The notes under the pieces were generated by a model. The model was not told the origin of the DNA. It was given only the letters and a program-made list of their open reading frames with translations, and made no database searches. Both the position numbers and the translations under genes were made by a program. 64,000 bases of DNA, taken from the NCBI RefSeq assembly GCF_030269685.1, contig NZ_BSTT01000010.1, forward strand, positions 1-64,000, read 5' to 3'. Shown piece after piece: positions 1 to 64,000 of this stretch. The DNA is from Actinomycetospora sp. NBRC 106378 (GTDB taxonomy: Bacteria > Actinomycetota > Actinomycetes > Mycobacteriales > Pseudonocardiaceae). Every line of letters starts with the position of its first letter. Positions within the stretch are counted from its first letter, which is position 1.

Positions 1-18
1 GCATTACGGTGCGACACC

Positions 19-79
19 GAGGGCCTCCGGTGGTCGAGCTGGATGCGTCAGACACACCCACCTCGCCTCGGAGGCCCTC
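19..79. repeat. Long-arm inverted repeat in left-edge non-coding region
   Basis: Perfect 11-bp arms GAGGGCCTCCG (19-29) and CGGAGGCCCTC (69-79) surround a 39-nt loop. The left arm sits in a second, imperfect palindrome (CACCG...CGGTG, about 16-33). Positions 1-168 hold no convincing reading frame. The segment could be a terminator for the hydrolase operon that ends at 169, or the end of an element lying beyond the left window edge; which of these is not resolved. Confidence 0.45.
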
Positions 80-168
80 CTCGATCAACCCGACACGCCG
101 CCGCACACAACGTCTCGGGTCACGACACCTAGAGGCTACGAGAGGGCCGCTCGTTCACCTCGCCGGCG

Positions 169-1113
169 TCACGCCAGGCAGGTGAGCGGCCGCCCGCCGT
201 TGTAGGTGACCATGTCGCCCAGGGCAGCCATGACGTCGATCGCGCCACCCCGGGGGAGCCCGTCGAGCTCGGCGTACGCCCGGTGCAGGTTCCCGACGAT
301 GCGCTCGGCGTCCGGCCACTCGGCGAACCGGCCGAGGTCGGTGTCCTGCGCGGCCGCCAGCGGCGTCACCCCGGCCGCGCGCCCGCGCTGCGCCACGTCG
401 AGGACGAACCGCAGGTAGTCGAGCGTGGCGTCGAGCGGGGCCCGGTCGTGGAAGACCGGGCCGTGACCGGGGACCGTCGTCGTCGCGCCGAGCGGGGCGA
501 TGACGTTCTCCAGCACGTCGACGGCGCCCGTCACCGACCCCATGAGCAGGAACGGGGTCCCGCCGTTGAAGACGAGGTCGCCGCAGAACAGGGTGGACCG
601 CTCGGGGAACCAGACGATCGAGTCGTTCGTGGTGTGGGCCGCGGTGCCCACGTGCCGGACCTCGGCCGCGAGGTCGCCCACGTGCAGCGTCACGCGGTCG
701 CTGAAGGTGAGGAACGGCGGGTCCAGGGGCAGCGAGCCCCACTCCGGGTTCTCCCAGAACGGCAGCTCCCGCGGCGGCCCGAACGCGATCATCTCCTCGC
801 GGGCCCGTTCGTGGGCGACGATCGTCGCGGTGTCGAAGAGGGCGTTGCCCCAGGTGTGGTCGCCGTGGTGGTGGGTGTTCACCAGGGTCCGGACCGGGGC
901 GGAGGTCACCGACGCGATGGCGTCGACGAAAGCGCGGGTGCGCCGCTCCGTGGAGCACGAGTCGACGGCGACGACGCCCTGCGGACCGACCGCGAAGCCG
1001 GTGTTGTTGATCCACCAGGTGCCGTCGGGCTGGATGTAGGCGTGGATGCCGTCCGAGACCTCCTCGAGCCGCGGCGGGGCGGGGACGGTGATGTCGTGGG
1101 CGTGCGCGCTCAC
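169..1113 (-). CDS. MBL-fold metallo-hydrolase
   Basis: A 314-residue metallo-beta-lactamase-fold hydrolase. The metal-binding signature THHHGDH is at about residues 81-87. Further family ligand regions are H near 'GTAAHT', D in 'LFCGDLVF' and H in 'PGHGPV', so a complete dinuclear (usually zinc) site can be inferred. No signal peptide, so cytosolic. The GTG start overlaps the stop of the upstream FAH-family gene by 4 nt (GTGA), so the two are translationally coupled. Substrate unknown. Standing with an FAH hydrolase, a LysR regulator and an amidohydrolase suggests a late hydrolytic step in a small catabolic pathway. Members of this SoxH/glyoxalase-II-like group act on varied esters and thioesters. 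Confidence 0.9.
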   Translation of the reverse strand: MSAHAHDITVPAPPRLEEVSDGIHAYIQPDGTWWINNTGFAVGPQGVVAVDSCSTERRTRAFVDAIASVTSAPVRTLVNTHHHGDHTWGNALFDTATIVAHERAREEMIAFGPPRELPFWENPEWGSLPLDPPFLTFSDRVTLHVGDLAAEVRHVGTAAHTTNDSIVWFPERSTLFCGDLVFNGGTPFLLMGSVTGAVDVLENVIAPLGATTTVPGHGPVFHDRAPLDATLDYLRFVLDVAQRGRAAGVTPLAAAQDTDLGRFAEWPDAERIVGNLHRAYAELDGLPRGGAIDVMAALGDMVTYNGGRPLTCLA

Positions 1114-2027
1114 CGGGCGGTTTCCTTCCGGAGGGGGACGACGGGGGCGCCCGCGACGATCGGGGCGTCGACGGCGCCGAGGCCGTCGACCTCGAGCCGG
1201 ACCCGGTCGCCAGGGGTGAGGTAGGGGTAGGCGTCGGCGCCGTGCACCCGGGAGAGCTCGAGGATGCAGCCGGTGCCGACGGTGCCGCTGCCGATGAGGT
1301 CACCCGGGACGACCCGCGTGCCGCGGGAGGCGTAGGCGATCATCTCGCCGAAGGACCAGTACAGGGCGTCGAGGCGGCCCGCGCTGTAGGGCGTGCCGTT
1401 GACGGTGGCGCTCATCGCGGCGGTGGCCGGGAGCTCGTCGGGCGTGAGCATCCAGGGCCCGCAGCTCGACGCCGAGTCCTTGCCCTTCGCCGGACCGAGG
1501 TTGAGCTTCATCTCCTCGCCCTGCAGGTCCCGGGCACTCCAGTCGCAGAACAGCACGTAGCCCGCGATGTGGTCCACGGCCTCGTCGGGATCGAGGTCCG
1601 AGCCCTCACGGCCGATCACCGCCGCGACCTCGAGCTCGTAGTCGAACGCGGCGCTGCCGGGGGAGACGGGGACGGGCTCGTACGCGCCGCGCAGCGCCGC
1701 CGGGTTGGTGAAGTAGAAGACCGGCTGGCGGTACCAGAGGGGGTCGACCGTCAGCCCGATCGCCGCGCTGGCCGTCACCACGTGCTCCTCGAAGGCCATG
1801 AAGTCGCGGACCGACGGCGGGCGCGGCACCGGCGGCAGCAGCGTCACCGAGGCGGCATCGACGGCCGGACCGCCCGCCGCGTCCGCCGCGGCGGCGCGCA
1901 GGCGCGACCCGTCGTCACCCAGCAGGTCGACCAACGAGGCGGTGCCGGGGACGGGATGCAGGGCCTCGCCCTGCCAGATTCCCGTCCGGACGGTGCCGTC
2001 GGCCTCCGACCAGCTGCTCCAGCGCAT
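1110..2027 (-). CDS. Fumarylacetoacetate hydrolase (FAH) family protein
   Basis: 305 residues. The C-terminal two thirds carry the FAH fold with the family's metal-binding acidic residues: 'DYELEVAAVIG' around residue 130 and the region 'FCDWSARDLQ'. The segment 'GDLIGSGTVGTGC' near residue 245 is the usual C-terminal FAH motif. The family includes fumarylacetoacetases, acylpyruvases and 2-oxo-hept-3-ene-dioate hydratases, all acting on beta-diketone or enol acids with Mg2+ or Mn2+. It lies 48 bp downstream of the LysR gene and overlaps the MBL hydrolase by 4 nt, so it is probably co-transcribed with both. The substrate cannot be read from the sequence. Confidence 0.9.
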   Translation of the reverse strand: MRWSSWSEADGTVRTGIWQGEALHPVPGTASLVDLLGDDGSRLRAAAADAAGGPAVDAASVTLLPPVPRPPSVRDFMAFEEHVVTASAAIGLTVDPLWYRQPVFYFTNPAALRGAYEPVPVSPGSAAFDYELEVAAVIGREGSDLDPDEAVDHIAGYVLFCDWSARDLQGEEMKLNLGPAKGKDSASSCGPWMLTPDELPATAAMSATVNGTPYSAGRLDALYWSFGEMIAYASRGTRVVPGDLIGSGTVGTGCILELSRVHGADAYPYLTPGDRVRLEVDGLGAVDAPIVAGAPVVPLRKETAR

Positions 2028-2075
2028 CCACGCTCCTCTCGTCGACCACCAGCGTGCTCCGGGCGCCCCCGCCGA

Positions 2076-2954
2076 TCATGTCCCGGTCCGGTTGCGGTCC
2101 AGGCGTGCGACGGCCCGTGCGGCCGCCCGGAAGACCGTCACTGCATCGTGGTGGTCGCCCGGGCGGCTCGCGACCGAGACCGTCGCCGGTGGGCCGTCCA
2201 TCGGGACGTAGCGGACCCCCGGGTGCGGGAAGAACCGTCGGGCGGGCTCCGCGTGCAGGCCGAGCCGGCCGGTCGTCGCCACCGCGGTCGCGACCCCCGC
2301 GGGCGAGCGCACCGTGACCCGTCCCCGCGCCCCGGCCCGCTCGCCCCACTCGGCGAGGCCGGCGAACGCCCCGACGGGGGAGACCAGGCGTCGCCCGTCG
2401 ACGTCGGCGCCGGTCAGCCGGGGTGCCGCCGCGAGGTCGGAGCGGACGGGGACGACCGCGACGCGGTCGGTGACGAGCACCCGGTCGGTCGTCAGGTCGT
2501 CCGCGCCGCCGACGTCGTGGACGAGGGCGACGTCGACCTCGCCCGTCCGGACGGCGTCGTACTGGTCGGCCCAGGTGAGCTCGACGGTGTCGAGGACCAG
2601 GTCGGGGCACCGGGCCTCGACGAGATCCCGGACGTCGGGCCAGAGGTCCGCCAACCCGAAACCGAGCACACCGATCCGCAGGACCCCGGGGACCTCGCGC
2701 GGCGCGTCGACCCGGTCGACGAGGTCGTCGAGCTCGGCCAGGAGCCGGCGGGCCCGGGGGAGGAACCGCTCGCCGGCCGGGGTCAGGGCGACCCGGCGGC
2801 TGGTGCGGGCGAACAACGGCGTGCCGAGCTCGCGTTCGAGGGCCTGGATGCGGCGCCCGAAGGGCTGCGCGGCGATGAAGTGGAGCTGCGCGGCGCGACC
2901 GAAGTGCAGGGTGTCCGCGAGCGTCACCGCGTACCGCAGCGCCCGGACGTCCAT
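2076..2954 (-). CDS. LysR-family transcriptional regulator
   Basis: 292 residues. The N-terminal winged helix (residues 1-60) has the typical LysR start: RALRYAVTLADTLHFGRAAQ, then a 'AAQPFGRRIQALERELG' recognition helix. The remainder is the periplasmic-binding-like effector domain. It is divergent from the amidohydrolase at 3107 across 152 bp and is followed on its own strand by the FAH and MBL genes. This is the common LysR layout, so it probably controls both sides. A GAAC-N13-GTTC inverted repeat at 3034-3054 is a candidate operator in the shared promoter region. Inducer unknown. Confidence 0.92.
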   Translation of the reverse strand: MDVRALRYAVTLADTLHFGRAAQLHFIAAQPFGRRIQALERELGTPLFARTSRRVALTPAGERFLPRARRLLAELDDLVDRVDAPREVPGVLRIGVLGFGLADLWPDVRDLVEARCPDLVLDTVELTWADQYDAVRTGEVDVALVHDVGGADDLTTDRVLVTDRVAVVPVRSDLAAAPRLTGADVDGRRLVSPVGAFAGLAEWGERAGARGRVTVRSPAGVATAVATTGRLGLHAEPARRFFPHPGVRYVPMDGPPATVSVASRPGDHHDAVTVFRAAARAVARLDRNRTGT

Positions 2955-3033
2955 GTCCCACCACCTCGCCGTGCACCAGGGGGCCGTCGCGCGATGCTAC
3001 GGCGCGGACCCGCCGTCGGGACTCCTCGATCTG

Positions 3034-3054
3034 AACCGGAACGGGACATGTTCG
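3034..3054. promoter_or_regulatory. Candidate operator between LysR gene and amidohydrolase
   Basis: GAAC (3034-3037) and GTTC (3051-3054) form a weak dyad in the divergent 152-bp intergenic region, where a LysR T-N11-A-type site is expected. Four-base arms are short, so this is only a candidate. Confidence 0.25.
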
Positions 3055-3106
3055 CAGGGCGGGTGCTCCCCATGCTGGCCACGACCCGGCCACGAGGAGG
3101 CACACC

Positions 3107-4603
3107 ATGGCACGCACCCTGATCCGCGGCGGCCACGTCCTGACGATGGATCCCGCGCTCGGCGACCTGGAGAGCGGCGACGTCCTCGTCGAGGACGGGG
3201 TGATCGCGGCCGTCGCGCCGTCCCTGGGGGACGTCGACGCCGAGGTGATCGACGCGCGGGGGCACCTGGTCCTGCCGGGGCTGATCGACACCCACCGGCA
3301 CACGTGGCAGTCGCTGGCCCGCGGCATCTGCGGCGACTGGACGCTGGGCGACTACTACTTCGGCATCCGGCTGGCGATCTCGCCGGCCTTCACCGCCGAC
3401 GACGTCCGGCTCGGCAACCGGCTCGGCGGGCTGGACGCGCTCAATGCGGGCGTGACGACGCTCCTCGACTTCTCGCACTGCAACAACACCCCCGACCACA
3501 GCGACGGGGCCGTGCTCGGCCTGCGCGACGCCGGCATCCGCGCGGCCTTCTGCTATGGCTTCTTCGAGAGCTCGCCGGAGGCGTCACGGTTCGGGGAGCA
3601 CGCGGCGCGACTGGCCGACTTCCACCGCATCGCGGACGAGTACTTCCCGACCGGGGACGGGCTGCTCACCCTCGGGGTGTCGCTCTCGGAGCTGTTCGGG
3701 CTGCCGTTCGACCGGACCGTCGCCGAGCTCGCCGCCGCCCGCGAGCGCCGGGCGCTCATCGTCAACCACACCGGCTGCGTCTGGGGCAGCGTGCTCACCG
3801 AGGGCATCACCGAGCTGGACGCGCTCGGGCTGCTCGGCCCCGACATGGTGCACGTGCACTGCAACACGCTCGGCGACGCGGAGTGGGACGCGGTCGTGCG
3901 CAGCGGTGGCAAGGTGTCGATCTCGGTGGAGACCGAGCTGAACATGGGCATGGGCCGGCCGGTGTTCGAGCGGTGCCGCCGCCACGGCGTGGCCCCGACG
4001 CTGTCCGCCGACGTCATCTCGCTCAACTCCGGCGACCTCTGGCACGCGATGCGCTTCGCGCTCGGGTTCACGCGGTGGGAGGCGACCGAGGCGGTCAACC
4101 TGGCGGGCGCGATGCCGGAGCGGGTGACCACGCTCGCGCGGGAGGCGCTCACCTGGACGACGGTGAACGCCGCCGACGCCCTGGGGCTCGGCGACCGGAT
4201 CGGGTCACTGACGCCGGGCAAGCGGGCCGACCTGCAGCTGGTCGGCGGGGGCGCGCTCGAGCAGCACCCGCGGATCGACCCGTACGCGACCCTGGTCTTC
4301 CAGACTACGGCCGCGGACGTCGCGACCGTGCTGGTGGACGGCCGCGTCGTGAAGCGCGACGGGGTGCTGACCGGCGTCGACCTGCCGCGGCTCACGGCCG
4401 AGGCCGACACCGCCGCGGACGCCGTCCTCGGGCGCGTCCGGGACGCCGGGCGTGCGCTGCCCGGCACCCCGCCCGGCGCCTTCGAGGCCCTCGAGCCCAT
4501 CGCCCGCGGCTTCCACGCCGAGGCGGTGGCGGCCGCGGCGGGAGCTCAGCCGTCCCGACGCGCCATCCGCCAGAACGTCACGCCCACGCCCAGCACCACG
4601 TAG
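3107..4603 (+). CDS. Amidohydrolase-superfamily protein (TrzN/AtzA/cytosine-deaminase-like)
   Basis: 498 residues. The N-terminal beta-sandwich is followed by the metal motif DTHRH (H63, H65). Later candidate metal or substrate residues are in 'VNHTG' (about 221), 'VHVHCNT' (about 249) and 'LSADVIS' (about 304), consistent with the mononuclear amidohydrolase subgroup that deaminates or dechlorinates aminated heterocycles. 'LGDRIGSLTPGKRADLQLV' is the standard C-terminal return to the sandwich domain. GAGGAGG precedes the ATG at a good distance. The 3' end overlaps the convergent ABC permease gene by 58 bp. It is divergent from the LysR gene. Substrate not identifiable. Confidence 0.9.
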   Translation: MARTLIRGGHVLTMDPALGDLESGDVLVEDGVIAAVAPSLGDVDAEVIDARGHLVLPGLIDTHRHTWQSLARGICGDWTLGDYYFGIRLAISPAFTADDVRLGNRLGGLDALNAGVTTLLDFSHCNNTPDHSDGAVLGLRDAGIRAAFCYGFFESSPEASRFGEHAARLADFHRIADEYFPTGDGLLTLGVSLSELFGLPFDRTVAELAAARERRALIVNHTGCVWGSVLTEGITELDALGLLGPDMVHVHCNTLGDAEWDAVVRSGGKVSISVETELNMGMGRPVFERCRRHGVAPTLSADVISLNSGDLWHAMRFALGFTRWEATEAVNLAGAMPERVTTLAREALTWTTVNAADALGLGDRIGSLTPGKRADLQLVGGGALEQHPRIDPYATLVFQTTAADVATVLVDGRVVKRDGVLTGVDLPRLTAEADTAADAVLGRVRDAGRALPGTPPGAFEALEPIARGFHAEAVAAAAGAQPSRRAIRQNVTPTPSTT

Positions 4604-5403
4604 ACCAGCGCGCGCAGCGACGACGACGCCAGCCCGTCGAGCGGCAGCGGGTCGCGCAGGACGTCGGTCCCGGCGGTGAAACCGGAGGTGAGCAGCAGGG
4701 GCTGGAGCCAGTCCAGCGACGGGATCGCACCGAGCACCCCGAACACGATCAGGCCGCCCAGGACACAGGCCAGGACGACCAGCGGGTGCTCGGTGAACGT
4801 CGAGATGGCCAGCGCCACCGCCCCGACGGCGAGCAGCTGCCCGATCGTCCACACCGCGACCAGCGCGATCCGGCCCAGGGCCTCCCCGAAGCCCAGGGTG
4901 GTCCCGGACAGCGTGATGAGCGATCCCGGACCGCCGACGACCAGCGTCCCGGCGATCATCCCGACGACCGCGATGATCGCCACGGCGAGCACGGCCACCG
5001 TGATGACCCCGGCCGCCTTCATGACGACGAAGCGGGCCCGGCCCACGGGCGCCACGAGCAGCCCGCGCAACGTGCCCGACCCCGCCTCGCCGGCCACCGC
5101 GTCGGCCGCGGCGGACGCGACCGCGAGGGGGAGCAGCAGGGTCAGCGCCAGCCCGAGCGCCACCACCGGCAGCACGAACCCGTTGCCGGCCACCTGGGCG
5201 ATCAGCCCGCGACCACCCCGGCCGGCCACGGCGATCCCGATCGCCACGGCCACCGGGATCAACGCCAGCAGCCCGAGCACGACGAGCGTGCGCGGGCGGC
5301 GGAGCACCCACCGGATCTCGGCGCCCACCACCCGTCCGAGCGGCGCGTGGGTCCGTTCCGGCGCTCTCCCCGTCGCTGCGCTCGTCCCGGTCGTCGCCGT
5401 CAC
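4546..5403 (-). CDS. ABC transporter permease (ABC-2 type)
   Basis: 285 residues from a GTG at 5403 that overlaps the ATPase stop by 4 nt (GTGA). That overlap decides the start; the reading frame stays open further upstream without coding character. About six hydrophobic segments are visible: near residues 40-60, 78-105, 130-155, 180-205, 212-235 and 262-280. The arrangement is that of an ABC-2 permease that dimerises with the adjacent ATPase. The substrate is unknown. Being co-transcribed with a LolA-like lipoprotein and facing a two-component system suggests an envelope-stress or export role. The 3' end overlaps the convergent amidohydrolase by 58 bp. Confidence 0.88.
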   Translation of the reverse strand: MTATTGTSAATGRAPERTHAPLGRVVGAEIRWVLRRPRTLVVLGLLALIPVAVAIGIAVAGRGGRGLIAQVAGNGFVLPVVALGLALTLLLPLAVASAAADAVAGEAGSGTLRGLLVAPVGRARFVVMKAAGVITVAVLAVAIIAVVGMIAGTLVVGGPGSLITLSGTTLGFGEALGRIALVAVWTIGQLLAVGAVALAISTFTEHPLVVLACVLGGLIVFGVLGAIPSLDWLQPLLLTSGFTAGTDVLRDPLPLDGLASSSLRALVYVVLGVGVTFWRMARRDG

Positions 5404-6356
5404 GCGTCCTCCTCGGTCAGCCGGGCGAAGAGCTCCTCGAGGTGGGCCCGTCGTCGGGACACCTCCCACACGCCGATCCCGGCGTGCACCAGCGCCGCGA
5501 CCACCGCCGGCGGCTCGACGTCGGCGACCGCCAGGGCGTCGTCGCGCAGGTAGGCCGCGAACCCGACCGCGCGCAGGGCGGCCAGGCCGCGGGCGGGATC
5601 GTCGACGGTGACCGCCAGCTCGCCGTCGGAGGCCAGCAGCGTCGCGAGCTCGCCCGAGACCAGCAGCGACCCCCGCGCCAGCACCGCCACGTGCGTGCAC
5701 ACCGCCTCGACCTCGGCGAGCAGGTGTGAGGACAGCAGTACCGTCGTCCCGGCCTCGTGCAGCTCGGCGATCACCCGTCGGACGTCGCGGGTGCCGGCCG
5801 GGTCGAGCCCGTTGGTCGGCTCGTCGAGCACCACGAGCCGACGCGGCACGAGCAGCGCCGCCGCCAGCCCGAGGCGCTGCTTCATGCCGAGCGAGTAGCC
5901 CCGGTAGCGCCGGCGGGCCGCCTCGGTGAGCCCGACCCGCTCCAGCGCCGCGTCCACCGGCGCCCGCAGGTCACCGTCGAGCCGCGGCTCGCAGGCCGCG
6001 GCCCGGAGCAGGTTGTCCCGCCCCGAGAGGAAGGGGTGGAACCCGGGGCCCTCGACGAGGGCCCCGACGTCGGGAAGGGCCCGCTCGAGCTGCGTGCCGT
6101 CGTGGCCGAGCAGCTCGACCCGACCCGCCGTCGGCGCGGTGAGGCCGAGCAGCATCCGGATCAGCGTCGTCTTGCCCGAGCCGTTCGGGCCCAGGAGCCC
6201 GACGACCGCCCCCGCCGGCAGGTCGAGGTCGACGCCGTCGACCGCCGTCACCGATCCGTAGGTCTTCCGCAGGTCGCGCAGCCGGGCGGCGGGCTCGAGT
6301 GCGGTTCCCGACGGCGGGTCGGTGCGGGTCTGCAGGGACTCCCGGGTCACGGTCAT
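5400..6356 (-). CDS. ABC transporter ATP-binding protein
   Basis: 318 residues. Walker A GPNGSGKT at about residues 56-63. The signature is degenerate: 'YSLGMKQRLGLA' takes the place of LSGGQ, which is common in ABC-2 exporters of the CcmA/NatA type. Walker B 'LVVLDEPTNGLDP' and the H-loop 'LLSSHLL' follow. The C-terminal 100 residues are a regulatory extension typical of this class. ATG overlaps the upstream LolA-like gene by 4 nt and the stop overlaps the permease by 4 nt, so the three genes form one operon. It energises the permease downstream. Confidence 0.95.
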   Translation of the reverse strand: MTVTRESLQTRTDPPSGTALEPAARLRDLRKTYGSVTAVDGVDLDLPAGAVVGLLGPNGSGKTTLIRMLLGLTAPTAGRVELLGHDGTQLERALPDVGALVEGPGFHPFLSGRDNLLRAAACEPRLDGDLRAPVDAALERVGLTEAARRRYRGYSLGMKQRLGLAAALLVPRRLVVLDEPTNGLDPAGTRDVRRVIAELHEAGTTVLLSSHLLAEVEAVCTHVAVLARGSLLVSGELATLLASDGELAVTVDDPARGLAALRAVGFAAYLRDDALAVADVEPPAVVAALVHAGIGVWEVSRRRAHLEELFARLTEEDA

Positions 6357-7384
6357 CGAGTACCCAGGGCCTCGGCCACGACCGGCTCCGGCACCGCGCC
6401 GACGGCGACGCGCCCGTCGTCGGTGACGATCGCCGTGCCGACCGCGGTCGTGATGGCGCGGCCGCTACCGAACGGTCCGGTCACCGGCGTCCCGAGCGCG
6501 CTCAGATCGGGGGCGCCCTGCGGGGCCTGCTGACCCTGCTGCGGGGCGGGCCGCTGGAACACCACGACGCGGTCCCAGCCGTCCCCGACGCTCGTCGTGC
6601 CGGCGGGCGGTCCCTGACGGTCGGGCGCGCCCTGCGGCCGCGCCGGGGCGTCCTTCACCGTGGTGCCGGGCGGCGGGGTGAAGGTGAACAGCGACGGGTC
6701 CTGCGGGCCGAAGGTGACGTCGTCGAACCCGATCTGCAGGGCCGGCGTGGCCGACCCGGTCGTGAGGACCGTGAGCTGCAGCGGGATGCGCTTCTCGGCG
6801 TCGACCGCGACCCGGACCTCGCGCAGCACCGTGCGCTCGGTGGGCTGCGGCGTCAGCACCAGCGTGTACGCCGAGCGCCCGGCGACCTCGGCGGTCCCGT
6901 CGACGGCGACCTGGCTGGTCTTGCGGAGCTCGCCGATGATCTGGGCGGAGGCACCGGCCGGGTCGGTCTGCGGGTCCTTCTGCTCCGGCGCGCCGCCCGT
7001 GGAGCGGGTGGCGGTGCGGTCGGTGGCGTCGTAGGCCCAGCGGGTGGTGCCGTCGGAGACCAGCGTCTTCTCGCCGTCCCCGGAGGGCAGAGCGACGCGA
7101 CCCTTGCCGTCGCCCCCGGACCACACGCGGGCGGACTGCTCGCCGTTCCCGAGCTGGGGCGCGCCGGGCAGCGCCGGCAGGCCGAGCTCGTTGTCGATCC
7201 CGACGGTGCCGTTGAACGGCCCGGGCTGCGCGGTCATGACGGAGGCGACGAGGTCCTCCGGGCTGACCGGCGGGAGCTGCGGCTGCGCCGACGCGGTCCC
7301 GATCCCCACCACCCCGGCGACGACGGCCCCGGCCGCCACCACCGCTCCCGCTGCCCCGAACCATCTGCGCCTCATGGACACCAT
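6353..7384 (-). CDS. Secreted LolA/RseB-like protein
   Basis: 343 residues. The N-terminus has three arginines, a hydrophobic stretch (about residues 10-30) and an Ala-x-Ala site ('TASAQP'), so a Sec signal peptide is likely. There is no lipobox cysteine. The body resembles the LolA/LppX/RseB beta-half-barrel fold ('GVVAVD'-poor, 'LVLTPQPTERTVLREVRVAVD', 'FDDVTFGPQDPSLFTFTPPPGT'), which binds hydrophobic ligands outside the membrane. ATG at 7384, or the in-frame ATG at 7375. First gene of the operon with the ABC exporter; together they may move or sense a lipophilic compound. Divergent from the response regulator at 7557. Confidence 0.8.
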   Translation of the reverse strand: MVSMRRRWFGAAGAVVAAGAVVAGVVGIGTASAQPQLPPVSPEDLVASVMTAQPGPFNGTVGIDNELGLPALPGAPQLGNGEQSARVWSGGDGKGRVALPSGDGEKTLVSDGTTRWAYDATDRTATRSTGGAPEQKDPQTDPAGASAQIIGELRKTSQVAVDGTAEVAGRSAYTLVLTPQPTERTVLREVRVAVDAEKRIPLQLTVLTTGSATPALQIGFDDVTFGPQDPSLFTFTPPPGTTVKDAPARPQGAPDRQGPPAGTTSVGDGWDRVVVFQRPAPQQGQQAPQGAPDLSALGTPVTGPFGSGRAITTAVGTAIVTDDGRVAVGAVPEPVVAEALGTR

Positions 7385-7556
7385 CCTGCGGCGGTGGACC
7401 TGAGACGGTCACAGCGTCGGGCGGGGCCGCCCCGGTCGGGACTTCCGTGAGCGTGTCGCGGCAGACCGTGCGCGTGTCGCTCGCGAAGCGGCGATCACGG
7501 TCGGCCGTCTCCCCGACCTGAGACCACCACAGTCGCGCGGGACTACCGTCGGCGGC

Positions 7557-8222
7557 GTGCCCCGCGTGCTGGTGGTCGACGACGAGCCCGGCGTGCGCGC
7601 GGCGCTCGTGCGCGGGCTGGGGGCCGAGGGCATGGACGTCGTCGCCGTGGGCGACGGGCCGGCGGGCCTGGCCGAGGCGTCGACCGGCACCTTCGACGCG
7701 GTGGTCCTCGACATCATCCTGCCCGGGCTGTCGGGCTACCGGGTCCTCGAGCAGCTGCGCGCCGACGGGGTCGAGACGCCCGTGCTGCTGCTCTCGGCGA
7801 AGGACGGCGAGGTCGACCAGGCCGACGGGCTCGACCTGGGCGCCGACGGGTACGTCGTCAAGCCGTTCTCGTTCGTCGTGCTCGTCGCCCAGCTCCGGGC
7901 CCTGCTCCGGCGCCGGACGCCCTCGGCGCCGCGGATGGTGGTCGGGGCGCTGACGGTCGACGGTGAGGCCGCGACCTGGGCCGGCGCGGAGATCGGCCTG
8001 TCCGCCCGGGAACTCGCGGTGCTGCGCCACCTCGCCGGTCGCCCCGGGACGACGGTGACGAAGGACGAGCTCCTGGCTGCGGTGTGGGGCGACGGGGCGG
8101 CCGCCCGCAACGTCGTCGAGGTGTACGTCGGCTACCTGCGCCGCAAGCTCACGGCCGTCGGTGCGGACGGGCTCGTCGTCACCGAGCGCGGACGCGGGTA
8201 CCGGCTCGACCCGCCGTCGTGA
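7557..8222 (+). CDS. OmpR/PhoB-family response regulator
   Basis: 221 residues from a GTG. The receiver domain (1-115) has the acidic pair in 'VVDDEP', phospho-acceptor D52 in 'VVLDIILPG', the conserved Ser/Thr in 'LLLSAKD' and Lys in 'YVVKPFS'. The winged-helix DNA-binding domain covers about residues 125-218. The stop overlaps the GTG of the histidine kinase by 3 nt, so the pair is co-translated. It faces the lipoprotein/ABC operon across 172 bp and is a natural candidate to regulate it. Confidence 0.95.
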   Translation: MPRVLVVDDEPGVRAALVRGLGAEGMDVVAVGDGPAGLAEASTGTFDAVVLDIILPGLSGYRVLEQLRADGVETPVLLLSAKDGEVDQADGLDLGADGYVVKPFSFVVLVAQLRALLRRRTPSAPRMVVGALTVDGEAATWAGAEIGLSARELAVLRHLAGRPGTTVTKDELLAAVWGDGAAARNVVEVYVGYLRRKLTAVGADGLVVTERGRGYRLDPPS

Positions 8223-9664
8223 ACGACCCCGATCCGAGCGAAGGGCACCGTCGGTCGGATAGATCGAGCGAGGGGGCCCGTCGCTCGGAACATGGCCCCG
8301 CTGGCGAGGGGCGCCCTTCGGCCGGTAGATCGAGCGAGGGGGCCCTTCGCTCGGAACGGCGGGGCCTCGGCGCCTGGTGGGCCCGCCGGACCACGCGGAC
8401 CCGGATCGCGCTGGTCGTCGGCGTGGTGGCGCTCGTGGTGCTCGGCGCGCTGGCGCGGTTGGGCGCGGGGTTGCTGCTGTCGGCGGTCGTCGCGGCCGGC
8501 GACGGGGAGCTGCGCGAGCGGGCGGTGGCCGCCGCACCCGCCGTCCGGAACTCCGAGCCGCTCCCGCCACCGCTGCGGGTGACCGACGTGGCGGGGGCGC
8601 CGGCGGACGGGCGGGGTCCGCTCCCGCTGGCGGAGCCGGTGGTGCGCGCGCTCGCGAGCGGCGAACCGGTGACGGTCGCGGGGCCGGGCACCGAGCCGCG
8701 TCGCTGGGTGGCCGTGCCGGTCACGCTGCCCGACGGCACACCGCGCCTGGTGCTCGCCTCGCGCGACCTCGTCGGCGCCGTGTCCCTGCTCGGCGACGCG
8801 GCATTCTGGTTCGTGCCCGGCGTCGTGGTGGCGGCGGTCGCGCTGGCCGCCGCCGCGTGGTTCGCGGCCGGGGCGGCGCTCCGCCCCGTGGCCCGCCTGC
8901 GGAGTGCGGCGTCGCAGGTCGGGGAGGGGGAGCGGCTGCCCGTCCCGCCGTCGCACGACGAGGTCGCCGCGCTCGCCGAGGAGCTGAACGCCCTGCTGGC
9001 CCGGCGCGACGACGCGGTCTCGACCGTCCGCCGCTTCGCCGACGACGCCGCCCACGAGCTCCGCTCGCCCATCGCCTCGGTGCGCGCCCAGGCGGAGGTG
9101 GCGGTCGCGCACCCGCGCGAGGGGGAGGACACGGAGGCGTGGGCCGCCGTCGCGAAGGACGCGGAGCGGTTGTCGTCGCTGGTCACCGACCTGCTCGCCC
9201 TCGCCCGGGCGGACGGCGGGCGGCTCCCGCCTGCGGTGCCGGTCGACCTGGGTGAGGCGGCCGCCGAGGCCGTGGCCCGGCAACCGGAGGGCCCGGTGAT
9301 CACGGTCTGGGCGCCGGTCCCGGCGGCCGCGTCGGCGACCCCCGCCGAGATCGGGCTCGTCCTCGACAACCTGCTCACCAACGCCCGGCGGCACGCGCGG
9401 ACCGTCGTCCACGTCTCCGTCGTCCCCGCCGGTGGCCACGCCCGCCTGCTGGTGGACGACGACGGTCCCGGCATTCCCGACGACGAGCGCGCGCGGGTCT
9501 TCGACCGCTTCACCCGGCTCGACGCCACGGGCGGGACGCCCGGTTCGGGGCTGGGCCTGGCCCTCGTGGCGCGGCTCGTCGAGAGCCGGGGCGGGTCGGT
9601 GCGTGCCGCCCGGTCACCCGAGGGCGGCGCGCGGATCGAGGTGCGCTGGCCGGCGGCGCCGTAG
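8219..9664 (+). CDS. Sensor histidine kinase with repeat-derived N-terminal tail
   Basis: 481 residues if the GTG that overlaps the regulator stop is used; no other in-frame start exists before the first membrane helix. Residues about 4-47 are encoded by two 66-bp imperfect tandem repeats (Ser/Glu/Gly/Arg-rich). Then TM1 (about 58-85), an extracytoplasmic sensor loop of about 110 residues, TM2 (about 198-222), HAMP, and a dimerisation helix with the phospho-histidine in 'DDAAHELRSP' (H279). The ATPase domain has N box 'DNLLTNARRHA', G1 'DDDGPGIPD' and G2 'GSGLGLALV'. Partner of the response regulator just upstream. The tail is unusual and looks like a repeat element absorbed into the gene. 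Confidence 0.93.
   Translation: MNDPDPSEGHRRSDRSSEGARRSEHGPAGEGRPSAGRSSEGALRSERRGLGAWWARRTTRTRIALVVGVVALVVLGALARLGAGLLLSAVVAAGDGELRERAVAAAPAVRNSEPLPPPLRVTDVAGAPADGRGPLPLAEPVVRALASGEPVTVAGPGTEPRRWVAVPVTLPDGTPRLVLASRDLVGAVSLLGDAAFWFVPGVVVAAVALAAAAWFAAGAALRPVARLRSAASQVGEGERLPVPPSHDEVAALAEELNALLARRDDAVSTVRRFADDAAHELRSPIASVRAQAEVAVAHPREGEDTEAWAAVAKDAERLSSLVTDLLALARADGGRLPPAVPVDLGEAAAEAVARQPEGPVITVWAPVPAAASATPAEIGLVLDNLLTNARRHARTVVHVSVVPAGGHARLLVDDDGPGIPDDERARVFDRFTRLDATGGTPGSGLGLALVARLVESRGGSVRAARSPEGGARIEVRWPAAP
8230..8361 (+). repeat. Two 66-bp tandem repeats inside the kinase 5' end, each with a palindrome
   Basis: Copy 1 spans 8230-8295 and copy 2 spans 8296-8361. A 32-bp core is nearly identical in the two copies (8260-8291 and 8326-8357; one clear difference, G/T at the eighteenth to twenty-first base). 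Each core contains a hairpin with arms CGAGCGA and TCGCTCG around a G/C-rich centre. The unit length is 22 codons, so the frame is preserved. A related half unit (TCCGAGCGAAGGGC) occurs inverted upstream of sigB near 40940-40954, and the terminator at 48821-48871 carries ACGAGCGAA, which points to a dispersed family. Confidence 0.8.
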
Positions 9665-9674
9665 GGTCCGGGCC

Positions 9675-10592
9675 GTGCAGGCGCGGATGGACACGGTCGG
9701 AGCCGTCCGTCGACTCGTCCCGCCCGAGCGCCTGACGAGCCGGGTCACCCCGCTCGGGGACGCGTTCGTCATCGCCCACTTCGGCCTCCCGGCACCCCGA
9801 GCCGATCGACCCGTCGTCGTCGACGGGCTGGTCGATCGCGCGGTGACACTCTCGCCGGACGACGTCCGGGCGCTGCCGCAGCGGCGGGTCGAGTCGGTGC
9901 ACGAGTGCTTCGGCAACCCGCTCGCGCCGGGGGAGTGGGTGCGTCGGGCGGCGAACCTCGTGTGGACCGGCGCGCGCCTGCGCGACGTGCTCGACCTGGC
10001 GGGGGTGCAGCCGGGCGCGACGTCGGTCTGGGCCCGCGGCGCCGACCACGGCGAGTTCGGCGGCCGGACCAGCCCGGACTACCTCAAGGACCTGCCGCTC
10101 GACGCCGTCGCCGACCGCGCGCTCGTGGCCTACGCCTGCAACGACACCCGGCTGCCCACCGAGCGGGGCGGCCCGCTGCGGCTCGTGGTGCCCGGGTTCT
10201 TCGGCACCAACTCGGTGAAGTGGTTGACCGAGCTCACGCTCGCCGACCACCGGCCGGAGCACCTCTTCACCACCGAGCTGTACCTGCGTCCGGGTCCGGA
10301 CGGCCGGTCGGTGCCGGTCCGGGACCTCGACGTCACCTCGGTCGTCGTCGGCGTGCGGCAGGGGATGGCCCACGGCTGGGCCTGGAGCTCCGTGCCGGTG
10401 ACGCGGGTGGTCGTGACGGTGGACGGCGCGCCCGTCCGGACCGAGCTCGAGCCGGCCCGGGGCCGGGCCTGGCAGGGGTTCCGCGCGCTGGTCGGGACCG
10501 GTCGCAGGATCACCGCGCGGGCCACCGACGCCGTCGGTCGCACCCAACCGGCCTCCGGGGCGCGGAACGCCGTCCACGTGCTGACGATGTGA
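9675..10592 (+). CDS. Molybdopterin-dependent oxidoreductase (sulfite-oxidase-like)
   Basis: 305 residues from GTG 9675 (ATG 9687 is an alternative). It has the sulfite oxidase Moco-binding fold with the conserved molybdenum-ligand Cys in 'VHECFGNP' (about residue 80), 'GADHGEFGG', and 'LVVPGFFGTNSVKWL', which lies in the cofactor pocket of the family. The C-terminal part is the Mo-co dimerisation domain ('VVVTVDGAPV...'). No Tat signal or haem domain is visible, so a cytosolic or partner-dependent enzyme. It starts 10 bp after the kinase stop and may be read through from it, but no functional link is evident. Substrate unknown. Confidence 0.88.
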   Translation: MQARMDTVGAVRRLVPPERLTSRVTPLGDAFVIAHFGLPAPRADRPVVVDGLVDRAVTLSPDDVRALPQRRVESVHECFGNPLAPGEWVRRAANLVWTGARLRDVLDLAGVQPGATSVWARGADHGEFGGRTSPDYLKDLPLDAVADRALVAYACNDTRLPTERGGPLRLVVPGFFGTNSVKWLTELTLADHRPEHLFTTELYLRPGPDGRSVPVRDLDVTSVVVGVRQGMAHGWAWSSVPVTRVVVTVDGAPVRTELEPARGRAWQGFRALVGTGRRITARATDAVGRTQPASGARNAVHVLTM

Positions 10593-10647
10593 CCCAGGTC
10601 GCCGTAGGCTCCCGCGTCGGAAGATCGACTCGGCGCGGAGGTCTGAC

Positions 10648-11715
10648 ATGACGGGCACGGACCGGCAGGGCTACTACTCGCACGCCCAGCAGGGCGAGCA
10701 CGAGTACTTCGACCTGGGCGGGTACGTCCTGCGGTCGGGCTACACGCTGCCGGGCGCGCAGCTGGCCTTCCGCACGCACGGCACGCTCAACGCGAACAAG
10801 GACAACCTCGTCCTCTTCCCGCACATGTACTCCGGCACCCCGTCCTCGCTCGACGACTACATCGGGCCGGGGAAGCCGGTCGACACCGACAGGTACTTCG
10901 TGGTGTGCCCGGGGCAGCTCGGGGGTGGGATGTCGAGCTCGCCGTCGAACACCCCGCCGCCGTTCGACCGCGGCCAGTTCCCGTTCGTCTCGATCGCCGA
11001 CGACGTGCTGGCCCAGTACAAGCTGGTGACCGAGCACTTCGGGGTCGAGCAGCTGCACGCGGTGCTGGGCTGGTCGATGGGCGCGCAGCAGACCTACGAG
11101 TGGGCGGTGCGCTTCCCCGACATGGTGCCGCGCGCGGCGGCCTTTGCCGGGACCGCGAGGACCCCGGTGCACAACCAGGTCTTCATCGACCTGCACATGG
11201 AGCTGCTCAAGTCCGACCCGGCGTTCGCCGACGGCTTCTACTCCGACGCCGCGGACGTGCGCCTCGGCCTGACCCGCCACGCGATCGCGTTCTCGCTCGA
11301 GGGCTTCACTCACGAGTGGTACCGCGGCGAGCACTGGCGCGGGCTGGGCTTCGCCTCGGCGAACGACTTCCGGCAGAGCTTCATCCGCGGCTACTTCGCC
11401 CCGATGGACCCCAACAACCTGGTCACCCAGGCGAACAAGTGGTGGGCCGGGGACATCTCGCCGCACGGGGGCGGGTCGCTCGAGGCGGCGCTGGGCAAGA
11501 TCACCGCGCATTTCTTCGTGGTGCCGTTCGGCGGGGACAACTTCTTCCCCGTCGAGGACTGCGAGAACGAGGCCGGCCACCTCCCGCACGGTGAGCTGCG
11601 GGTCATCGACACCCCGGCCGGACACTTCGCCATGTTCGGCCTGCGCCCGCAGGACATCGAGCGGATCAGCGCCGTCATGGTCGAGATGCTGTCCAGCCCG
11701 GGCTACACCGTCTGA
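10648..11715 (+). CDS. MetX-like alpha/beta-fold acyltransferase/hydrolase
   Basis: 355 residues. The fold is that of homoserine O-acetyltransferases: an early 'LAFRTHGTLNANKDNLVLFPHMYSG' region, oxyanion-hole segment 'GQLGGGMSSSPSN', and nucleophile elbow 'GWSMGAQQ' (Ser about residue 149). The Asp and His of the triad are probably in 'FGGDNFFP' and 'TPAGHFAMFG'. True MetX proteins have GSTGP where this protein has SSSPSN, so the acyl acceptor may differ. No methionine gene is adjacent, so a role in methionine synthesis should not be assumed. Monocistronic in appearance. Confidence 0.85.
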   Translation: MTGTDRQGYYSHAQQGEHEYFDLGGYVLRSGYTLPGAQLAFRTHGTLNANKDNLVLFPHMYSGTPSSLDDYIGPGKPVDTDRYFVVCPGQLGGGMSSSPSNTPPPFDRGQFPFVSIADDVLAQYKLVTEHFGVEQLHAVLGWSMGAQQTYEWAVRFPDMVPRAAAFAGTARTPVHNQVFIDLHMELLKSDPAFADGFYSDAADVRLGLTRHAIAFSLEGFTHEWYRGEHWRGLGFASANDFRQSFIRGYFAPMDPNNLVTQANKWWAGDISPHGGGSLEAALGKITAHFFVVPFGGDNFFPVEDCENEAGHLPHGELRVIDTPAGHFAMFGLRPQDIERISAVMVEMLSSPGYTV

Positions 11716-11900
11716 CTCCTCCCCGGCTCCCGTGGCAGCACAGCGTCGTTGCTGTCATCCAGCTGCAGGAAAGCCACATCGTCGTCTTCGTCGATCCGGG
11801 CGGGCGGGGAGGGGGCGAGCGCGCGTTCGGAGACCCTCGGCCCCGACGGCGTGGTGGTCCAGCTCGTCGACGGGAACTCCGCAGGCGCGACAATGGGCGC
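11716..11900. other. Intergenic segment with lower GC and no supported gene
   Basis: Positions about 11735-11785 are clearly less GC-rich than their surroundings. On the minus strand an open frame (about 11703-11895) reads acid-rich text such as 'PPARIDEDDDVAFLQLDD', but it has no start with a ribosome-binding site and overlaps both neighbours. The short dyad CAGC-N6-GCTG near 11745 may be a weak terminator for the MetX-like gene. A degraded gene fragment is possible but not demonstrable. Confidence 0.4.
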
Positions 11901-12404
11901 ATGACCGTCCCGACGATCACGCTCCACGAGACCCGGCCCGACGTCGAGCCCGGCCTCGGCGCGCTGCGCGGCTACGTCGGCGACGTGCTCGGCCGGATGG
12001 AGGGACGGCCCGCGACCGACGACGAGATCGACGCCTTCGTCGCCGCGAGCCCGCACGGCGGGCTGGTGCCGCCCGACGGGGTGTTCGTGCTCGCCCGTGC
12101 CGCGGAGGGCACGGTCCTCGGCTGCGCCGGCCTGCGGTTCGCCGGCCCGGACGTGCCCGCCGACGCGGCCGAGATCAAGCGGATGTGGACCGCCCCCGAG
12201 GCGCGCGGGCTCGGCGTCGGGAAGACCCTCCTCGACGACCTGCTGCGCCGGGCCCGTGAGGCCGGCCGGGCGCGGGTCCTCCTCGACACGCGGGCCGACC
12301 TCGTCGAGGCCCGCACACTCTACGAGCGGGCCGGGTTCGTGGAGGTCGACGCGTACAACGCGAACCCGTACGCGCAGGTCTGGTACGCCCTGGATCTCGG
12401 GTGA
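11901..12404 (+). CDS. GNAT-family N-acetyltransferase
   Basis: 167 residues covering a single GNAT domain. Acetyl-CoA-binding motif A is seen as 'KRMWTAPEARGLGVGKTLLDDL' region (R/Q-x-x-G-x-G/A near residues 98-104), and the C-terminal 'LYERAGFVEVDAY' is the usual strand-helix end. Acceptor unknown. It is the first gene of a compact operon: its stop overlaps the GTG of the HipA-like kinase by 4 nt, and that gene overlaps the DUF3037 gene. The overlap suggests a fixed stoichiometry rather than chance neighbours. Confidence 0.92.
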   Translation: MTVPTITLHETRPDVEPGLGALRGYVGDVLGRMEGRPATDDEIDAFVAASPHGGLVPPDGVFVLARAAEGTVLGCAGLRFAGPDVPADAAEIKRMWTAPEARGLGVGKTLLDDLLRRAREAGRARVLLDTRADLVEARTLYERAGFVEVDAYNANPYAQVWYALDLG

Positions 12405-13153
12405 GGCAGGTCGTCGCGACCCGGTACGTGACCCCGCTGCGCGAGGGAGGCTCGCTGCCCGGCCTGGTCGAGGCGGACGACCTCGGCACCTACGTCGTCA
12501 AGTTCACCGGCGCCGGGCAGGGCGTGAAGGCCCTCGTCGCCGAGGTGGTCGCGGGCGGGATCGGCCGGCGGCTCGGCCTGCGGGTGCCCGAGCTCGTCGT
12601 GGTGGAGCTCGACCCGGTGGTGGCGCAGTCCGAGCCGGACTGGGAGGTCCAGGAACTGCTCGCGCGCTCCGGCGGCGACAACCTCGGCATGGACTTCCTG
12701 CCCGGCGCACTGGGCTTCGACCCCGTCGCGCACACCGTCGCCGCCGACGAGGCGGCGCGGGTGCTGTGGTTCGACGCGTTCGTCGAGAACGTCGACCGTT
12801 CCTGGCGCAACCCCAATCTGCTCCGCTGGCACCGCGACCTCTGGTGCATCGACCACGGCGCCTGCCTGTACTTCCACCACTCGTGGGCGCGTGCGGCCGC
12901 GGTGGTCGGTCGCGCCTACGACGCGTCCGACCACGTGCTCCTGCCCTTCACGACGGCGGGTGCGCGGGCTCGTGCCGATCAGGAGCTGTCCGCGCTGGTG
13001 ACGCGGTCGATGCTGGACGAGGTGGTCGCCGAGGTGCCCGACGACTGGCTCGTCGGGGGCTTCGACGCCGACTTCTCGACGGCGGGTGCGGCCCGGGAGG
13101 CCTACGTGGAGCACCTGCTGGCGCGGATGGCGGAGCGGTCGTGGGCACCGTGA
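12401..13153 (+). CDS. Minimal HipA-like kinase
   Basis: 250 residues, much shorter than the 430-440 of E. coli HipA. The kinase core is present: ATP-binding N-lobe 'TYVVKFTGAGQGVKALVAE' (Lys about 33), the catalytic loop 'ENVDRSWRNPNLL' with the D and N expected of HipA-type Ser/Thr kinases (about 128-140), and the metal-binding 'CIDHG' (about 148). The HipA N-terminal subdomain is missing. The family occurs mostly as a pair with DUF3037, as here, and has no established target. The HipA parallel suggests a phosphorylating, possibly growth-modulating protein; no HipB-like antitoxin is present. Confidence 0.88.
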   Translation: MRQVVATRYVTPLREGGSLPGLVEADDLGTYVVKFTGAGQGVKALVAEVVAGGIGRRLGLRVPELVVVELDPVVAQSEPDWEVQELLARSGGDNLGMDFLPGALGFDPVAHTVAADEAARVLWFDAFVENVDRSWRNPNLLRWHRDLWCIDHGACLYFHHSWARAAAVVGRAYDASDHVLLPFTTAGARARADQELSALVTRSMLDEVVAEVPDDWLVGGFDADFSTAGAAREAYVEHLLARMAERSWAP

Positions 13154-13527
13154 CCGCGACAGTGAAGAACACGTATGAATGGGCCCCGCTGCGGGTGGTG
13201 CCGCGCATCGACCGCGGCGAGTGCGTCAACGTCGGCGTGCTCCTCTACTGCCGGCACGCCGTGGTGCTGACGATGCGGCTCGCGCTCGACGTCGAGCGGC
13301 TGTCGACCCTGTACTCCGAGCTCGACGTCGACGAGGTGGCGACGGCCGTCCGGGCCTGGCCGCGGGTCGTGGCGGGGGAGGGCCCGGCGGGCGTGCTGTC
13401 GCCCGGTGAGCGGTTCCGGTGGCTGACCGCGCCCCGCTCGACCGTCGTCCAGGCCGGGCCGGTGCACACGGGGTTGACCGCCGACCCGGAGGCCGAGGTC
13501 GACCGGTTGCTGGCCCGCCTGGTCTAG
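13150..13527 (+). CDS. DUF3037 protein, partner of the HipA-like kinase
   Basis: 125 residues from GTG 13150, chosen because it overlaps the kinase stop in the usual GTGA manner; GTG 13141 is possible. The sequence 'YEWAPLRVVPRIDRGECVNVGVLLYCR' is the family hallmark. There is no transmembrane segment or known catalytic motif. DUF3037 proteins are nearly always encoded next to a HipA-like kinase, so it is probably its regulator, adaptor or substrate. This is inferred from gene pairing alone. Confidence 0.9.
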   Translation: MTATVKNTYEWAPLRVVPRIDRGECVNVGVLLYCRHAVVLTMRLALDVERLSTLYSELDVDEVATAVRAWPRVVAGEGPAGVLSPGERFRWLTAPRSTVVQAGPVHTGLTADPEAEVDRLLARLV

Positions 13528-13528
13528 C

Positions 13529-13552
13529 TCCGTGACGCTTTCCTGCCACGGA
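13529..13552. terminator. Hairpin between convergent DUF3037 and peptidase genes
   Basis: TCCGTG (13529-13534) pairs perfectly with CACGGA (13547-13552) across a 12-nt loop, between two convergent stops (13527 and 13561). No T-tract follows on either strand, so function as a bidirectional terminator is inferred from position. Confidence 0.45.
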
Positions 13553-13560
13553 AGAGGGGC

Positions 13561-15642
13561 TCAGCCCACGACCCGGCGACAGAACTCGAGGACCAGCGCC
13601 CACTGGAAGGCCCGCTGCGCGTTGTCGGCCGCGCCGCCGTGCCCGCCCTCGACGTTCTCGTAGTACTCGACGGGGTGCCCGTACTCGCGCAGGCGCGCGA
13701 CGAACTTGCGCGCGTGCCCGGGGTGCACCCGGTCGTCGCGGGTCGAGGTCGTCACGAGGATCGACGGGTACGTCGCGTCCTTCGTCAGGTGCTGGTAGGG
13801 CGAGTACTGCGAGATGAACGCCCAGTCGTCCGGGTCGTCCGGCTCCCCGTACTCGGCCTGCCACGAGGCGCCGGCGAGCAGCAGGTGGAAGCGCCGCATG
13901 TCGAGCAGCGGCACCATCACGACGACGGCCCCGAACAGCTCCGGGTACCGCGTGATCATCACACCCATCAGCAGCCCGCCGTTGGACCCGCCGTGGATGG
14001 CGAGCCGACCCGGCGTCGTGATGCCGCGGTCGACGAGGTCGCGGGCGACCGCCGCGAAGTCCTCGTAGGCCCGGTGCCGGTGCTCGCGCAGCGCCGAGGT
14101 GTGCCACTCCGGCCCGTACTCACCACCGCCCCGGATGTTCGCGACGACGTACGTCCCGCCCTGCGAGATCCACCCCCGTCCCATCACGCCGGAGTACGAC
14201 GGGGTCAGGGAGATCTCGAACCCGCCGTACCCGGTCATGAGGACCGGTCCCGCCTCGGCGGACTCCTTCCCGACGACGAAGTACGGCACCTTCGTGCCGT
14301 CCTCGCTCGTCGCGAAGAACTGCTGGACCGTGACGCCGGTGGTGTCCCAGAACGACGGCGCCGACCGCAGCGTCTCGAGCGGCGCGTCCTCCTCGGCCGA
14401 GGCACCGAGCACCGTCCGCGCGAAGGTCGACGGGCGGGTGAAGCCGTCGGTGTCGAGGAAGATCTCGTCCGACTCGTCGGGGTCGGTCCCGACGACGGCG
14501 ACCTCGGCGAACGCCTCGCCGGTCGGCAGCTCGCGGCGAGCCCACTCGCCCGCGGCCCACTGCTCCGGCCCCGCCGGCGGCGTGAGCACCTCGAGACGCG
14601 TCGCCACGTCCTCGAGCACGGTGAGGATGAGGTAGCTCTTCGTCCACGACCACCCCGAGAGCGACCGCGACGCCGTCGGCGCGAAGAGCACCGTGTGCTC
14701 CCGGGAGCCGGTGAGGAAGCCCTCGGCCTCGAACGCCAGCAGCGTGCCGGCCGCGTACTCGGTGCCCTCCACCGTCCACGGCGACCGGGTGCGGACGAGC
14801 AGCCAGGCGCGGTCGATGTCGGTGTCCGCGTCGGCGGGCGCCTCGATCTTCACGAGCGAGCCGTCGGCGCGGAGCACGAACTCCTCGACGGTGTGGAAGT
14901 CGGGGCTGCGCCCGACCATCTCGCGCTCGAACCCGCGGGTGCGGTCCTTGCCGGCGAAGGCCGAGACGTCGGTCTCCTGCGCCTCGAACACGACGGGGGC
15001 CTCGGCCACCGGGGTGCCGCGCGACCACCGGCGCATCACGCGTGGGTAGCCCGACGTGGTCATCGATCCGGGTCCGAGGTCGGTCCCGACGAAGACGGTG
15101 TCGTCGTCGATCCACGACACGCGGCTCTTGGCCTCGGGGAGGACGAAGCCGCCCTCGTCCGCCGTCAGGAAGCGCTTCGCGGAGAGGTCGAACTCGCGGA
15201 CCACCGTCGCGTCGGCGCCGCCCCGGGAGAGCTGGACGAGCGCGCGGGTGTAGTCCGGCCAGCGCGCCGCGGCGCCCGCCCAGACCCAGTTCTCGTCCTC
15301 GTCGCGGGCGAGGGCGTCGACGTCGAGCAGCAGCTCCCACGTCGGGTCGCCGCCGCGGTAGTCGTCGAGGGTCGTGCGCCGCCACAGACCGCGGGGGTGC
15401 TCGGCGTCCTGCCAGAAGTTGTAGAGCAGCTCCCCACGACGACGGGTGTAGGGGATGCGGTCGTCGGAGTCGAGGACCGCGCGCAGGCCGTCGCGCAGCT
15501 CGGCGAACCGGTCGGAGTCGGTCAGGCGCCCCAGGCTCTCGGCGTTGCGTTCCCGGACCCACCCGAGGGCCTCGTCGGAGGTGACGTCCTCGAGCCAGAG
15601 GTACGGGTCGTCGGTCTCGGGCGCGCGCGGGGAGGAGGTCAC
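13561..15642 (-). CDS. Prolyl oligopeptidase family serine peptidase (S9)
   Basis: 693 residues, the usual length of S9A oligopeptidases. Residues 1-75 start the alpha/beta domain ('DPYLWLEDV'), then a seven-bladed propeller, then the catalytic hydrolase domain. The nucleophile is Ser in 'GGSNGG' (about residue 550). The acid is in 'STRDDRVHPGHA' (about 635) and the base in 'EGGHGG' (about 668). No signal peptide, so cytosolic; it should cleave short peptides after proline. Stand-alone gene, convergent with the HipA/DUF3037 operon. Confidence 0.95.
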   Translation of the reverse strand: MTSSPRAPETDDPYLWLEDVTSDEALGWVRERNAESLGRLTDSDRFAELRDGLRAVLDSDDRIPYTRRRGELLYNFWQDAEHPRGLWRRTTLDDYRGGDPTWELLLDVDALARDEDENWVWAGAAARWPDYTRALVQLSRGGADATVVREFDLSAKRFLTADEGGFVLPEAKSRVSWIDDDTVFVGTDLGPGSMTTSGYPRVMRRWSRGTPVAEAPVVFEAQETDVSAFAGKDRTRGFEREMVGRSPDFHTVEEFVLRADGSLVKIEAPADADTDIDRAWLLVRTRSPWTVEGTEYAAGTLLAFEAEGFLTGSREHTVLFAPTASRSLSGWSWTKSYLILTVLEDVATRLEVLTPPAGPEQWAAGEWARRELPTGEAFAEVAVVGTDPDESDEIFLDTDGFTRPSTFARTVLGASAEEDAPLETLRSAPSFWDTTGVTVQQFFATSEDGTKVPYFVVGKESAEAGPVLMTGYGGFEISLTPSYSGVMGRGWISQGGTYVVANIRGGGEYGPEWHTSALREHRHRAYEDFAAVARDLVDRGITTPGRLAIHGGSNGGLLMGVMITRYPELFGAVVVMVPLLDMRRFHLLLAGASWQAEYGEPDDPDDWAFISQYSPYQHLTKDATYPSILVTTSTRDDRVHPGHARKFVARLREYGHPVEYYENVEGGHGGAADNAQRAFQWALVLEFCRRVVG

Positions 15643-15761
15643 GCGATCAGTCTGCCCATCCGGGCTTCGCTCCGCCGTCCTTCCCGACGGCAGGTCGCGC
15701 CGCGACTGCGGCGACGTGCGTCATGGGTGGGGCACATCGCCGCCCTCGAGGGCGATACCGG

Positions 15762-16160
15762 TCACGCCCACCCCGGGGTCTCGACGACGAGCCCTTCGGT
15801 ACGAGCGGCGTCCGCGAGGCGGTGGTCGTAGGCCACGAAGGCCGTCAGATGGTCACGGAGCAGCACCGCGGACGCCAGGTGCAGGGCGTCGAGGGTACGG
15901 AGCACGGGACCGCCGATCGTCGACGCGAGATCCTGGACGGCTCGGTCGAGGGGCACGAGATCGAGGTCCCCGAGCGCGAGGCGGGCCGTCGATTCGACGT
16001 GCTCGCCGGATCGCCGCGCCGCGCGCAGGACCTCGACCCGCCCGAGCTCGCTGGTCACCAGGGGTTCGTCGGGGCGGGCGACGAGCCGGTCGCGGAGGGC
16101 CGGCGTCTCGTCCTCGGCCCGCACCAGCTTCAGCACGGCCGACGAGTCCAGGTAGATCAC
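15762..16160 (-). CDS. vapC: VapC-type PIN-domain toxin
   Basis: 132 residues with the PIN-domain acidic residues: D5 in 'IYLDSSAVLKL', E43 region 'ELGRVEVLRA', D about 95 in 'RTLDALHLASA', and D about 116 in 'VAYDHRLADAA'. VapC toxins are Mg2+-dependent ribonucleases that cut tRNA or rRNA. The start overlaps the antitoxin stop by 4 nt (ATGA). The active-site set is complete, so it should be functional. Confidence 0.93.
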   Translation of the reverse strand: MIYLDSSAVLKLVRAEDETPALRDRLVARPDEPLVTSELGRVEVLRAARRSGEHVESTARLALGDLDLVPLDRAVQDLASTIGGPVLRTLDALHLASAVLLRDHLTAFVAYDHRLADAARTEGLVVETPGWA

Positions 16161-16444
16161 GGACGCTCGTCGCGCTCGGCGTCGAGCAGCTCGGCGTTCG
16201 AGGGTCCGCCGACCGCCGCCGCCGGCACCGGGTGCGGACCACGGAGGTAACCGGTCGGCGCCGAGGCGGGGATCAACCGTCCCGCCGCGACGAGCTGGTC
16301 CCGCGCGGTGTCACCCCGCTGTGCGGGCACCAGCAGAGCGACCAGCTCGCCCCGGTCGGTCACCTCGACGGTCTCGCCCGCCTTGACCAGCGCGAGGTAC
16401 CGCGACGCGTGCTGGCGTAGCTCGCGGACCCCGATGCGCTCCAC
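16157..16444 (-). CDS. vapB: Phd/YefM-type antitoxin of the VapC toxin
   Basis: 95 residues from a GTG. The N-terminal half is the Phd/YefM fold ('IGVRELRQHASRYLALVKAGETVEVTDRGE', residues 4-33), which dimerises and binds DNA. The C-terminal half wraps the toxin. The perfect 7-bp inverted repeat at 16454-16472 lies directly upstream and is the obvious autoregulatory operator. A -10-like TACTTT on the minus strand (16456-16451) ends six bases before the start codon, so the mRNA is probably leaderless. Confidence 0.92.
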   Translation of the reverse strand: MERIGVRELRQHASRYLALVKAGETVEVTDRGELVALLVPAQRGDTARDQLVAAGRLIPASAPTGYLRGPHPVPAAAVGGPSNAELLDAERDERP

Positions 16445-16453
16445 ACCGCCAAA

Positions 16454-16472
16454 GTAGCACGTGATGTGCTAC
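16454..16472 (-). promoter_or_regulatory. Operator/promoter of the vapBC operon
   Basis: Perfect inverted repeat GTAGCAC-N5-GTGCTAC. It overlaps the putative -10 hexamer TACTTT (16456-16451, minus strand), so bound antitoxin would block transcription. Transcription would start at or next to the GTG at 16444. The right arm also contains the stop codon of the neighbouring alpha/beta hydrolase (16469-16471). Confidence 0.8.
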
Positions 16473-17464
16473 ACGGCCGGTACCGACCCGGCGTCGGGAA
16501 GGGCGCCCGTGCGGAGCAGCGACCGCCACTCCGACGGGCTCCAGTGCGCCGGCTCGGTGGAGGCGAGGAACTCGCGCAGCACCGCGACGAAGCGTCGGGG
16601 GTCCGTGTGGAACGGGAAGTGACCGGCGCGCTCGAAGATCACCAGCCGGCTCTCCGGCATCGCCTCGTGGGCGGTGCGGCCGTGCTCGACCGGCACCACC
16701 ATGTCGTCGGAACCCCACACGAGCAGCGTGGGCATGCCCGCCGTCAGGTAGCAGCGGTCGAGCATCGTCACGACCTGCCCGCGCCAGTCGACGACCGCGC
16801 GCAGGGTGCGCAGGAAGGCCGAGCGGCTGGTCGCGTCGGGCAGGGCGTCGACGAGGCGCACGAGGTCCTCGGCGTCGCGGCCGAGACCGGTGTCGAGCTG
16901 CTGGAGGACCCGGAGCACCAGCTCGGTCTGGAATCGGACCCCGGGCCAGCCCAGGACCGGCAGCAGCAGGTCGGCGAACGGCAGCGAGGCGGCGCGCAGC
17001 GCGGGGGTGACCGAGCGGGCCACCCCGCCGGCGCCGACGAGCACGAGCCGTTCGGTGCGCTCCGGGTACTGGTAGGCGAACTGCATGGCGACCCCGCCGC
17101 CGAGCGAGTGGCCGACGAGCGAGGCGCGGTCGACGTCGAGGACGGAGAGCAGGTCGCGCATCCCGTTGGCGTAGGCGCCGATCGAGTAGTCCCCGCGGGG
17201 CTTGTCGGAGCCGCCGTGGCCGAGCAGGTCGGGGGCGATCACGGTGTGGTCGCGCGCGAGGTCGTCGAGCACCGGGCCCCAGGTCGAGGAGTCGTCGCCG
17301 ATCCCGTGGATCAGCAGCAGCACCGGACCGGAGCCCGCCATCCGGAAGGCCCGCCGGTAGCCGTGGACCACGCGGTACTGGAGGGCCCACCGCTCCCCGG
17401 CGACCCGGCGGGCGACCGGACCGGGGGACGGCGGGGCACTTCCTCCCGCGAACAGGCCCAGCAC
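16469..17464 (-). CDS. Alpha/beta-fold hydrolase
   Basis: 331 residues. Oxyanion segment 'LLLIHGIGDDSSTW' (about 52-65), nucleophile elbow 'VGHSLGGGVA' (Ser about 119), acid in 'VWGSDDMVVP' and base in 'ERAGHFPFH' near residue 285. This resembles the epoxide-hydrolase/meta-cleavage-product hydrolase branch. Specific substrate unknown. Its last codons overlap the vapBC operator and contain one copy of the dispersed GACCCGNCGTCGGGA motif. Confidence 0.9.
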   Translation of the reverse strand: MLGLFAGGSAPPSPGPVARRVAGERWALQYRVVHGYRRAFRMAGSGPVLLLIHGIGDDSSTWGPVLDDLARDHTVIAPDLLGHGGSDKPRGDYSIGAYANGMRDLLSVLDVDRASLVGHSLGGGVAMQFAYQYPERTERLVLVGAGGVARSVTPALRAASLPFADLLLPVLGWPGVRFQTELVLRVLQQLDTGLGRDAEDLVRLVDALPDATSRSAFLRTLRAVVDWRGQVVTMLDRCYLTAGMPTLLVWGSDDMVVPVEHGRTAHEAMPESRLVIFERAGHFPFHTDPRRFVAVLREFLASTEPAHWSPSEWRSLLRTGALPDAGSVPAV

Positions 17465-17533
17465 GTGCTCCTCCTCGTCGTCGCCATCAGCGGCGATCGA
17501 GCGTAGGAGCCTCGTGTGACGGCCCTGTTGCGA

Positions 17534-18289
17534 TCACGAGGTCTCCTCCGGGGAGTCCTCCGGCTCGGCGTCGTCGACCTCGGCCAGCAGCAGGTACAGC
17601 CGCCGCCGGGCCTCGTCGAGCACCTTCGTCGCCTCGGTCACCTGCGCGGGCGTGCCGACCTGCGCGACCTGGGCGACCGCCCCGGCCAGCCCGCGGCCCG
17701 CCGTCCGGAGGTCGCCGAACCCGTCGTGGGCCCCGGCCTCGACCTGGGACCACACCGCGTCCAGCTCGGCGGCGTGCTCCTCCACGTAGGTGCGGCCCGC
17801 CTCGGTGAGGTGCACGAGCGTGCGCCCCTCCGACTTCTCGGTGTGCACCAGGCCCTCGTCGGCCAGCTGCGAGACGGTCGGGTAGACCGACCCCGGGCTG
17901 GGCTTCCAGGAACCGCCCGAACGCTCGGCGATCTCCTGGATGATCTGGTAGCCGTGGCGGGACTCCTCGCGGAGCAGGGCCAGGATCGCGAGGCGCACGT
18001 CGCCCCGCGAGCGGCGGCCGCGTCCGTGCGGGCCGTGCCCGTGCCGGCCGCGACCGCGCTCCTCGCCCGGACCGTCGGGGCCCTCGAAGGGGCCACCGCG
18101 TCCGCGCCGACCCGGACCGCCGGGGCCGAACGGCCCGAAGGGGGGTCCGAAGTCCATGCCGAAGGGGCCTCCGCCCCGACGACGGGGCGCGCCGCGGCGG
18201 GGACCGCCGGGCTCGCCGTGCTGGGGGCCGCCGTGTCCGCGGTGGCCCCGCTTCTGCGCCCAGTTCGGGCGCTCGTTGATGTCGAACAT
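17534..18289 (-). CDS. PadR-family regulator with long Gly/Pro/Arg/His-rich N-terminal tail
   Basis: 251 residues. The first about 95 are low-complexity (Gly, Pro, Arg, and many His), with repeated 'GPFGPG'-type text. The PadR winged helix follows ('DVRLAILALLREESRHGYQIIQEI', about 97-120; 'GSVYPTVSQLADEGLVHTE'). A C-terminal dimerisation helix covers about 190-235. PadR proteins repress detoxification or transporter genes and often their own. Two palindromes upstream (18313-18331 and 18339-18348) are candidate operators. The His-rich tail could bind metal or nucleic acid; this is speculative. Confidence 0.92.
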   Translation of the reverse strand: MFDINERPNWAQKRGHRGHGGPQHGEPGGPRRGAPRRRGGGPFGMDFGPPFGPFGPGGPGRRGRGGPFEGPDGPGEERGRGRHGHGPHGRGRRSRGDVRLAILALLREESRHGYQIIQEIAERSGGSWKPSPGSVYPTVSQLADEGLVHTEKSEGRTLVHLTEAGRTYVEEHAAELDAVWSQVEAGAHDGFGDLRTAGRGLAGAVAQVAQVGTPAQVTEATKVLDEARRRLYLLLAEVDDAEPEDSPEETS

Positions 18290-18312
18290 GTCGTCCGATC
18301 CTCTCGTCGGGT

Positions 18313-18348
18313 ATCGCCGACTGTCGGCGATGGCTCAACGATATATCG
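18313..18348 (-). promoter_or_regulatory. Two palindromes upstream of the PadR gene (putative operators)
   Basis: ATCGCCGA-CTG-TCGGCGAT (18313-18331) has perfect 8-bp arms. CGATATATCG (18339-18348) is a perfect 10-bp palindrome in a rare AT-rich patch and resembles the short AT-centred sites used by actinobacterial PadR proteins. Both lie within 60 bp of the start codon, fitting autoregulation. Confidence 0.65.
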
Positions 18349-18370
18349 CTAACGGTGGTGTGCGCAAGCG

Positions 18371-18416
18371 CAGGTGAGCAGAGAAGGTCGCTGTGGCGAC
18401 CGTCAGTGCTCACCTG
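18371..18416. repeat. Nested hairpin repeat (CAGGTGAGCA family), copy 1
   Basis: Outer arms CAGGTGAGCA (18371-18380) and TGCTCACCTG (18407-18416). An inner hairpin GGTCGC-TGTG-GCGACC is at 18386-18401. The outer arms and the following CCGCAGGCAC recur at 45148-45193. It lies between the DUF6295 stop and the PadR promoter and could terminate the upstream operon. Confidence 0.7.
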
Positions 18417-18426
18417 CCGCAGGCAC

Positions 18427-18678
18427 CTAGTGGTCCTTGGCCCGCTCCACGGTGACCTCGAGGGCGGCCAGCAGCTCCCGGGCGGACTCCAGCGAGAGCT
18501 CGACCGCCACCCGGGAGCCGGGCTCCCGGCCGTGGAAGTCGATGTTCACGGTGTGGGCGTCCGGCGCGTGGACGGGGTGGTCGTAGTAGACCGTCGCCTG
18601 GTTCATCGGCTGCCAGCCGTCACGGGTCTTCCCGCTCGACCGCGCGAGGGCGACCTTCTCCGTCGAGTAGGTGCACAT
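18427..18678 (-). CDS. DUF6295 family small protein
   Basis: 83 residues beginning 'MCTYSTEKVALARSSGK', a highly conserved start of this actinobacterial family; 'ATVYYDHPVHAPDAHTVNIDF' follows. No signal peptide or membrane segment. Translation is coupled to the dienelactone hydrolase by a TGATG overlap. Function unknown. The pairing with dienelactone-hydrolase-like proteins is the only clue. Confidence 0.85.
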   Translation of the reverse strand: MCTYSTEKVALARSSGKTRDGWQPMNQATVYYDHPVHAPDAHTVNIDFHGREPGSRVAVELSLESARELLAALEVTVERAKDH

Positions 18679-19451
18679 CAGTTGCTCCCCACCACGTCCT
18701 GCTGCAGGTGCCGGGCGAGGAAGTCGGCCACCTTCGCCCAGCCGTCGACGGCGGCCTCGGGCCGGTACGAGGGTCGGTCGACGGAGAAGAACGCGTGCCC
18801 GGCGCCGTCGTAGCGGTGGAACTCGTAGGTCTTCCCGTTGTCCTGCAGCAGCTTCTCCAGCTCGTCCACCTGGTCCGGCGAGGGGTAGGAGTCGTCGTTG
18901 CCGAAGAGGCCGAGCAGCGGGGCACCGAGCTCGGGGATCCGGTCGGCCAGCGGGCCGACCTTCAGCGGGAAGCCCTCGGGCGGGGTGCCGACGACGAAGG
19001 CGCCGTAGCAGTCGACCGTCGCCTGGACGTCGACCTCGATCCCGGTGAGCACGGCCTGTCGGCCGCCCGAGCAGTAGCCGATCGCCCCGACCGCACCCGT
19101 CGCGTTCGGCAGGCTCCGCAGCCACGCGGCGGCGCCCCGGGCGTCGCCGACGAAGCGCTCGTCGGGCACTCCGCCCTGCGCGCGGGCCGTCGCCGCGGCG
19201 TCGTCGGGCTCGGCGTCCGGGGCCTCGCGGGTGTAGAGGTTCGGGCAGATCGCCGAATACCCCATCGCCGCGAACCGGCGGGTGATCTCCTTGGACTCCC
19301 GGTCGTAGCCGGGCATGTGGTGGATGACGATCATGCCGGGGTGTGGGCCGGGGTCCATCGGGCGGGCGGTGTAGGCCTCGATGAGGTCGTCACCGTGACC
19401 GCGGATGCCGATCGTCTCCGCGAGGATCGCGTCGTAGCGCATGGGCTGCAT
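18678..19451 (-). CDS. Dienelactone hydrolase family protein
   Basis: 257 residues. Nucleophile Cys in 'GYCSGGRQAV' (about residue 125), acid in 'LFGNDDSYPSP' (about 190) and base in 'DGAGHAFFS' (about 220) form the Cys-Asp-His triad of this family. Such enzymes open lactones of the modified ortho-cleavage pathway or act as general esterases. No other aromatic-degradation gene is adjacent. M4 (19442) is an alternative start. First gene of a two-gene operon with DUF6295. Confidence 0.92.
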   Translation of the reverse strand: MQPMRYDAILAETIGIRGHGDDLIEAYTARPMDPGPHPGMIVIHHMPGYDRESKEITRRFAAMGYSAICPNLYTREAPDAEPDDAAATARAQGGVPDERFVGDARGAAAWLRSLPNATGAVGAIGYCSGGRQAVLTGIEVDVQATVDCYGAFVVGTPPEGFPLKVGPLADRIPELGAPLLGLFGNDDSYPSPDQVDELEKLLQDNGKTYEFHRYDGAGHAFFSVDRPSYRPEAAVDGWAKVADFLARHLQQDVVGSN

Positions 19452-19483
19452 CCGAGCACTTCGGGGAGAACGGTGCAGGGCCG

Positions 19484-20320
19484 GTGTGCTGCGTGTCCGA
19501 GTTTGGTCCGCCGGTGGACGCGGGATCCGGGCGCGTGAGCACCACGGATGCCCCGCCCGAGCCCGAGTCCGAGTCGTCCGCCGACGGGACCGGGCGACAC
19601 GAGGCGGGGCCGCGGCACGGCCGCCCGGGGGAGCGGGCGGACGAGGGCGACGTCGAGGCGCTCCAGCGCACCTCGATCGTCCTGCGGGCCTACGCGAGCC
19701 CGCTGCCGCTGGGGCTGTTCGCCTTCGCGATCGGCAACGTGCTGCTGGCGGTCACCCACCTCGGCGGGTTCTCGCCGCAGGACACCCGGGTCGTGATGGT
19801 CATGCTCGCGACCTTCATCGCGCTGCCGCAGTTCCTCGCGGCCGTCCTCGGGTTCCTCACCCGCGAGCCGCTCGTGGCCACCCTGCTCGGACTGCTCGCC
19901 GTCACCTGGCCGACCGACGTCGTCGTGCAGGAGTACACCGGTGCCACCACGAGCGCGCCGCGCGGTGTGCTGTTCTGCGCGCTCGCCGGCGTGCTCGTCC
20001 TCATGGCGATCCCCGGGCTGACCGCCAAGCCGATGTTCTCCGTGGTCCTGCTCAGCGCCGCCGCCCGCTTCGTGGCGGGCGGGCTCTACGACCTGACCGC
20101 CTCCACCGTCTGGGAGCGGGTCAGCGGGATCGTCGCCGTCGTGGTGGCGGCGGCCGCGGCCTACCTCGCGATCGCCCTCGTCATCGAGGACGTCAAGCAC
20201 CGGACCGTGCTGCCGGTCGGCCGGGTCGGGGGCACGGAGTCGCGGTCGGCGATGGAGGCGGGCCTGGCGGCCCAGGCCCGCAACCTGCCGCAGGAGGCCG
20301 GCGTCCGGGCCCAGCTCTAG
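19484..20320 (+). CDS. GPR1/FUN34/YaaH-like membrane protein
   Basis: 278 residues. A hydrophilic acidic N-terminal tail of about 60 residues is followed by six hydrophobic helices between about residues 70 and 245. The first helix begins 'YASPLPLGLFAFAIGN', which resembles the NPAPLGL-type signature of the acetate/succinate channel family. The start is uncertain: GTG 19535 gives a 17-residue shorter protein. Its stop overlaps the convergent fumarase stop through the palindrome CTAG. Substrate not determined; a small organic acid is expected for the family, and fumarase is adjacent. Confidence 0.75.
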   Translation: MCCVSEFGPPVDAGSGRVSTTDAPPEPESESSADGTGRHEAGPRHGRPGERADEGDVEALQRTSIVLRAYASPLPLGLFAFAIGNVLLAVTHLGGFSPQDTRVVMVMLATFIALPQFLAAVLGFLTREPLVATLLGLLAVTWPTDVVVQEYTGATTSAPRGVLFCALAGVLVLMAIPGLTAKPMFSVVLLSAAARFVAGGLYDLTASTVWERVSGIVAVVVAAAAAYLAIALVIEDVKHRTVLPVGRVGGTESRSAMEAGLAAQARNLPQEAGVRAQL

Positions 20321-20859
20321 CCGGACCGGCGGTAGCGGGCCGGTCCGTCGTCGTACAGGTCCGCGCCGTGCAGGTCGTTGACGACGAGGGCCGGGAAGTT
20401 CTCGATCGTCAGCTTCCGCACGGCCTCGGCCCCCAGGTCCTCGTACGCGACGATCTCGGCCGCGGTGATGCACTGCGAGAGCAGGGCGGCAGTGCCCTCG
20501 ATCGCGCCGAAGTAGACGCAGCCGTGCTCGAGCATCGAGGACTTCACCTCGGCGTTGCGTCGCCCCTTGCCGATCATCGCGGCGAGTCCCCGCTCGACCA
20601 GCGCGGGGGAGTAGGCGTCGCACCGGCTCGCCGTCGTGGGGCCGGCGCTGCCGATGACGTGGCCCGGGCGGGCGGGGGTGGGCCCGACGAAGTAGATCGT
20701 GGCGCCCGCGACGTCGAAGGGCAGGTCCTCGCCGGCGTCGATCGCCTCGAGGAACCGGGCGTGGGCGGCGTCGCGGGCGGTGTAGACGGTGCCGTTCAGC
20801 GTCACGGAGTCGCCGGCGTGCAGCGACGACGGGTCGTCCAGCGGCAGGGTGAGGTTCAC
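20317..20859 (-). CDS. Class I fumarate hydratase (or tartrate dehydratase) beta subunit
   Basis: 180 residues matching the C-terminal domain of class I fumarases, here a separate polypeptide. Recognisable text: 'LNGTVYTARDAAHARF', 'VIGSAGPTTASRCDAYSP', 'MIGKGRRNAEV' and 'YFGAIEGTAALLSQ'. It forms the 4Fe-4S enzyme with the alpha subunit and interconverts fumarate and malate; L-tartrate dehydratase has the same architecture and cannot be excluded. ATG overlaps the alpha-subunit stop by 4 nt. Confidence 0.92.
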   Translation of the reverse strand: MNLTLPLDDPSSLHAGDSVTLNGTVYTARDAAHARFLEAIDAGEDLPFDVAGATIYFVGPTPARPGHVIGSAGPTTASRCDAYSPALVERGLAAMIGKGRRNAEVKSSMLEHGCVYFGAIEGTAALLSQCITAAEIVAYEDLGAEAVRKLTIENFPALVVNDLHGADLYDDGPARYRRSG

Positions 20860-21710
20860 AGGGTCACGCTCCGCACCCGGTGGGAGTGGCAGTCCAGGTT
20901 GATCGCGACGGGGAACGCCGCGATGTGGGTCGGGTAGGCCTCGACGTGCACCGCGACCGTGGTGACGGTGCCGCCGAACCCGGCCGGCCCGATGCCGGTG
21001 GCGTTGATCGCGTCGACCAGCTCGGCCTCCAGCTCGGCGAGCAACGGGTCGGGTGACGGCGAGCCGGTGGGGTTCCGGGTGAGCGCCCGCTTCGCGAGCA
21101 CCGCGGCCCGGTCGAACGTGCCGCCCATGCCGATCCCGACCGTGACCGGCGGGCTCGCACTGGGCCCCGCCTTCTCGATGGTCTCCACGACGAAGCGCTT
21201 CATGCCCTCGACGCCCGCCGCAGGGGTGAGCATCCGCAGTGCGCTCATGTTGTCGCAGCCCGCGCCCTTGACCAGCAACGTCAGCTCGATGCCGGAACCC
21301 GGGACGAGGTCGTAGTGGACCATCGCCGGGGTGTTGTCACCGGTGTTCACCCGGTCGACGGGGGAGCGGACGAGCGAGGCGCGCAGGTAGCCGTCGGAGT
21401 ACCCCTCCGCCACACCCCGGTCGATGGCCTCGGCCAGCGAACCGCCGACGAAGTGCACGTCCTGCCCGATCGTCAGGAACACCACGGCGTAGCCCGTGTC
21501 CTGGCAGAACGCGATCCGCTCGGCGGCCGACACGCGCGCGTTCTCCAGCAGCCGGTCGAACACCTCGCGCCCGATCGGCGACTCCTCGGCGTCCCGCCCG
21601 CGCTGCAGGGCCGCGACGTGGTCCTCGCGCAGCTCGTGGTTGGCCTCGACGCACAGCTTCCGGACGACGGCCTCGACCTCGGCGACGTCGACCGCGCGCA
21701 ACTCGCTCAC
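20856..21710 (-). CDS. Class I fumarate hydratase (or tartrate dehydratase) alpha subunit
   Basis: 284 residues from GTG 21710, which has a GAGG ribosome-binding site nine bases upstream; the frame stays open to 21764. The three cysteines that hold the iron-sulfur cluster are visible in 'FCQDTGYAV' (about 70), 'GAGCDNMSAL' (about 158) and 'INLDCHSH' (about 275). It carries the catalytic cluster; the beta subunit completes the active site. The oxygen-sensitive class I enzyme in an actinomycete may coexist with a class II fumarase elsewhere. Confidence 0.93.
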   Translation of the reverse strand: MSELRAVDVAEVEAVVRKLCVEANHELREDHVAALQRGRDAEESPIGREVFDRLLENARVSAAERIAFCQDTGYAVVFLTIGQDVHFVGGSLAEAIDRGVAEGYSDGYLRASLVRSPVDRVNTGDNTPAMVHYDLVPGSGIELTLLVKGAGCDNMSALRMLTPAAGVEGMKRFVVETIEKAGPSASPPVTVGIGMGGTFDRAAVLAKRALTRNPTGSPSPDPLLAELEAELVDAINATGIGPAGFGGTVTTVAVHVEAYPTHIAAFPVAINLDCHSHRVRSVTL

Positions 21711-21756
21711 GCCTGCGACCTCACCACAGCGGCCCCCCGCACGCACCAGGTCGACG

Positions 21757-21832
21757 ATGATCACGTCGGGGGGACGGCCATGGCTGTCGCGGAGATCGAC
21801 ATCAGCCGTGACGGTCCCACCGCCGTGATCAT
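21757..21832. repeat. Long-range inverted repeat between TetR 3' end and fumarase promoter
   Basis: ATGATCACG (21757-21765) and CGTGATCAT (21824-21832) are perfect 9-bp arms separated by 58 bp. The right arm covers the stop codon of the TetR gene. It may be a terminator for the TetR transcript or a looping operator upstream of the fumarase operon. Confidence 0.4.
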
Positions 21833-22425
21833 GACGGCGAGGTCAGGCCTGCCAGCAGCCTCGCGAACGCGTCGAGGGTGCGCACGGCGGCGTCCGGGTC
21901 GCGGTCGACGAGGTAGGCGATCGTCACGCCGTCGGTCACGACGACGAGCATCCGGGCCAGCTGCTCCACCGGCAGCGTCCAGGTCACCGCGCACGCGTCG
22001 GCGAGCGCCGAGAGCGTCGTGGCGGCCGTCCGGTGGTAGGCCTCGTACTGCCGCCGCGCGACCCCGGCCAGCGAGGGCTCGTGCATCGCGTGGTGGGTCA
22101 GCCCGGTGAGGACGACCTCCCGTTCCGGCGCCGCCTCGACCGTCGCCCACCACTGGCGCAGCGTCTCGCGCAGGGACTCCCCGATCCCCCCGACGACGTG
22201 CACCCCGCCGGCCTGCGCGTCCCGCAGCGCCGCCACGGTCACCTCGGTGAGCTCGACGAACAGCTCGGACTTGGAGGCGAAGCAGTAGTGGAACGCCGCG
22301 ACCGGGGCGCCCGCCTCGGCGCAGATCCGGCGCGTGGTCGCCGCCGCGAAGCCCTCCGCGCCGATCACCCGGAACGCCGCCTCGACCAGCTGCCGCCGCC
22401 GGTCGGCGGCCGATACGCGCGCCAC
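21829..22425 (-). CDS. TetR-family transcriptional regulator
   Basis: 198 residues from GTG 22425, preceded by a G-rich ribosome-binding site; a TTG at 22449 in the same frame is less likely because it would overlap the candidate operator. The helix-turn-helix is at residues 5-50 ('RRRQLVEAAFRVIGAEGFAA' then 'RRICAEAGAPVAAFHYCFAS'). Ligand domain follows. It is divergent from the APC permease and probably controls that permease operon through the dyad at 22444-22455. Confidence 0.93.
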   Translation of the reverse strand: MARVSAADRRRQLVEAAFRVIGAEGFAAATTRRICAEAGAPVAAFHYCFASKSELFVELTEVTVAALRDAQAGGVHVVGGIGESLRETLRQWWATVEAAPEREVVLTGLTHHAMHEPSLAGVARRQYEAYHRTAATTLSALADACAVTWTLPVEQLARMLVVVTDGVTIAYLVDRDPDAAVRTLDAFARLLAGLTSPS

Positions 22426-22443
22426 GCGGAACCCCCCCAACTT

Positions 22444-22455
22444 GGACAACTGTCC
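22444..22455. promoter_or_regulatory. Candidate TetR operator
   Basis: GGACA-AC-TGTCC, perfect 5-bp arms, midway between the TetR start and the permease start. On the plus strand it overlaps TTGGAC, a possible -35 element of the permease promoter. Confidence 0.55.
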
Positions 22456-22472
22456 CAGACGCTTGACTCAGT

Positions 22473-23960
22473 ATGACGCAGGTCGCACGCTGTCGTGCCA
22501 TGGAGGCCGGCTACGCGAGCTCGTTCCCCCGGGTGCTGCGGCGCTTCGCGCTGTTCGCGATCGCGTTCTCCGTCGTCTCCATCACCACCGGGATCTTCGT
22601 CAACTACGCCTACGGCCTGACGACGCTCGGGCCGGCGGCGGTGTGGCTGTGGCCGGTGGCCGCCGTCGGGCAGCTCCTCGTGGTGCTCGTGCTGGCCGAG
22701 CTCGCCGCGCACATGCCGCTGGCGGGCGCGAACTACCAGTGGTCGGCGCGGCTGGTGAACACCGGCTTCGGCTACACGGTCGGTGCGCTCGGCCTGCTCT
22801 ACTCCGCGGTCGGGCTGCCGGGGATCGCGCTCGTCGGGCTCGCGCCGCTCGCCGCCACCGTGCTCGGGCTCGACGCGGCCGACCCGCTGACGCTACTGGT
22901 CATCGCCGTGGTGGCGCTGCTCGTCGCGTACGCGGTGAACATCGTGCGCGTCCAGCTCGCCGCGCGGGTGAACAACCTGGCGGTGTTCGCCGAGATCGCG
23001 GGCACGGTCGTGCTCTCGGTCGTGCTGCTGGTCCTCTGGGCGACCCACCGCGGCACCACCCCCGACGGCGGGCACGGCGTGGACTTCCTCGCCGTCACCG
23101 ACCCGGGCACCCCGCTGGCCGACGGCATCGTCGGCGGCGCACTGGTCGGCATCTTCACCCTCGTCGGGTTCGAGGCCGCCGCGGACATGGCCGAGGAGGC
23201 CGTCGACGCCCGGCGCACCGTCCCGCGGGCGATGATCGTCGCCGCGCTCGTCTCCGGGGTGCTCGGGTGGGTCGCCCTCCTCGGCTTCACGATCGCCATC
23301 CCCGACCTGGGCGCGGTCGAGGCCGCGCCGGTCCCGCTCGCGGCGATCGCGACGTACTGGCTCGGACCCGTCCTCACCGACGTGTTCCTCGTGGTCGTCG
23401 TGTTCTCGATGTTCGCCCTGCTCGTGGTCGCCGCGGCGTCGAACTCGCGGCTGATCTTCGCGATGGCGCGCGACGGGCTGCTGCCGGCGTCCGCGGCCCT
23501 GCGCCGGGTGCACGCGCGGACGGCCACCCCGGTGGTCGCGCTCGTCGTCAGCCTCGTGCTCTGCCTGGTGCTGCTCGGCTACGGGACGCTCGACGGTGCC
23601 GCGTTCACGATCCTGGTCGGCGCGACGGCGCTCGTGCCGTACCTGATCTACCTGCTCACCCTCGGCGGCTACCTCGCCCGCCGGCGACGGCTGCGGGCCG
23701 ACGCCGCCGCGGTCACCTTCTCGCTCGGCCGCGCGGCACTCCCGGTGGCGGGCCTGGCGATGCTGTGGCTCGTCGTCGTGGTCGCCGCGCTCACGCTGCC
23801 GGAGGCCTTCCGCGCGGCCGACTACGTGGTGCTGGGCGGGCTCGCCCTCACCGGACTCTGGTACGTCGCGGTGCTGCGACGTCGGTTGCGCGACGGGACC
23901 GCGGGGCTTCCCCGCACCGACCCGTCGTCGGGAAAGGAACGATCCCTTGACCTGGCGTAA
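22473..23960 (+). CDS. APC-family amino acid permease
   Basis: 495 residues with about 12 hydrophobic helices. The first, 'FALFAIAFSVVSITTGIF', holds the G-x-x-x-G-type unwound region of APC transporters, and 'GFEAAADMAEEA' (about 232) is the conserved segment after helix 6. The start may instead be ATG 22500, which removes nine hydrophilic residues. The stop lies inside the next coding region (14-nt overlap), so it is co-expressed with the sugar-lactone oxidase and the D-amino-acid lyase. Likely imports an amino acid or amine used by those enzymes. Confidence 0.92.
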   Translation: MTQVARCRAMEAGYASSFPRVLRRFALFAIAFSVVSITTGIFVNYAYGLTTLGPAAVWLWPVAAVGQLLVVLVLAELAAHMPLAGANYQWSARLVNTGFGYTVGALGLLYSAVGLPGIALVGLAPLAATVLGLDAADPLTLLVIAVVALLVAYAVNIVRVQLAARVNNLAVFAEIAGTVVLSVVLLVLWATHRGTTPDGGHGVDFLAVTDPGTPLADGIVGGALVGIFTLVGFEAAADMAEEAVDARRTVPRAMIVAALVSGVLGWVALLGFTIAIPDLGAVEAAPVPLAAIATYWLGPVLTDVFLVVVVFSMFALLVVAAASNSRLIFAMARDGLLPASAALRRVHARTATPVVALVVSLVLCLVLLGYGTLDGAAFTILVGATALVPYLIYLLTLGGYLARRRRLRADAAAVTFSLGRAALPVAGLAMLWLVVVVAALTLPEAFRAADYVVLGGLALTGLWYVAVLRRRLRDGTAGLPRTDPSSGKERSLDLA

Positions 23961-25236
23961 CTGGGCCGGGAACCAGCGGACGACGCCCACCCGGCGGGTG
24001 GTCGCGCGCACCACCGAGGACGTGGTCACCGCGGTCAAGGAGGCCGCCCGCGACGGGATACGCGTCAAGGCCACGGGCTCGGGTCACTCGTTCACCGGGA
24101 TCGGGGCACCGGACGGGGTCGCGCTCGCGGTCCCGTCGCAGGGTGTGCCGGAGGTCGACGGGATGCTCGCGACGGTCCCGGCGGGGATGACGATCCGCGC
24201 GCTGAACGCGGCGCTGTGGGAGCACGGGCTCGCCCTGCCGAACCTGGGGGACATCGACGCGCAGACGATCGCGGGCGCCGTCGCCACGGGGACGCACGGC
24301 ACCGGCGCGGGGCACACGGGGATCGCCGCCCGCATCCGGGCCCTCGCGATGGTGCTCGCCGACGGCACGGTGATCACGACGGGCCCGACCGAGCACCCGG
24401 AGATCTTCCACCACGCCCGGGTGGGCCTGGGGGCGCTGGGCGTGGTGACCGCGGTGACGCTGGAGTGCGTGCCGGCGTTCTCGCTGCACGCCACCGAGAC
24501 GGCGAGGCCGCTGGCCGAGGTGCTGGAGGGCTTCGACGAGCTGGCCGCCGGCCACGACCACGTCGAGTTCTACTGGTTCCCGCACACCGAGATCGCCGCG
24601 ACGAAGATCAACGACCGGACGGACGCGCCCGGGCCGACGCGGGGACGGCTCGGGACCTGGGTCGGCGACGAACTGCTCGGCAACGGCGCCTTCGAGCTGG
24701 TGTGCCGCGCGGGAGCGGCCGTACCCCGGGCGGTCCCGACGCTGAACCGGGTCATGGCCGGGCAGATGGCGAACGCCGAGTACGTCGACCGGTCCTACCG
24801 GGTGTTCACCAGCCCGCGCCGCGTGCGGTTCAAGGAGATGGAGTACGCGGTGCCCCGGGCGGCCCTGGGGGAGGCCTTCGCCGGGCTGCGGGCGGCCGCG
24901 GAGCGCCACGGCGCCGACGTGACGTTCCCGGTCGAGGTCCGGGTGGCCGCGGCGGACGACGTGCCGCTCTCCACGGCGTCGGGCCGCGACTCCGCCTACC
25001 TCGCGGTGCACGTCCACCACTCCCGGCCGCACGAGGCGTACTTCGGCGCCGTCGAGGCGGTGATGACCGCGCTGGACGGGCGCCCGCACTGGGGCAAGCT
25101 GCACACCCGCACCGCGGACCGGTTCGCCGCGTCCTACCCGGAGTTCGCCGACTTCGTGGCCCTGCGCGACCGCCTCGACCCCGAGCGCCGGTTCGGCAAC
25201 GCCCACCTCGAGAGGATCCTCGGTGCGACTCGGTGA
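23947..25236 (+). CDS. FAD-linked sugar-lactone/alditol oxidase
   Basis: 429 residues. The TTG start is supported by AAAGGA six to seven bases upstream. The N-terminal FAD-binding PCMH domain carries 'KATGSGHSFTG' (His about 47 is the usual covalent flavin site in alditol oxidases) and 'GAVATGTHGTG'. The C-terminal D-arabinono-1,4-lactone oxidase domain ends with 'HWGKLHT' and 'ERRFGNAHLERIL', both family hallmarks. It oxidises an alditol or aldonolactone with oxygen. It overlaps both neighbours. Confidence 0.92.
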   Translation: MTWRNWAGNQRTTPTRRVVARTTEDVVTAVKEAARDGIRVKATGSGHSFTGIGAPDGVALAVPSQGVPEVDGMLATVPAGMTIRALNAALWEHGLALPNLGDIDAQTIAGAVATGTHGTGAGHTGIAARIRALAMVLADGTVITTGPTEHPEIFHHARVGLGALGVVTAVTLECVPAFSLHATETARPLAEVLEGFDELAAGHDHVEFYWFPHTEIAATKINDRTDAPGPTRGRLGTWVGDELLGNGAFELVCRAGAAVPRAVPTLNRVMAGQMANAEYVDRSYRVFTSPRRVRFKEMEYAVPRAALGEAFAGLRAAAERHGADVTFPVEVRVAAADDVPLSTASGRDSAYLAVHVHHSRPHEAYFGAVEAVMTALDGRPHWGKLHTRTADRFAASYPEFADFVALRDRLDPERRFGNAHLERILGATR

Positions 25237-26227
25237 CCTGACGACCCCGGCGCTCGTCGTCGACGCCGAGGCCCTCGAGTCCAACCTCGCCGCCATGGCC
25301 GCCCGGTGGCCCGGGGAGACGCTGCGCCCGCACGTGAAGGCGCACAAGACGACCGCGCTGGCCGCCCGGCAGGCCGCGCACGGGGCGACGGGCTTCACCT
25401 GCGCGACGATCCGCGAGGTCGAGGGCATGGCCGCCGCCGGACTCGGTGCGGACCTGCTGCTGGCCAACGAGGTCCTCGACACCCGCCGGCTCGGGGCGCT
25501 CGAGGACGCGCGGGTGACCGTCGCCGTCGACTCCCCGGAGACGGTCGAGGCGGCCGCCGCGGGCGGGGTGCGCGAGGTGCTGATCGACGTCAACGTGGGG
25601 ATGCCGCGCTGCGGCTGCCGACCGTCCGACGCCGGAGCACTGGCCGACCGGGCCCGTGCGGCGGGTCTCTCCGTGCGCGGGGTGATGGGTTACGAGGGGC
25701 ACCTGCAGGCGTGGCCGGACCCCGACGAACGCGCGAAGCTCACGCAGACCGCGATGGAGCTGCTGCTCGCCGCGCACGCCGACGTCGGCGGTGACGTGAT
25801 CTCCGGTGGCGGCACCGGGACCTCGGCGTGCAACCCGTGGGTCACGGAGATGCAGGCCGGCTCCTACGCGCTCATGGACTCGGCCTACACGGCGGCGGGC
25901 GTCGGGTACGTGCAGGCGCTGCACGTGCTGGGGACGGTCGTGCACGTGTCGGCGGCGCGGCCGGACATGCCGGCGTACGCGGTCGCCGACGTGGGCCTGA
26001 AGGCGCTGGGCATGGACCACGGCAACCCGAGCGTCCCCGGCGCCCGGGTGTGGTTCTGCTCGGACGAGCACGTCACCTTCGCCGCCGACGACCCGGTGCG
26101 GGTCGGCGACCGCGTGCTGGTGATCCCCGCGCACGTCGATCCGACCGTCGCCTACCACGACCGGATGCACGTGGTCCGGGACGAGGACGTCCTCGACACC
26201 TGGTCGGTGGATCTGCGCGGCTGGTAG
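25223..26227 (+). CDS. D-threonine aldolase / D-serine dehydratase-like PLP enzyme
   Basis: 334 residues of the fold-type III (alanine-racemase-like) PLP family. The PLP lysine is in 'RPHVKAHKT' (about residue 38), the phosphate-binding glycine region is 'SGGGTGTS', and the C-terminal metal site typical of D-threonine aldolase and D-serine dehydratase is in 'CSDEHVTF' and 'VIPAHVDPTV'. It cleaves or dehydrates a D-3-hydroxy amino acid. GTG start overlaps the oxidase by 14 nt. The genes suggest uptake and degradation of a D-hydroxy amino acid or a related amine. Confidence 0.88.
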   Translation: MRLGDLTTPALVVDAEALESNLAAMAARWPGETLRPHVKAHKTTALAARQAAHGATGFTCATIREVEGMAAAGLGADLLLANEVLDTRRLGALEDARVTVAVDSPETVEAAAAGGVREVLIDVNVGMPRCGCRPSDAGALADRARAAGLSVRGVMGYEGHLQAWPDPDERAKLTQTAMELLLAAHADVGGDVISGGGTGTSACNPWVTEMQAGSYALMDSAYTAAGVGYVQALHVLGTVVHVSAARPDMPAYAVADVGLKALGMDHGNPSVPGARVWFCSDEHVTFAADDPVRVGDRVLVIPAHVDPTVAYHDRMHVVRDEDVLDTWSVDLRGW

Positions 26228-26322
26228 GGGTTAGTCCTCCCCCCGTCACCGGGTACGGCAGCCCGGCAAGCAGTACGACATCGGCCGTCCGCACCGTGGC
26301 GGCCAGGAGGAGGAACGACCTG

Positions 26323-27450
26323 ATGGACCTGTCGCGCACGCGGGAACTCTTCGAGCGGCCGGGGCCGTTCGCGACGGTCTACCTGGAGGCGACGAACCCG
26401 GGCGAGAACGCGGCCAAGCAGACCGAGCTCCGCTGGCGCGGGCTGGCCGACTCGCTCACCGAGCAGGGCGCCGACGACAAGACGGTCGCCGCGATCGGCG
26501 AGGTGTTCACGGACAACCGCGGCGGTGAGCTGGACGCCTACGGCCGCGTCGTCGTCGCGGCCGGCGGCGAGGTGCTCCTCGACGAGGCCGTCGAGGGCGT
26601 CGACCGGTCCGGGGACGTGGCGACCTGGTCGCCGCTGCCCGAGCTGGGCTCCTACTTCCGCTCGCAGTCGGGCAGCGTCCGCGTGGTGCTGGCGGTCGTC
26701 GACCAGACCGGCGGGGACGTCTACCAGGTGGTCGCGTCGAACGTCGAGGGCGCGCAGGAGGTCTCCGAGGAGACCGTGCGCGGCTCGGCCGTGGAGTCCG
26801 TGCACAAGCCCCGCGAGGGCGGGAACGCGCACAAGCGGCGCCAGCGTCGGCACGCCGAGGCGGCCTATCAGAACGGCGCCGACGTGGTGAAGGGCATCCA
26901 GTCGGCGGTGAAGTCCTTCCGGCCGGAGATCATCGTGCTGGCCGGTGAGGTCAGCGGCCGCGAGGTCGTGCGCCACGAGATGCCGAAGGACCTCGCCGAG
27001 CTCACCCGCGAGATCGAGGCGGGCAGCCGGGCGGCCGGCGCCAGCGAGGACGCGCTCGAGGACGCGCTGCTCACCGAGGCCGGAGTCGCCGCGACGGCGC
27101 GGGAGACGTCGATCCGTGAGCGGTTCCAGGAGGCGAAGGCGCACAACACCGCGGCCGAGGGCCTGGAGGCGGTGCTCGAGGCGGCGCGCAACGGCGCCGT
27201 GGAGACGCTCCTGCTCGTGGACGGCGCGCAGGTCACCGGCGAGCTGTGGACCGGCGCCACCCCCGAGGCCATCTCCACGGAGAAGGACCGCGCGGCGGCG
27301 CTCACCGACGGCGAGGTCGTGCAGCGGCCCGCCGAGCAGGTGCTGCTGCGGACCACCGGGGCGCTCGGCGGCTCGCTCTCCGTGCTGGGCGCGGGCGCGG
27401 AGCTCGTCGACAACGTGGGCGCGCTGCTGCGCTTCCCGGTCGGGGGCTGA
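26323..27450 (+). CDS. Rv2629-like Vms1/baeRF family protein
   Basis: 375 residues from an ATG behind AGGAGGAGG. It belongs to the bacterial/archaeal eRF1-like group ('GNAHKRRQRRHAEAAYQNGADVV' region at about 160-185; 'RPEIIVLAGEVSGREVV'; final 'VETLLLVDG' L7Ae-like part). Eukaryotic Vms1 relatives release peptides from stalled 60S ribosomes; mycobacterial Rv2629 is a dormancy-regulon member. A role in stress-time ribosome rescue is therefore plausible but unproven in bacteria. The GGQ-like catalytic loop is not evident. Single gene with a strong hairpin after it. Confidence 0.85.
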   Translation: MDLSRTRELFERPGPFATVYLEATNPGENAAKQTELRWRGLADSLTEQGADDKTVAAIGEVFTDNRGGELDAYGRVVVAAGGEVLLDEAVEGVDRSGDVATWSPLPELGSYFRSQSGSVRVVLAVVDQTGGDVYQVVASNVEGAQEVSEETVRGSAVESVHKPREGGNAHKRRQRRHAEAAYQNGADVVKGIQSAVKSFRPEIIVLAGEVSGREVVRHEMPKDLAELTREIEAGSRAAGASEDALEDALLTEAGVAATARETSIRERFQEAKAHNTAAEGLEAVLEAARNGAVETLLLVDGAQVTGELWTGATPEAISTEKDRAAALTDGEVVQRPAEQVLLRTTGALGGSLSVLGAGAELVDNVGALLRFPVGG

Positions 27451-27453
27451 GAC

Positions 27454-27525
27454 CCCAGGTTCCTGGGATGGGCCGGTCGTGGCCTGCGACGGAGAGTGAT
27501 GGTGCGCCGGGGACACCGGCGCACC
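27454..27525 (+). terminator. Two hairpins after the Vms1-like gene
   Basis: CCCAGG-TT-CCTGGG (27454-27467) and GGTGCGCCGG-GGACA-CCGGCGCACC (27501-27525; perfect 10-bp arms, 5-nt loop). Either may terminate transcription; neither has a T-run, as is common in actinobacteria. The second is 24 bp before the next start. Confidence 0.65.
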
Positions 27526-27549
27526 ACCTCCCACCGGAAGGCCACGACC

Positions 27550-27918
27550 ATGTCCGTCACCGACCCCGCCGCCCTGCACGACGCGTTCACCGCGGCGATC
27601 AACACCTCCGACGTCGACGCCCTGGTGGCGCTCTACGAGCCCGACGCCATCGCCGTCGAACTCGACGGTTCCGAGTGCACCGGCGCCGGCCCGATCCGCG
27701 CGATGTGCGCCGCGTTGGCCGAGAGCATCGAGACCATCCACGGCAGCACCCGGAAGCTCTACGTCACGGGTGACCTCGCGCTGTCCTCGGGCCGGTGGAC
27801 CGCGAAGGTCCGCCTGCCCGACGGCACGCTGGCCGACGCCGAGGGCGTCACCAGCGAGGTGTCCCGCCGGCAGCCCGACGGGACGTGGCGGTTCGTCATC
27901 GACGACCCGCTCTTCTGA
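27550..27918 (+). CDS. SnoaL/NTF2-like protein
   Basis: 122 residues from ATG 27550 with GGAAGG upstream. The cone-like NTF2 fold is suggested by 'ALHDAFTAAINTSDVDALVALYEPDAI' and the closing strands 'SEVSRRQPDGTWRFVIDDP'. DUF4440-type members are enzymes or ligand-binding proteins of many kinds. Upstream in-frame codons have no ribosome-binding site. Function unknown. Confidence 0.85.
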   Translation: MSVTDPAALHDAFTAAINTSDVDALVALYEPDAIAVELDGSECTGAGPIRAMCAALAESIETIHGSTRKLYVTGDLALSSGRWTAKVRLPDGTLADAEGVTSEVSRRQPDGTWRFVIDDPLF

Positions 27919-27946
27919 CCCGGGCCCGACGACGGGTGCTCCCGGG

Positions 27947-28387
27947 TCAGGCGGGACCGGCTCCGGTCCCGCCTCCGGGACCGCCCGGGGCCGGCGCCGC
28001 CGGTCCGGCGGCCGGAGCGCCGGGTGCGACCGGTCCGGCGGCTCCCGGTCCGACAGCTCCCGGTCCGGCGGCCGGGCCGCCGGGTGCGACCGCCGCGGGG
28101 CCACCGGCCGGGGCGACGACCGCCGGACCGGCGGCGGGCCCGCCGACCGCGGCCGGTCCGCCCGGGCCGGACAGGCCCGTTCCCAGGATCACGGCGGTCC
28201 CGACGCCGAGCCCGAGGACGAACGCGACCGCGGCCGTGGCGACGGCGCGGCCGAAGCCGCCGCGCTCCTCCGGCGTCCGGGTCGGTGGCAGCGTCCGGTC
28301 CCGCTCGTCGTGCAGGGCGCGCTGCCACTCGGTGAAGCCGGGAATCCCGGCGGGGCTGGACGGCATCGTGAATTGTCGTTCGCTCAT
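27947..28387 (-). CDS. Membrane-anchored Gly/Pro/Ala-rich protein
   Basis: 146 residues. A charged cytoplasmic part (1-46) precedes one transmembrane helix (about 48-70, 'AVATAAVAFVLGLGVGTAVI'). The last 75 residues are almost only Gly, Pro, Ala and Val in short repeats such as 'GGPAAGP' and 'GAAGPVAPG', collagen-like in composition. The repeat would lie outside the cell as an extended wall-spanning rod. Not a known family; convergent with the NTF2-like gene. The low-complexity DNA may expand or contract by slippage. Confidence 0.7.
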   Translation of the reverse strand: MSERQFTMPSSPAGIPGFTEWQRALHDERDRTLPPTRTPEERGGFGRAVATAAVAFVLGLGVGTAVILGTGLSGPGGPAAVGGPAAGPAVVAPAGGPAAVAPGGPAAGPGAVGPGAAGPVAPGAPAAGPAAPAPGGPGGGTGAGPA

Positions 28388-28449
28388 GGGGCCACCGTGG
28401 GAGACGGAACTGAAGCGTCCCTGAGCCCGCCCGGATCCTCAGGCCGACT

Positions 28450-28590
28450 TCAGCGCACCGGGCGGCGGACCCCGTCGAGCAGGAGCGTCAGGTGGCGACG
28501 CCAGTCGCCCCCGCCCATGTTCGCCAGCGCCCCCCGCGTCACGAGCACGAAGTCCTCCGCCCGGAAGTCCGCCCGCACGCGGCGGGGCTG
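28450..28590 (-). pseudogene. C-terminal remnant of a TetR-family regulator
   Basis: Minus-strand translation ending at the TGA 28452-28450 reads 'RADFRAEDFVLVTRGALANM' and then 'GDWRRHLTLLLDGV'. This is the characteristic last about 45 residues of TetR regulators (ligand-domain helices ending in a LLLDGLR-type helix). No helix-turn-helix or start is found upstream; the homology stops near 28590, where the remnant of another gene begins in the opposite direction. Interpreted as a gene that lost its 5' part. Confidence 0.7.
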
Positions 28591-28599
28591 CGGTCGGCG

Positions 28600-28752
28600 G
28601 GCCGAGCCGAGCGGGCCGTGCAGGACGTCGTCGAGATGTTCGCCGCCCAGGACGATGGCATCTACGACGCCGACTGGGCGCGCGCGACGACCGCGCCCAC
28701 CGATCTCCGGACGTGGTGCCGGGAGGTCCTCCTGCCCGCCGTCGCGGGCTGA
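28600..28752 (+). pseudogene. C-terminal remnant of an NmrA/SDR-type NAD(P)-binding protein
   Basis: Plus-strand translation reads 'VVEMFAAQDDGIYDADWARA', then 'APTDLRTWCREVLLPAVAG' and a stop. This matches the final segment of NmrA-like oxidoreductases (short 'TFRQWCEEVLKPAV'-type ends). No Rossmann GxxGxxG motif precedes it. An open frame from ATG 28492 could be read, but its first 35 codons are antisense to the TetR remnant, so an intact small gene is unlikely. Confidence 0.65.
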
Positions 28753-28777
28753 GCCGGCACCGACCCGGCGTCGGGAC

Positions 28778-30190
28778 CTACCCGAAGGCCTGCAGCGCCC
28801 GGATCTTGTTGGTCGCGTCGAGAGCGGCGACCTTGTAGGCCTCGGACAGCGTCGGGTAGTTGAGCACGGCGTCGACGAGGTAGTCGACGGTGCCGCCGCA
28901 GCCCATGATCGCCTGGCCGACGTGCACCAGTTCGGTGGCCGACGTGCCGAAGACGTGCACGCCGAGCAGCGCGTGCGTGTCGGGGTGGACCAGGAGCTTG
29001 AGCATCCCGTAGTCGTCGCCGACGATCTGGCCGCGCGCGAGCTCCCGGTACCGCGCGATCCCGACCTCGTAGGGCACCGACTTCTCGGTCAGCTCCGCCT
29101 CGGTGGCGCCGCAGTAGGACACCTCGGGGATCGTGTAGATGCCGTACGGCGCCAGCGCGGCGTCCGCGTGGCCCACCGGCTCGTCGAACGCGTGGTAGGC
29201 GGCGAGCCGGCCCTGCTCCATCGAGGTCGCGGCGAGGGCGGGGAAGCCGATGACGTCGCCGACCGCGTAGATGTGCGGCACCGCGGTCCGGTAGTGCTCG
29301 TCGACCTTCAGCCGGCCCCGCGCGTCGGCCTCAAGGCCCGCCTTCCCGACGGCGAGCTCCTCGGTCACGCCCTGGCGCCCGGCCGAGTACATGACGGTCT
29401 CGGCCGCGATCTTCTTCCCGCTCGCCAGCGTGGTGACGGTGCCGCGCTCGGACACGCTCACCCCGGAGACCTCCTCGCCGAAGCGGAAGGTGACCGCGAG
29501 GTCGCGCAGGTGGAACTTGAGCGACTCGACGACCTCGGCGTCACAGAACTCGAGCATGGCCGGTCGGCGCTCGACGACGGTGACCCGCGTGCCGAGGGCC
29601 GCGAACATCGAGGCGTACTCGATGCCGATCACGCCGGCCCCGACCACGACCATGCTCGAGGGGATCGCCTCCATCGCGAGGATGCCGTCGGAGTCGACCA
29701 CGCGGCGGTCGTCGAACTCGACCGACGGCGGCCGCGCGGGCTTCGTCCCGGTGGCGACGACGATCTTGTCGGCCGTGACGGTCTGGTGCTCGCCGCGGCG
29801 CTCGCCCAGCACCTCGACGGCGTGCTCGTCGAGGAACCGGGCGGCGCCGGAGAGCAGGTCGACCCGGTTGCGCTGCAGCTGCGCGCGGATCACCTCGACC
29901 TCGCGGCCGATCACGAAGTGGGTGCGGGCGAGCAGGTCCTGCACGGTGATGTCCTGCTTGACCCGGTAGCTCTCGCCGTAGAGCCCGCGCATCGCGTAGC
30001 CGGTCAGGTAGAGCACGGCCTCGCGGAGCGTCTTCGACGGGATGGTGCCGGTCTGGGTGCAGACCCCGCCGACCATGCCCCGCCGCTCGACCACCGCGAC
30101 GCGCTTCCCGAGCTTCGCCGCGGCGATGGCCGCCTTCTGCCCGCCCGGGCCGGAGCCGATGACGAGCAGGTCGTAGTCGTGGGTCGCCAC
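28778..30190 (-). CDS. sthA: Si-specific (soluble) NAD(P)+ transhydrogenase
   Basis: 470 residues from a GTG. FAD-binding '[19 protein letters not shown]' (10-28) and NAD-binding '[15 protein letters not shown]' (about 180). The motif '[18 protein letters not shown]' keeps one cysteine but has Thr where dihydrolipoamide dehydrogenases have the second redox cysteine, the diagnostic difference of SthA. C-terminal dimerisation domain from about 345. It balances NADH and NADPH. In mycobacteria sthA is also close to ideR and sigB, and the same neighbourhood is seen here. Confidence 0.95.
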
Positions 30191-30260
30191 GTCGCGACTC
30201 TGACCGGTGACCCGGCTCACGGGCAAGCGCGTGCGGGTGACGGCCCGATGAAGTCCGGGG

Positions 30261-30322
30261 CGGGCACTGCTCCGTCCGGGTGGAGGGTGGATCCGGCGGG
30301 ACCGGCACGGAGTCAGTGCCCG
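30261..30322. promoter_or_regulatory. Inverted repeat in the sthA/DUF4192 divergent promoter region
   Basis: CGGGCACTG (30261-30269) and CAGTGCCCG (30314-30322) are perfect 9-bp arms, 44 bp apart. The right arm ends one base before the DUF4192 start codon, so it may affect translation or serve as a repressor site. Confidence 0.4.
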
Positions 30323-30323
30323 T

Positions 30324-31442
30324 GTGAGCACCCGGAAGAAGTCCCGCGCCCGCCGCCCCCGTCCCCGTCCCGCGCCGTCGCGCCGGCGGGGTCCCGACGA
30401 GACGGTGGTCGTCTCCATCTCCGATCCCGCCGACCTCGTCGCCTCCATCCCACCGCTGTTCGGGTTCACCCCCGAGGAGTCGGTCGTCGTGCTGGGGATG
30501 CACGGCCCGGAGCGGTCGCGCCGGCTCGGCGCGTCGCTGCGGATCGACCTCGGGGAGGGTCCCGACGACGACGCGGTCCTCGCCGCCGCCGTGCGCGACC
30601 GCCTGGCCCCCACCGAGCCGGACGCGCTCGTCGTCGTGGTGGTGTCCGCCGCACGGCCCGGGCCCGACGGGCGTCCCCCGGGCGCGGGACTGGTCGACGC
30701 GATCACCGACGTCTTCGCCGAGCTGCGGGTGCCGCTCGTCGGCGCGACCTGGACCGAGCGGATCGCCGCGGGGGCGCCGTACCGGTGCTTCGAACGGTGC
30801 GACTGCTCGGGCACGCTGCCCGACCCGGCGGGGACCCGCACCGCCGCGGAGACCACCGCGCTCGGCCGGGTCACCTACGGCTCGCGCGACGAGATGGCCG
30901 CCGCCCTCGCGCCCGAGCCGGGCGCGGGCTCCCGCCGTCGTCGGGAGTTGCTGGACGACGCCCTCGAGGCCGCCGTGCTCGACCGCGAGCTGTCCGGCCC
31001 GGCAGCGGCCCGGCGCGACCTGGACGCGGTCCGCCGTGCCGTCGCCGAGGTCGGGGCGGGTGGGCGGCTCGCGGAGGAGGAGGTCGCCCGCCTCGCGGTG
31101 GCGCTGTGCGACCCCCGGGTGCGCGACATCTGCCTCGGGTTCGCCGCGGGGTGCGACGACGCGGTCGACCCGGCGCAGGCAGAGGAGCTGTGGCGGGTCC
31201 TCGTGCGGGCCGTCCCGGAGCCGGAGGTGGCGGAGCCGGCGACGCTGCTCGCGTTCGCCTCCCTCGACCACGGCGGCGGGGCGACCCTGACGACGGCGCT
31301 GGAGCGGGCGCGGGGCGCCGACCCCGACCACCGGCTCAGCGGCCTGCTCGCGACGATGCTGGCGGCGGGTCAGACCCCGGAGACGGCGCGGCGCATGGTC
31401 GAGCGGGCCGTGGCCGAGACGAGCCGGCAGCTCGCCGGGTGA
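30324..31442 (+). CDS. DUF4192 family protein
   Basis: 372 residues. A basic N-terminal tail (Arg/Lys/Pro-rich, 1-24) precedes the family motif '[21 protein letters not shown]' region. The rest is Ala/Asp/Glu-rich and helical with no known catalytic residues. DUF4192 is widespread in actinobacteria and often lies in this sigB-dtxR-sthA neighbourhood, but its function is unknown. Its stop lies one base before the stop of the convergent HAD gene. Confidence 0.92.
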
Positions 31443-31443
31443 G

Positions 31444-32100
31444 TCAGCGCAGGGCGTCGAGGGCGGTCGTGACAGCCGCCGGGGTGTCGACGACGGCGGC
31501 CGCTCCCGCCCCGAGCAGCTCCTCGCGTCCACCGAAGCCCCAGGTCACGCCGACGCAGGGCAGGCCATGCGCGCGGGCGCCGTCGACGTCGTGGTGGCGG
31601 TCGCCGACCAGGGCGACCACCGGGCCCCCGTGCGCGGCCAGCGCCAGCCCCACGACCGCGGCCTTGCCCTCGACGCTGCCGTCGAACTCGGCCCCGAACA
31701 CCCCGCCCGCGAAGAACTTGTCGAGCCCGACGTGGGTGACGACCTCGTGGGCGAACGGGCGGGGCTTGCTCGTGGTCACGGCGAGGCGGTCGCCGCGGGC
31801 GACGAGCTCGGCGAGCAGGTCCGGCACGCCGTCGTACACGGCGACCTCGCGCATCAGACCGCCGCCGTAGACCTCGCGGTAGGTCGCCATCATCGCGTCC
31901 GCGGTGGCGGCGTCGACGCCGAGGACGTCGCGGAACGCCTGCGGGAAGGGCGGGCCGATCAGGGCGCGCAGCTGCTCGTCGTCGGGCTCGGCGATCCCGA
32001 CCGACGCCGCCGAGCGCCGCACCGATTCGATGATCCCCGGCCCGGAGTCGACCAGCGTGCCGTCGAGGTCGAAGCAGACCAGGGAGGTCACCGCGCTCAC
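31444..32100 (-). CDS. HAD-superfamily phosphatase (phosphoglycolate-phosphatase-like)
   Basis: 218 residues. Motif I '[12 protein letters not shown]' (D9 nucleophile, D11 acid), motif II 'AVTTSKP' (Thr about 109), motif III Lys in 'EGKAAVVG' (about 144) and motif IV '[13 protein letters not shown]' (about 165). The helical cap in position C1 indicates the Gph/PgmB subgroup. GalE overlaps its start by 4 nt (the two are co-transcribed). Substrate unknown; a sugar phosphate would fit the neighbour. Confidence 0.92.
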
Positions 32101-33065
32101 GCCGAGACCCGTCGCTGCGCGAAGTCCCAGGCGTCGGCGACGATGCCGTCGAGGTCACCGCGGGTCGGGGTCCAGCCGAGGCGCTCGTGGGCCCGCGCGG
32201 CGGACGCGACGAGCACGGCGGGGTCGCCGGCCCGGCGGGGCGCGACGGCGGCGGGGATCGGGTGGCCGGTGACGCGGCGGCAGGCCTCGATGACCTCGAG
32301 CACCGAGAACCCGGTGCCGTTGCCGAGGTTGCACACCAGGTGCTCGCCGGGAGCGGCGTGCTCCAGGGCCCGCAGGTGGGCGTCGGCGAGGTCGTCGACG
32401 TGGATGTAGTCGCGGACGCAGGTGCCGTCGGGGGTGGGCCAGTCGTCGCCGTAGATCGCGACCTGCTCGCGGGTCCCCGCCGCCACCTGGAGCACGAGGG
32501 GGATGAGGTGGGTCTCGGTGGTGTGCCGCTCGCCCTGTGCCCCGTGGGCGCCCGCGACGTTGAAGTAGCGCAGCGACACCGCGCCCAGCTCCCGGTCCGA
32601 CGCCGCGGCGTAGGAGGTGATCGCGTGGTCGATCGCGAGCTTCGTGGCGCCGTAGGGGTTGGTCGGGCGGGTGGGGGAGTCCTCGGTGATGGGTGAGGTC
32701 TCCGGCTCGCCGTAGGTGGCGGCGGTCGAGGAGAACACCAGCCGCGGCACGCGGTGCGCACGGATCGCGTCGAGCAGGGCGATCGAGGTGACGACGTTGC
32801 CGTGCCAGTACTTCGCCGGGTCGGCCACCGACTCGCCCACCAGCGAGCGGGCCGCGAAGTGCAGCACCCCGTCGAAGCCGTCGGCGAGGACGCCGGCGGC
32901 CGCCGTCGCCACGTCGCCCTCGACGAGCGTGGCGCCGCTCGGGACGGCGTCCCGGTGGCCGGTGGAGAGGTCGTCCAGGACGGTGACGTCGTGGCCGGCG
33001 TCGAGCAGGTGCGCGGTGCACACGCTCCCGACGTACCCGGCGCCCCCGGTGACGAGCAGCTTCAT
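32097..33065 (-). CDS. galE: UDP-glucose 4-epimerase
   Basis: 322 residues of the extended SDR fold. NAD-binding 'TGGAGYVGS' (6-14), catalytic 'YGATK' (Y about 146, K about 150), Ser/Thr in '[11 protein letters not shown]'. '[18 protein letters not shown]' (about 210-227) is the GalE/UDP-sugar signature. It interconverts UDP-glucose and UDP-galactose for wall arabinogalactan. The dtxR-galE linkage is classical in corynebacteria and supports the assignment. Confidence 0.93.
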
Positions 33066-33113
33066 GGGCCCGAGTCTGACCTACCGGACTGTGCGCCCGA
33101 TGAGGGGCGCCCT

Positions 33114-33173
33114 CGCGAGGGTGACGTCAGACAGGTCCGGACGGGCCCGGACCTGCCTCATGTGCATCTCGCG
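33114..33173. repeat. 60-bp palindromic element (20-20-20), diverged copy
   Basis: Right arm TGCCTCATGTGCATCTCGCG (33154-33173) is closely related to the right arms at 52321 and 52404. The left arm (33114-33133) keeps CGCGAGG, ACGT and the terminal CA. The 20-bp loop (33134-33153) is itself palindromic (GGTCCG...CGGACC). It sits between galE and dtxR. See the two copies near 52.3 kb. Confidence 0.7.
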
Positions 33174-33197
33174 GCGGAGGAAGCCGGGGCGCGGACC

Positions 33198-33917
33198 TCA
33201 GACCGCGCGGACGAGCACCGCGTGCGCGACCAGCGGGTCGACCTCGGACTGCCGACCGCCGGAGCCGACGTTCACGGCGTCCCCGAAGCGGGGGATGCCG
33301 ACGACCTCGACGTCGCTGCCCGGCAGGACGCCCGCGGCCTTGAGCCCGGCCATCAGCGGCTCGTTGAGCTGCACGTGCTCGGCGATCCGGCGGATGACGA
33401 CCTTGCCGCCGCCGGCGCGCGCGAACTCGTCGAGGCGGACCAGCCCGGCCTCGTCGGGGGTGGGGGTGCGGGTGGGCAGCTCCGTGCCCTCGCCGCGGAG
33501 CTCCTCGAGCCCGGGGATCGGGTTGCCGTAGGGGGAGACGGCGGGCTCGCCGAGCAGCGCGAAGACCTTGCGCTCGACGGCGTCGCTCATCACGTGCTCC
33601 CAGCGGCAGGCCTCGGTGTGGACGTGCTCCCACTCCAGCCCGATGACGTTGACCAGCAGGAGCTCGGCGAGCCGGTGCTTGCGCATGACGGACACGGCCT
33701 TGCCGCGGCCCTCCGGCGTCAGCTCGAGGTGGCGATCCCCGGCGACGTTGACGAGACCGTCGCGCTCCATCCGGGCCACCGTCTGGCTGACGGTCGGCCC
33801 GCTCTGCTCGAGGCGTTCCGCGATGCGCGCACGCAGCGGCACCACACCCTCCTCCTCGAGCTCGTAGATGGTGCGCAGGTACATCTCCGTGGTGTCGATG
33901 AGGTCGTTCATCCCCAC
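33198..33917 (-). CDS. ideR: DtxR/IdeR-family metal-dependent repressor
   Basis: 239 residues (M3 at 33911 is an equally good start). Winged helix 1-70 ('MYLRTIYELEEEGVVPLRARIAERL', 'SGPTVSQTVARMERDGLV'). Metal-binding and dimerisation domain 71-140 with 'TEACRWEHVMSD', which holds the Cys, Glu and His ligands of the primary site; Met at the N-terminus is also a ligand in DtxR. SH3-like domain 165-235. It represses iron uptake when Fe2+ is high. Position next to galE and near sigB supports IdeR/DtxR rather than MntR. No clear iron box was found in the window. Confidence 0.93.
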   Translation of the reverse strand: MGMNDLIDTTEMYLRTIYELEEEGVVPLRARIAERLEQSGPTVSQTVARMERDGLVNVAGDRHLELTPEGRGKAVSVMRKHRLAELLLVNVIGLEWEHVHTEACRWEHVMSDAVERKVFALLGEPAVSPYGNPIPGLEELRGEGTELPTRTPTPDEAGLVRLDEFARAGGGKVVIRRIAEHVQLNEPLMAGLKAAGVLPGSDVEVVGIPRFGDAVNVGSGGRQSEVDPLVAHAVLVRAV

Positions 33918-33970
33918 CCCTTCCGATCCTGATCACCATCCTACCGAGAGGGACACGGCACGATGGAGCC

Positions 33971-34891
33971 GTGCCGAACTCGCAGGGGCCGCTCGTCACC
34001 GCCGCCGATCTGCTCGCCGAGCTGGCCGGGGGCCCGGCCGGGACCGACGGCCGTCCGGTCGTGCTCGACGTCCGCTGGCGGCTGACGCCGCCGCCGAAGA
34101 AGCGGACCCGTCGCCGGCCCGACCCGGTCGGTGAGCCCGACTTCGACGCCGGCCACGTGCCCGGTGCCGTGTTCGTCGACGTCGACTCCGAACTGGCCGG
34201 GCCGCCCGGGCCCGCGGGCCGCCACCCGCTGCCCGACCCGGACGACCTGCAGACCACGCTCCGCCGCGCCGGGATCGTCCCGTCGAGCTCGGTGGTCGTC
34301 TACGACGCCGTCGGCGCGGGCGACGGCATGGCCGCCGCGCGGGCGTGGTGGGTGCTGCGCTGGGCGGGCCTCGCGCCCGGGCGGGTCCGGGTCCTCGACG
34401 GCGGCTTCGGGGCGTGGACCGCCGCGGGCGGCGAGTCCTCGACCGTGTCGGGCGGGGCGCGGACCCAGGGCGACGTCGACGTGGCCGGCGGGGCCATGCC
34501 GGTGCTCACCGCCGAGTCCGCCGCCACCGCGGCGCGCGGCGGGACCCTGATCGACGCGCGGGCGGCCGAGCGCTACCGCGGCGAGACCGAGCCGATCGAC
34601 CCCGTGGCCGGGCACATCCCGGGCGCGGTCAACGTCCCGGTGGCGGGGGTGCTCGCCGAGGACGGCCGGTGGAAGCCGCCGGCCGAGCTCGCCGAGCTGC
34701 TCGGGCGGGTCGGGATCGGGGCCGGGGACGGGAAGGAGGCCGGGGCGTACTGCGGGTCCGGGGTGAGCGCGGCGATGCTCGTGCTCGCCGCCGAGATCGC
34801 CGGGGTCCGGCCGCCGGAGGACCCGGTCGCGCTCTACGTCGGCTCCTGGTCGAACTGGGTGGCGGGCAAGCGGCCCGTCGAGACCGGCTAG
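33971..34891 (+). CDS. Thiosulfate/3-mercaptopyruvate sulfurtransferase (tandem rhodanese)
   Basis: 306 residues from a GTG. Two rhodanese domains: 1-150 (inactive; 'DVRWRL', 'GHVPGAVFVD') and 165-306 (active; 'DARAAERYRGE', 'GHIPGAVNVP'). The catalytic Cys is in 'YCGSGVSA' (about 260); the CGSGV(T/S) loop suits mercaptopyruvate sulfurtransferase. It moves sulfane sulfur to acceptors such as thiols or cyanide. Divergent from ideR by 53 bp and first in line with acuC and pat. Confidence 0.93.
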   Translation: MPNSQGPLVTAADLLAELAGGPAGTDGRPVVLDVRWRLTPPPKKRTRRRPDPVGEPDFDAGHVPGAVFVDVDSELAGPPGPAGRHPLPDPDDLQTTLRRAGIVPSSSVVVYDAVGAGDGMAAARAWWVLRWAGLAPGRVRVLDGGFGAWTAAGGESSTVSGGARTQGDVDVAGGAMPVLTAESAATAARGGTLIDARAAERYRGETEPIDPVAGHIPGAVNVPVAGVLAEDGRWKPPAELAELLGRVGIGAGDGKEAGAYCGSGVSAAMLVLAAEIAGVRPPEDPVALYVGSWSNWVAGKRPVETG

Positions 34892-34948
34892 GCCCATCCG
34901 ACCGGTCGAGCTCCGCTGGGCCCGGTCTCCCTCGGTAGCGTCACCGCC

Positions 34949-36115
34949 ATGCGCGCCACGGTCGTCTGGGACGAGGCCCTGCTGGCCTACAAGCTGTCGA
35001 ACGACCATCCGCTGCACCCGGTCCGGCTGGACCTCACGATGCGGCTGGCCCGCAGCCTCGGGGTGCTCGAGGGGGTCGAGCCGCTGATCCCGACGCCCGC
35101 GCCCGACGAGGAGCTGGAGCGGGTGCACGTCGCCTCCTACCTCGACGCGGTCCGCCTCGCGCCGAGCCACGGGGACGACCCGGTGCACCAGCTCGGGACC
35201 AGCGACAACCCGATCTTCGAGGGCATGCACGACGCGTCGGCGCTGGTGGCGGGCGGCTCGATCGCCGCGGCGCGGGAGATCGCGGAGGGGCGGACCGACC
35301 GGGCGGTGAACCTCTCGGGCGGGCTGCACCACGCGATGCGCGACCACGCCTGGGGCTTCTGCGTCTACAACGACTGCGCGATCGCCATCAGCTGGCTGCT
35401 CGACCACGGCTACAGCCGGATCGCGTACGTCGACACCGACGTGCACCACGGTGACGGGGTGCAGGCCGCGTTCCTCGACGACCCGCGGGTGATGACGATC
35501 TCGGTCCACCAGCACCCGCGGACCCTCTGGCCCGGCACCGGGTTCCCCTCGGAGCTGGGGGAGGGCGCCGCCGCCGGCACCGCGATCAACCTGCCGCTCC
35601 CGCCCGGCACCCGCGACCAGGCGTGGCTGCGGGCCTTCCACGCCGTCGTCCCGGGCCTGCTGCGCGCGTTCGAGCCGCAGATCCTCGTCACGCAGTGCGG
35701 CGCCGACACCCACCACGAGGACCCGCTGGCCGAGCTGTCGCTCACCGTCGACGGGCACCGCGCGATCTACCGGGCGTGCCGTGACCTCGCGACCGAGTAC
35801 GCGGGCGGCAAGTGGCTCGCCCTCGGCGGCGGCGGCTACAACCTGTTCCGGGGCGTGCCCCGCTCCTGGACCCACCTGCTCGCGACGGTGCTCGACCGCG
35901 ACGTCGACCCGGACCGGACCATCCCGGCGGAATGGATGTCACACGCCGCCACGCTGACGAACCGGCCGCTGCCGACGACCATGACGGAGGAGGCCCCGAC
36001 GGACTGGACGCCGTGGGGCGGCTACACCGAGATCGACGTCGATCGCTTCGTCCTGGAGACCCGCCGTGCGGTGTTCCCGCTGCACGGTCTCGAACCGCAG
36101 AACGTCCTGGACTGA
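34949..36115 (+). CDS. acuC: AcuC-type deacetylase (class I/II HDAC fold)
   Basis: 388 residues. Zn-dependent deacetylase signatures: 'LSGGLHHAMRDHAWGFCVYND' region (His pair about 128-135), 'YVDTDVHHGDGVQ' (Asp/His ligands about 162-168), 'QCGADTHHEDPLAE' (Asp about 252) and 'ALGGGGYN' (about 290). AcuC removes acetyl groups from lysines, classically reactivating acetyl-CoA synthetase. Only 3 bp separate it from pat, which encodes the opposing acetyltransferase. Confidence 0.93.
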   Translation: MRATVVWDEALLAYKLSNDHPLHPVRLDLTMRLARSLGVLEGVEPLIPTPAPDEELERVHVASYLDAVRLAPSHGDDPVHQLGTSDNPIFEGMHDASALVAGGSIAAAREIAEGRTDRAVNLSGGLHHAMRDHAWGFCVYNDCAIAISWLLDHGYSRIAYVDTDVHHGDGVQAAFLDDPRVMTISVHQHPRTLWPGTGFPSELGEGAAAGTAINLPLPPGTRDQAWLRAFHAVVPGLLRAFEPQILVTQCGADTHHEDPLAELSLTVDGHRAIYRACRDLATEYAGGKWLALGGGGYNLFRGVPRSWTHLLATVLDRDVDPDRTIPAEWMSHAATLTNRPLPTTMTEEAPTDWTPWGGYTEIDVDRFVLETRRAVFPLHGLEPQNVLD

Positions 36116-36118
36116 TCC

Positions 36119-38863
36119 ATGAGCCCACCCCCGGTCGAGGAGATCTCGAACCTCGACGCGGCCACCACCCCCGTGACGGCCGTGCCCGACGCGCCCTACC
36201 CGCGCCACTGGGAGGCCGACGTGGTCGCGGCCGACGGTGCCACCGCGCACCTGCGCCCGATCACGCCGGCCGACGCCGACGCCGTCGTCGCGTTCCACGG
36301 GCGCCTCTCCGAGCGCACCCGGTACTACCGCTACTTCAGCCCGTACCCGACGATCCCGGCCCGCGACCTCAAGCGGTTCGTCGAGGTCGACCACCACGAC
36401 TCGGTCGCCCTCGTCCTCTGGCTCGGCGGCGAGATCATCGCGATCGGGCGGTACGTGCGGCTCGGCGCCGACGAGGCGGGCGGGGCGAACGACGCCGCCG
36501 AGGTCGCCTTCGTCGTGCGCGACGACCACCAGGGTCGCGGCCTCGGCTCGATCCTGCTCGAGCACCTCGCGGCCGCCGCGCAGGAGGTGGGCATCCGCCG
36601 GTTCGTGGCCGAGGTCCTGGCCGAGAACCGGGCGATGGTGCACACGTTCCGCCAGGCCGGCTACGACGTGACCCGCTCGCTCGACGGCTCCACGCTGCAC
36701 CTCGAGTTCGACGTCGCGGCCACCGACCGCTCGACCGAGGTACGCCGCTCGCGGGAGCAGGCGGCCGAGGCCCGGTCGGTGTCGAACGTGCTGACCCCCC
36801 GCTCGGTGGCGGTCGTCGGGGCATCCACCGACGAACACAAGCTCGGCCACGTGGTGCTGCGCAACCTGCTGCTCGGGGGCTTCACCGGCCCCGTCTACCC
36901 GGTCAACCCGGAGGCCCGGTCGGTACGCGGCGTGCGCGCCTACCCGACCGTCACCGACATCCCCGACGACGTCGACCTCGCGGTGCTGGCCGTCCCGCCG
37001 GAGGAGGTGCCCGGGGTCGTCGACGGCTGCCTCGCCAAGGGGGTGCGGGCCCTCGTCGTGGTGACGTCGGGCTTCGGCGAGACCGGCGACGCGGGGATCG
37101 CCCGCCAGCGCGAGCTGGTGACCGACGCCCGTTCCCGCGGGATGCGGGTGGTGGGCCCGAGCGCGCTCGGCGTCGTCAACCTCGACCCCGCCGTGCGCCT
37201 GAACGCGTCGCTGGCCCCGACGCTGCCCCCGCCGGGCCGGGTCGGCTTCTTCTGCCAGTCCGGCGCCCTGGGCATCCAGATCCTCGCCGCGGCCGCGCAG
37301 CGCCGCCTCGGGCTCTCGACGTTCGTCTCGGCCGGCAACCGCGCCGACCTCTCGGGCAACGACCTCATGCAGTACTGGGACACCGACCCCGCCACGGACG
37401 TCGTCCTGCTCTACCTCGAGAGCTTCGGCAACCCGCGCAAGTTCGCCCGCGTCGCTCGACGGCTGGCCCGCCGCAAGCCCGTGGTGGCGGTGGCCTCGGG
37501 GCGCCACGCGACGCCGGGGCTCGCGGCGAGCACCTCGCCGCTGGAGGAGGCGTCGGTCGGCGCCGTCTTCGACCAGTCCGGGGTCATCCGGGTCGGCTCG
37601 GTCGACGAGCTGTTCGACGTCGCCCTGCTCGTGGCCAACCAGCCGCTGCCCCGGGGTCCGCGGATCGGCGTGGTCGGCAACTCGAGCGCGCTAGGTCTGC
37701 TGGCCGCGGACGTGGCCCTCGCGAACGGCATGCACCTCGCGTTCCCGCCGGTCGACGTCGGAGCGATGGCCGATCCGGCCGAGCTCGCCGACGCCGCCCT
37801 GCAGGCCCTCGAGGACGACCGCTGCGACGCCCTGGTGATCGTCTTCTCACCGCCGGTGGCCACCGACGGGGCCGCGCACGCGGACGCCCTCGCCGAGGTC
37901 GTGACCAGCGCCGACAAGCCGGTCACCACGACGTTCCTGGCGTCCTCCGGGGTACCCGAGCACCTCGTGGTGCCCTCCGAGTTCGGCGGCTCGGCGGTGC
38001 CCGCGCGGGGCAGCGTCCCGTCCTACCCCTCGCCCGAGCGCGCGGTGGTCGCCCTGGCCCGGGTCGTGCGCTACACCCAGTGGCTCGAACGCCCCGTCGG
38101 CGACTTCGTCGTGCCGCCGGGCTGCGATCTCGCCGCGGCCCGGGCCTTCGTCGACGACCTCGGCCCCGTCGAGACGGCTCTCGTGCTCGACGACGACCAG
38201 ACCGCCGAGCTGCTCCGCCGCGTCGGCATCCGCATCGCGCCGTTCCGACGGGCGCGCACGCGGGACCAGGCGGTCGAGGCCGCCCGGGCCCTGCGGGCGG
38301 ACGGCGGCGCGGAGGTCGTCGTCAAGACCGTGGTCCGCACCTGGCGGCACCGCTCCGACCTCGCCGGGGTGCGGACGGGCCTGAGCGACGACGAGTCGGT
38401 CGCGTACGCCTACCAGCAGCTCACCGACCTGTCCGGCTCGCCGGAGGTCGACGTCCAGGTGCAGGTCCCGCCGGGGATGCCGGTGGTGGTGGAGCTGCGT
38501 GACGACCCGTCGTTCGGCTCGCTGGTCTCCTTCGGGCTCGCCGGGGTGGTCACGGAGCTCCTCGGCGACCGCGCGTACCGCGCGACCCCGCTCTCGACGA
38601 TGGACGCGCACACCCTCGTGCGCGCCCCGCGGGCGGCGCCGATGCTCGACGGCTACCGGGGGGCGCGGCCGATGGATCTGGCCGCGCTGGAGGACCTGCT
38701 CCTGCGGGTCGGGCAGCTCGCCGACCACGTCCCGGAGCTGCGGTCGCTGGTGCTCGACCCGGTCCTCGTGGCCGAGCGCGGGGTCCATCCGACGTCGATC
38801 CGGGCCGTCCTGGGGCCGCCGCCGGGGCCCCGCGACGGCGGCCCACGGCGACTCCGCGGGTGA
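36119..38863 (+). CDS. pat: Protein lysine acetyltransferase Pat (GNAT fused to NDP-forming acyl-CoA synthetase)
   Basis: 914 residues. GNAT domain about 35-195 ('LRPITPADADAVVAFHGRLS', 'FVVRDDHQGRGLGSILLEHLA'). CoA-binding domain from about 225 ('SVAVVGASTDEHKLGHVVLRN'), succinyl-CoA-synthetase-like ligase domains to about 690, and a C-terminal ATP-grasp domain from about 695. GNAT at the N-terminus is the type II Pat order of actinomycetes, the reverse of Salmonella Pat. The synthetase-like part usually senses acetyl-CoA and no longer makes it. Coupled with acuC; acs (43199) is the expected target. Confidence 0.93.
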   Translation: MSPPPVEEISNLDAATTPVTAVPDAPYPRHWEADVVAADGATAHLRPITPADADAVVAFHGRLSERTRYYRYFSPYPTIPARDLKRFVEVDHHDSVALVLWLGGEIIAIGRYVRLGADEAGGANDAAEVAFVVRDDHQGRGLGSILLEHLAAAAQEVGIRRFVAEVLAENRAMVHTFRQAGYDVTRSLDGSTLHLEFDVAATDRSTEVRRSREQAAEARSVSNVLTPRSVAVVGASTDEHKLGHVVLRNLLLGGFTGPVYPVNPEARSVRGVRAYPTVTDIPDDVDLAVLAVPPEEVPGVVDGCLAKGVRALVVVTSGFGETGDAGIARQRELVTDARSRGMRVVGPSALGVVNLDPAVRLNASLAPTLPPPGRVGFFCQSGALGIQILAAAAQRRLGLSTFVSAGNRADLSGNDLMQYWDTDPATDVVLLYLESFGNPRKFARVARRLARRKPVVAVASGRHATPGLAASTSPLEEASVGAVFDQSGVIRVGSVDELFDVALLVANQPLPRGPRIGVVGNSSALGLLAADVALANGMHLAFPPVDVGAMADPAELADAALQALEDDRCDALVIVFSPPVATDGAAHADALAEVVTSADKPVTTTFLASSGVPEHLVVPSEFGGSAVPARGSVPSYPSPERAVVALARVVRYTQWLERPVGDFVVPPGCDLAAARAFVDDLGPVETALVLDDDQTAELLRRVGIRIAPFRRARTRDQAVEAARALRADGGAEVVVKTVVRTWRHRSDLAGVRTGLSDDESVAYAYQQLTDLSGSPEVDVQVQVPPGMPVVVELRDDPSFGSLVSFGLAGVVTELLGDRAYRATPLSTMDAHTLVRAPRAAPMLDGYRGARPMDLAALEDLLLRVGQLADHVPELRSLVLDPVLVAERGVHPTSIRAVLGPPPGPRDGGPRRLRG

Positions 38864-38919
38864 CCCGTGCGGGTGAGGGGTGCGGTGTCGCCGCGGCGGG
38901 TCGGGCACCATCGCCGGCG

Positions 38920-39411
38920 ATGCGTGCGCTGCCGATGATCGTGATGCTCGCCGCCGCCCTGCTGCTCGCCGCCGGGTGCGGCGGACCCGAGCAGCCGGCG
39001 TCCCCGCCGTCCCCGTCGTCGTCGCCACCTGCCACGCTTCCCACCGGCGCCCCGCCCGGCGGGACCTCGACCCCGCCGGTGCCGCCCGACCCGCTGGTCG
39101 CCACGCCTCCGCCCGGCGGCACGGCGCTCGACCCCGCCCGAGTCACGACGACGGGTCTCCCGGCCGGGCTCCCGACGCTCGTCTGGACCACGGGCCCCCG
39201 CACCCTCGGCGTGTACGGGCGGGCCGGGGGATGCACGGAGTCCACCGCGACCGTCGCGTCCCAGACGGCCGAGGCGGTGACGGTGCACGTCACCCAGACG
39301 TCCACCTCGACCGGACCGTGCACCCGCGAGCTGCGCTACCCGGCGTTCGAGCTGCCGCTGGACGCGGACCTGGGGGAGCGCCGCGTGGTGCTGACCGGCG
39401 AGGTGCGCTGA
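38920..39411 (+). CDS. Putative lipoprotein
   Basis: 163 residues from ATG 38920. Signal peptide with lipobox 'LLLAAGCGG' (Cys about 19). A Pro/Ser/Thr-rich linker (20-75) is followed by a compact C-terminal domain with two Cys ('GGCTESTATV' and 'GPCTRELRYP') that could form a disulfide. No named family recognised. An upstream in-frame GTG/ATG (38860) would add 20 residues before the signal and is unlikely. Follows pat by 56 bp. Confidence 0.8.
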   Translation: MRALPMIVMLAAALLLAAGCGGPEQPASPPSPSSSPPATLPTGAPPGGTSTPPVPPDPLVATPPPGGTALDPARVTTTGLPAGLPTLVWTTGPRTLGVYGRAGGCTESTATVASQTAEAVTVHVTQTSTSTGPCTRELRYPAFELPLDADLGERRVVLTGEVR

Positions 39412-39726
39412 GCACGGGCGTGGCGCGCCGCTGACGTCCGGCGTCCGCCGTGGGCCACCGCTGACGTCCGGGGCCGGGAAGCTGAGGAACCGGGACGGCC
39501 CCCGGCCGCCCCGGCCCCTCGTCGCGGGTGACCGGGCAGGGTCACCGTGTCGGTGGCCGGGCGGGGGTACCGCCGTCCCGGCGTGCAGCGCGTGACACGC
39601 GTTGCTCTGACCAGAGCATGCTCCTGCCCGGTCGGACGGGTCAAGCGGCCGACCGGAGGGGCCGTCCGGGAACGGACGACCCGCTTCGGCGGCACAGCGT
39701 CACCCCGAAACGCCCGGACACGACGA
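39412..39726. other. Non-coding spacer with repeats between lipoprotein and sigB terminator
   Basis: No gene with coding character on either strand. It contains a direct repeat GCTGACGTCCGG (about 39431 and 39470) and a near-perfect operator-like palindrome TGCTCTG-AC-CAGAGCA (39603-39618). The frames here are short, overlap sigB or lack ribosome-binding sites. A small RNA is possible but has no direct support. Confidence 0.5.
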
Positions 39727-39771
39727 ACGGCCGGTGCGGAGCCCCCGTTCGGGAGCCCGTACCGGCCGTCG
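39727..39771 (-). terminator. Terminator hairpin after sigB
   Basis: ACGGCCGGT (39727-39735) pairs with ACCGGCCGT (about 39760-39768): perfect 9-bp arms with a 24-nt loop that contains its own GAGCCCCCGTTCGGGAGC stem. Placed 26 bases beyond the sigB stop on the minus strand. Confidence 0.65.
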
Positions 39772-39796
39772 GTTCCGTGCGGTGTCGCGGTGGGTG

Positions 39797-40861
39797 TCAG
39801 CTCGCGGCGTAGGCCTTGAGCCGGCGGGCCCGGTCGCCCTCGCGCAGCTTGGACATGACCTCGCGCTCGATCTGACGCACACGCTCACGGGAGAGCCCGA
39901 AGCGCTTGCCGATCTGGTCGAGCGTGCGCGGCTGGCCGTCGTCGAGGCCGTAGCGCAGCCGGATCACGTTCTGCTCGCGCTCGTCGAGCGTGGCGATCAC
40001 GCGACGCATGTCGTCGTGCAGCAGGCCGGAGATCACCGTCGACTCGGCGTCGGTGGCCTCGGCGTCCTCGATGAAGTCCCCGAGCGGGGCCTCCTCCTCG
40101 GACCCGACCGGCATGTCGAGGCTCACCGGGTCGCGGCTGTGGTCGAGCAGGTCGGCCACCTTCTCCACCGCGAGGCCCGACTCCTCGGCCAGCTCCTCGT
40201 TCGTGGCCTCGCGGCCGAGGGTCTGGTGCAGGTCGCGCTTGATGCGGGCCAGCTTGTTCACCTGCTCGACCAGGTGGACGGGCAGGCGGATGGTGCGGGC
40301 CTGGTCGGCCATGCCGCGGGTGATGGCCTGACGGATCCACCACGTGGCGTAGGTCGAGAACTTGAAGCCCTTGGCGTAGTCGAACTTCTCCACGGCCCGG
40401 ATGAGGCCGAGGTTGCCCTCCTGGATCAGGTCGAGCAGCGGCATCCCGCGGCCGGTGTAGCGCTTGGCCAGCGAGACGACGAGTCGCAGGTTCGCCTCGA
40501 GCAGGTGGGCGCGAGCCCGGCGGCCGTCGCGGGCCACCAGGCGCAGGTCCTTGGCCCGCTCCGGGTCGATCTCGCCGGTCGGGTCCTCGAGCAGGTGCGC
40601 CGCGAACACGCCGGCCTCGATGCGCTTCGCGAGCTCCACCTCGTCGGCGGCCGTCAGCAGCGCGGTCTTTCCGATACCGTTCAGGTAGACCCGGACGAGG
40701 TCGGCGGCCGGGCTCTGGGCGTCCAGGTCGCTCTGGATCTCGGCCTCGGTCTGCAACGCAGTGGTCTCGGAGGTCTCGGCGCCGTCGGGGGTCGACTCGG
40801 GCAGGACGGCCTCGGCAGTCACGTCACTGCGAGACGTCTGCGGGGCGAGTGTCGCCGTCAT
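39797..40861 (-). CDS. sigB: RNA polymerase sigma factor, SigB/RpoD subfamily
   Basis: 354 residues. No region 1.1. Region 1.2 about 50-80 ('[21 protein letters not shown]'), region 2 about 115-185 with '[20 protein letters not shown]' and '[13 protein letters not shown]', region 3 about 195-270, region 4 about 290-350 with '[21 protein letters not shown]'. The shape is that of mycobacterial SigB, a stress-time principal-like factor, not the longer SigA. Its location near ideR, as in Mycobacterium and Corynebacterium, supports the name. An ECF-type promoter is visible upstream. Confidence 0.92.
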
Positions 40862-40908
40862 GGAATCCTCCCTGCGCGGCGCTGGTCTGGCACGCCGCTA
40901 CATGTGGT

Positions 40909-40937
40909 CGAACGCGCGGTGGGGCGCGATCGTTCCC
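40909..40937 (-). promoter_or_regulatory. Putative ECF-sigma (SigE/SigH-type) promoter of sigB
   Basis: On the minus strand GGGAAC (40937-40932) is followed after 17 bases by CGTT (40914-40911). This is the -35/-10 pattern of SigE/SigH-group promoters, which drive sigB in mycobacteria. The predicted start lies about 40 bases before the ATG at 40861. A half unit of the CGAGCGAAGGGC repeat lies just upstream. Confidence 0.55.
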
Positions 40938-41024
40938 GCGCCCTTCGCTCGGACGGGGATAGCCGCTTGTGACGGTGCTGACGCGTGGTTCCGGTCATCG
41001 CGGGACAACGGTGGCGAGTCGCCC

Positions 41025-41459
41025 TCAGATCTCCACGAGCACCGTGAACGGGCCGTCGTTCACCGACTCCACCGCCATGCCGGCCCCGAACACGCCGGTG
41101 GCCACCGTCGCCCCCCGCGCCCGCAGCGCGGCCACCACGGCGTCGACCGTCCGCTCGGCCACGTCACCGGGCGCGGCCGCCGACCACGATGGTCGTCGTC
41201 CCCGGCGCGTCTCGCCGTAGAGCGTGAACTGACTCACGACGAGGAGTCCCGCACCGGTGTCCGCGCACGACTGCTCCCCGTCGAGGATCCGCAGCTCGTG
41301 CAGCTTGCGCGCCATCGTCGTCACCGGCTCGTCCCCGCGCGCCGGGTCGTCGCGGTGCACGCCGAGCAGGACCAGCAGGCCCGGACCGTCGAGGGCCCCG
41401 ACGACGGCACCGTCGACGGTCACCGCGGCCCGCGTCACCCGCGCGACGACGGCCCTCAC
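41025..41459 (-). CDS. dtd: D-aminoacyl-tRNA deacylase
   Basis: 144 residues from a GTG overlapping the methyltransferase stop by 4 nt. Signature '[21 protein letters not shown]' region (about 79-98, with the SQFTLY catalytic motif) and '[20 protein letters not shown]' at the end (the G-M-x-V-x-x-x-N-D-G-P-V/F-T motif). It removes D-amino acids and glycine mischarged on tRNA. Second gene of a two-gene operon. Confidence 0.95.
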
Positions 41460-42985
41460 GCGGTCGCGTCCCGCGGCACCAGCAGGCCGTGCAGCACCAG
41501 GTCCCGGACCACGGGCAGCGCCGCCGCGGTGAGCTCGCCGACCTCGCGGTCGTGGCCGACGGCGAGCAGCCCGAGCAGGTCGGACAGGGGGAGGTGGCCC
41601 CGGCACCCCGCCAGCAGGGACTCGCCCAGCTCGTCGAGGTCGTGGCGCCACTGCGGACCGTCGAGGCGCACGAGCGTGCCCCCGATCCGCCGCCAGCCCT
41701 CGTCGGAGCCGGTGTAGCCGCGCTCCAGCGCCGTGGTCGGCGGGGCGACGAGCGGCTCGTCGAGCAGGTCGTGCCCGCGCAGCCAGGCCACCCGGTCCAG
41801 CCACGCCTCGATCTCGGGGCCGAGCGGGTCGCCGATGGCCTGGCGCAGGTCCTCGAACACGACCGTGCCCGCGACGCCCGGGGAGGTCCGCCGCAGCGTC
41901 ACGAACCCGAAGCCGATCCCCACCACGTCGTGCGCCGCGAAGAAGTCCAGCCACTCCGCGCTGCGGGCGCGCCCGGCCGCGGACGCCGGGTCGACGCCGG
42001 CGTCGCGCAGCCACGTGCCGACGTGCAGCGCCGGGTCGGCGACGTCCCGCTGCACCACCCACGCGTCCAGCCCGTCCGGACCGGCCGCGCGGATGGCCTC
42101 CTCGACCCAGGCCCGCGGCCGGGTGGCCCAGCCGGTCCCGGGCTCCTCGGCGGCCTCGAGGTCCGCGCCGGTGATCAGCCAGGAGGCGAGCAGCTGGCCG
42201 ACCCCACCCGACGTCAGGAAGGCGGGGAGGGTGGAGACGAGCAGGGCGGAGGCGCCGTCGCCGCCGAGCCCGGAGTCGCGGTAGACGTGCTCGACGGCGG
42301 GCGGTCCGGGGACGAACGGCGGGTTGCAGACGACCTGGTCGAACCGGCGGCCGTCGACCGGCTTCCACCAGGGGCCGGTGAGCACCTCGGCCTCGACGCC
42401 GGAGATCGCGAACGTGGCGCGGGCGAGGACGTTCGCCCGCTCCGAGACGTCGGTGGCGGTCAGGGCGGCGGCGTGGCCCGAGCAGTGCAGGGTCTGCACG
42501 CCGCAGCCGGCCCCGAGGTCGAGCAGCGTGCCGACCGGCCGGCGCACGGTCGCCCGGGCCAGCGACATCGACGCCGCACCGGCCCCGAGCACGTGGTCGA
42601 CGTCCTTGCCGTCACCGGCGTCGAGGTCGGAGATCACCCACCACGATCCGTGGTCGTCGGCGTGTGGGCGCAGGTCCAGCCCGGCCGCCACGCCGTCCCC
42701 GCTGCGGCGCAGCAGCTCGGCGTCGAGGAGCTCGTCCAGCGCGACGGGGTCGAACGCCGCGGTCGCCTCCGCGTCGCTCACGGACTCGGCGAGCAGGAAC
42801 AGGCGCACCAGGGTGCGGAAGGACCCGGCGTCGGGAAGGGACCGGCGGGCGGGCTCCGGCTCGCCGCGGTCGAGGGCGGCCCCGGCCTCGGCGCCGAGCG
42901 CCTCCGCCACGCCCTCGACGGTGAAGCCGGCCGCGCGGAACACCGGGGCGAGACGCGCGGCGACGTCGGGCAGTCGATCGATCAC
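41456..42985 (-). CDS. Class I SAM-dependent methyltransferase with N-terminal helical domain
   Basis: 509 residues. The N-terminal about 135 residues are a conserved helical domain. The methyltransferase core has '[15 protein letters not shown]' (SAM motif I, about 155) and 'VVCNPPF' (motif IV, about 213). The NPPF tetrapeptide indicates methylation of an exocyclic base nitrogen or a protein glutamine, as in RlmG/RsmC/PrmC-like enzymes. A C-terminal domain of about 170 residues follows. An rRNA target is likely but unproven; the coupled dtd gene also points to translation. Confidence 0.88.
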
Positions 42986-43026
42986 GGCGGACAGTCTCCC
43001 GTCCGGATCGGTACACCGGCCGCGGT

Positions 43027-43153
43027 GTCACTGTGACGGGTTGCACTCCGGCCCGACGGGGAACACGCCGTCCGGACGAAGGGGACCTTGGCGCGACGAT
43101 CGTGGCAGGGTTGCCCCACCGGGTCGGCGTCGTGACGCTGCGCACAGGGTCAC
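43027..43153 (+). promoter_or_regulatory. Dyads in the acs upstream region
   Basis: GTCAC-T-GTGAC (43027-43037) and GTGAC-N12-GTCAC (43132-43153) are perfect inverted repeats in the 213-bp leader of acs. acs genes of actinobacteria are controlled by CRP/GlxR- and RamB-type regulators, whose sites contain TGTGA/TCACA-like halves. These are candidates only. Confidence 0.35.
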
Positions 43154-43198
43154 GCCCTGCCCGGCCAGTGGACAGAGCGAGGAACCGGAGGCCAGCGG

Positions 43199-45139
<1,941 letters not shown>

Positions 45140-45147
45140 GTGCTCCG

Positions 45148-45193
45148 CAGGTGAGCACTGTTCCGTGCCCTGGCACGGATCAGTGCTCACCTG
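45148..45193. terminator. Nested hairpin repeat (CAGGTGAGCA family), copy 2, between acs and plsC
   Basis: Outer arms CAGGTGAGCACTG (45148-45160) and CAGTGCTCACCTG (45181-45193), 13 bp perfect. Inner stem CCGTGCC-CT-GGCACGG (45163-45178). The total is strong and symmetric, between convergent genes, so it can end transcription from both sides. The right arm also encodes the last three codons and stop of the acyltransferase. The arms match the element at 18371-18416. Confidence 0.75.
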
Positions 45194-46109
45194 CCGGAGG
45201 CACTTCCCCGCGCAGGATCGCCAGCTCGTCGGTGACCCGGCCCATGATCCGGTCGGTCGCCTCCTGCAGGGCCTTCCGCTGCCCCTGCTTGCCGACCAGG
45301 TCGGCCAGCTCCACCGGCGCTCCGGCCAGCACCCGCAACGTGGCGCGCGGGACGAGGGTGCCGACCTTCGCCGTGGGCGGCAGCAGGTGGTTCGCCCCCC
45401 ACTGGCCGACCGGGATGACGGGCGCCCCCGTCGCGAGCGCCATGCGCGCGATCCCGGTGTGGGCCTTCTGCGGCCAGCCGTCGGACTCGTGCGGGAAGCC
45501 GCCCTCGGGGTAGACCACGACGCACTCGCCGCGGTTGACCGCGTCCACCGCCGCCCGGTAGGCCTCGATGCCCGACGCCTTGCGGTCCACCGGGATGTGC
45601 CGGCCACCGCGCAGCGGCGCGCCCACGACCTTCATCCCCCACAGTTCCTGCATCGCGAGGAACCGCGGGATGCGTCCCTGCGCCATGCAGTAGGCGACGA
45701 GCACGATCGGGTCGACGTGCGTGAGGTGGTTGACCGCCACCAGCACCCCGCCCTGCTTCGGCAGGTTGCGGCCGCCGCGGAAGTCCCACCGCGCCACGGC
45801 CATGAGCACCGGCCACAGCACCTCGATGGCGAAGCCGTACCCGAAGCCGCGGTCGCGTCGCGGCATGAGCAGCCAGATCAGCAGCTTGCGCCACAGCCGC
45901 ATCGGACGACCCGGCGGCCGCCGGTCGTGCCCCTGCGTGATCCGCCGCACCGTCGGGTGCGGGCGCGGCTGCTCCGCGTGCTGCGGGGCCTCCGGCCCGG
46001 TCCCGACGGCCGGTCCGCCCGCCGGTTCGCCCGCCGGATCGGGCGGGGGTGCGGCGAGGGGGGACGGGCCCTCCTCGGGAAGGGGAGGCTGCGGCGCCTG
46101 GGAGGACAT
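45180..46109 (-). CDS. PlsC-like acyltransferase
   Basis: 309 residues from ATG 46109; further upstream Met codons (46172, 46121) lack support. A Pro/Glu/Ala-rich N-terminal extension of about 65 residues precedes a short hydrophobic segment. The acyltransferase motifs are 'AVNHLTHVDPIVL' (NHx4D, about 123), 'GGRHIPVDRK' (about 158) and 'VVYPEGGFP' (about 187). Probably makes phosphatidic acid from lysophosphatidic acid. Divergent from the cyclopropane synthase and in the same lipid region. Confidence 0.9.
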   Translation of the reverse strand: MSSQAPQPPLPEEGPSPLAAPPPDPAGEPAGGPAVGTGPEAPQHAEQPRPHPTVRRITQGHDRRPPGRPMRLWRKLLIWLLMPRRDRGFGYGFAIEVLWPVLMAVARWDFRGGRNLPKQGGVLVAVNHLTHVDPIVLVAYCMAQGRIPRFLAMQELWGMKVVGAPLRGGRHIPVDRKASGIEAYRAAVDAVNRGECVVVYPEGGFPHESDGWPQKAHTGIARMALATGAPVIPVGQWGANHLLPPTAKVGTLVPRATLRVLAGAPVELADLVGKQGQRKALQEATDRIMGRVTDELAILRGEVPPAGEH

Positions 46110-46234
46110 GCCCCGGATCATGTCGTGTCGTTCGCGGTGCCCGCATGAGTAGTTCTCCGCGGCACGCCGCACCGAACCGTCGGCGGCGCTGCCCCGATGA
46201 TCCTGCCGAGGTCGATCGAACAGCAGGAGGACGT

Positions 46235-47575
46235 ATGGCAGGCGCAGCGACCCGGGTGGTCCGGGCGGCGAGCAGGTTCGTCGAGGGGCAGCTGCCCGTC
46301 CGGATCCGCGCGTGGGACGGCAGCGAGGACGGCGCCGCCCGGGAGTCGGGCGCCCCCGTCGTCGTGCTGAGGCACCGCCGCGCGCTGCGGCGGCTGCTGT
46401 GGCAGCCGGGCGAGATGGGCCTGGCGCACGCCTACGTCTCCGGCGACCTCGACGTCGAGGGCGACCTCGGCGAGGGCCTCACCGCGATGTGGGGTCTGGT
46501 CCGCGACGGGGCGGTGAAGCCGCGCAAGCCCGGCGTCACCGAGCTGCCCGGCCTGATCGCGAGCGCGGCCCGGCTCGGCCTGCTCGGCCCGAGGCCCGCG
46601 CCGCCGCCCGAGGCGATCCGGCTGCCGCGGTTCGCGAAGCTGCACTCCAAGCTGCGCGACCGGGCGGTGATCCACCACCACTACGACGCCGGCAACGACT
46701 TCTACGAGCTCATCCTCGACCGGAACATGGCCTACTCGTCGGGCTACTGGACCGACCTGTCGGCGCCGGTGACCGACGAGAACCTGGTGGCGGCGCAGGA
46801 CGCCAAGCTCGACATGATCTGCCGCAAGCTCGGGCTCGGGCCGGGCTCGACGCTGCTCGACGTCGGGTGCGGCTGGGGCTCGCTGCCCATCCACGCCGCC
46901 AAGCACTTCGGCGCGCACGTGCGCGGCGTGACGATCGCGACCGAGCAGCGCGACCACATCAACCAGCGCATCCGCGCCGAGGGCCTGGCCGACAAGGTGC
47001 AGGTCGACCTCGTGGACTACCGCGACGTGCCGACCCGCATCGAGGGCTACGGCGAGTTCGACGCGGTGTCGAGCATCGAGATGGGCGAGCACGTCGGCGA
47101 CGGCAACTACCCGACGTTCGCGTCGATCCTGTTCGGCGCGCTGCACCCGGGCGGGCGGGCGCTCGTGCAGCAGATGTCGCGGCGCCCCGGCGACCACCCC
47201 GGCGGCGGCCCGTTCATCGAGACCTACGTGACGCCGGACATGGTCATGCGGCCGGTCGGGGACACCCTGACGCTCCTGCAGCGGGCCGGGCTCGAGGTCC
47301 GCGACGTCCATGTCATGCGCGAGCACTACGTGCCGACCTGCCGTGCCTGGATCGCCACCCTGGAGGCGAACTGGGACCGCGCGGTGGCGCTCGCCGGCGA
47401 GCGCGGCGCGCGGATGTGGCGGCTCTACCTCGTCGGCGCGGCACTCGCGTTCGAGGAGAACCGGATGGGCGTCGACCAGATCCTCCTGACCCGACCCACG
47501 GCGACCGGTCGGTCCGGGATGCCCGCGACCCGTGCGACGTTCGAACCGGCGCCGGTGGGTATTCCGGCGTCATGA
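46235..47575 (+). CDS. Cyclopropane-fatty-acyl-phospholipid synthase family methyltransferase
   Basis: 446 residues from an ATG with AGGAGG five bases upstream. SAM motif 'LLDVGCGWGSLPIHAAKHFG' (about 206-225), 'EMGEHVGDGNY' with the bicarbonate-site Glu, and 'HYDAGNDFYELILDRNMAYSSGYW' (about 148), the CFA hallmark. It adds a methylene or methyl group from SAM to unsaturated phospholipid acyl chains. ATGA overlap with the DUF1295 gene. Actinobacterial paralogues can make 10-methyl or methoxy/keto chains, so the product is open. Confidence 0.93.
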   Translation: MAGAATRVVRAASRFVEGQLPVRIRAWDGSEDGAARESGAPVVVLRHRRALRRLLWQPGEMGLAHAYVSGDLDVEGDLGEGLTAMWGLVRDGAVKPRKPGVTELPGLIASAARLGLLGPRPAPPPEAIRLPRFAKLHSKLRDRAVIHHHYDAGNDFYELILDRNMAYSSGYWTDLSAPVTDENLVAAQDAKLDMICRKLGLGPGSTLLDVGCGWGSLPIHAAKHFGAHVRGVTIATEQRDHINQRIRAEGLADKVQVDLVDYRDVPTRIEGYGEFDAVSSIEMGEHVGDGNYPTFASILFGALHPGGRALVQQMSRRPGDHPGGGPFIETYVTPDMVMRPVGDTLTLLQRAGLEVRDVHVMREHYVPTCRAWIATLEANWDRAVALAGERGARMWRLYLVGAALAFEENRMGVDQILLTRPTATGRSGMPATRATFEPAPVGIPAS

Positions 47576-48396
47576 GCTTCGACTGGGCGGCCGCCGGCAT
47601 CCTGCTGGCGGTCGCCGTCGCCGTCGTCGTCGTGACCTTCGCGGTGACGCTCCTGGTGGCACGCGCGGTGGGGAAGCACTCGGTCGTCGACGTGACGTGG
47701 GGGCTGGGGTTCGCCCTGATCGCGGTGTCGGCGTACGTGACGTCGGGGCTGCTCGGCGTCGGGAACGGCACGGTGCGGCTCGTCGCGCTGCTGCTCCCGG
47801 TGATCTGGGGCCTCCGGCTGGCGATCTACATCGGCTGGCGCAACCACGGCAAGGGCGAGGACCCGCGCTACTCCGAGATGCTCGGCGAGGACCACGCGCC
47901 GGGGGCGACCACCTGGACCGTCGTCCGCAAGGTCTACCTGACCCAGGCCGGCGTGCAGCTGGTCGTCGTGCTGCCCGTCCTCGCGGCGATGGTGCGCACG
48001 TCGACGGAGTCCGTGCTGCTGGTGCTCGGCGCGCTCGTGTGGCTGGTCGGCTTCTTCTTCGAGTCGGTCGGCGACGCCCAGCTCGCCCGGTTCAAGGCGA
48101 ACCCCGACAACAAGGGGAAGATCCTCGACTCCGGCCTGTGGCGCCTCACCCGGCACCCGAACTACTTCGGCGACTTCTGCGTGTGGTGGGGCATCTTCCT
48201 GGTGGCGGCCGGGCACCCGGCCGCGCTCGTCAGCGTCGTCGGGCCGGTGCTGATGAGCTACCTGCTCATCAACGTGACCGGCAAGGAGCTGACGGAGAAG
48301 GGGATGTCCGACCGGCCCGGGTACGCCGAGTACGTCGAGCGCACCAGCGGGTTCTTCCCGCTGCCGCCCGGTTCCGCCCCCGCCCGCGCGACCTAG
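47572..48396 (+). CDS. DUF1295 membrane protein (steroid 5-alpha-reductase-like fold)
   Basis: 274 residues with about seven membrane helices. The C-terminal 'LTRHPNYFGDFCVWWGIFLVA' (about 203-223) and 'KELTEKGMSDRPGYAEYVERTSGFFP' are typical of the family, which uses NAD(P)H to reduce double bonds in related enzymes. Overlaps the CFA synthase by 4 nt. In many bacteria DUF1295, CFA synthase, a COG2907 flavoprotein and DUF1365 occur together, so it probably alters the same acyl chains. Confidence 0.92.
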   Translation: MSFDWAAAGILLAVAVAVVVVTFAVTLLVARAVGKHSVVDVTWGLGFALIAVSAYVTSGLLGVGNGTVRLVALLLPVIWGLRLAIYIGWRNHGKGEDPRYSEMLGEDHAPGATTWTVVRKVYLTQAGVQLVVVLPVLAAMVRTSTESVLLVLGALVWLVGFFFESVGDAQLARFKANPDNKGKILDSGLWRLTRHPNYFGDFCVWWGIFLVAAGHPAALVSVVGPVLMSYLLINVTGKELTEKGMSDRPGYAEYVERTSGFFPLPPGSAPARAT

Positions 48397-48405
48397 GAGT
48401 CTCCC

Positions 48406-48807
48406 GTGACCACGCTCCCCGACGCCCTCGTCGAGCTGCTGCGCCGACCGGCGCCCTGCTTCATCGCCACCCTCATGCCCGACGGGTCGCCGCAGATGAC
48501 CGAGACGTGGGTCGACACCGACGGTGAGCACGTCGTGGTGAACGTGGTCGGCGGCATGCAGAAGGCGCGCAACGTCGCCCGCGACGCCCGGGTGGCGCTG
48601 AACGTCGCCGACCCCGACCAGCCGGCGCGCTACTACGGGATCCGCGGCCGCGTGGTGGAGACGACCACGGAGGGCGGCAAGGAGCACATCGAGGAGCTCT
48701 CGCAGCGCTACCTCGGCCGGCCCTACCCGAACTTCTCCGGGAACCCCGACGAGACGCGGGTGATCCTCCGGATCGCTGCGGACTCGATCCACTCGCCCAT
48801 GGGGTGA
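48406..48807 (+). CDS. PPOX-class F420-dependent oxidoreductase
   Basis: 133 residues from GTG 48406, ten bases after the DUF1295 stop. Split-barrel flavin/F420-binding fold: 'PCFIATLMPDGSPQMTETWV' (17-36), 'NVVGGMQKARNVARDARVAL' (46-65) and 'IRGRVVETTTEGGKEHIEELSQRYL'. The family reduces substrates with F420H2 in actinobacteria. It may supply the reducing step in the lipid operon, although co-transcription is the only evidence. Confidence 0.9.
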   Translation: MTTLPDALVELLRRPAPCFIATLMPDGSPQMTETWVDTDGEHVVVNVVGGMQKARNVARDARVALNVADPDQPARYYGIRGRVVETTTEGGKEHIEELSQRYLGRPYPNFSGNPDETRVILRIAADSIHSPMG

Positions 48808-48820
48808 GCCCGGCCCCGGA

Positions 48821-48871
48821 ACGAGCGAACGGCACTCTCGCAGCGTCGGTGTGCGCGAGAGTGCCGCTCGT
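48821..48871. terminator. Strong bidirectional terminator hairpin
   Basis: CGGCACTCTCGC (48830-48841) pairs perfectly with GCGAGAGTGCCG (48855-48866). The stem extends through ACGAG/CTCGT (48821-48825/48867-48871) after a 4-nt bulge. It lies between the convergent PPOX and peroxiredoxin genes. Confidence 0.75.
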
Positions 48872-48880
48872 CCAGGACGC

Positions 48881-49342
48881 TCAGTTCTCGCGGCGCTTGC
48901 GCAGCGTGGCGAGGGCGGAGTCGGCGTGCTCGTCGAACTTCATCTCGCCCGTGATCACCTCGAGGACCGTCCGGTCGGTGTCGATCACGAAGGTCTTGCG
49001 CTTGATCGGCAGCACCGGCAGCCACGAGCGCTTCGCGTCGAACTTCTTCGCGACCTCGCCCTTCGGGTCCGAGAGCAGCGGGTAGTCGAACGAGTTCGCC
49101 TGGGAGAACGTGTGCTGCTTCTCCACCGAGTCCGCGCTGATGCCCACCCGCTGCGCGCCGACCTCCGCGAACTCCGTCGCGAGGTCCCGGAAGTGGCAGC
49201 TCTCCTGCGTGCACCCGCCCGAGCTCGCGAGCGGGTAGAAGAACAGGACCACCGGCCCGTTCGTCAGCAGCTCCGACAGCGTCCGGGTGGCCCCGGTGTC
49301 GTCGGCGAGCGAGAAGTCGGGCGCGGTGTCTCCGGCCTTCAT
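48881..49342 (-). CDS. Peroxiredoxin (BCP/AhpE-like)
   Basis: 153 residues. Thioredoxin fold with 'APDFSLADDTG' and 'PVVLFFYPLASSGGCTQESCHFRD'-type active-site region (C44 peroxidatic by position, C49 a possible resolving residue). The usual Thr before the peroxidatic Cys is replaced in 'ASSGGC', so activity may differ. 'GVSADSVEKQ'-like 'ISADSVEKQHTF' and 'RKTFVIDTD' fit the family. It reduces hydroperoxides, possibly of lipids given the neighbours. Own minus-strand unit inside the lipid region. Confidence 0.9.
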   Translation of the reverse strand: MKAGDTAPDFSLADDTGATRTLSELLTNGPVVLFFYPLASSGGCTQESCHFRDLATEFAEVGAQRVGISADSVEKQHTFSQANSFDYPLLSDPKGEVAKKFDAKRSWLPVLPIKRKTFVIDTDRTVLEVITGEMKFDEHADSALATLRKRREN

Positions 49343-49470
49343 CAGTGGGGTCCCCTTCGTGACGTCGGGTGTCGGTGCGCGTTCGATTCCGATCCTCCCG
49401 CGGTTCACCCGTGATCCGGACCTCACGGTCGCACCCGACCCGGCGTCGGGAAGGGGCCGAAGATGGAGCC

Positions 49471-50181
49471 ATGACCCTTCCCCGGCTGGAGCCGGCCTCA
49501 CCCCACGGGGACGGCCGTGCCGGTGTCGTCCTCGTGCTGCACGGCGGCCGGCCCGACGGGCACCAGGGCGCGGGCGGCTTCCTGCTCTCGCACGTGCGGA
49601 TGGTGCCGTTCGGGCAGGCGGTCGCGCGGACCGGCGCCCGGCGCGGCGTGGAGACCGAGCTGCTGCGCTACCGGGTGCGGGGCTGGAACGCCCCCGACCT
49701 CGACCCGGTCGTCGACGCCCGGTGGGCCCTCGACGAGCTCCGCCGCCGCCACGGGCGCGACGTCCGGGTGGTGCTGGTCGGACACTCCATGGGCGCGCGG
49801 GCCGCACTGCGGGTGGGGGACGACCCGAACGTCGTCGGGATCGCCGCCCTGGCCCCGTGGATCGAGCGGAACGAGCCGTGGCAGCACCTGCGCGGGCAGA
49901 CGCTGCTCGTGGCGCACGGCGACCGGGAACGGATGACCGACCCGCGCGCCTCGTTGTGGTTCGCACGTCAGGTCTCGACGATCAGCGACCGCGTCGCCCG
50001 GTTCGACGTCCACGGTGACGGCCACGCGATGCTGCGGCGCGCGGGGGAGTGGCACGGCCTCACCGCCCGGTTCGCCCTGGCGGCGCTCGGTCTCGAACCG
50101 TTCGAGCCCGCCGTCGCGAACGCGATGGCGGTCGGTGCCCCCGAGGGCCTGTCCGTCCCGCTCTCCGCCTCGACCGTCTGA
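49471..50181 (+). CDS. Alpha/beta hydrolase
   Basis: 236 residues from ATG 49471 (GGAGCC just upstream; an earlier in-frame ATG at 49369 gives an Arg-rich, unlikely N-terminus). 'VLVLHGGRPDG' oxyanion strand (20-30), nucleophile 'VGHSMGARAAL' (Ser about 109), acid in 'VAHGDRERMT' (about 151) and base in 'VHGDGHAML' (about 186). Possibly an esterase or lipase. Ten bases before the FAD-protein gene, so probably one operon. A GACCCGNCGTCGGGA motif is directly upstream (49437). Confidence 0.88.
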   Translation: MTLPRLEPASPHGDGRAGVVLVLHGGRPDGHQGAGGFLLSHVRMVPFGQAVARTGARRGVETELLRYRVRGWNAPDLDPVVDARWALDELRRRHGRDVRVVLVGHSMGARAALRVGDDPNVVGIAALAPWIERNEPWQHLRGQTLLVAHGDRERMTDPRASLWFARQVSTISDRVARFDVHGDGHAMLRRAGEWHGLTARFALAALGLEPFEPAVANAMAVGAPEGLSVPLSASTV

Positions 50182-50191
50182 GGAGTCGCCC

Positions 50192-51436
50192 GTGTCCCGT
50201 GACCGTGTCGCCGTGATCGGGGCCGGGGTGTCCGGCCTGACGGCCGCCTACGTGCTGCAGCGGGCCCACGACGTCACGCTCTTCGAGGCCGAGTCCCGCC
50301 TCGGCGGGCACGCGCACACCCACGACCTCGCGAACGTGAGCGTCGACTCCGGCTTCATCGTCCACAACCACGCGACCTACCCGAACCTCATCCGCCTGTT
50401 CGGCGAGCTCGGGGTGGCCACGCAGGACTCCGAGATGTCGATGAGCGTCCGCGACGAGTCGAGCGGCCTGGAGTACGCCGGGGCCCGCGGCGCGGCCGGC
50501 CTGTTCGCCCAGAAGCGCAACCTCGCGAACCCGCGCCACCTCGCGATGCTCGCCGAGGTGCTGCGCTTCCACCGGGCCGCCCGGCGGACCCTCTCCGGCC
50601 ACACCGAGCTCGCCGAGGAGGTGACGCTCGGCGAGTTCCTCCGGGCGCACCGCTTCTCGCGGTACTTCGTGGACACGTTCGCGGTGCCCGTCGTGTCGGC
50701 GGTCTGGTCGTCGGGCGCAGAGCTGTCGATGCAGTACCCGGCGCGCTACCTGTTCGCCTTCCTCGCGAACCACGGGCTGCTCTCGGTCGGCGGCTCGCAC
50801 CAGTGGAAGACCGTCGTCGGCGGCTCGGCGCGCTACGTCGAGAAGGCCGCCAAGGGCCTGTCGGCGGTCGAGGTGTCGACGCCGGTGCGTTCCGTCGCGC
50901 GGGCGGGCGAGGGCTTCGAGGTCCGTGACGACGCGGACGTGGCGCACACGTTCGACCGGGTCGTGATCGCGACGCACGCGCCCACCGCGCTGTCGATGCT
51001 CGCCGCGCCGACGGCCGACGAGCAGGCCGTGCTGGGTGCCTTCGAGTACTCGGCCAACGAGACGTGGCTGCACACCGACAGCTCGATCCTGCCGAAGGCC
51101 CCCGCGGCCCGCGCGTCGTGGAACCTGCTGCGCGTCCCCGGCGACGACCGCGTGCTGGTCAGCTACGACATGACCCGGCTGATGCGTCTGGACACGCCCG
51201 AGACCTACGTGGTCACCCTCAACGCCACCGACCGCGTCGACCCCGCGACCGTGATCGCGAAGATGGACTACGAGCACCCGGCCTACACGCCGGCATCGGT
51301 GACCGCGCAGCACCGGCTGCCCGGGCTCAACGACGGCCGGATCGCGTTCGCGGGCGCCTACCACGGCTGGGGCTTCCACGAGGACGGCTGCGCGTCGGGT
51401 GTGCGCGCGGCCGCCTCGCTCGGGGTGGAGTGGTGA
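50192..51436 (+). CDS. FAD-dependent amine-oxidase-like protein (COG2907)
   Basis: 414 residues from a GTG with AGGAG upstream. Dinucleotide-binding 'VAVIGAGVSGLTAAYVLQ' (6-23) and 'FEAESRLGGHAHTH' (about 32-45), then 'VDSGFIVHNHATYPNL', typical of COG2907. C-terminal 'IAFAGAYHGWGFHEDGC' closes the FAD site. Genomic association with CFA synthase and DUF1365 is known in many phyla, which suggests oxidation or desaturation of modified acyl chains. The reaction is not established for this protein. Confidence 0.9.
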   Translation: MSRDRVAVIGAGVSGLTAAYVLQRAHDVTLFEAESRLGGHAHTHDLANVSVDSGFIVHNHATYPNLIRLFGELGVATQDSEMSMSVRDESSGLEYAGARGAAGLFAQKRNLANPRHLAMLAEVLRFHRAARRTLSGHTELAEEVTLGEFLRAHRFSRYFVDTFAVPVVSAVWSSGAELSMQYPARYLFAFLANHGLLSVGGSHQWKTVVGGSARYVEKAAKGLSAVEVSTPVRSVARAGEGFEVRDDADVAHTFDRVVIATHAPTALSMLAAPTADEQAVLGAFEYSANETWLHTDSSILPKAPAARASWNLLRVPGDDRVLVSYDMTRLMRLDTPETYVVTLNATDRVDPATVIAKMDYEHPAYTPASVTAQHRLPGLNDGRIAFAGAYHGWGFHEDGCASGVRAAASLGVEW

Positions 51437-52179
51437 CCTCGGAGGTGACCTCGCTGTACGAGGTGCTGGTCGAACACCGGCGCTCGCAGACGCTCGAGGA
51501 CGCGTTCACGCACCGCATGTACCTGTGGCTGGTGGACCTGGACGACCTGCCGTCGTTCCCGGGGGTCTCCTTCCGCGGCGCCGACCACCTCGGCGACCCC
51601 GCCCGCACCATCCGCGAGAACCTCGACGCGTTCCTCGCGGCGCAGGGCCGGGAACGCCCGGCCCGCGTGCTGATGCTCGCCCACCCCCGGACGTTCGGGT
51701 ACGTCTTCAACCCGATCTCGCTGTACTGGGCCTACTCCGCGACCGGCGCGCTGAGTGCCGTCGTCGCCGAGGTCCACAACACCTACGGCGGCCGGCGCCA
51801 CTACCTGCTCGACGTCGACGACGCCGGGCGCGCCCGCGTGGACAAGGACTTCTACGTCTCACCGTTCTTCCCCGTCGACGGCGAGTACCGGATGAAGGTG
51901 CCCGAGCCGGGGGAGACGCTGTCGGCCACGGTGGTGCTCCGCCGCGAGGGTCCCGACGGCGAGCTCGCGACGGCCTTCGTCGCGACCATGCGCGGGACCC
52001 GGCGGGCGGCCACCCGACGAGCGGTGCTGCGTGCGGTGCTGCGGCACCCGCTCGTCACCCACCGGGTCTCGCTCGCCATCCGCCGTCGGGGGATCTCGCT
52101 CTACCTGCGGGGGCTGCCCGTCGTGAAGCGGACCCCGGCCGACGTCGACCGCGGGCTCGGGCAGCTCGAGCGGGTCTGA
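51433..52179 (+). CDS. DUF1365 family protein
   Basis: 248 residues from a GTG overlapping the FAD protein by 4 nt. 'LYEVLVEHRRSQTLEDAFTHRMYLWLVDLD' (7-36), 'RVLMLAHPRTFGYVFNPISLYWAY' and 'VDKDFYVSPFFPVDGEYRM' are all family marks. No catalytic motif is recognised. The strict linkage to COG2907 and CFA synthase implies a role in the same lipid-modification pathway. Last gene before the repeat island. Confidence 0.9.
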   Translation: MTSEVTSLYEVLVEHRRSQTLEDAFTHRMYLWLVDLDDLPSFPGVSFRGADHLGDPARTIRENLDAFLAAQGRERPARVLMLAHPRTFGYVFNPISLYWAYSATGALSAVVAEVHNTYGGRRHYLLDVDDAGRARVDKDFYVSPFFPVDGEYRMKVPEPGETLSATVVLRREGPDGELATAFVATMRGTRRAATRRAVLRAVLRHPLVTHRVSLAIRRRGISLYLRGLPVVKRTPADVDRGLGQLERV

Positions 52180-52280
52180 TCTCTGCGCGTCGCGCACACA
52201 CTCGGGCCGGTGGACGGACCGGTCCTGGCGACCCCTGCGCGTCACGCACACGTCTCCGGATCGAGGACGTCCCGCGTGAC

Positions 52281-52340
52281 CGCGAGGTGCACGTGGGGCA
52301 GGTTCACGGGTTGCCTGGCATGCCTGGTGTGCACTTCGCG
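52281..52340. repeat. 60-bp palindromic element (20-20-20), copy A
   Basis: Left arm CGCGAGGTGCACGTGGGGCA (52281-52300), 20-bp loop, right arm TGCCTGGTGTGCACTTCGCG (52321-52340). The arms pair with five mismatches. The left arm is identical to that of copy B. Confidence 0.85.
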
Positions 52341-52363
52341 AACGGGGCGGCGGGCCTGGCGTT

Positions 52364-52423
52364 CGCGAGGTGCACGTGGGGCAGGTTCACGGGTCGCGCG
52401 GCATGCCTCACGTGCACCTCGCG
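52364..52423. repeat. 60-bp palindromic element (20-20-20), copy B
   Basis: Left arm CGCGAGGTGCACGTGGGGCA (52364-52383), 20-bp loop (52384-52403), right arm TGCCTCACGTGCACCTCGCG (52404-52423). Nineteen of twenty positions pair, and the remaining one would be a G-U pair in RNA. Direct repeat of copy A at an 83-bp spacing. Confidence 0.9.
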
Positions 52424-52607
52424 GAGGCGCGGGCCCCGAATTGCGGGAGTGTGGGCTCGATGCGCCGGGGCGGCCAGGTCGATCGTCGACCCTTCTCGGA
52501 TGTGTGCGGGACGCGCAGGGGTCGGCCGGATCGTTGGGCCGAGTCCCCGAAGTGTGTGCGGGACGCAACCCTGTCTCGACGGGTTCCGCGGGCGCAGACT
52601 GCGGGAC

Positions 52608-53135
52608 GTGACCAGCGCCCCGCTCACGATCCGTCCCGCCGTCGCCGAGGACGTCGACGCCCTCCTCGAGCTCGTCCACGCCGCGTACCGGGGGGAGGGC
52701 GGCGCGAACGGCTGGACCACCGAGGCCGAGCTGATCGACGGGCCGCGCACCACCCGGGAGCTGCTCGCGGCCGACCTCGCCGACCCCGCCATCCACCTGC
52801 TCGTCGCCGGGGACCACGACGGGTGCTGCGCGGTCACGCACCGGGCGGGGGAGGAGGTCGCGTCGTTCGGGATGTTCGCGGTGCGCCCGGGACAGCAGGG
52901 CACGGGGCTGGGCAAGGCGCTGCAGGCGGCGGCCGAGGAGTACGCCCGCGGGGCGGGGGCCACGACGATGGAGCTCTGCGTCATCGACCGGCGCGCCGAG
53001 CTGATCGCCTGGTACGAGCGGCGCGGCTACGTGCGCACCGGGGAGAGCCGGCCGTTCCCCCACGGGGAGCCCGGCGTCGGGTTCCCGCGCGACGACGACT
53101 TCCGGTTCGCGGTGCTCCGCAAGCCCCTAGGCTGA
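52608..53135 (+). CDS. GNAT-family N-acetyltransferase
   Basis: 175 residues from GTG 52608. 'LTIRPAVAEDVDALLELVHAAYRG' (5-28), acetyl-CoA motif 'FAVRPGQQGTGLGKALQAAA' (about 87-106), and 'LIAWYERRGYVRTGESRPFP' at the end. Acceptor unknown. The following glycosylase-like gene starts 5 bp after its stop, so the two are probably co-transcribed. Confidence 0.92.
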   Translation: MTSAPLTIRPAVAEDVDALLELVHAAYRGEGGANGWTTEAELIDGPRTTRELLAADLADPAIHLLVAGDHDGCCAVTHRAGEEVASFGMFAVRPGQQGTGLGKALQAAAEEYARGAGATTMELCVIDRRAELIAWYERRGYVRTGESRPFPHGEPGVGFPRDDDFRFAVLRKPLG

Positions 53136-53140
53136 CGGTC

Positions 53141-53728
53141 GTGGCACCGCAGCTGACCCTCGCCCAGGACCCGGAGGCCGACGAGGTCCTCTCGCAGAAT
53201 CCGCTCGCGCTGCTCATCGGGATGGTGCTCGACCAGCAGTTCCCGATGGAGCGCGCGTTCGCCGGGCCGGCGCTGCTCACCGACCGGATCGGGGAGATCA
53301 CCGCCGAGAAGATCGCGGACTACGACCACGACGAGCTCGTCGCCGCCTTCACCGGCCCGCCCGCGCTGCACCGGTACCCGAAGTCGATGGCCGAGCGGGT
53401 CCAGGCGGTCTGCCGGGCGATCGTCGAGGACTACGGCGGCGACGTCACGCGGATCTGGACCGAGGCCGCCGACGGTCGCGACGTGTTCCGGCGCCTCAAC
53501 GCCCTGCCGGGCTGGGGGAAGATGAAGGCGCAGATCTTCACCGCGCTCCTGGGCAAGCAGCTGGGGCTCGACGCCGACGGGTGGCGCGAGGCGGCGGGGA
53601 ACTACGGCGACGAGGGCTCCCGACGCTCCATCGCCGACGTCGTCGACCAGACCACGCTCGCCGAGGTCCGCGACTTCAAGCAGGCCCAGAAGAAGGCCGC
53701 GAAGGAGAAGGCCGCCGCGAAGGGCTGA
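53141..53728 (+). CDS. HhH-GPD base-excision-repair-like protein
   Basis: 195 residues from a GTG. The helix-hairpin-helix part is 'LNALPGWGKMKAQIFTALLG' (about 119-138), matching the TIGR03252-type actinobacterial family. 'LLIGMVLDQQFPMERAFAGP' (about 20-39) is the first glycosylase helix. The Lys or Asp of classical bifunctional glycosylases is not obvious. A Lys/Ala-rich tail ends the protein. Probably binds damaged DNA; lesion specificity unknown. Confidence 0.9.
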   Translation: MAPQLTLAQDPEADEVLSQNPLALLIGMVLDQQFPMERAFAGPALLTDRIGEITAEKIADYDHDELVAAFTGPPALHRYPKSMAERVQAVCRAIVEDYGGDVTRIWTEAADGRDVFRRLNALPGWGKMKAQIFTALLGKQLGLDADGWREAAGNYGDEGSRRSIADVVDQTTLAEVRDFKQAQKKAAKEKAAAKG

Positions 53729-53736
53729 CCAGCGCC

Positions 53737-54672
53737 TCAGCGCTCGTGCCCGGCGCGGAGCCAAGTCACGTAGTCGGCGGCGGCGCTCGCCGTGTCGTAC
53801 TCGGGGACGTAGCCGGTGTCGGCGTGCAGCCGGTCGATCGCGAGCGCCGACCCCGTGGGCTGCGTGCCGCCGGGCAGGTCCAGCTCGGCGTCGGGGGCGA
53901 CCTGGTGCAGGGCGGCGATGACGTCGGCGTTGGTGGTGACCCGCCCCGAGGCGACGTTGTACGTGCGGTGGGCCAGGGACTCGGTGAGCTGGAGCAGGGC
54001 GATCGCGCGCCCGGTGTCCTTGACGTAGCAGAGGTCGAGCCCGTCGGAGAGGTGCGGTTGCCGGAGCAGCCCCCCGAGGTCGAGAGGTGTCCCGGACGCC
54101 GCTGCGTGGACGAGGGCGGGCGCGGCGAAGAACGGGTCCTCGTGACCGAGCGGGCCCCAGGTGCCGGAGATACGCAGGTTCACCATCTCGACCCCGGTGG
54201 CCTCCTCCAGCTGCTCGCCGAGGAGTTCGGCGATCTTCTTCGCGCGCGGGATCGGGTGCGGGGCGCTCAGCGGGACCGCCAGGTCCTCGGTGAGCGGCCC
54301 GGCGGGCTCGAGCCCGCCGTACACGCCGATCGTGCTGGCCAGTCCGACGCGGCGCACGCCCCACTCCCGGGCCACCCGGGCGACGTTCAGCAGCCCGTCG
54401 AGCACCCGCCCGGTCGCGCCGAGTCCGTCCTCGTCGTGGTGGTCGTACCCCGCGAGGTGGACGATCCCGTCGACCGGGTTCCGGCGCCCGATCTCGCGCA
54501 GCCCCTCGAGGTCCGCGACGTCGCCGCGCTCCATCACCACCGGCAGGTCCGCGAGGGCCGGTGGGACGACGCCGGCCCGGCGGGAGAGCAGCACGCAGGT
54601 CGCGCCGCGCTCGTGCAGGGCCCGGACGGTGTGCGTGCCGATGAAGCCGGTGCCGCCGGTCACGAGGATCAT
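53737..54672 (-). CDS. NAD(P)-dependent epimerase/dehydratase (extended SDR)
   Basis: 311 residues from ATG 54672 behind AGGAGG; 45 upstream in-frame bases include the operator region and are not coding. 'MILVTGGTGFIGTHTVRAL' binds NAD(P). The usual YxxxK is weakened to 'HPIPRAKKIAE' (Lys present, Tyr replaced by Pro/Ile context), so catalysis may differ from GalE types. 'DLCYVKDTGRAIALL' resembles the sugar-epimerase motif. Divergent from the MarR gene, which probably represses it. Confidence 0.88.
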   Translation of the reverse strand: MILVTGGTGFIGTHTVRALHERGATCVLLSRRAGVVPPALADLPVVMERGDVADLEGLREIGRRNPVDGIVHLAGYDHHDEDGLGATGRVLDGLLNVARVAREWGVRRVGLASTIGVYGGLEPAGPLTEDLAVPLSAPHPIPRAKKIAELLGEQLEEATGVEMVNLRISGTWGPLGHEDPFFAAPALVHAAASGTPLDLGGLLRQPHLSDGLDLCYVKDTGRAIALLQLTESLAHRTYNVASGRVTTNADVIAALHQVAPDAELDLPGGTQPTGSALAIDRLHADTGYVPEYDTASAAADYVTWLRAGHER

Positions 54673-54695
54673 GTCGACCTCCTGGTCGTTCAGCT

Positions 54696-54734
54696 GAGCA
54701 TTTGCTCTGCCGATCATCAGTAGTGCTGACGATC
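54696..54734. promoter_or_regulatory. Shared operator region of epimerase and MarR genes
   Basis: GATCATCAG-N5-CTGACGATC (54712-54734; 8 of 9 positions pair) is a typical MarR-sized dyad between the divergent starts. A second perfect dyad, GAGCA-TT-TGCTC, is at 54696-54707. Confidence 0.7.
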
Positions 54735-54757
54735 AGCGTAGGCGGTACTCTCCTCTC

Positions 54758-55210
54758 ATGTCGAGAGCGGAGCGCGTCAGTGGGGTGCGGGCGCACGACG
54801 ACGTCCTCGGCTACCTCCTCAAGCACGCGCACCTCGCGCTGGAGCAGCGCTCGGACACGGCCCTCGGACCGACGGGTCTGACGTCGAGGGATCTCGGGGT
54901 GCTGCGTGTGATCGCCGGTGGCGTGGCGCGATCCCAGCAGGAGGTCGCGGCCCTGCTCGGGGTGGACCGGACGACGATGGTCGCGCTCGTGGACTCGCTC
55001 GAACGTCGTGGGATCGTCGTCCGGCGTCCCGCGGAGCACGACCGACGTCGCAACGTCGTGGCCCTGACCGGAGCCGGCGAGGACCTGTTCGACGAGGCCG
55101 AACGGATCGCGACGGCGACGGAGGCCGCGTTCACCGCGGGGCTCGACGCCGGGGATGCGGAGCAGTTCCGCCGGGCCCTGCGTGTCGTCCTCGCGCCCGA
55201 CCGGAGTTGA
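54758..55210 (+). CDS. MarR-family transcriptional regulator
   Basis: 150 residues. Winged helix about 45-110: 'TSRDLGVLRVIAGGVARSQQEVAALLGVDRTTMVALVDSLERRGIVVRR' region, with the wing in 'PAEHDRRRNVVALTGAG'. N- and C-terminal helices form the dimer. Divergent from the epimerase, with a shared dyad. The ligand is unknown; phenolic or oxidant inducers are common in the family. Confidence 0.94.
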   Translation: MSRAERVSGVRAHDDVLGYLLKHAHLALEQRSDTALGPTGLTSRDLGVLRVIAGGVARSQQEVAALLGVDRTTMVALVDSLERRGIVVRRPAEHDRRRNVVALTGAGEDLFDEAERIATATEAAFTAGLDAGDAEQFRRALRVVLAPDRS

Positions 55211-55240
55211 CCCGAAGCCGTATCGACGATGAGCACGATC

Positions 55241-55305
55241 GGCGGTGGCCGGCGGGAGGTGCGGCTGCACCGGCGCGTCCGCGCCGGCCGACGTCGGCCA
55301 CCGCC
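55241..55305. terminator. Nested hairpin between MarR gene and cobF
   Basis: Outer arms GGCGGTGGCCG (55241-55251) and CGGCCACCGCC (55295-55305), perfect 11 bp. Inner stem CCGGCGC-GTCC-GCGCCGG (55270-55287). Probably terminates the MarR transcript before cobF. Same outer/inner design as the elements at 18.4 and 45.2 kb but unrelated in sequence. Confidence 0.6.
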
Positions 55306-55356
55306 GCGCCTGACCCGGGTACCGGCCGCCCCGCCGCCGTGCGGTGGGATGGATGC

Positions 55357-56118
55357 ATGCGCACCGTCCACGTCGTCGGCATCGGAGCCGGCTCACCCGG
55401 TCACCTCACGCTCGACGCCGTCGAGACGCTGGAGGGGGTCGACGTCGTGCTCCTCCTGCACAAGCGCGGCGCCGCCGACGAGCTCACCGACGCGCGCACC
55501 GCGATCGCCGAGCGCTTCGCCCCGCAGGCCCGCGTCGTCCGCCGTCAGGACGCGCACCGCGAGCGCGGCACCACCGAGGAGGGGCGCTACCTGCAGACCA
55601 CGCAGGAGTGGCGCGACGAGCGCCTCGCGCTCTACGAGGAGCTCATCTCCACCGAGGTTCCCGACGGCGGGTCGGTCGCCCTGCTGGCCTGGGGGGACCC
55701 CGGCATCTACGACGGCACGGTCGACACCGTGGAGCGCATCGTCGAGCGCGGGAACGTGGAGATCGCGTGGACGGTGGTCGCCGGGATCTCCGCGCCCGCG
55801 GCCCTCACCGCCGCGCACCGCGTGACGATGACCCGGACGGGACGACCCGCCGTCGTGACCCCCGCACGGCAGGTGATCGCGGGCACGCCCGCCGAGCGGG
55901 CCGACCTCGTCGTCATGCTCGACGGCGCCGACCAGCACGGGGTCGACGCCCTCGACGACGACGCGACCGTCTACTGGGGCGCCTACCTCGGCACTCCGGA
56001 CGAGACGCTGATCAGCGGACGCCTGGGCGACGTCCGGACCGAGATCCTGTCCACGCGCGCGGAGCTCCGGGCGCGCAAGGGCTGGATCATGGACACCTAC
56101 CTAGTCCGCCGGGACTGA
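55357..56118 (+). CDS. cobF: Precorrin-6A synthase (deacetylating)
   Basis: 253 residues, the family length; ATG 55357 aligns with the expected start. 'VVGIGAGSPGHLTLDAVETL' (6-25) is the tetrapyrrole-methyltransferase SAM loop, and 'LLAWGDPGIYDGTVDTVERI' (about 108-127) and 'VVAGISAPAALTA' follow. It methylates C1 of precorrin-5 and releases acetate in aerobic cobalamin synthesis. Other cob genes are outside the window. Its stop overlaps the convergent NiCoT gene by 18 bp. Confidence 0.95.
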   Translation: MRTVHVVGIGAGSPGHLTLDAVETLEGVDVVLLLHKRGAADELTDARTAIAERFAPQARVVRRQDAHRERGTTEEGRYLQTTQEWRDERLALYEELISTEVPDGGSVALLAWGDPGIYDGTVDTVERIVERGNVEIAWTVVAGISAPAALTAAHRVTMTRTGRPAVVTPARQVIAGTPAERADLVVMLDGADQHGVDALDDDATVYWGAYLGTPDETLISGRLGDVRTEILSTRAELRARKGWIMDTYLVRRD

Positions 56119-57228
56119 CTTCAGGCCCTTCTCCCAGCGCTCCTCCACCCGGCCGAACCGCCAGACGACGAGGGCGACCACCCAGGCGAGGACGAAGAGC
56201 CCGACGATCCAGAAGCCGACGTCGTCGAGCGGGAGGTTCGCGACCCAGGCGAGCGGCCCGTCCTGGATGTCCAGCTGGTCGGTGAGGATCGAGATGAGCT
56301 CGATCAGGCCGATGACCAGCGCGACGACGACGGACAGCGACGTGATCGTGATGTTGTAGAAGACCTTGCGCACCGGGCGCATGAAGGCCCAGCCGTAGGC
56401 GAAGCACATGAACGCGCCGTCGAGGGCGTCGAACAGGCTCATCCCGGCGGCGAACAGGATCGGCAGCACGAGCACCGCCCACCAGGGCAGGGTCGCGGCC
56501 GCGGCGCCGCCGGCGAGGACGAGCAGCGAGACCTCGGTGGCGGTGTCGAAGCCGAGGCCGAACAGCACGCCCACCGGGTACATGTGGCCGGGTCGGCGCA
56601 CCGCCTTCGTCACCCGGCCGAGGAAGCGGTTCATGAAGCCGCGCTCGTCGAGGTGGCGCTCGAGCTCGGCCTCGTCGTAGTCGCCGTGGCGCATCCGTCG
56701 GAAGATCCGCACGATGCCGATCAGCACGACGAGGTTGATCACGCCGATCAGGATCAGGAACACCCCGCTGACCGCGGTGCCGATCAGCCCGCCGATCACC
56801 TTGAGCGGCGAGTCGTCGTCACCGATCTCGCTCGTCACGGCGCGCACGCCGAGGCCGAGCAGCAGCACCAGGACGAACACGATCGTGGAGTGGCCGAGGG
56901 AGAACCAGAACCCGACCGTCAGCGGTCGGGGGCGGCGCTCGTCGTCGGTCCGGTCGGCCAGCAGCTTGCGGGTGGTGTTGTCGATCGCCGCGATGTGGTC
57001 GGCGTCGAACGCGTGGCGCATGCCGAGCAGGTAGGCGGTCAGCCCGAGGCCCAGGCCGAACACCCCGGCGTCGCCGAGGTCGTAGTTGTTCGGCGCGATG
57101 AAGACGGCGAGGACGCCCCAGCCGACGACGTGCAGCAGGAGCACGGCGGCGGTCATCCCGGCGACGGACAGCTTCTCCGGCCGCGACATCGCGAGGCGTC
57201 GCGTGCGGGTGGGGGCGGTGGCGGTCAC
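56101..57228 (-). CDS. NiCoT-family nickel/cobalt permease
   Basis: 375 residues from GTG 57228 (ATG 57189 possible). Signature 'RHAFDADHIAAIDNTTR' (about 72-88) binds the metal; 'GLGFDTATEV' (about 235) is the second family motif; about eight membrane helices. Members import Ni2+ and/or Co2+. Adjacency to cobF suggests cobalt for cobalamin, while a Nur-like box upstream would suggest nickel, so specificity is open. Confidence 0.93.
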   Translation of the reverse strand: MTATAPTRTRRLAMSRPEKLSVAGMTAAVLLLHVVGWGVLAVFIAPNNYDLGDAGVFGLGLGLTAYLLGMRHAFDADHIAAIDNTTRKLLADRTDDERRPRPLTVGFWFSLGHSTIVFVLVLLLGLGVRAVTSEIGDDDSPLKVIGGLIGTAVSGVFLILIGVINLVVLIGIVRIFRRMRHGDYDEAELERHLDERGFMNRFLGRVTKAVRRPGHMYPVGVLFGLGFDTATEVSLLVLAGGAAAATLPWWAVLVLPILFAAGMSLFDALDGAFMCFAYGWAFMRPVRKVFYNITITSLSVVVALVIGLIELISILTDQLDIQDGPLAWVANLPLDDVGFWIVGLFVLAWVVALVVWRFGRVEERWEKGLKSVPAD

Positions 57229-57259
57229 GAGCCGGGAGAGTCCCCCGTCCGGGTCACAG

Positions 57260-57306
57260 ATGCAATTAGCCTGCAGCTGGTCATGTCCGGCAATGACACC
57301 TGGTGT
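57260..57306 (-). promoter_or_regulatory. Candidate metal-regulator sites upstream of the NiCoT gene
   Basis: Minus strand CTGCAG-GCTAA-TTGCAT (57276-57260) resembles the Nur box of Streptomyces (TTGCAA-N5-TTGCAA type). GTCAT-N8-ATGAC (57280-57297) and ACACC-T-GGTGT (57296-57306) are further dyads. None is proven. Confidence 0.35.
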
Positions 57307-57377
57307 GCGTGGTGTCCGGAAAATCGGGCCCTGATCACCCGGTCGACCCCTGCCCGAAGTGGCAGTCGGCCGGCGGC

Positions 57378-58247
57378 TCAGCGGGGGAGGCGCTCGCCCA
57401 CCCGCCGGCCCCGGCGCGTGGCGGTGTCCATCACGGCGGGTGCAGGCGCGCCACGCCGCGCGGCCCGGGTCGCGGCGAGCTCCGCGGGATCGCCGAACGC
57501 CTCCATCGCCGCCTCGAAGGCGGCGTCCGCGGCTGCGTCCCACGGGTGCGCCCGGCCGAGGGCGTCCCGGCGCGGGTGGGGCGGGAAGACCGAGGCGACC
57601 GGGACCTCACCGTCCGGGATCGGGTCGGTGGCGGCGTGCGTACGGCGGTGGGCGAGCAGGTCGGGCAGCAGGTGGGTGTTCGGCCCGAGCGGGCTCTCGC
57701 CGTCCGGCGGCGGGATCGGGGTGCACACCTCGACCCGCGCGACGGCCGTGCGGAACACCCGCGTGGCCCCGCTCGCGACGATCGCCCCCACCAGTGGCCC
57801 ATCCAGGGCCGACGCTCGGGCGCACCGGTCGACCAGGGCCCGGTCGTCGGTGCGGATGCACGCCTCGAGGTGGGCGACGCCGAGGCCGAGATCGACGAGC
57901 GTGCCGGGGGCGACGAGGGGATCGGGGTCGTCGCCGAGCACCGTGACGGCGGTCCGGGCCGGTCCGGCCGCCCGGTCGGCGGGTAGGCACAGGGCGACGG
58001 CGTGGGTCCAGTCGTCGGTGCCGACCGGCCGTCGCCACGCGCGGGGCGACAGCGTCCCGTGGTGCAGGTCGAGCCGCAGCGCGCCCTCGTCGCAGATCGC
58101 GGTGTGGCGGCCGGGGGCGTGCTCGACGGTCACCGTGACCCCGGGCGGGCGCAGGAACTCGGCGGTCGCCCCGAAGGTCCCGACGGCGAACCCGGCCAGC
58201 GGGTCGTCGACCCAGCCGGTGACGAACTCGTCCAGGAGGCTCTGCAC
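57378..58247 (-). CDS. Uncharacterised protein, possibly DUF6925-like
   Basis: 289 residues, no signal peptide or membrane helix. Conserved-looking text: 'LLDEFVTGWVDDPLAGFAVGTFGATAEF' at the start (4-31), 'RALVDRCARASALDGPLVGA' in the middle and 'VASVFPPHPRRDALGRAHPWD' near the end. No catalytic motif recognised. It is divergent from the nickel/peptide binding-protein gene and lies head-to-tail behind the NiCoT promoter region. A link to metal uptake is by position only. Confidence 0.75.
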   Translation of the reverse strand: MQSLLDEFVTGWVDDPLAGFAVGTFGATAEFLRPPGVTVTVEHAPGRHTAICDEGALRLDLHHGTLSPRAWRRPVGTDDWTHAVALCLPADRAAGPARTAVTVLGDDPDPLVAPGTLVDLGLGVAHLEACIRTDDRALVDRCARASALDGPLVGAIVASGATRVFRTAVARVEVCTPIPPPDGESPLGPNTHLLPDLLAHRRTHAATDPIPDGEVPVASVFPPHPRRDALGRAHPWDAAADAAFEAAMEAFGDPAELAATRAARRGAPAPAVMDTATRRGRRVGERLPR

Positions 58248-58281
58248 GCGACCAGTGTGACCGAGGCGGTGGGTAAAAGGT

Positions 58282-58300
58282 TCATCAACTAGTGAGATGA
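58282..58300. promoter_or_regulatory. Operator-like dyad upstream of the ABC importer
   Basis: TCATC-N9-GATGA (58282-58300) in an AT-rich patch (from 58273) just before the GTG at 58310. Candidate repressor site in the 62-bp divergent promoter. Confidence 0.45.
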
Positions 58301-58309
58301 TCTCCGATT

Positions 58310-59818
58310 GTGAGAGCCCTGGCCCCGGTCGTCCTCGTCCTCGCCCTCCTGCTGTCCGCCTGCGGGGGAGGCGCGCCCTCAGCCGACGGGGACGGGACCG
58401 TCGCGGTCGCGCTGCAGTTCCCGCCCCGCGCCGGCTACGCCTTCGACGCCGACGACGGCGGGCTCCTGACGAAGCTCGGCGTCGCCGAGCCGCTGGTCGC
58501 CCTCGACCCGCAGGGCAACGCGGTCCCGGGCCTGGCCACGTCGTGGACCCAGGACGGCACCTCGTGGCGGTTCACCCTGCGCGACGGCGTGACCTTCCAC
58601 GACGGCGCCCGCCTCGACGCGAACGCCGTGGTCACGGCACTGACCCACGTCCTCGGCCGGCCGGCGCCGCCCCGCGCGATCACCGACATCGGGCTGCAGG
58701 TGGCCGCCGAGGGACCGATGACGGTCCGTGCGACGACCACCGTGCCCGACCCGGTGCTGCCGCTGCGCCTGAGCTCGGGCGCCACGTCCATCCTGTCGCC
58801 GGCCGCGTACGGGACGGGACAGCAGCCCTCGCCGGTGAACACCGCGACGGGCCCGCTGCGGATGACGGAGATCCGCGGTAGCGAGGGCGCGACGCTGATG
58901 CGGTTCGACGGCTACCGGGGCGAGCGCGCGCGGGCCGCCCGGGTCGACGTCCGCTACGTCATCGACCCGCAGACCCGGGAGCTGGCCCTGCGCGCCGGCG
59001 ACGTCGGGTTCGCCGAGGGCCTGCCGGAGACCTCGCGGGCCGGGCTGGCGGCCGACCCGTCGGTGACCTTCAGCGAGTTCCCCTCGGCGCGCACGATCCT
59101 GCTGCAGCTCAACCAGTCCGCGCCGCCCTTCGCCGACGTGCGGGTCCGCAAGGCCGTCACCGCGGCGCTCGACCGGAACGTCCTCGCGAACCAGGTGCTC
59201 GGTGGCTCCGCGCTGCCGGCGTCGGACCTGTTCGGCCCGGCCGTGCCCTACGGCTCCACCCAGGCGCCGCCCCCCGCCGACGTCCCCGGGGCGCAGGCCC
59301 TGCTCGCCCAGGCCGGACACGGCCCGCAGAACCCGCTGCGCGTGCGGCTGTGGACCTTCCCCAACCGTCCGGAGCTGCCGGTCCTCGCGCAGGCGATCGC
59401 CTCGCAGCTGCAGGCCGCGGGTGTCGCCACCGACATCACCATCGGCGAGTACGACGCGCAGGAGCCCGAGGTGCTCGCCGGCCGCTACGACATGTTCCTG
59501 AACTCCCGCAGCTACCTCTCGGACTATCCCGACGCCGCGAGCACGCTGACCTCGGACTACACCTCCGGCGGCTCCTACGCGATCGACGGGTACCGCTCTC
59601 CGGCCTTCGATGCCCTGGTGGGGCAGCTGGGCACGGTGACCGACACCGCGGCACGGGCGCGGATCTACCGGCAGGCGGCCGGGATGCTGGTCACCGACGC
59701 GGTGGGGGTGCCGATCGTGCACCCGCGCAACACCGCCGCCGAGAAGGGCGTCACCGGCTTCGTCCCCGACCCGCTCGACCTCCGGCCGGTGCTCCCGGTC
59801 CTCGCCCCCGCCGGGTGA
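58310..59818 (+). CDS. ABC transporter substrate-binding lipoprotein (nickel/peptide, SBP family 5)
   Basis: 502 residues from a GTG. Lipobox 'LLLSACGGG' (Cys about 18). Family 5 motifs 'LVALDPQGNAVPGLATSWTQDGTSWRFTLRDGVTFHDG' span about 62-100; 'DVRVRKAVTAALDRNVLA' (about 275). Binds an oligopeptide, nickel-chelate or similar ligand and delivers it to the two permeases that follow. Near cobF and NiCoT, so a metal-chelate ligand is attractive, but peptide cannot be excluded. Confidence 0.93.
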   Translation: MRALAPVVLVLALLLSACGGGAPSADGDGTVAVALQFPPRAGYAFDADDGGLLTKLGVAEPLVALDPQGNAVPGLATSWTQDGTSWRFTLRDGVTFHDGARLDANAVVTALTHVLGRPAPPRAITDIGLQVAAEGPMTVRATTTVPDPVLPLRLSSGATSILSPAAYGTGQQPSPVNTATGPLRMTEIRGSEGATLMRFDGYRGERARAARVDVRYVIDPQTRELALRAGDVGFAEGLPETSRAGLAADPSVTFSEFPSARTILLQLNQSAPPFADVRVRKAVTAALDRNVLANQVLGGSALPASDLFGPAVPYGSTQAPPPADVPGAQALLAQAGHGPQNPLRVRLWTFPNRPELPVLAQAIASQLQAAGVATDITIGEYDAQEPEVLAGRYDMFLNSRSYLSDYPDAASTLTSDYTSGGSYAIDGYRSPAFDALVGQLGTVTDTAARARIYRQAAGMLVTDAVGVPIVHPRNTAAEKGVTGFVPDPLDLRPVLPVLAPAG

Positions 59819-59834
59819 CCGGTCTCCTCCTCCG

Positions 59835-60776
59835 GTGACTCTCCCCGTCGCTGCGCTCGCCCTCAGACGCCTCCTGCTCGTCCCGCTGGTGCTGCTCGCC
59901 GCCTCGGCCGTCGTGTTCGGTCTGCCGCGGCTGCTGGGCGGGAACGTCACGCGGTCGGTCATCCGGTCGCGCAGCCTCGCCTCGGCACCCGATCCGGCGG
60001 CGGAGGCGCGGCTCGCGGCCGAGCTGGGGCTCGACCGGCCGCTGCGCGACCAGTACCTCGCGTGGCTCGCCGGTGCCCTGCGCGGCGACCTCGGGCGGTC
60101 CTTCACGACGCGGGCCCCGGTCGCCCCGCAGGTCCTCGGCGCGGCCGGGGTCTCGGCCACCCTCGCCGTACTCGCCCTCGCGGTGGCCCTGGCGGTCGGG
60201 CTCCCCGCCGGAGTGAGCGCGGCGGACCGGCCGGGGCGGGTGGCGGACCGCGCCGTCGACCGGGTCGGGTCCGTGGCGCTGGCGGTACCGGAGTTCGTGA
60301 TCGGGCCGGCGCTCGTGCTGGTGCTCGCCGTGTGGGCCGGGTGGTTGCCCGCCCTCGGCTGGGGCACCGCGGACCGGGCGGTCCTGCCCGTGCTCACGCT
60401 CGCACTCTTCCCGGCGGCTCTCGCGGCCCGGCTGGTCCGGGCCGAGACCCGGGTCGCGCTCGCGCACCCGTCGACCGTCACCGCCGTCGCCAAGGGGCTG
60501 TCCCGACGGCGGGTCCTCGCGGTCCACGTGCTCCCGCGCTCGCTGACCGCGGTGCTCGCGGAGGCCGGGCCGTTCCTGGCCGGCACGCTCGGCGGGGCGG
60601 TGGTGGTGGAGGTCGTCTTCGACGTGCCCGGGCTCGGGCGGACGCTCGCGGAGGCCATCGGCTCCCGCGACCTGCCCACGATCCAGGCGGGGGTCGTCGT
60701 CGTGCTCGGGGTGGCGATGCTGCTGACCCTCGCCGCCGAGCTCGCGAGCCGAGCGCTGGACCCGAGGCTGCGGTGA
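59835..60776 (+). CDS. ABC transporter permease (NikB/DppB-like)
   Basis: 313 residues from a GTG. Six membrane helices. 'AELGLDRPLRDQYLAWLAGALRGDLGRSF' (about 57-85) is the typical DppB N-terminal region and 'EVVFDVPGLGRTLAEAIGSRDLPTIQAGVVV' (about 257-287) the EAA-loop end. Its stop overlaps the next permease by 4 nt. First of the two channel subunits. Confidence 0.93.
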   Translation: MTLPVAALALRRLLLVPLVLLAASAVVFGLPRLLGGNVTRSVIRSRSLASAPDPAAEARLAAELGLDRPLRDQYLAWLAGALRGDLGRSFTTRAPVAPQVLGAAGVSATLAVLALAVALAVGLPAGVSAADRPGRVADRAVDRVGSVALAVPEFVIGPALVLVLAVWAGWLPALGWGTADRAVLPVLTLALFPAALAARLVRAETRVALAHPSTVTAVAKGLSRRRVLAVHVLPRSLTAVLAEAGPFLAGTLGGAVVVEVVFDVPGLGRTLAEAIGSRDLPTIQAGVVVVLGVAMLLTLAAELASRALDPRLR

Positions 60777-61594
60777 GGGTCGTCGGGCTGTTCGCCCTCG
60801 TGGTGCTCGGCGTGCCCGCCTGGCCCGCCGAGGCGACGGACTTCGCGAACCGGCTGGACCCGCCGTCGGGAAGGCACCTCCTCGGGACCGACCAGCTCGG
60901 GCGGGACGTGCTCGCCCGGGTGCTGGGCGGCATCCGGTGGACGGTCGGGCTCGGCCTGGTCGCGGTCGTGGCGAGCCTGGTGGTCGGCCTCGTGGTGGGC
61001 CTCGGGACGGGGTGGCTCGACGGGACGAGGGCCCGGGTGGTGGCGACGCTGGTGCAGTCGGTGGTCGACCTCGTCGTCGCGCTGCCGGCGTTGCTGGTCG
61101 GGCTGCTCGTCGCGGCGGTGCTGGGGCCGGGGGTCGTGCCCGCGGTGATCGCGCTCGCGGTGATGGGGTGGGCTCCGTTCGCCCGGCTCGCACACCGGCT
61201 GACCGTCGCCGCCCGGGCCGAGGACTGGGTGCTCGCGGCCCGATCCCTCGGGGCCGGGCCGGTGTGGATCCTCCGGGTGCACGTGCTGCCCGCGATCGCC
61301 GGACCGGTGCGGGAGGCGTTCACCGCCCGGTTCGTCGGGGCGGTGCTGACCCTGGCGGGCCTGTCGTTCCTGGGGCTCGGGGTGCAGCCGCCGACGCCCG
61401 AGTGGGGCGCGATGCTCGCGGAGGGACGGACCTACGCGTTCGTCGCGCCGTGGCTCGTCGTGGCGCCGGCGGCCGCGGTGGTGCTGGTCAGCGGCCTGAT
61501 GAGCTCCGCGCGTCGACCGCGGCGTCGACCATGGCCCGCAGCGTGGGCTCGACCTCGGCGTAGCCGCGGGTCTTCAACCCGCAGTCGGGGTTGA
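60773..61594 (+). CDS. ABC transporter permease (NikC/DppC-like), probably truncated at the C-terminus
   Basis: 273 residues from a GTG. '[28 protein letters not shown]' (about 30-57) and the EAA loop '[25 protein letters not shown]' (about 145-169) are normal. The family usually ends with a last helix and an NLLGDGLRDALDP-type tail; here the helix runs into '[13 protein letters not shown]' and then Arg/Pro/Ser-rich text that is antisense to metE for 107 bp. The ATPase genes that normally follow are absent. Most simply explained by a deletion joining this gene to the 3' end of metE. Confidence 0.85.
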
Positions 61595-63767
61595 TCCACA
61601 GCCGGTCGTCGGGGACCGCGCGGCGGGCCTCGGCGATCAGCTCCGCGATCTCGTCACGGGTCGGCACCCGCGGCGAGTGGATGTCGTAGACCCCCGGGCC
61701 CACCCCGCGGGAGTACCCGACCTCCGCCAGGTCGGCGAGGATCTCCATCCGGGAGCGGGCCGCCTCGATCGTGGTGACGTCGGCGTCGAGCCCGTCGATC
61801 GCGTCGATGACGTCGCCGAACTCCGAGTAGCACAGGTGGGTGTGGATCTGCGTCTCGTCCGCGGCGCCGCCGGTGGCGAGCCGGAACGACCCGACGGCCC
61901 AGTCGAGGTAGGCACCCCACTCCGACCGGCGCGGCGGGAGCAGCTCACGCAGCGCCGCCTCGTCGACCTGGACGATGCCGATCCCGGCGGCCTCCAGGTC
62001 GGCGATCTCGTCGCGCAGCGCGAGGGCCACCTGGTCGGCCGTCTCGCCCAGGGGCTGGTCGTCGCGGACGAAGGACCACGCGAGGATCGTCACCGGGCCG
62101 GTCAGCATGCCCTTCATCGGCCTCGCGGTGAGCGACTGCGCGTATCGCGCCCACTCGACGGTCATCGGCTGCGGGCGCGAGACGTCACCGTGCAGGATCG
62201 GCGGGCGCACGCACCGCGAGCCGTAGGACTGGACCCAGCCCAGCCTCGTCGTCGCGAACCCGGGCAGGGTGTCGGCGAAGTACTGGACCATGTCGTTGCG
62301 CTCGGGCTCGCCGTGCACGAGGACGTCGAGTCCGAGGTCCTCCTGCAACCGGACCACGCGCTCGATCTCGGCCTGCATGCGCACGGTGTAGTCGGCCTCG
62401 TCGAGTCGGCCCGCCGCGAAGTCGGCCCGCGCCCTGCGCACGTCGGGGGTCTGCGGGAACGAGCCGATGGTCGTCGTCGCGAGATCGGGCAGCCCGAGGC
62501 GGTCGGCCTGGGCCTTGCGACGCACGTCGTAGGCGCTGCGGGTGCGGTCGGCGGCCTCCACCTCCCGCACCCGGTCGCGGACCGCCCGGTCGACCTCCGC
62601 GCGTGGCAGCGCGGTCTCCGCCGAGACCGCGTGGCGCAGATCGTCCGAACCGTCGGCGGTCAGGGCACGACCGAGCAGCGCCACCTCGGCCACCTTCTCC
62701 CGGGCGAAGGCGAGCCGGGCGGCGACGGAGTCGTCGAGGGCGTCCTCGACGGAGACGTCGTAGGGCACGTGGAGCAGGGAGCAGGAGCTCGAGACGGCGA
62801 GGTCACCGACGCCGCCGAGCACCGTCGCCAACCGGGACAACACCCGCGGCAGGTCGGCACGCCACACGTTGCGGCCGTCGACGACGCCCGCGACCAGGGT
62901 CGTGTCGCGCAGACCGGTCGTCGAGGGGACGCGGTCGACGAGGCCGGGTGCGGTGACCAGGTCGAGGGCGACGCCCTCGACCCCGGTCCGGGTGATCACG
63001 TCGAGCGCCCCGGCCGGGTCCCCGTAGGAGAAGACCGTGAGGATCCTCGGGCGCCGCTCGAGGGCGGCGAGGCGCTCGTAGGCCCGTCGCAGCCCCTCGA
63101 GTTCGACCTCCGTGCGGTCCTGGACGAACGCGGACTCGTCCAGCTGCACCCACTCGGCACCGGCGTCGGCCAGCTCACCCAGGAGCTCGGCGTAGACCGC
63201 CACGACGTCGTCGAGGCGGCTCAGGGGCGCGAATCCCTCCCGGGCGCCGTCGGCGGGCTTGGCCAGGAGCAGGTAGCTCACCGGACCGACGAGGGCGGGA
63301 CGGCCCCGCACCCCGGCATCGACCGCCTCCCGGAAGAGGTCGACGGGCGTCCGCCCGGCCAGCCGGAACGTCGTGTCCGGGCCGATCTCGGGCACGAGGT
63401 AGTGGTAGTTGGTGTCGAACCACTTCGTCATCTCCATGGGCGGCGCGGAGGCCGTCCCGCGGGCCATGGCGAAGTACTCGTCGAGCGCGGTGCCGGCCCG
63501 CGAACCGTCCGGCCGGAAGCGCGGGGGGACGGCGTCGAGCAGGGCCGTCACGTCGGCGACCTGGTCGTAGAACGAGAACGTGCCGGTGGGCTGGGAGTCC
63601 AGCGCCGCGAGGTCCGCGCGGGTCCCGGCGCGGATCTCCGCCGCGACCGCCTGCAGGTCCTCGGCGGACGACGTCCCGGCCCAGTACGACTCCAGGGCCT
63701 TCTTCAACTCGCGGCGTGGTCCGATGCGCGGATATCCCAGGACCGTGGACCCGATGGGGGCTGACAC
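61488..63767 (-). CDS. metE: Cobalamin-independent methionine synthase
   Basis: 759 residues, full length. N-terminal barrel '[23 protein letters not shown]' (7-29). C-terminal catalytic barrel with '[10 protein letters not shown]', zinc ligands in 'HTHLCYSEF' (His, Cys) and '[10 protein letters not shown]' (Cys), and 'DEAALRE' for homocysteine. Transfers methyl from methyl-tetrahydrofolate to homocysteine. GTG start with GGAGGAG upstream. A cobalamin riboswitch lies in its leader, so it is made only when B12 is scarce. The 3' end overlaps the ABC permease. Confidence 0.96.
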
Positions 63768-63899
63768 TCGCTCTCCTCCTCGTGAGACGGCGTCGGCCCG
63801 GGGGCGGGGCAGGAGGAGGCGACGAGGCGCAGGTGCGCACCCGCGACCGTCCCACGAGGTCCCCGAGCCGCGCGGGCCGGATCTCGGCGCGCGCACCGG
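63768..63899 (-). promoter_or_regulatory. metE expression platform and ribosome-binding site
   Basis: The 132 bases between the aptamer end and the GTG carry GC-rich self-complementary stretches (for example CCCGGGCC near 63796-63803) and the strong Shine-Dalgarno GAGGAGGAGAG (about 63771-63781). Either a terminator or sequestration of this site could be the switch; the sequence does not decide. Confidence 0.55.
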
Positions 63900-64000
63900 T
63901 GGCAGGTCTTCGGACTCGTGGGCGTCGTCCTCGCTCCTACCGGCCGTCGCTTCCCGGACCGGGGTCCAGTGCTCGGTGACGGCTCTCGTTCCCACTCACC
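63900..64000 (-). ncRNA. Cobalamin riboswitch, 5' part cut by the window edge
   Basis: Minus-strand leader of metE reads GTGAGTGGGAACGAGAGCCG, then GAGCACTGGACC, GGTCCGGGAAGCGACGGCC, and ends with ACGAGTCCGAAGACCTGCC (63919-63901). These are the conserved junction and P3-P6/3' elements of actinobacterial B12 riboswitches; the first third (CCGGTGCGAATCC-like) would lie beyond 64000. Regulates metE negatively with adenosyl- or methylcobalamin. Confidence 0.93.

Follow-up and report, generated by a model that had tools for sequence, protein, structure and literature searches.

The window analyzed here, a stretch of 64,000 nucleotides from Actinomycetospora sp. NBRC 106378, harbors three copies of a 60-bp palindromic element consisting of two 20-bp arms around a 20-bp loop. 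A single copy (33114..33173, no strand assigned) is located between two minus-strand genes for an epimerase and an iron-dependent repressor, 24 bp beyond the stop codon of the latter. The other two make up a head-to-tail pair on the plus strand, copies 1 (52281..52340) and 2 (52364..52423) being separated by a 23-bp spacer (52341..52363, no strand assigned) and flanked by plus-strand genes specifying a DUF1365 protein (PF07103; 51430..52179) upstream and a GNAT acetyltransferase (PF00583; 52608..53135) downstream. The arms of copy 2 are 20-bp inverted repeats with a single mismatch, a G-T (G52379 versus T52408). The first-pass annotation gave the 20-20-20 geometry and the coordinates correctly for all three copies, rightly described one loop (33134-33153) as itself palindromic, and counted the copies properly, as an arm-matrix scan of the window reveals no fourth. 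The conserved arm that it quoted, CGCGAGGTGCACGTG, is matched by the arms of the 33114 element in part only, and its statement of completely different loops is incorrect, since the 52281 and 52364 copies have their first 11 loop bases in common.

Across the whole window, Rfam models at gathering threshold yielded no match over the 60-bp elements; the only match is a cobalamin riboswitch at 63884-64000 (minus strand), cut by the window end. A second repeat family with the core GTGTGCGSGACGCGCAGGGGTCG occurs on either side of the paired 60-mers, at 52187-52251 (minus) and 52502-52566 (plus). In all sequence collected, 18 of the 23 steps shorter than 140 bp between same-strand neighbors of this repeat measure exactly 52 bp. 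Many single GTGTGCGSGACGCGCAGGGGTCG matches may be due to chance, since 43 of the 90 motif matches fall inside predicted genes.

The unit length is strikingly constant. Under one threshold applied over 56-65 bp, 230 of 250 distinct elements from the genus measure 60 bp, with 16 of 61 bp and two each of 59 and 57 bp. In 1.264 Mb of sequence from four contigs, window included, the element ends CGCGAG...CTCGCG occur 22 times at a total length of 60, against a background mean of 2.3 per length (12-205) and a next commonest length with 11 occurrences. An arm matrix seeded from the arms of 60-bp pairs retrieved 38 pairs at the 60-bp geometry from the same sequence, whereas 60 other spacings averaged 0.03 pairs each. 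Chance or base composition as the origin of the palindromes is ruled out by these two counts. Solitary arms are rare, namely, 3 versus 65 within 60-mers at a score of ≥20 (0 in random sequence) and 9 versus 74 at ≥16 (1 in random sequence). Recurrence of the 60-bp geometry throughout the sampled parts of the genome and the genus, together with this scarcity of arms outside the 20-bp spacing, upholds the initial idea that the arms are recognized as a spaced pair. The oriented consensus of 161 non-redundant 60-mers reads about CGCGAGGGTCACGTGAGGCA (arm), GGTYCCGGGGCCCSCGGRCC (middle), and TGCCTGGTGTGCACCTCGCG (arm), with left and right arms differing at positions 13-15. Beyond the 60-bp edges, conservation drops to a weak fringe of a few bases. 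Because the oriented consensus includes the middle (approximately GGTYCCGGGG), this part of the element is not free, contrary to what had been supposed.

The family extends well beyond the three window copies, as a genome-wide search for arm pairs confirmed. In the host genome (6.31 Mb in 52 contigs; G000 in the comparisons below), the arm pattern with ≤3 mismatches returned 155+133 matches versus 88+73 for the reversed pattern, a covariance-model search returned at least 150 strand matches, and extrapolation from the 38 elements in 1.264 Mb predicts about 190 copies. A gene of the window has its five best relatives all in Actinomycetospora, a genus of soil bacteria. All 18 Actinomycetospora genomes contain the family, as judged by strand matches, in which a palindrome counts on both strands. 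Seven are high-copy genomes with 98 to at least 150 strand matches (G000, G002, G005, G009, G010, G011, and G017), one is intermediate (G006, 66 matches), and ten are low-copy genomes (7-37 matches), in nine of which the best match is a 61-bp sister type. When 400 kb from two low-copy genomes were scanned for this sister type, the first pass found a single pair, of 62 bp, before the matrix drifted into coding sequence. Under stricter filters, 24 of 249 genomes of the taxonomic family match, 16 of them Actinomycetospora and the remaining 8 weak. Carriage by phages or plasmids was rejected, given that neither viral_contigs (searched with one exact pattern) nor plasmid and phage collections (blastn) contained matches. 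A literature search for such a 60-bp family in Actinomycetospora brought up nothing relevant in the portions of text that it covered.

When copies were mapped against genes, as the first-pass annotation had proposed, they turned out to be extragenic, mostly convergent, and close past stop codons. Relative to genes predicted with a simple caller written for this work, the 44 elements contained in 2.064 Mb from four genomes distribute as 21 convergent, 19 tandem, and 4 divergent, with none in genes. The full set of 250 elements, whose loci were mostly picked through element matches, comprises 112 convergent, 57 tandem, and 6 divergent cases, 2 in predicted genes, and 73 that were unclassifiable on short loci. 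In convergent regions, the nearest stop codon lies at a median of 17 bp from the element. For the unbiased 1.264 Mb, counting was restricted to intergenic regions measuring 15-450 bp; elements occur in 13 of the 105 convergent ones versus 11 of the 628 others (P = 3.4e-6). Relative to the coding strand, the elements are randomly oriented (24/41). High-copy extragenic location near 3' ends is thus a feature that the 60-mers share with repetitive extragenic palindromes (REPs).

Occupied and empty orthologous sites both exist in related species, as at 33114 and C7:126316. Site 33114 is occupied in the host and empty in G005, G002, and G009, with flanking gene ends 90-96% identical; the empty sites also miss about 20 bp beyond the 60. 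The 52281 pair is common to the host and G005 as 60+23+60, gap-free, and is missing in G002 and G009. The element at C10:73533 is 60 bp long in each of G000, G005, and G009. The C7:126316 site, compared in six genomes, bears two copies in G000, one each in G005, G002, and G017, and none in G009 and G011; G009 (A. soli) has an unrelated perfect 20-bp hairpin in place of the element, and G010 has other sequence there, with no element by eye. At the orthologous convergent site of G017 (L394, C26:165850-166170), one 60-mer has a perfect 18-bp hairpin and a minisatellite built from ACGCCGGG units as neighbors. At two further sites, judged by match coordinates, relatives have other sequence between the flanking genes. 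These occupied/empty comparisons, which leave out C10:135149 and G005:63920, displayed neither clean insertion boundaries nor target-site duplications.

The elements form arrays with preferred spacer lengths. In 99 neighboring pairs, corresponding to 86 unique spacers when same-length spacers ≥70% alike are counted once, lengths peak at 23 and 33 bp, roughly a single helical turn from each other, with 36 of the 86 at 21-25 bp, 20 at 31-36 bp, a few at 13, 42-45, 53, and 63-64 bp, and some between. The commonest spacer, 23 bp, is that of the 52281 pair; array loci were largely chosen via element matches, including 60 short stretches of G000, G005, and G009, and at least L352 came from matches to the pair itself. 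This last locus (G005 C1:4752500-4754000) aligns seven 60-mers with spacers of 63, 21, 23, 63, 23, and 64 bp. Spacer sequence is little conserved between loci, and preferred lengths at unlike sequences provide a direct test of recognition at the duplex level. The best spacer period is 10.2 bp, and after removal of the 22-23 bp spacers, 0 of 5,000 uniform sets equalled the observed strength. Without the 21-25 and 31-36 bp classes, one test gave P = 0.16 and a second, with a window set after the data were seen, P = 0.018 (10/20). Twenty diverged pairs have a best period of 11.0, or 11.5 (the edge of the range) without the 21-25 bp class, rather than 10.2-10.5. The spacing rule therefore rests mainly on two length classes, and helical phasing beyond them is weak. 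Orientation is the same in 76 of 92 neighboring pairs, opposite in 5, and uncalled in 11, and mean neighbor identity is ≥0.80 in every spacer class versus 0.69 for random pairs. Since neighbors share orientation and resemble each other, arrays also grow by tandem duplication, through which part of the spacer regularity may be inherited.

The 60-mer is also a sequence-specific landing site for an IS110-family element at one fixed base. In the host genome, the only PF01548 matches come from a single gene that an IS21-type IstA/IstB pair has cut into two pieces. These pieces match PF01548 and PF02371 and lie inside a 60-mer of a tandem array (L110:1763-5719, i.e., G000 C3:261763-265719). All sequence collected, in which overlapping loci repeat places, was searched with 12-base motifs of both IS110 ends. 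Left-end junctions were uncovered at four distinct points, three in G000 (C3, the C2 end, and the C18 start) and one in G005 (~4,684,608), and each falls on an identical base, after the ...CCTC of the element's last box. Both right-end junctions continue with CTCG, one retaining only the terminal box of the element. Repeated insertion at a fixed position, the mark of IS110 target repeats, is what these junctions display. G005 has seven IS110 matches; among the three covered, two show a junction and the third lies 333 bp, by coordinates, from a partial element match. In the G000 assembly, contigs C2 and C18 (L006 and L043) end ~120-150 bp inside the IS110 left end within a 60-mer, which suggests that further IS110 copies broke the assembly at these points. 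IS110 elements have a core dinucleotide. The recurrent junction is a natural, sequence-defined target and allows a check of the guide RNA.

Collectively, we favor, at a probability of about 0.6, a genus-specific non-coding family of repetitive extragenic palindromes that is REP/BIME-like in behavior and not a RAYT-REP by membership. On double-stranded DNA, a putative protein would recognize both arms together as a single unit, and adjacent units would be kept in approximately the same helical register because this protein, or an insertion complex, contacts neighbors on one face. Units have multiplied locally into the head-to-tail arrays, and the gene-end position would persist because it is harmless there. 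A second role as bidirectional terminator is conceivable, as the gene-end position and the strong predicted folding also fit such a function. A more specific proposal, which we put forward as tentative, holds that the 60-mers are duplex sites of a putative protein, with two 20-bp half-sites at rigid spacing, that assembles along one helix face. One-face assembly would keep neighbors at near-integral helical turns, i.e., with spacers near 13, 23, 33, 43, and 63 bp. If so, the 60-mer would be an element of chromosome organization or recombination for which REPs offer no counterpart, and the GTGTGCGSGACGCGCAGGGGTCG repeat at exact 52-bp steps would obey the same rule.

The arms themselves offer a means to weigh duplex recognition against selection of an RNA stem-loop. 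In the 161 non-redundant 60-mers, most variable positions pair just as often as shuffled partners do, and a mild excess (z > 2) is seen in 3 of 30 pairs (1, 17, and 30; largest z, 2.7); in a smaller set of 38 elements, no pair stood out and position 13 paired below shuffled. When right halves are swapped among the elements, mean folding energy is unchanged, at -35.8 to -35.0 kcal/mol versus -35.3 kcal/mol for the originals. A strong palindrome with little covariation is expected of independent half-sites on duplex DNA; this pattern is easier to reconcile with duplex DNA than with a selected hairpin, without amounting to proof. Little arm covariation likewise speaks against the RNA-processing hairpin maintained by pairing that had been considered at the outset. 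For 10 of the 20 arm pairs, Watson-Crick pairing is found in >80% of copies, which may be enough for a stem. The orientation of wobbles was discarded as RNA proof, since of 96 cells with a wobble or A-C, 73 fall on the majority strand, against a null mean of 71.

Bidirectional intrinsic terminators or 3'-end mRNA hairpins, selected as RNA stem-loops, would account for the convergent-gene bias with its 17-bp median to the nearest stop and for predicted folding energies of -35.3 (consensus strand) and -30.9 kcal/mol (other strand) versus about -22 to -24 kcal/mol for shuffled sequence. Like the bidirectional intrinsic terminators of high-GC bacteria, the 60-mers sit between convergent stop codons and fold strongly in prediction. 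The C7:126316 site, with its unrelated hairpin in G009 and a different hairpin beside the element in G017, and the strong ordinary hairpins of 37 of 92 element-free convergent regions (0 in shuffled sequence) point the same way, as does the mild pairing excess at 3 of 30 pairs. However, other hairpins are not significantly rarer beside the element (3/13 versus 37/92; P = 0.36), so functional replacement of ordinary hairpins by 60-mers was dismissed. The stem shows little compensatory change, its halves can be swapped without energy cost, and loop length and sequence are constrained, needlessly for a terminator. The consensus strand folds better, yet this fitted orientation is random to genes, and head-to-tail arrays, one with seven copies, also count against termination as the selected function. 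Conservation of sequence and length over many sites, with little stem covariation and tandem arrays, also sets the 60-mers apart from the terminators of high-GC bacteria. We consider this explanation unlikely.

It is still more improbable that the 60-mers are ultra-short MITEs, i.e., terminal inverted repeats of a DDE or other transposon served by a transposase elsewhere in the genome. As in MITEs, the elements are short and non-coding, end in 20-bp terminal inverted repeats, and are polymorphic for presence or absence, with strong copy-number differences within the genus. Nonetheless, no obvious target-site duplication was read by eye in the flanks, solitary arms are few, and no autonomous parent was found; in the large stretches, only two neighboring element pairs lie 300-8000 bp apart, one enclosing the IS110 inserted in an element and the other a gene that weakly matches AbiEi, and neither enclosed sequence resembles such a parent.

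The closest known systems are the REP/BIME families of Gammaproteobacteria and other bacteria. REPs are described, in the sections of PMC3733652 available to us, as high-copy extragenic palindromes of 20-40 bp that occur near stop codons, mostly in convergent and unidirectional regions, and form dimers or clusters, and the accessible part of PMC1525189 presents them as targets of IS elements. Interspersion, high copy number, convergent 3'-end bias, arrays, and IS110 insertion are common to both, so a classical REP/BIME family mobilized in trans by a REP-associated tyrosine transposase might come to mind; it is very improbable, as the Y1 (RAYT) domain PF01797 was detected in 5 of 14 controls but in 0 of 18 genus genomes (host included), the end and flank consensus has no GTAG or CGTC tag, and the unit measures 60 bp instead of the 20-40 bp given in those sections of PMC3733652. 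REP-RAYT membership fails on transposase and tag, and BIME membership on alternating orientation, the units being head-to-tail (76/92 in the same orientation). From the original proposal of REP/BIME- or MITE-like elements mobilized in trans, the interspersed REP/BIME-like family is retained and the Y1/TnpA-REP transposase is not. Similarly, Stenotrophomonas REPs, the palindromes of which are said in the excerpted text of PMC2817692 to be preserved by complementary changes, differ from the 60-mers with their little arm covariation. REP-like biology would extend to a genus of high-GC actinobacteria in which no tyrosine transposase, the enzyme credited with REP spread elsewhere, was found, so short palindromes may have a further means of dispersal. 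Finally, the 60-mers parallel the target repeats of IS110/IS1111 elements, exemplified by ISPpu9 in REPs in the text available from PMC8450116, in that insertion occurs at one defined base, here within another repeat family.
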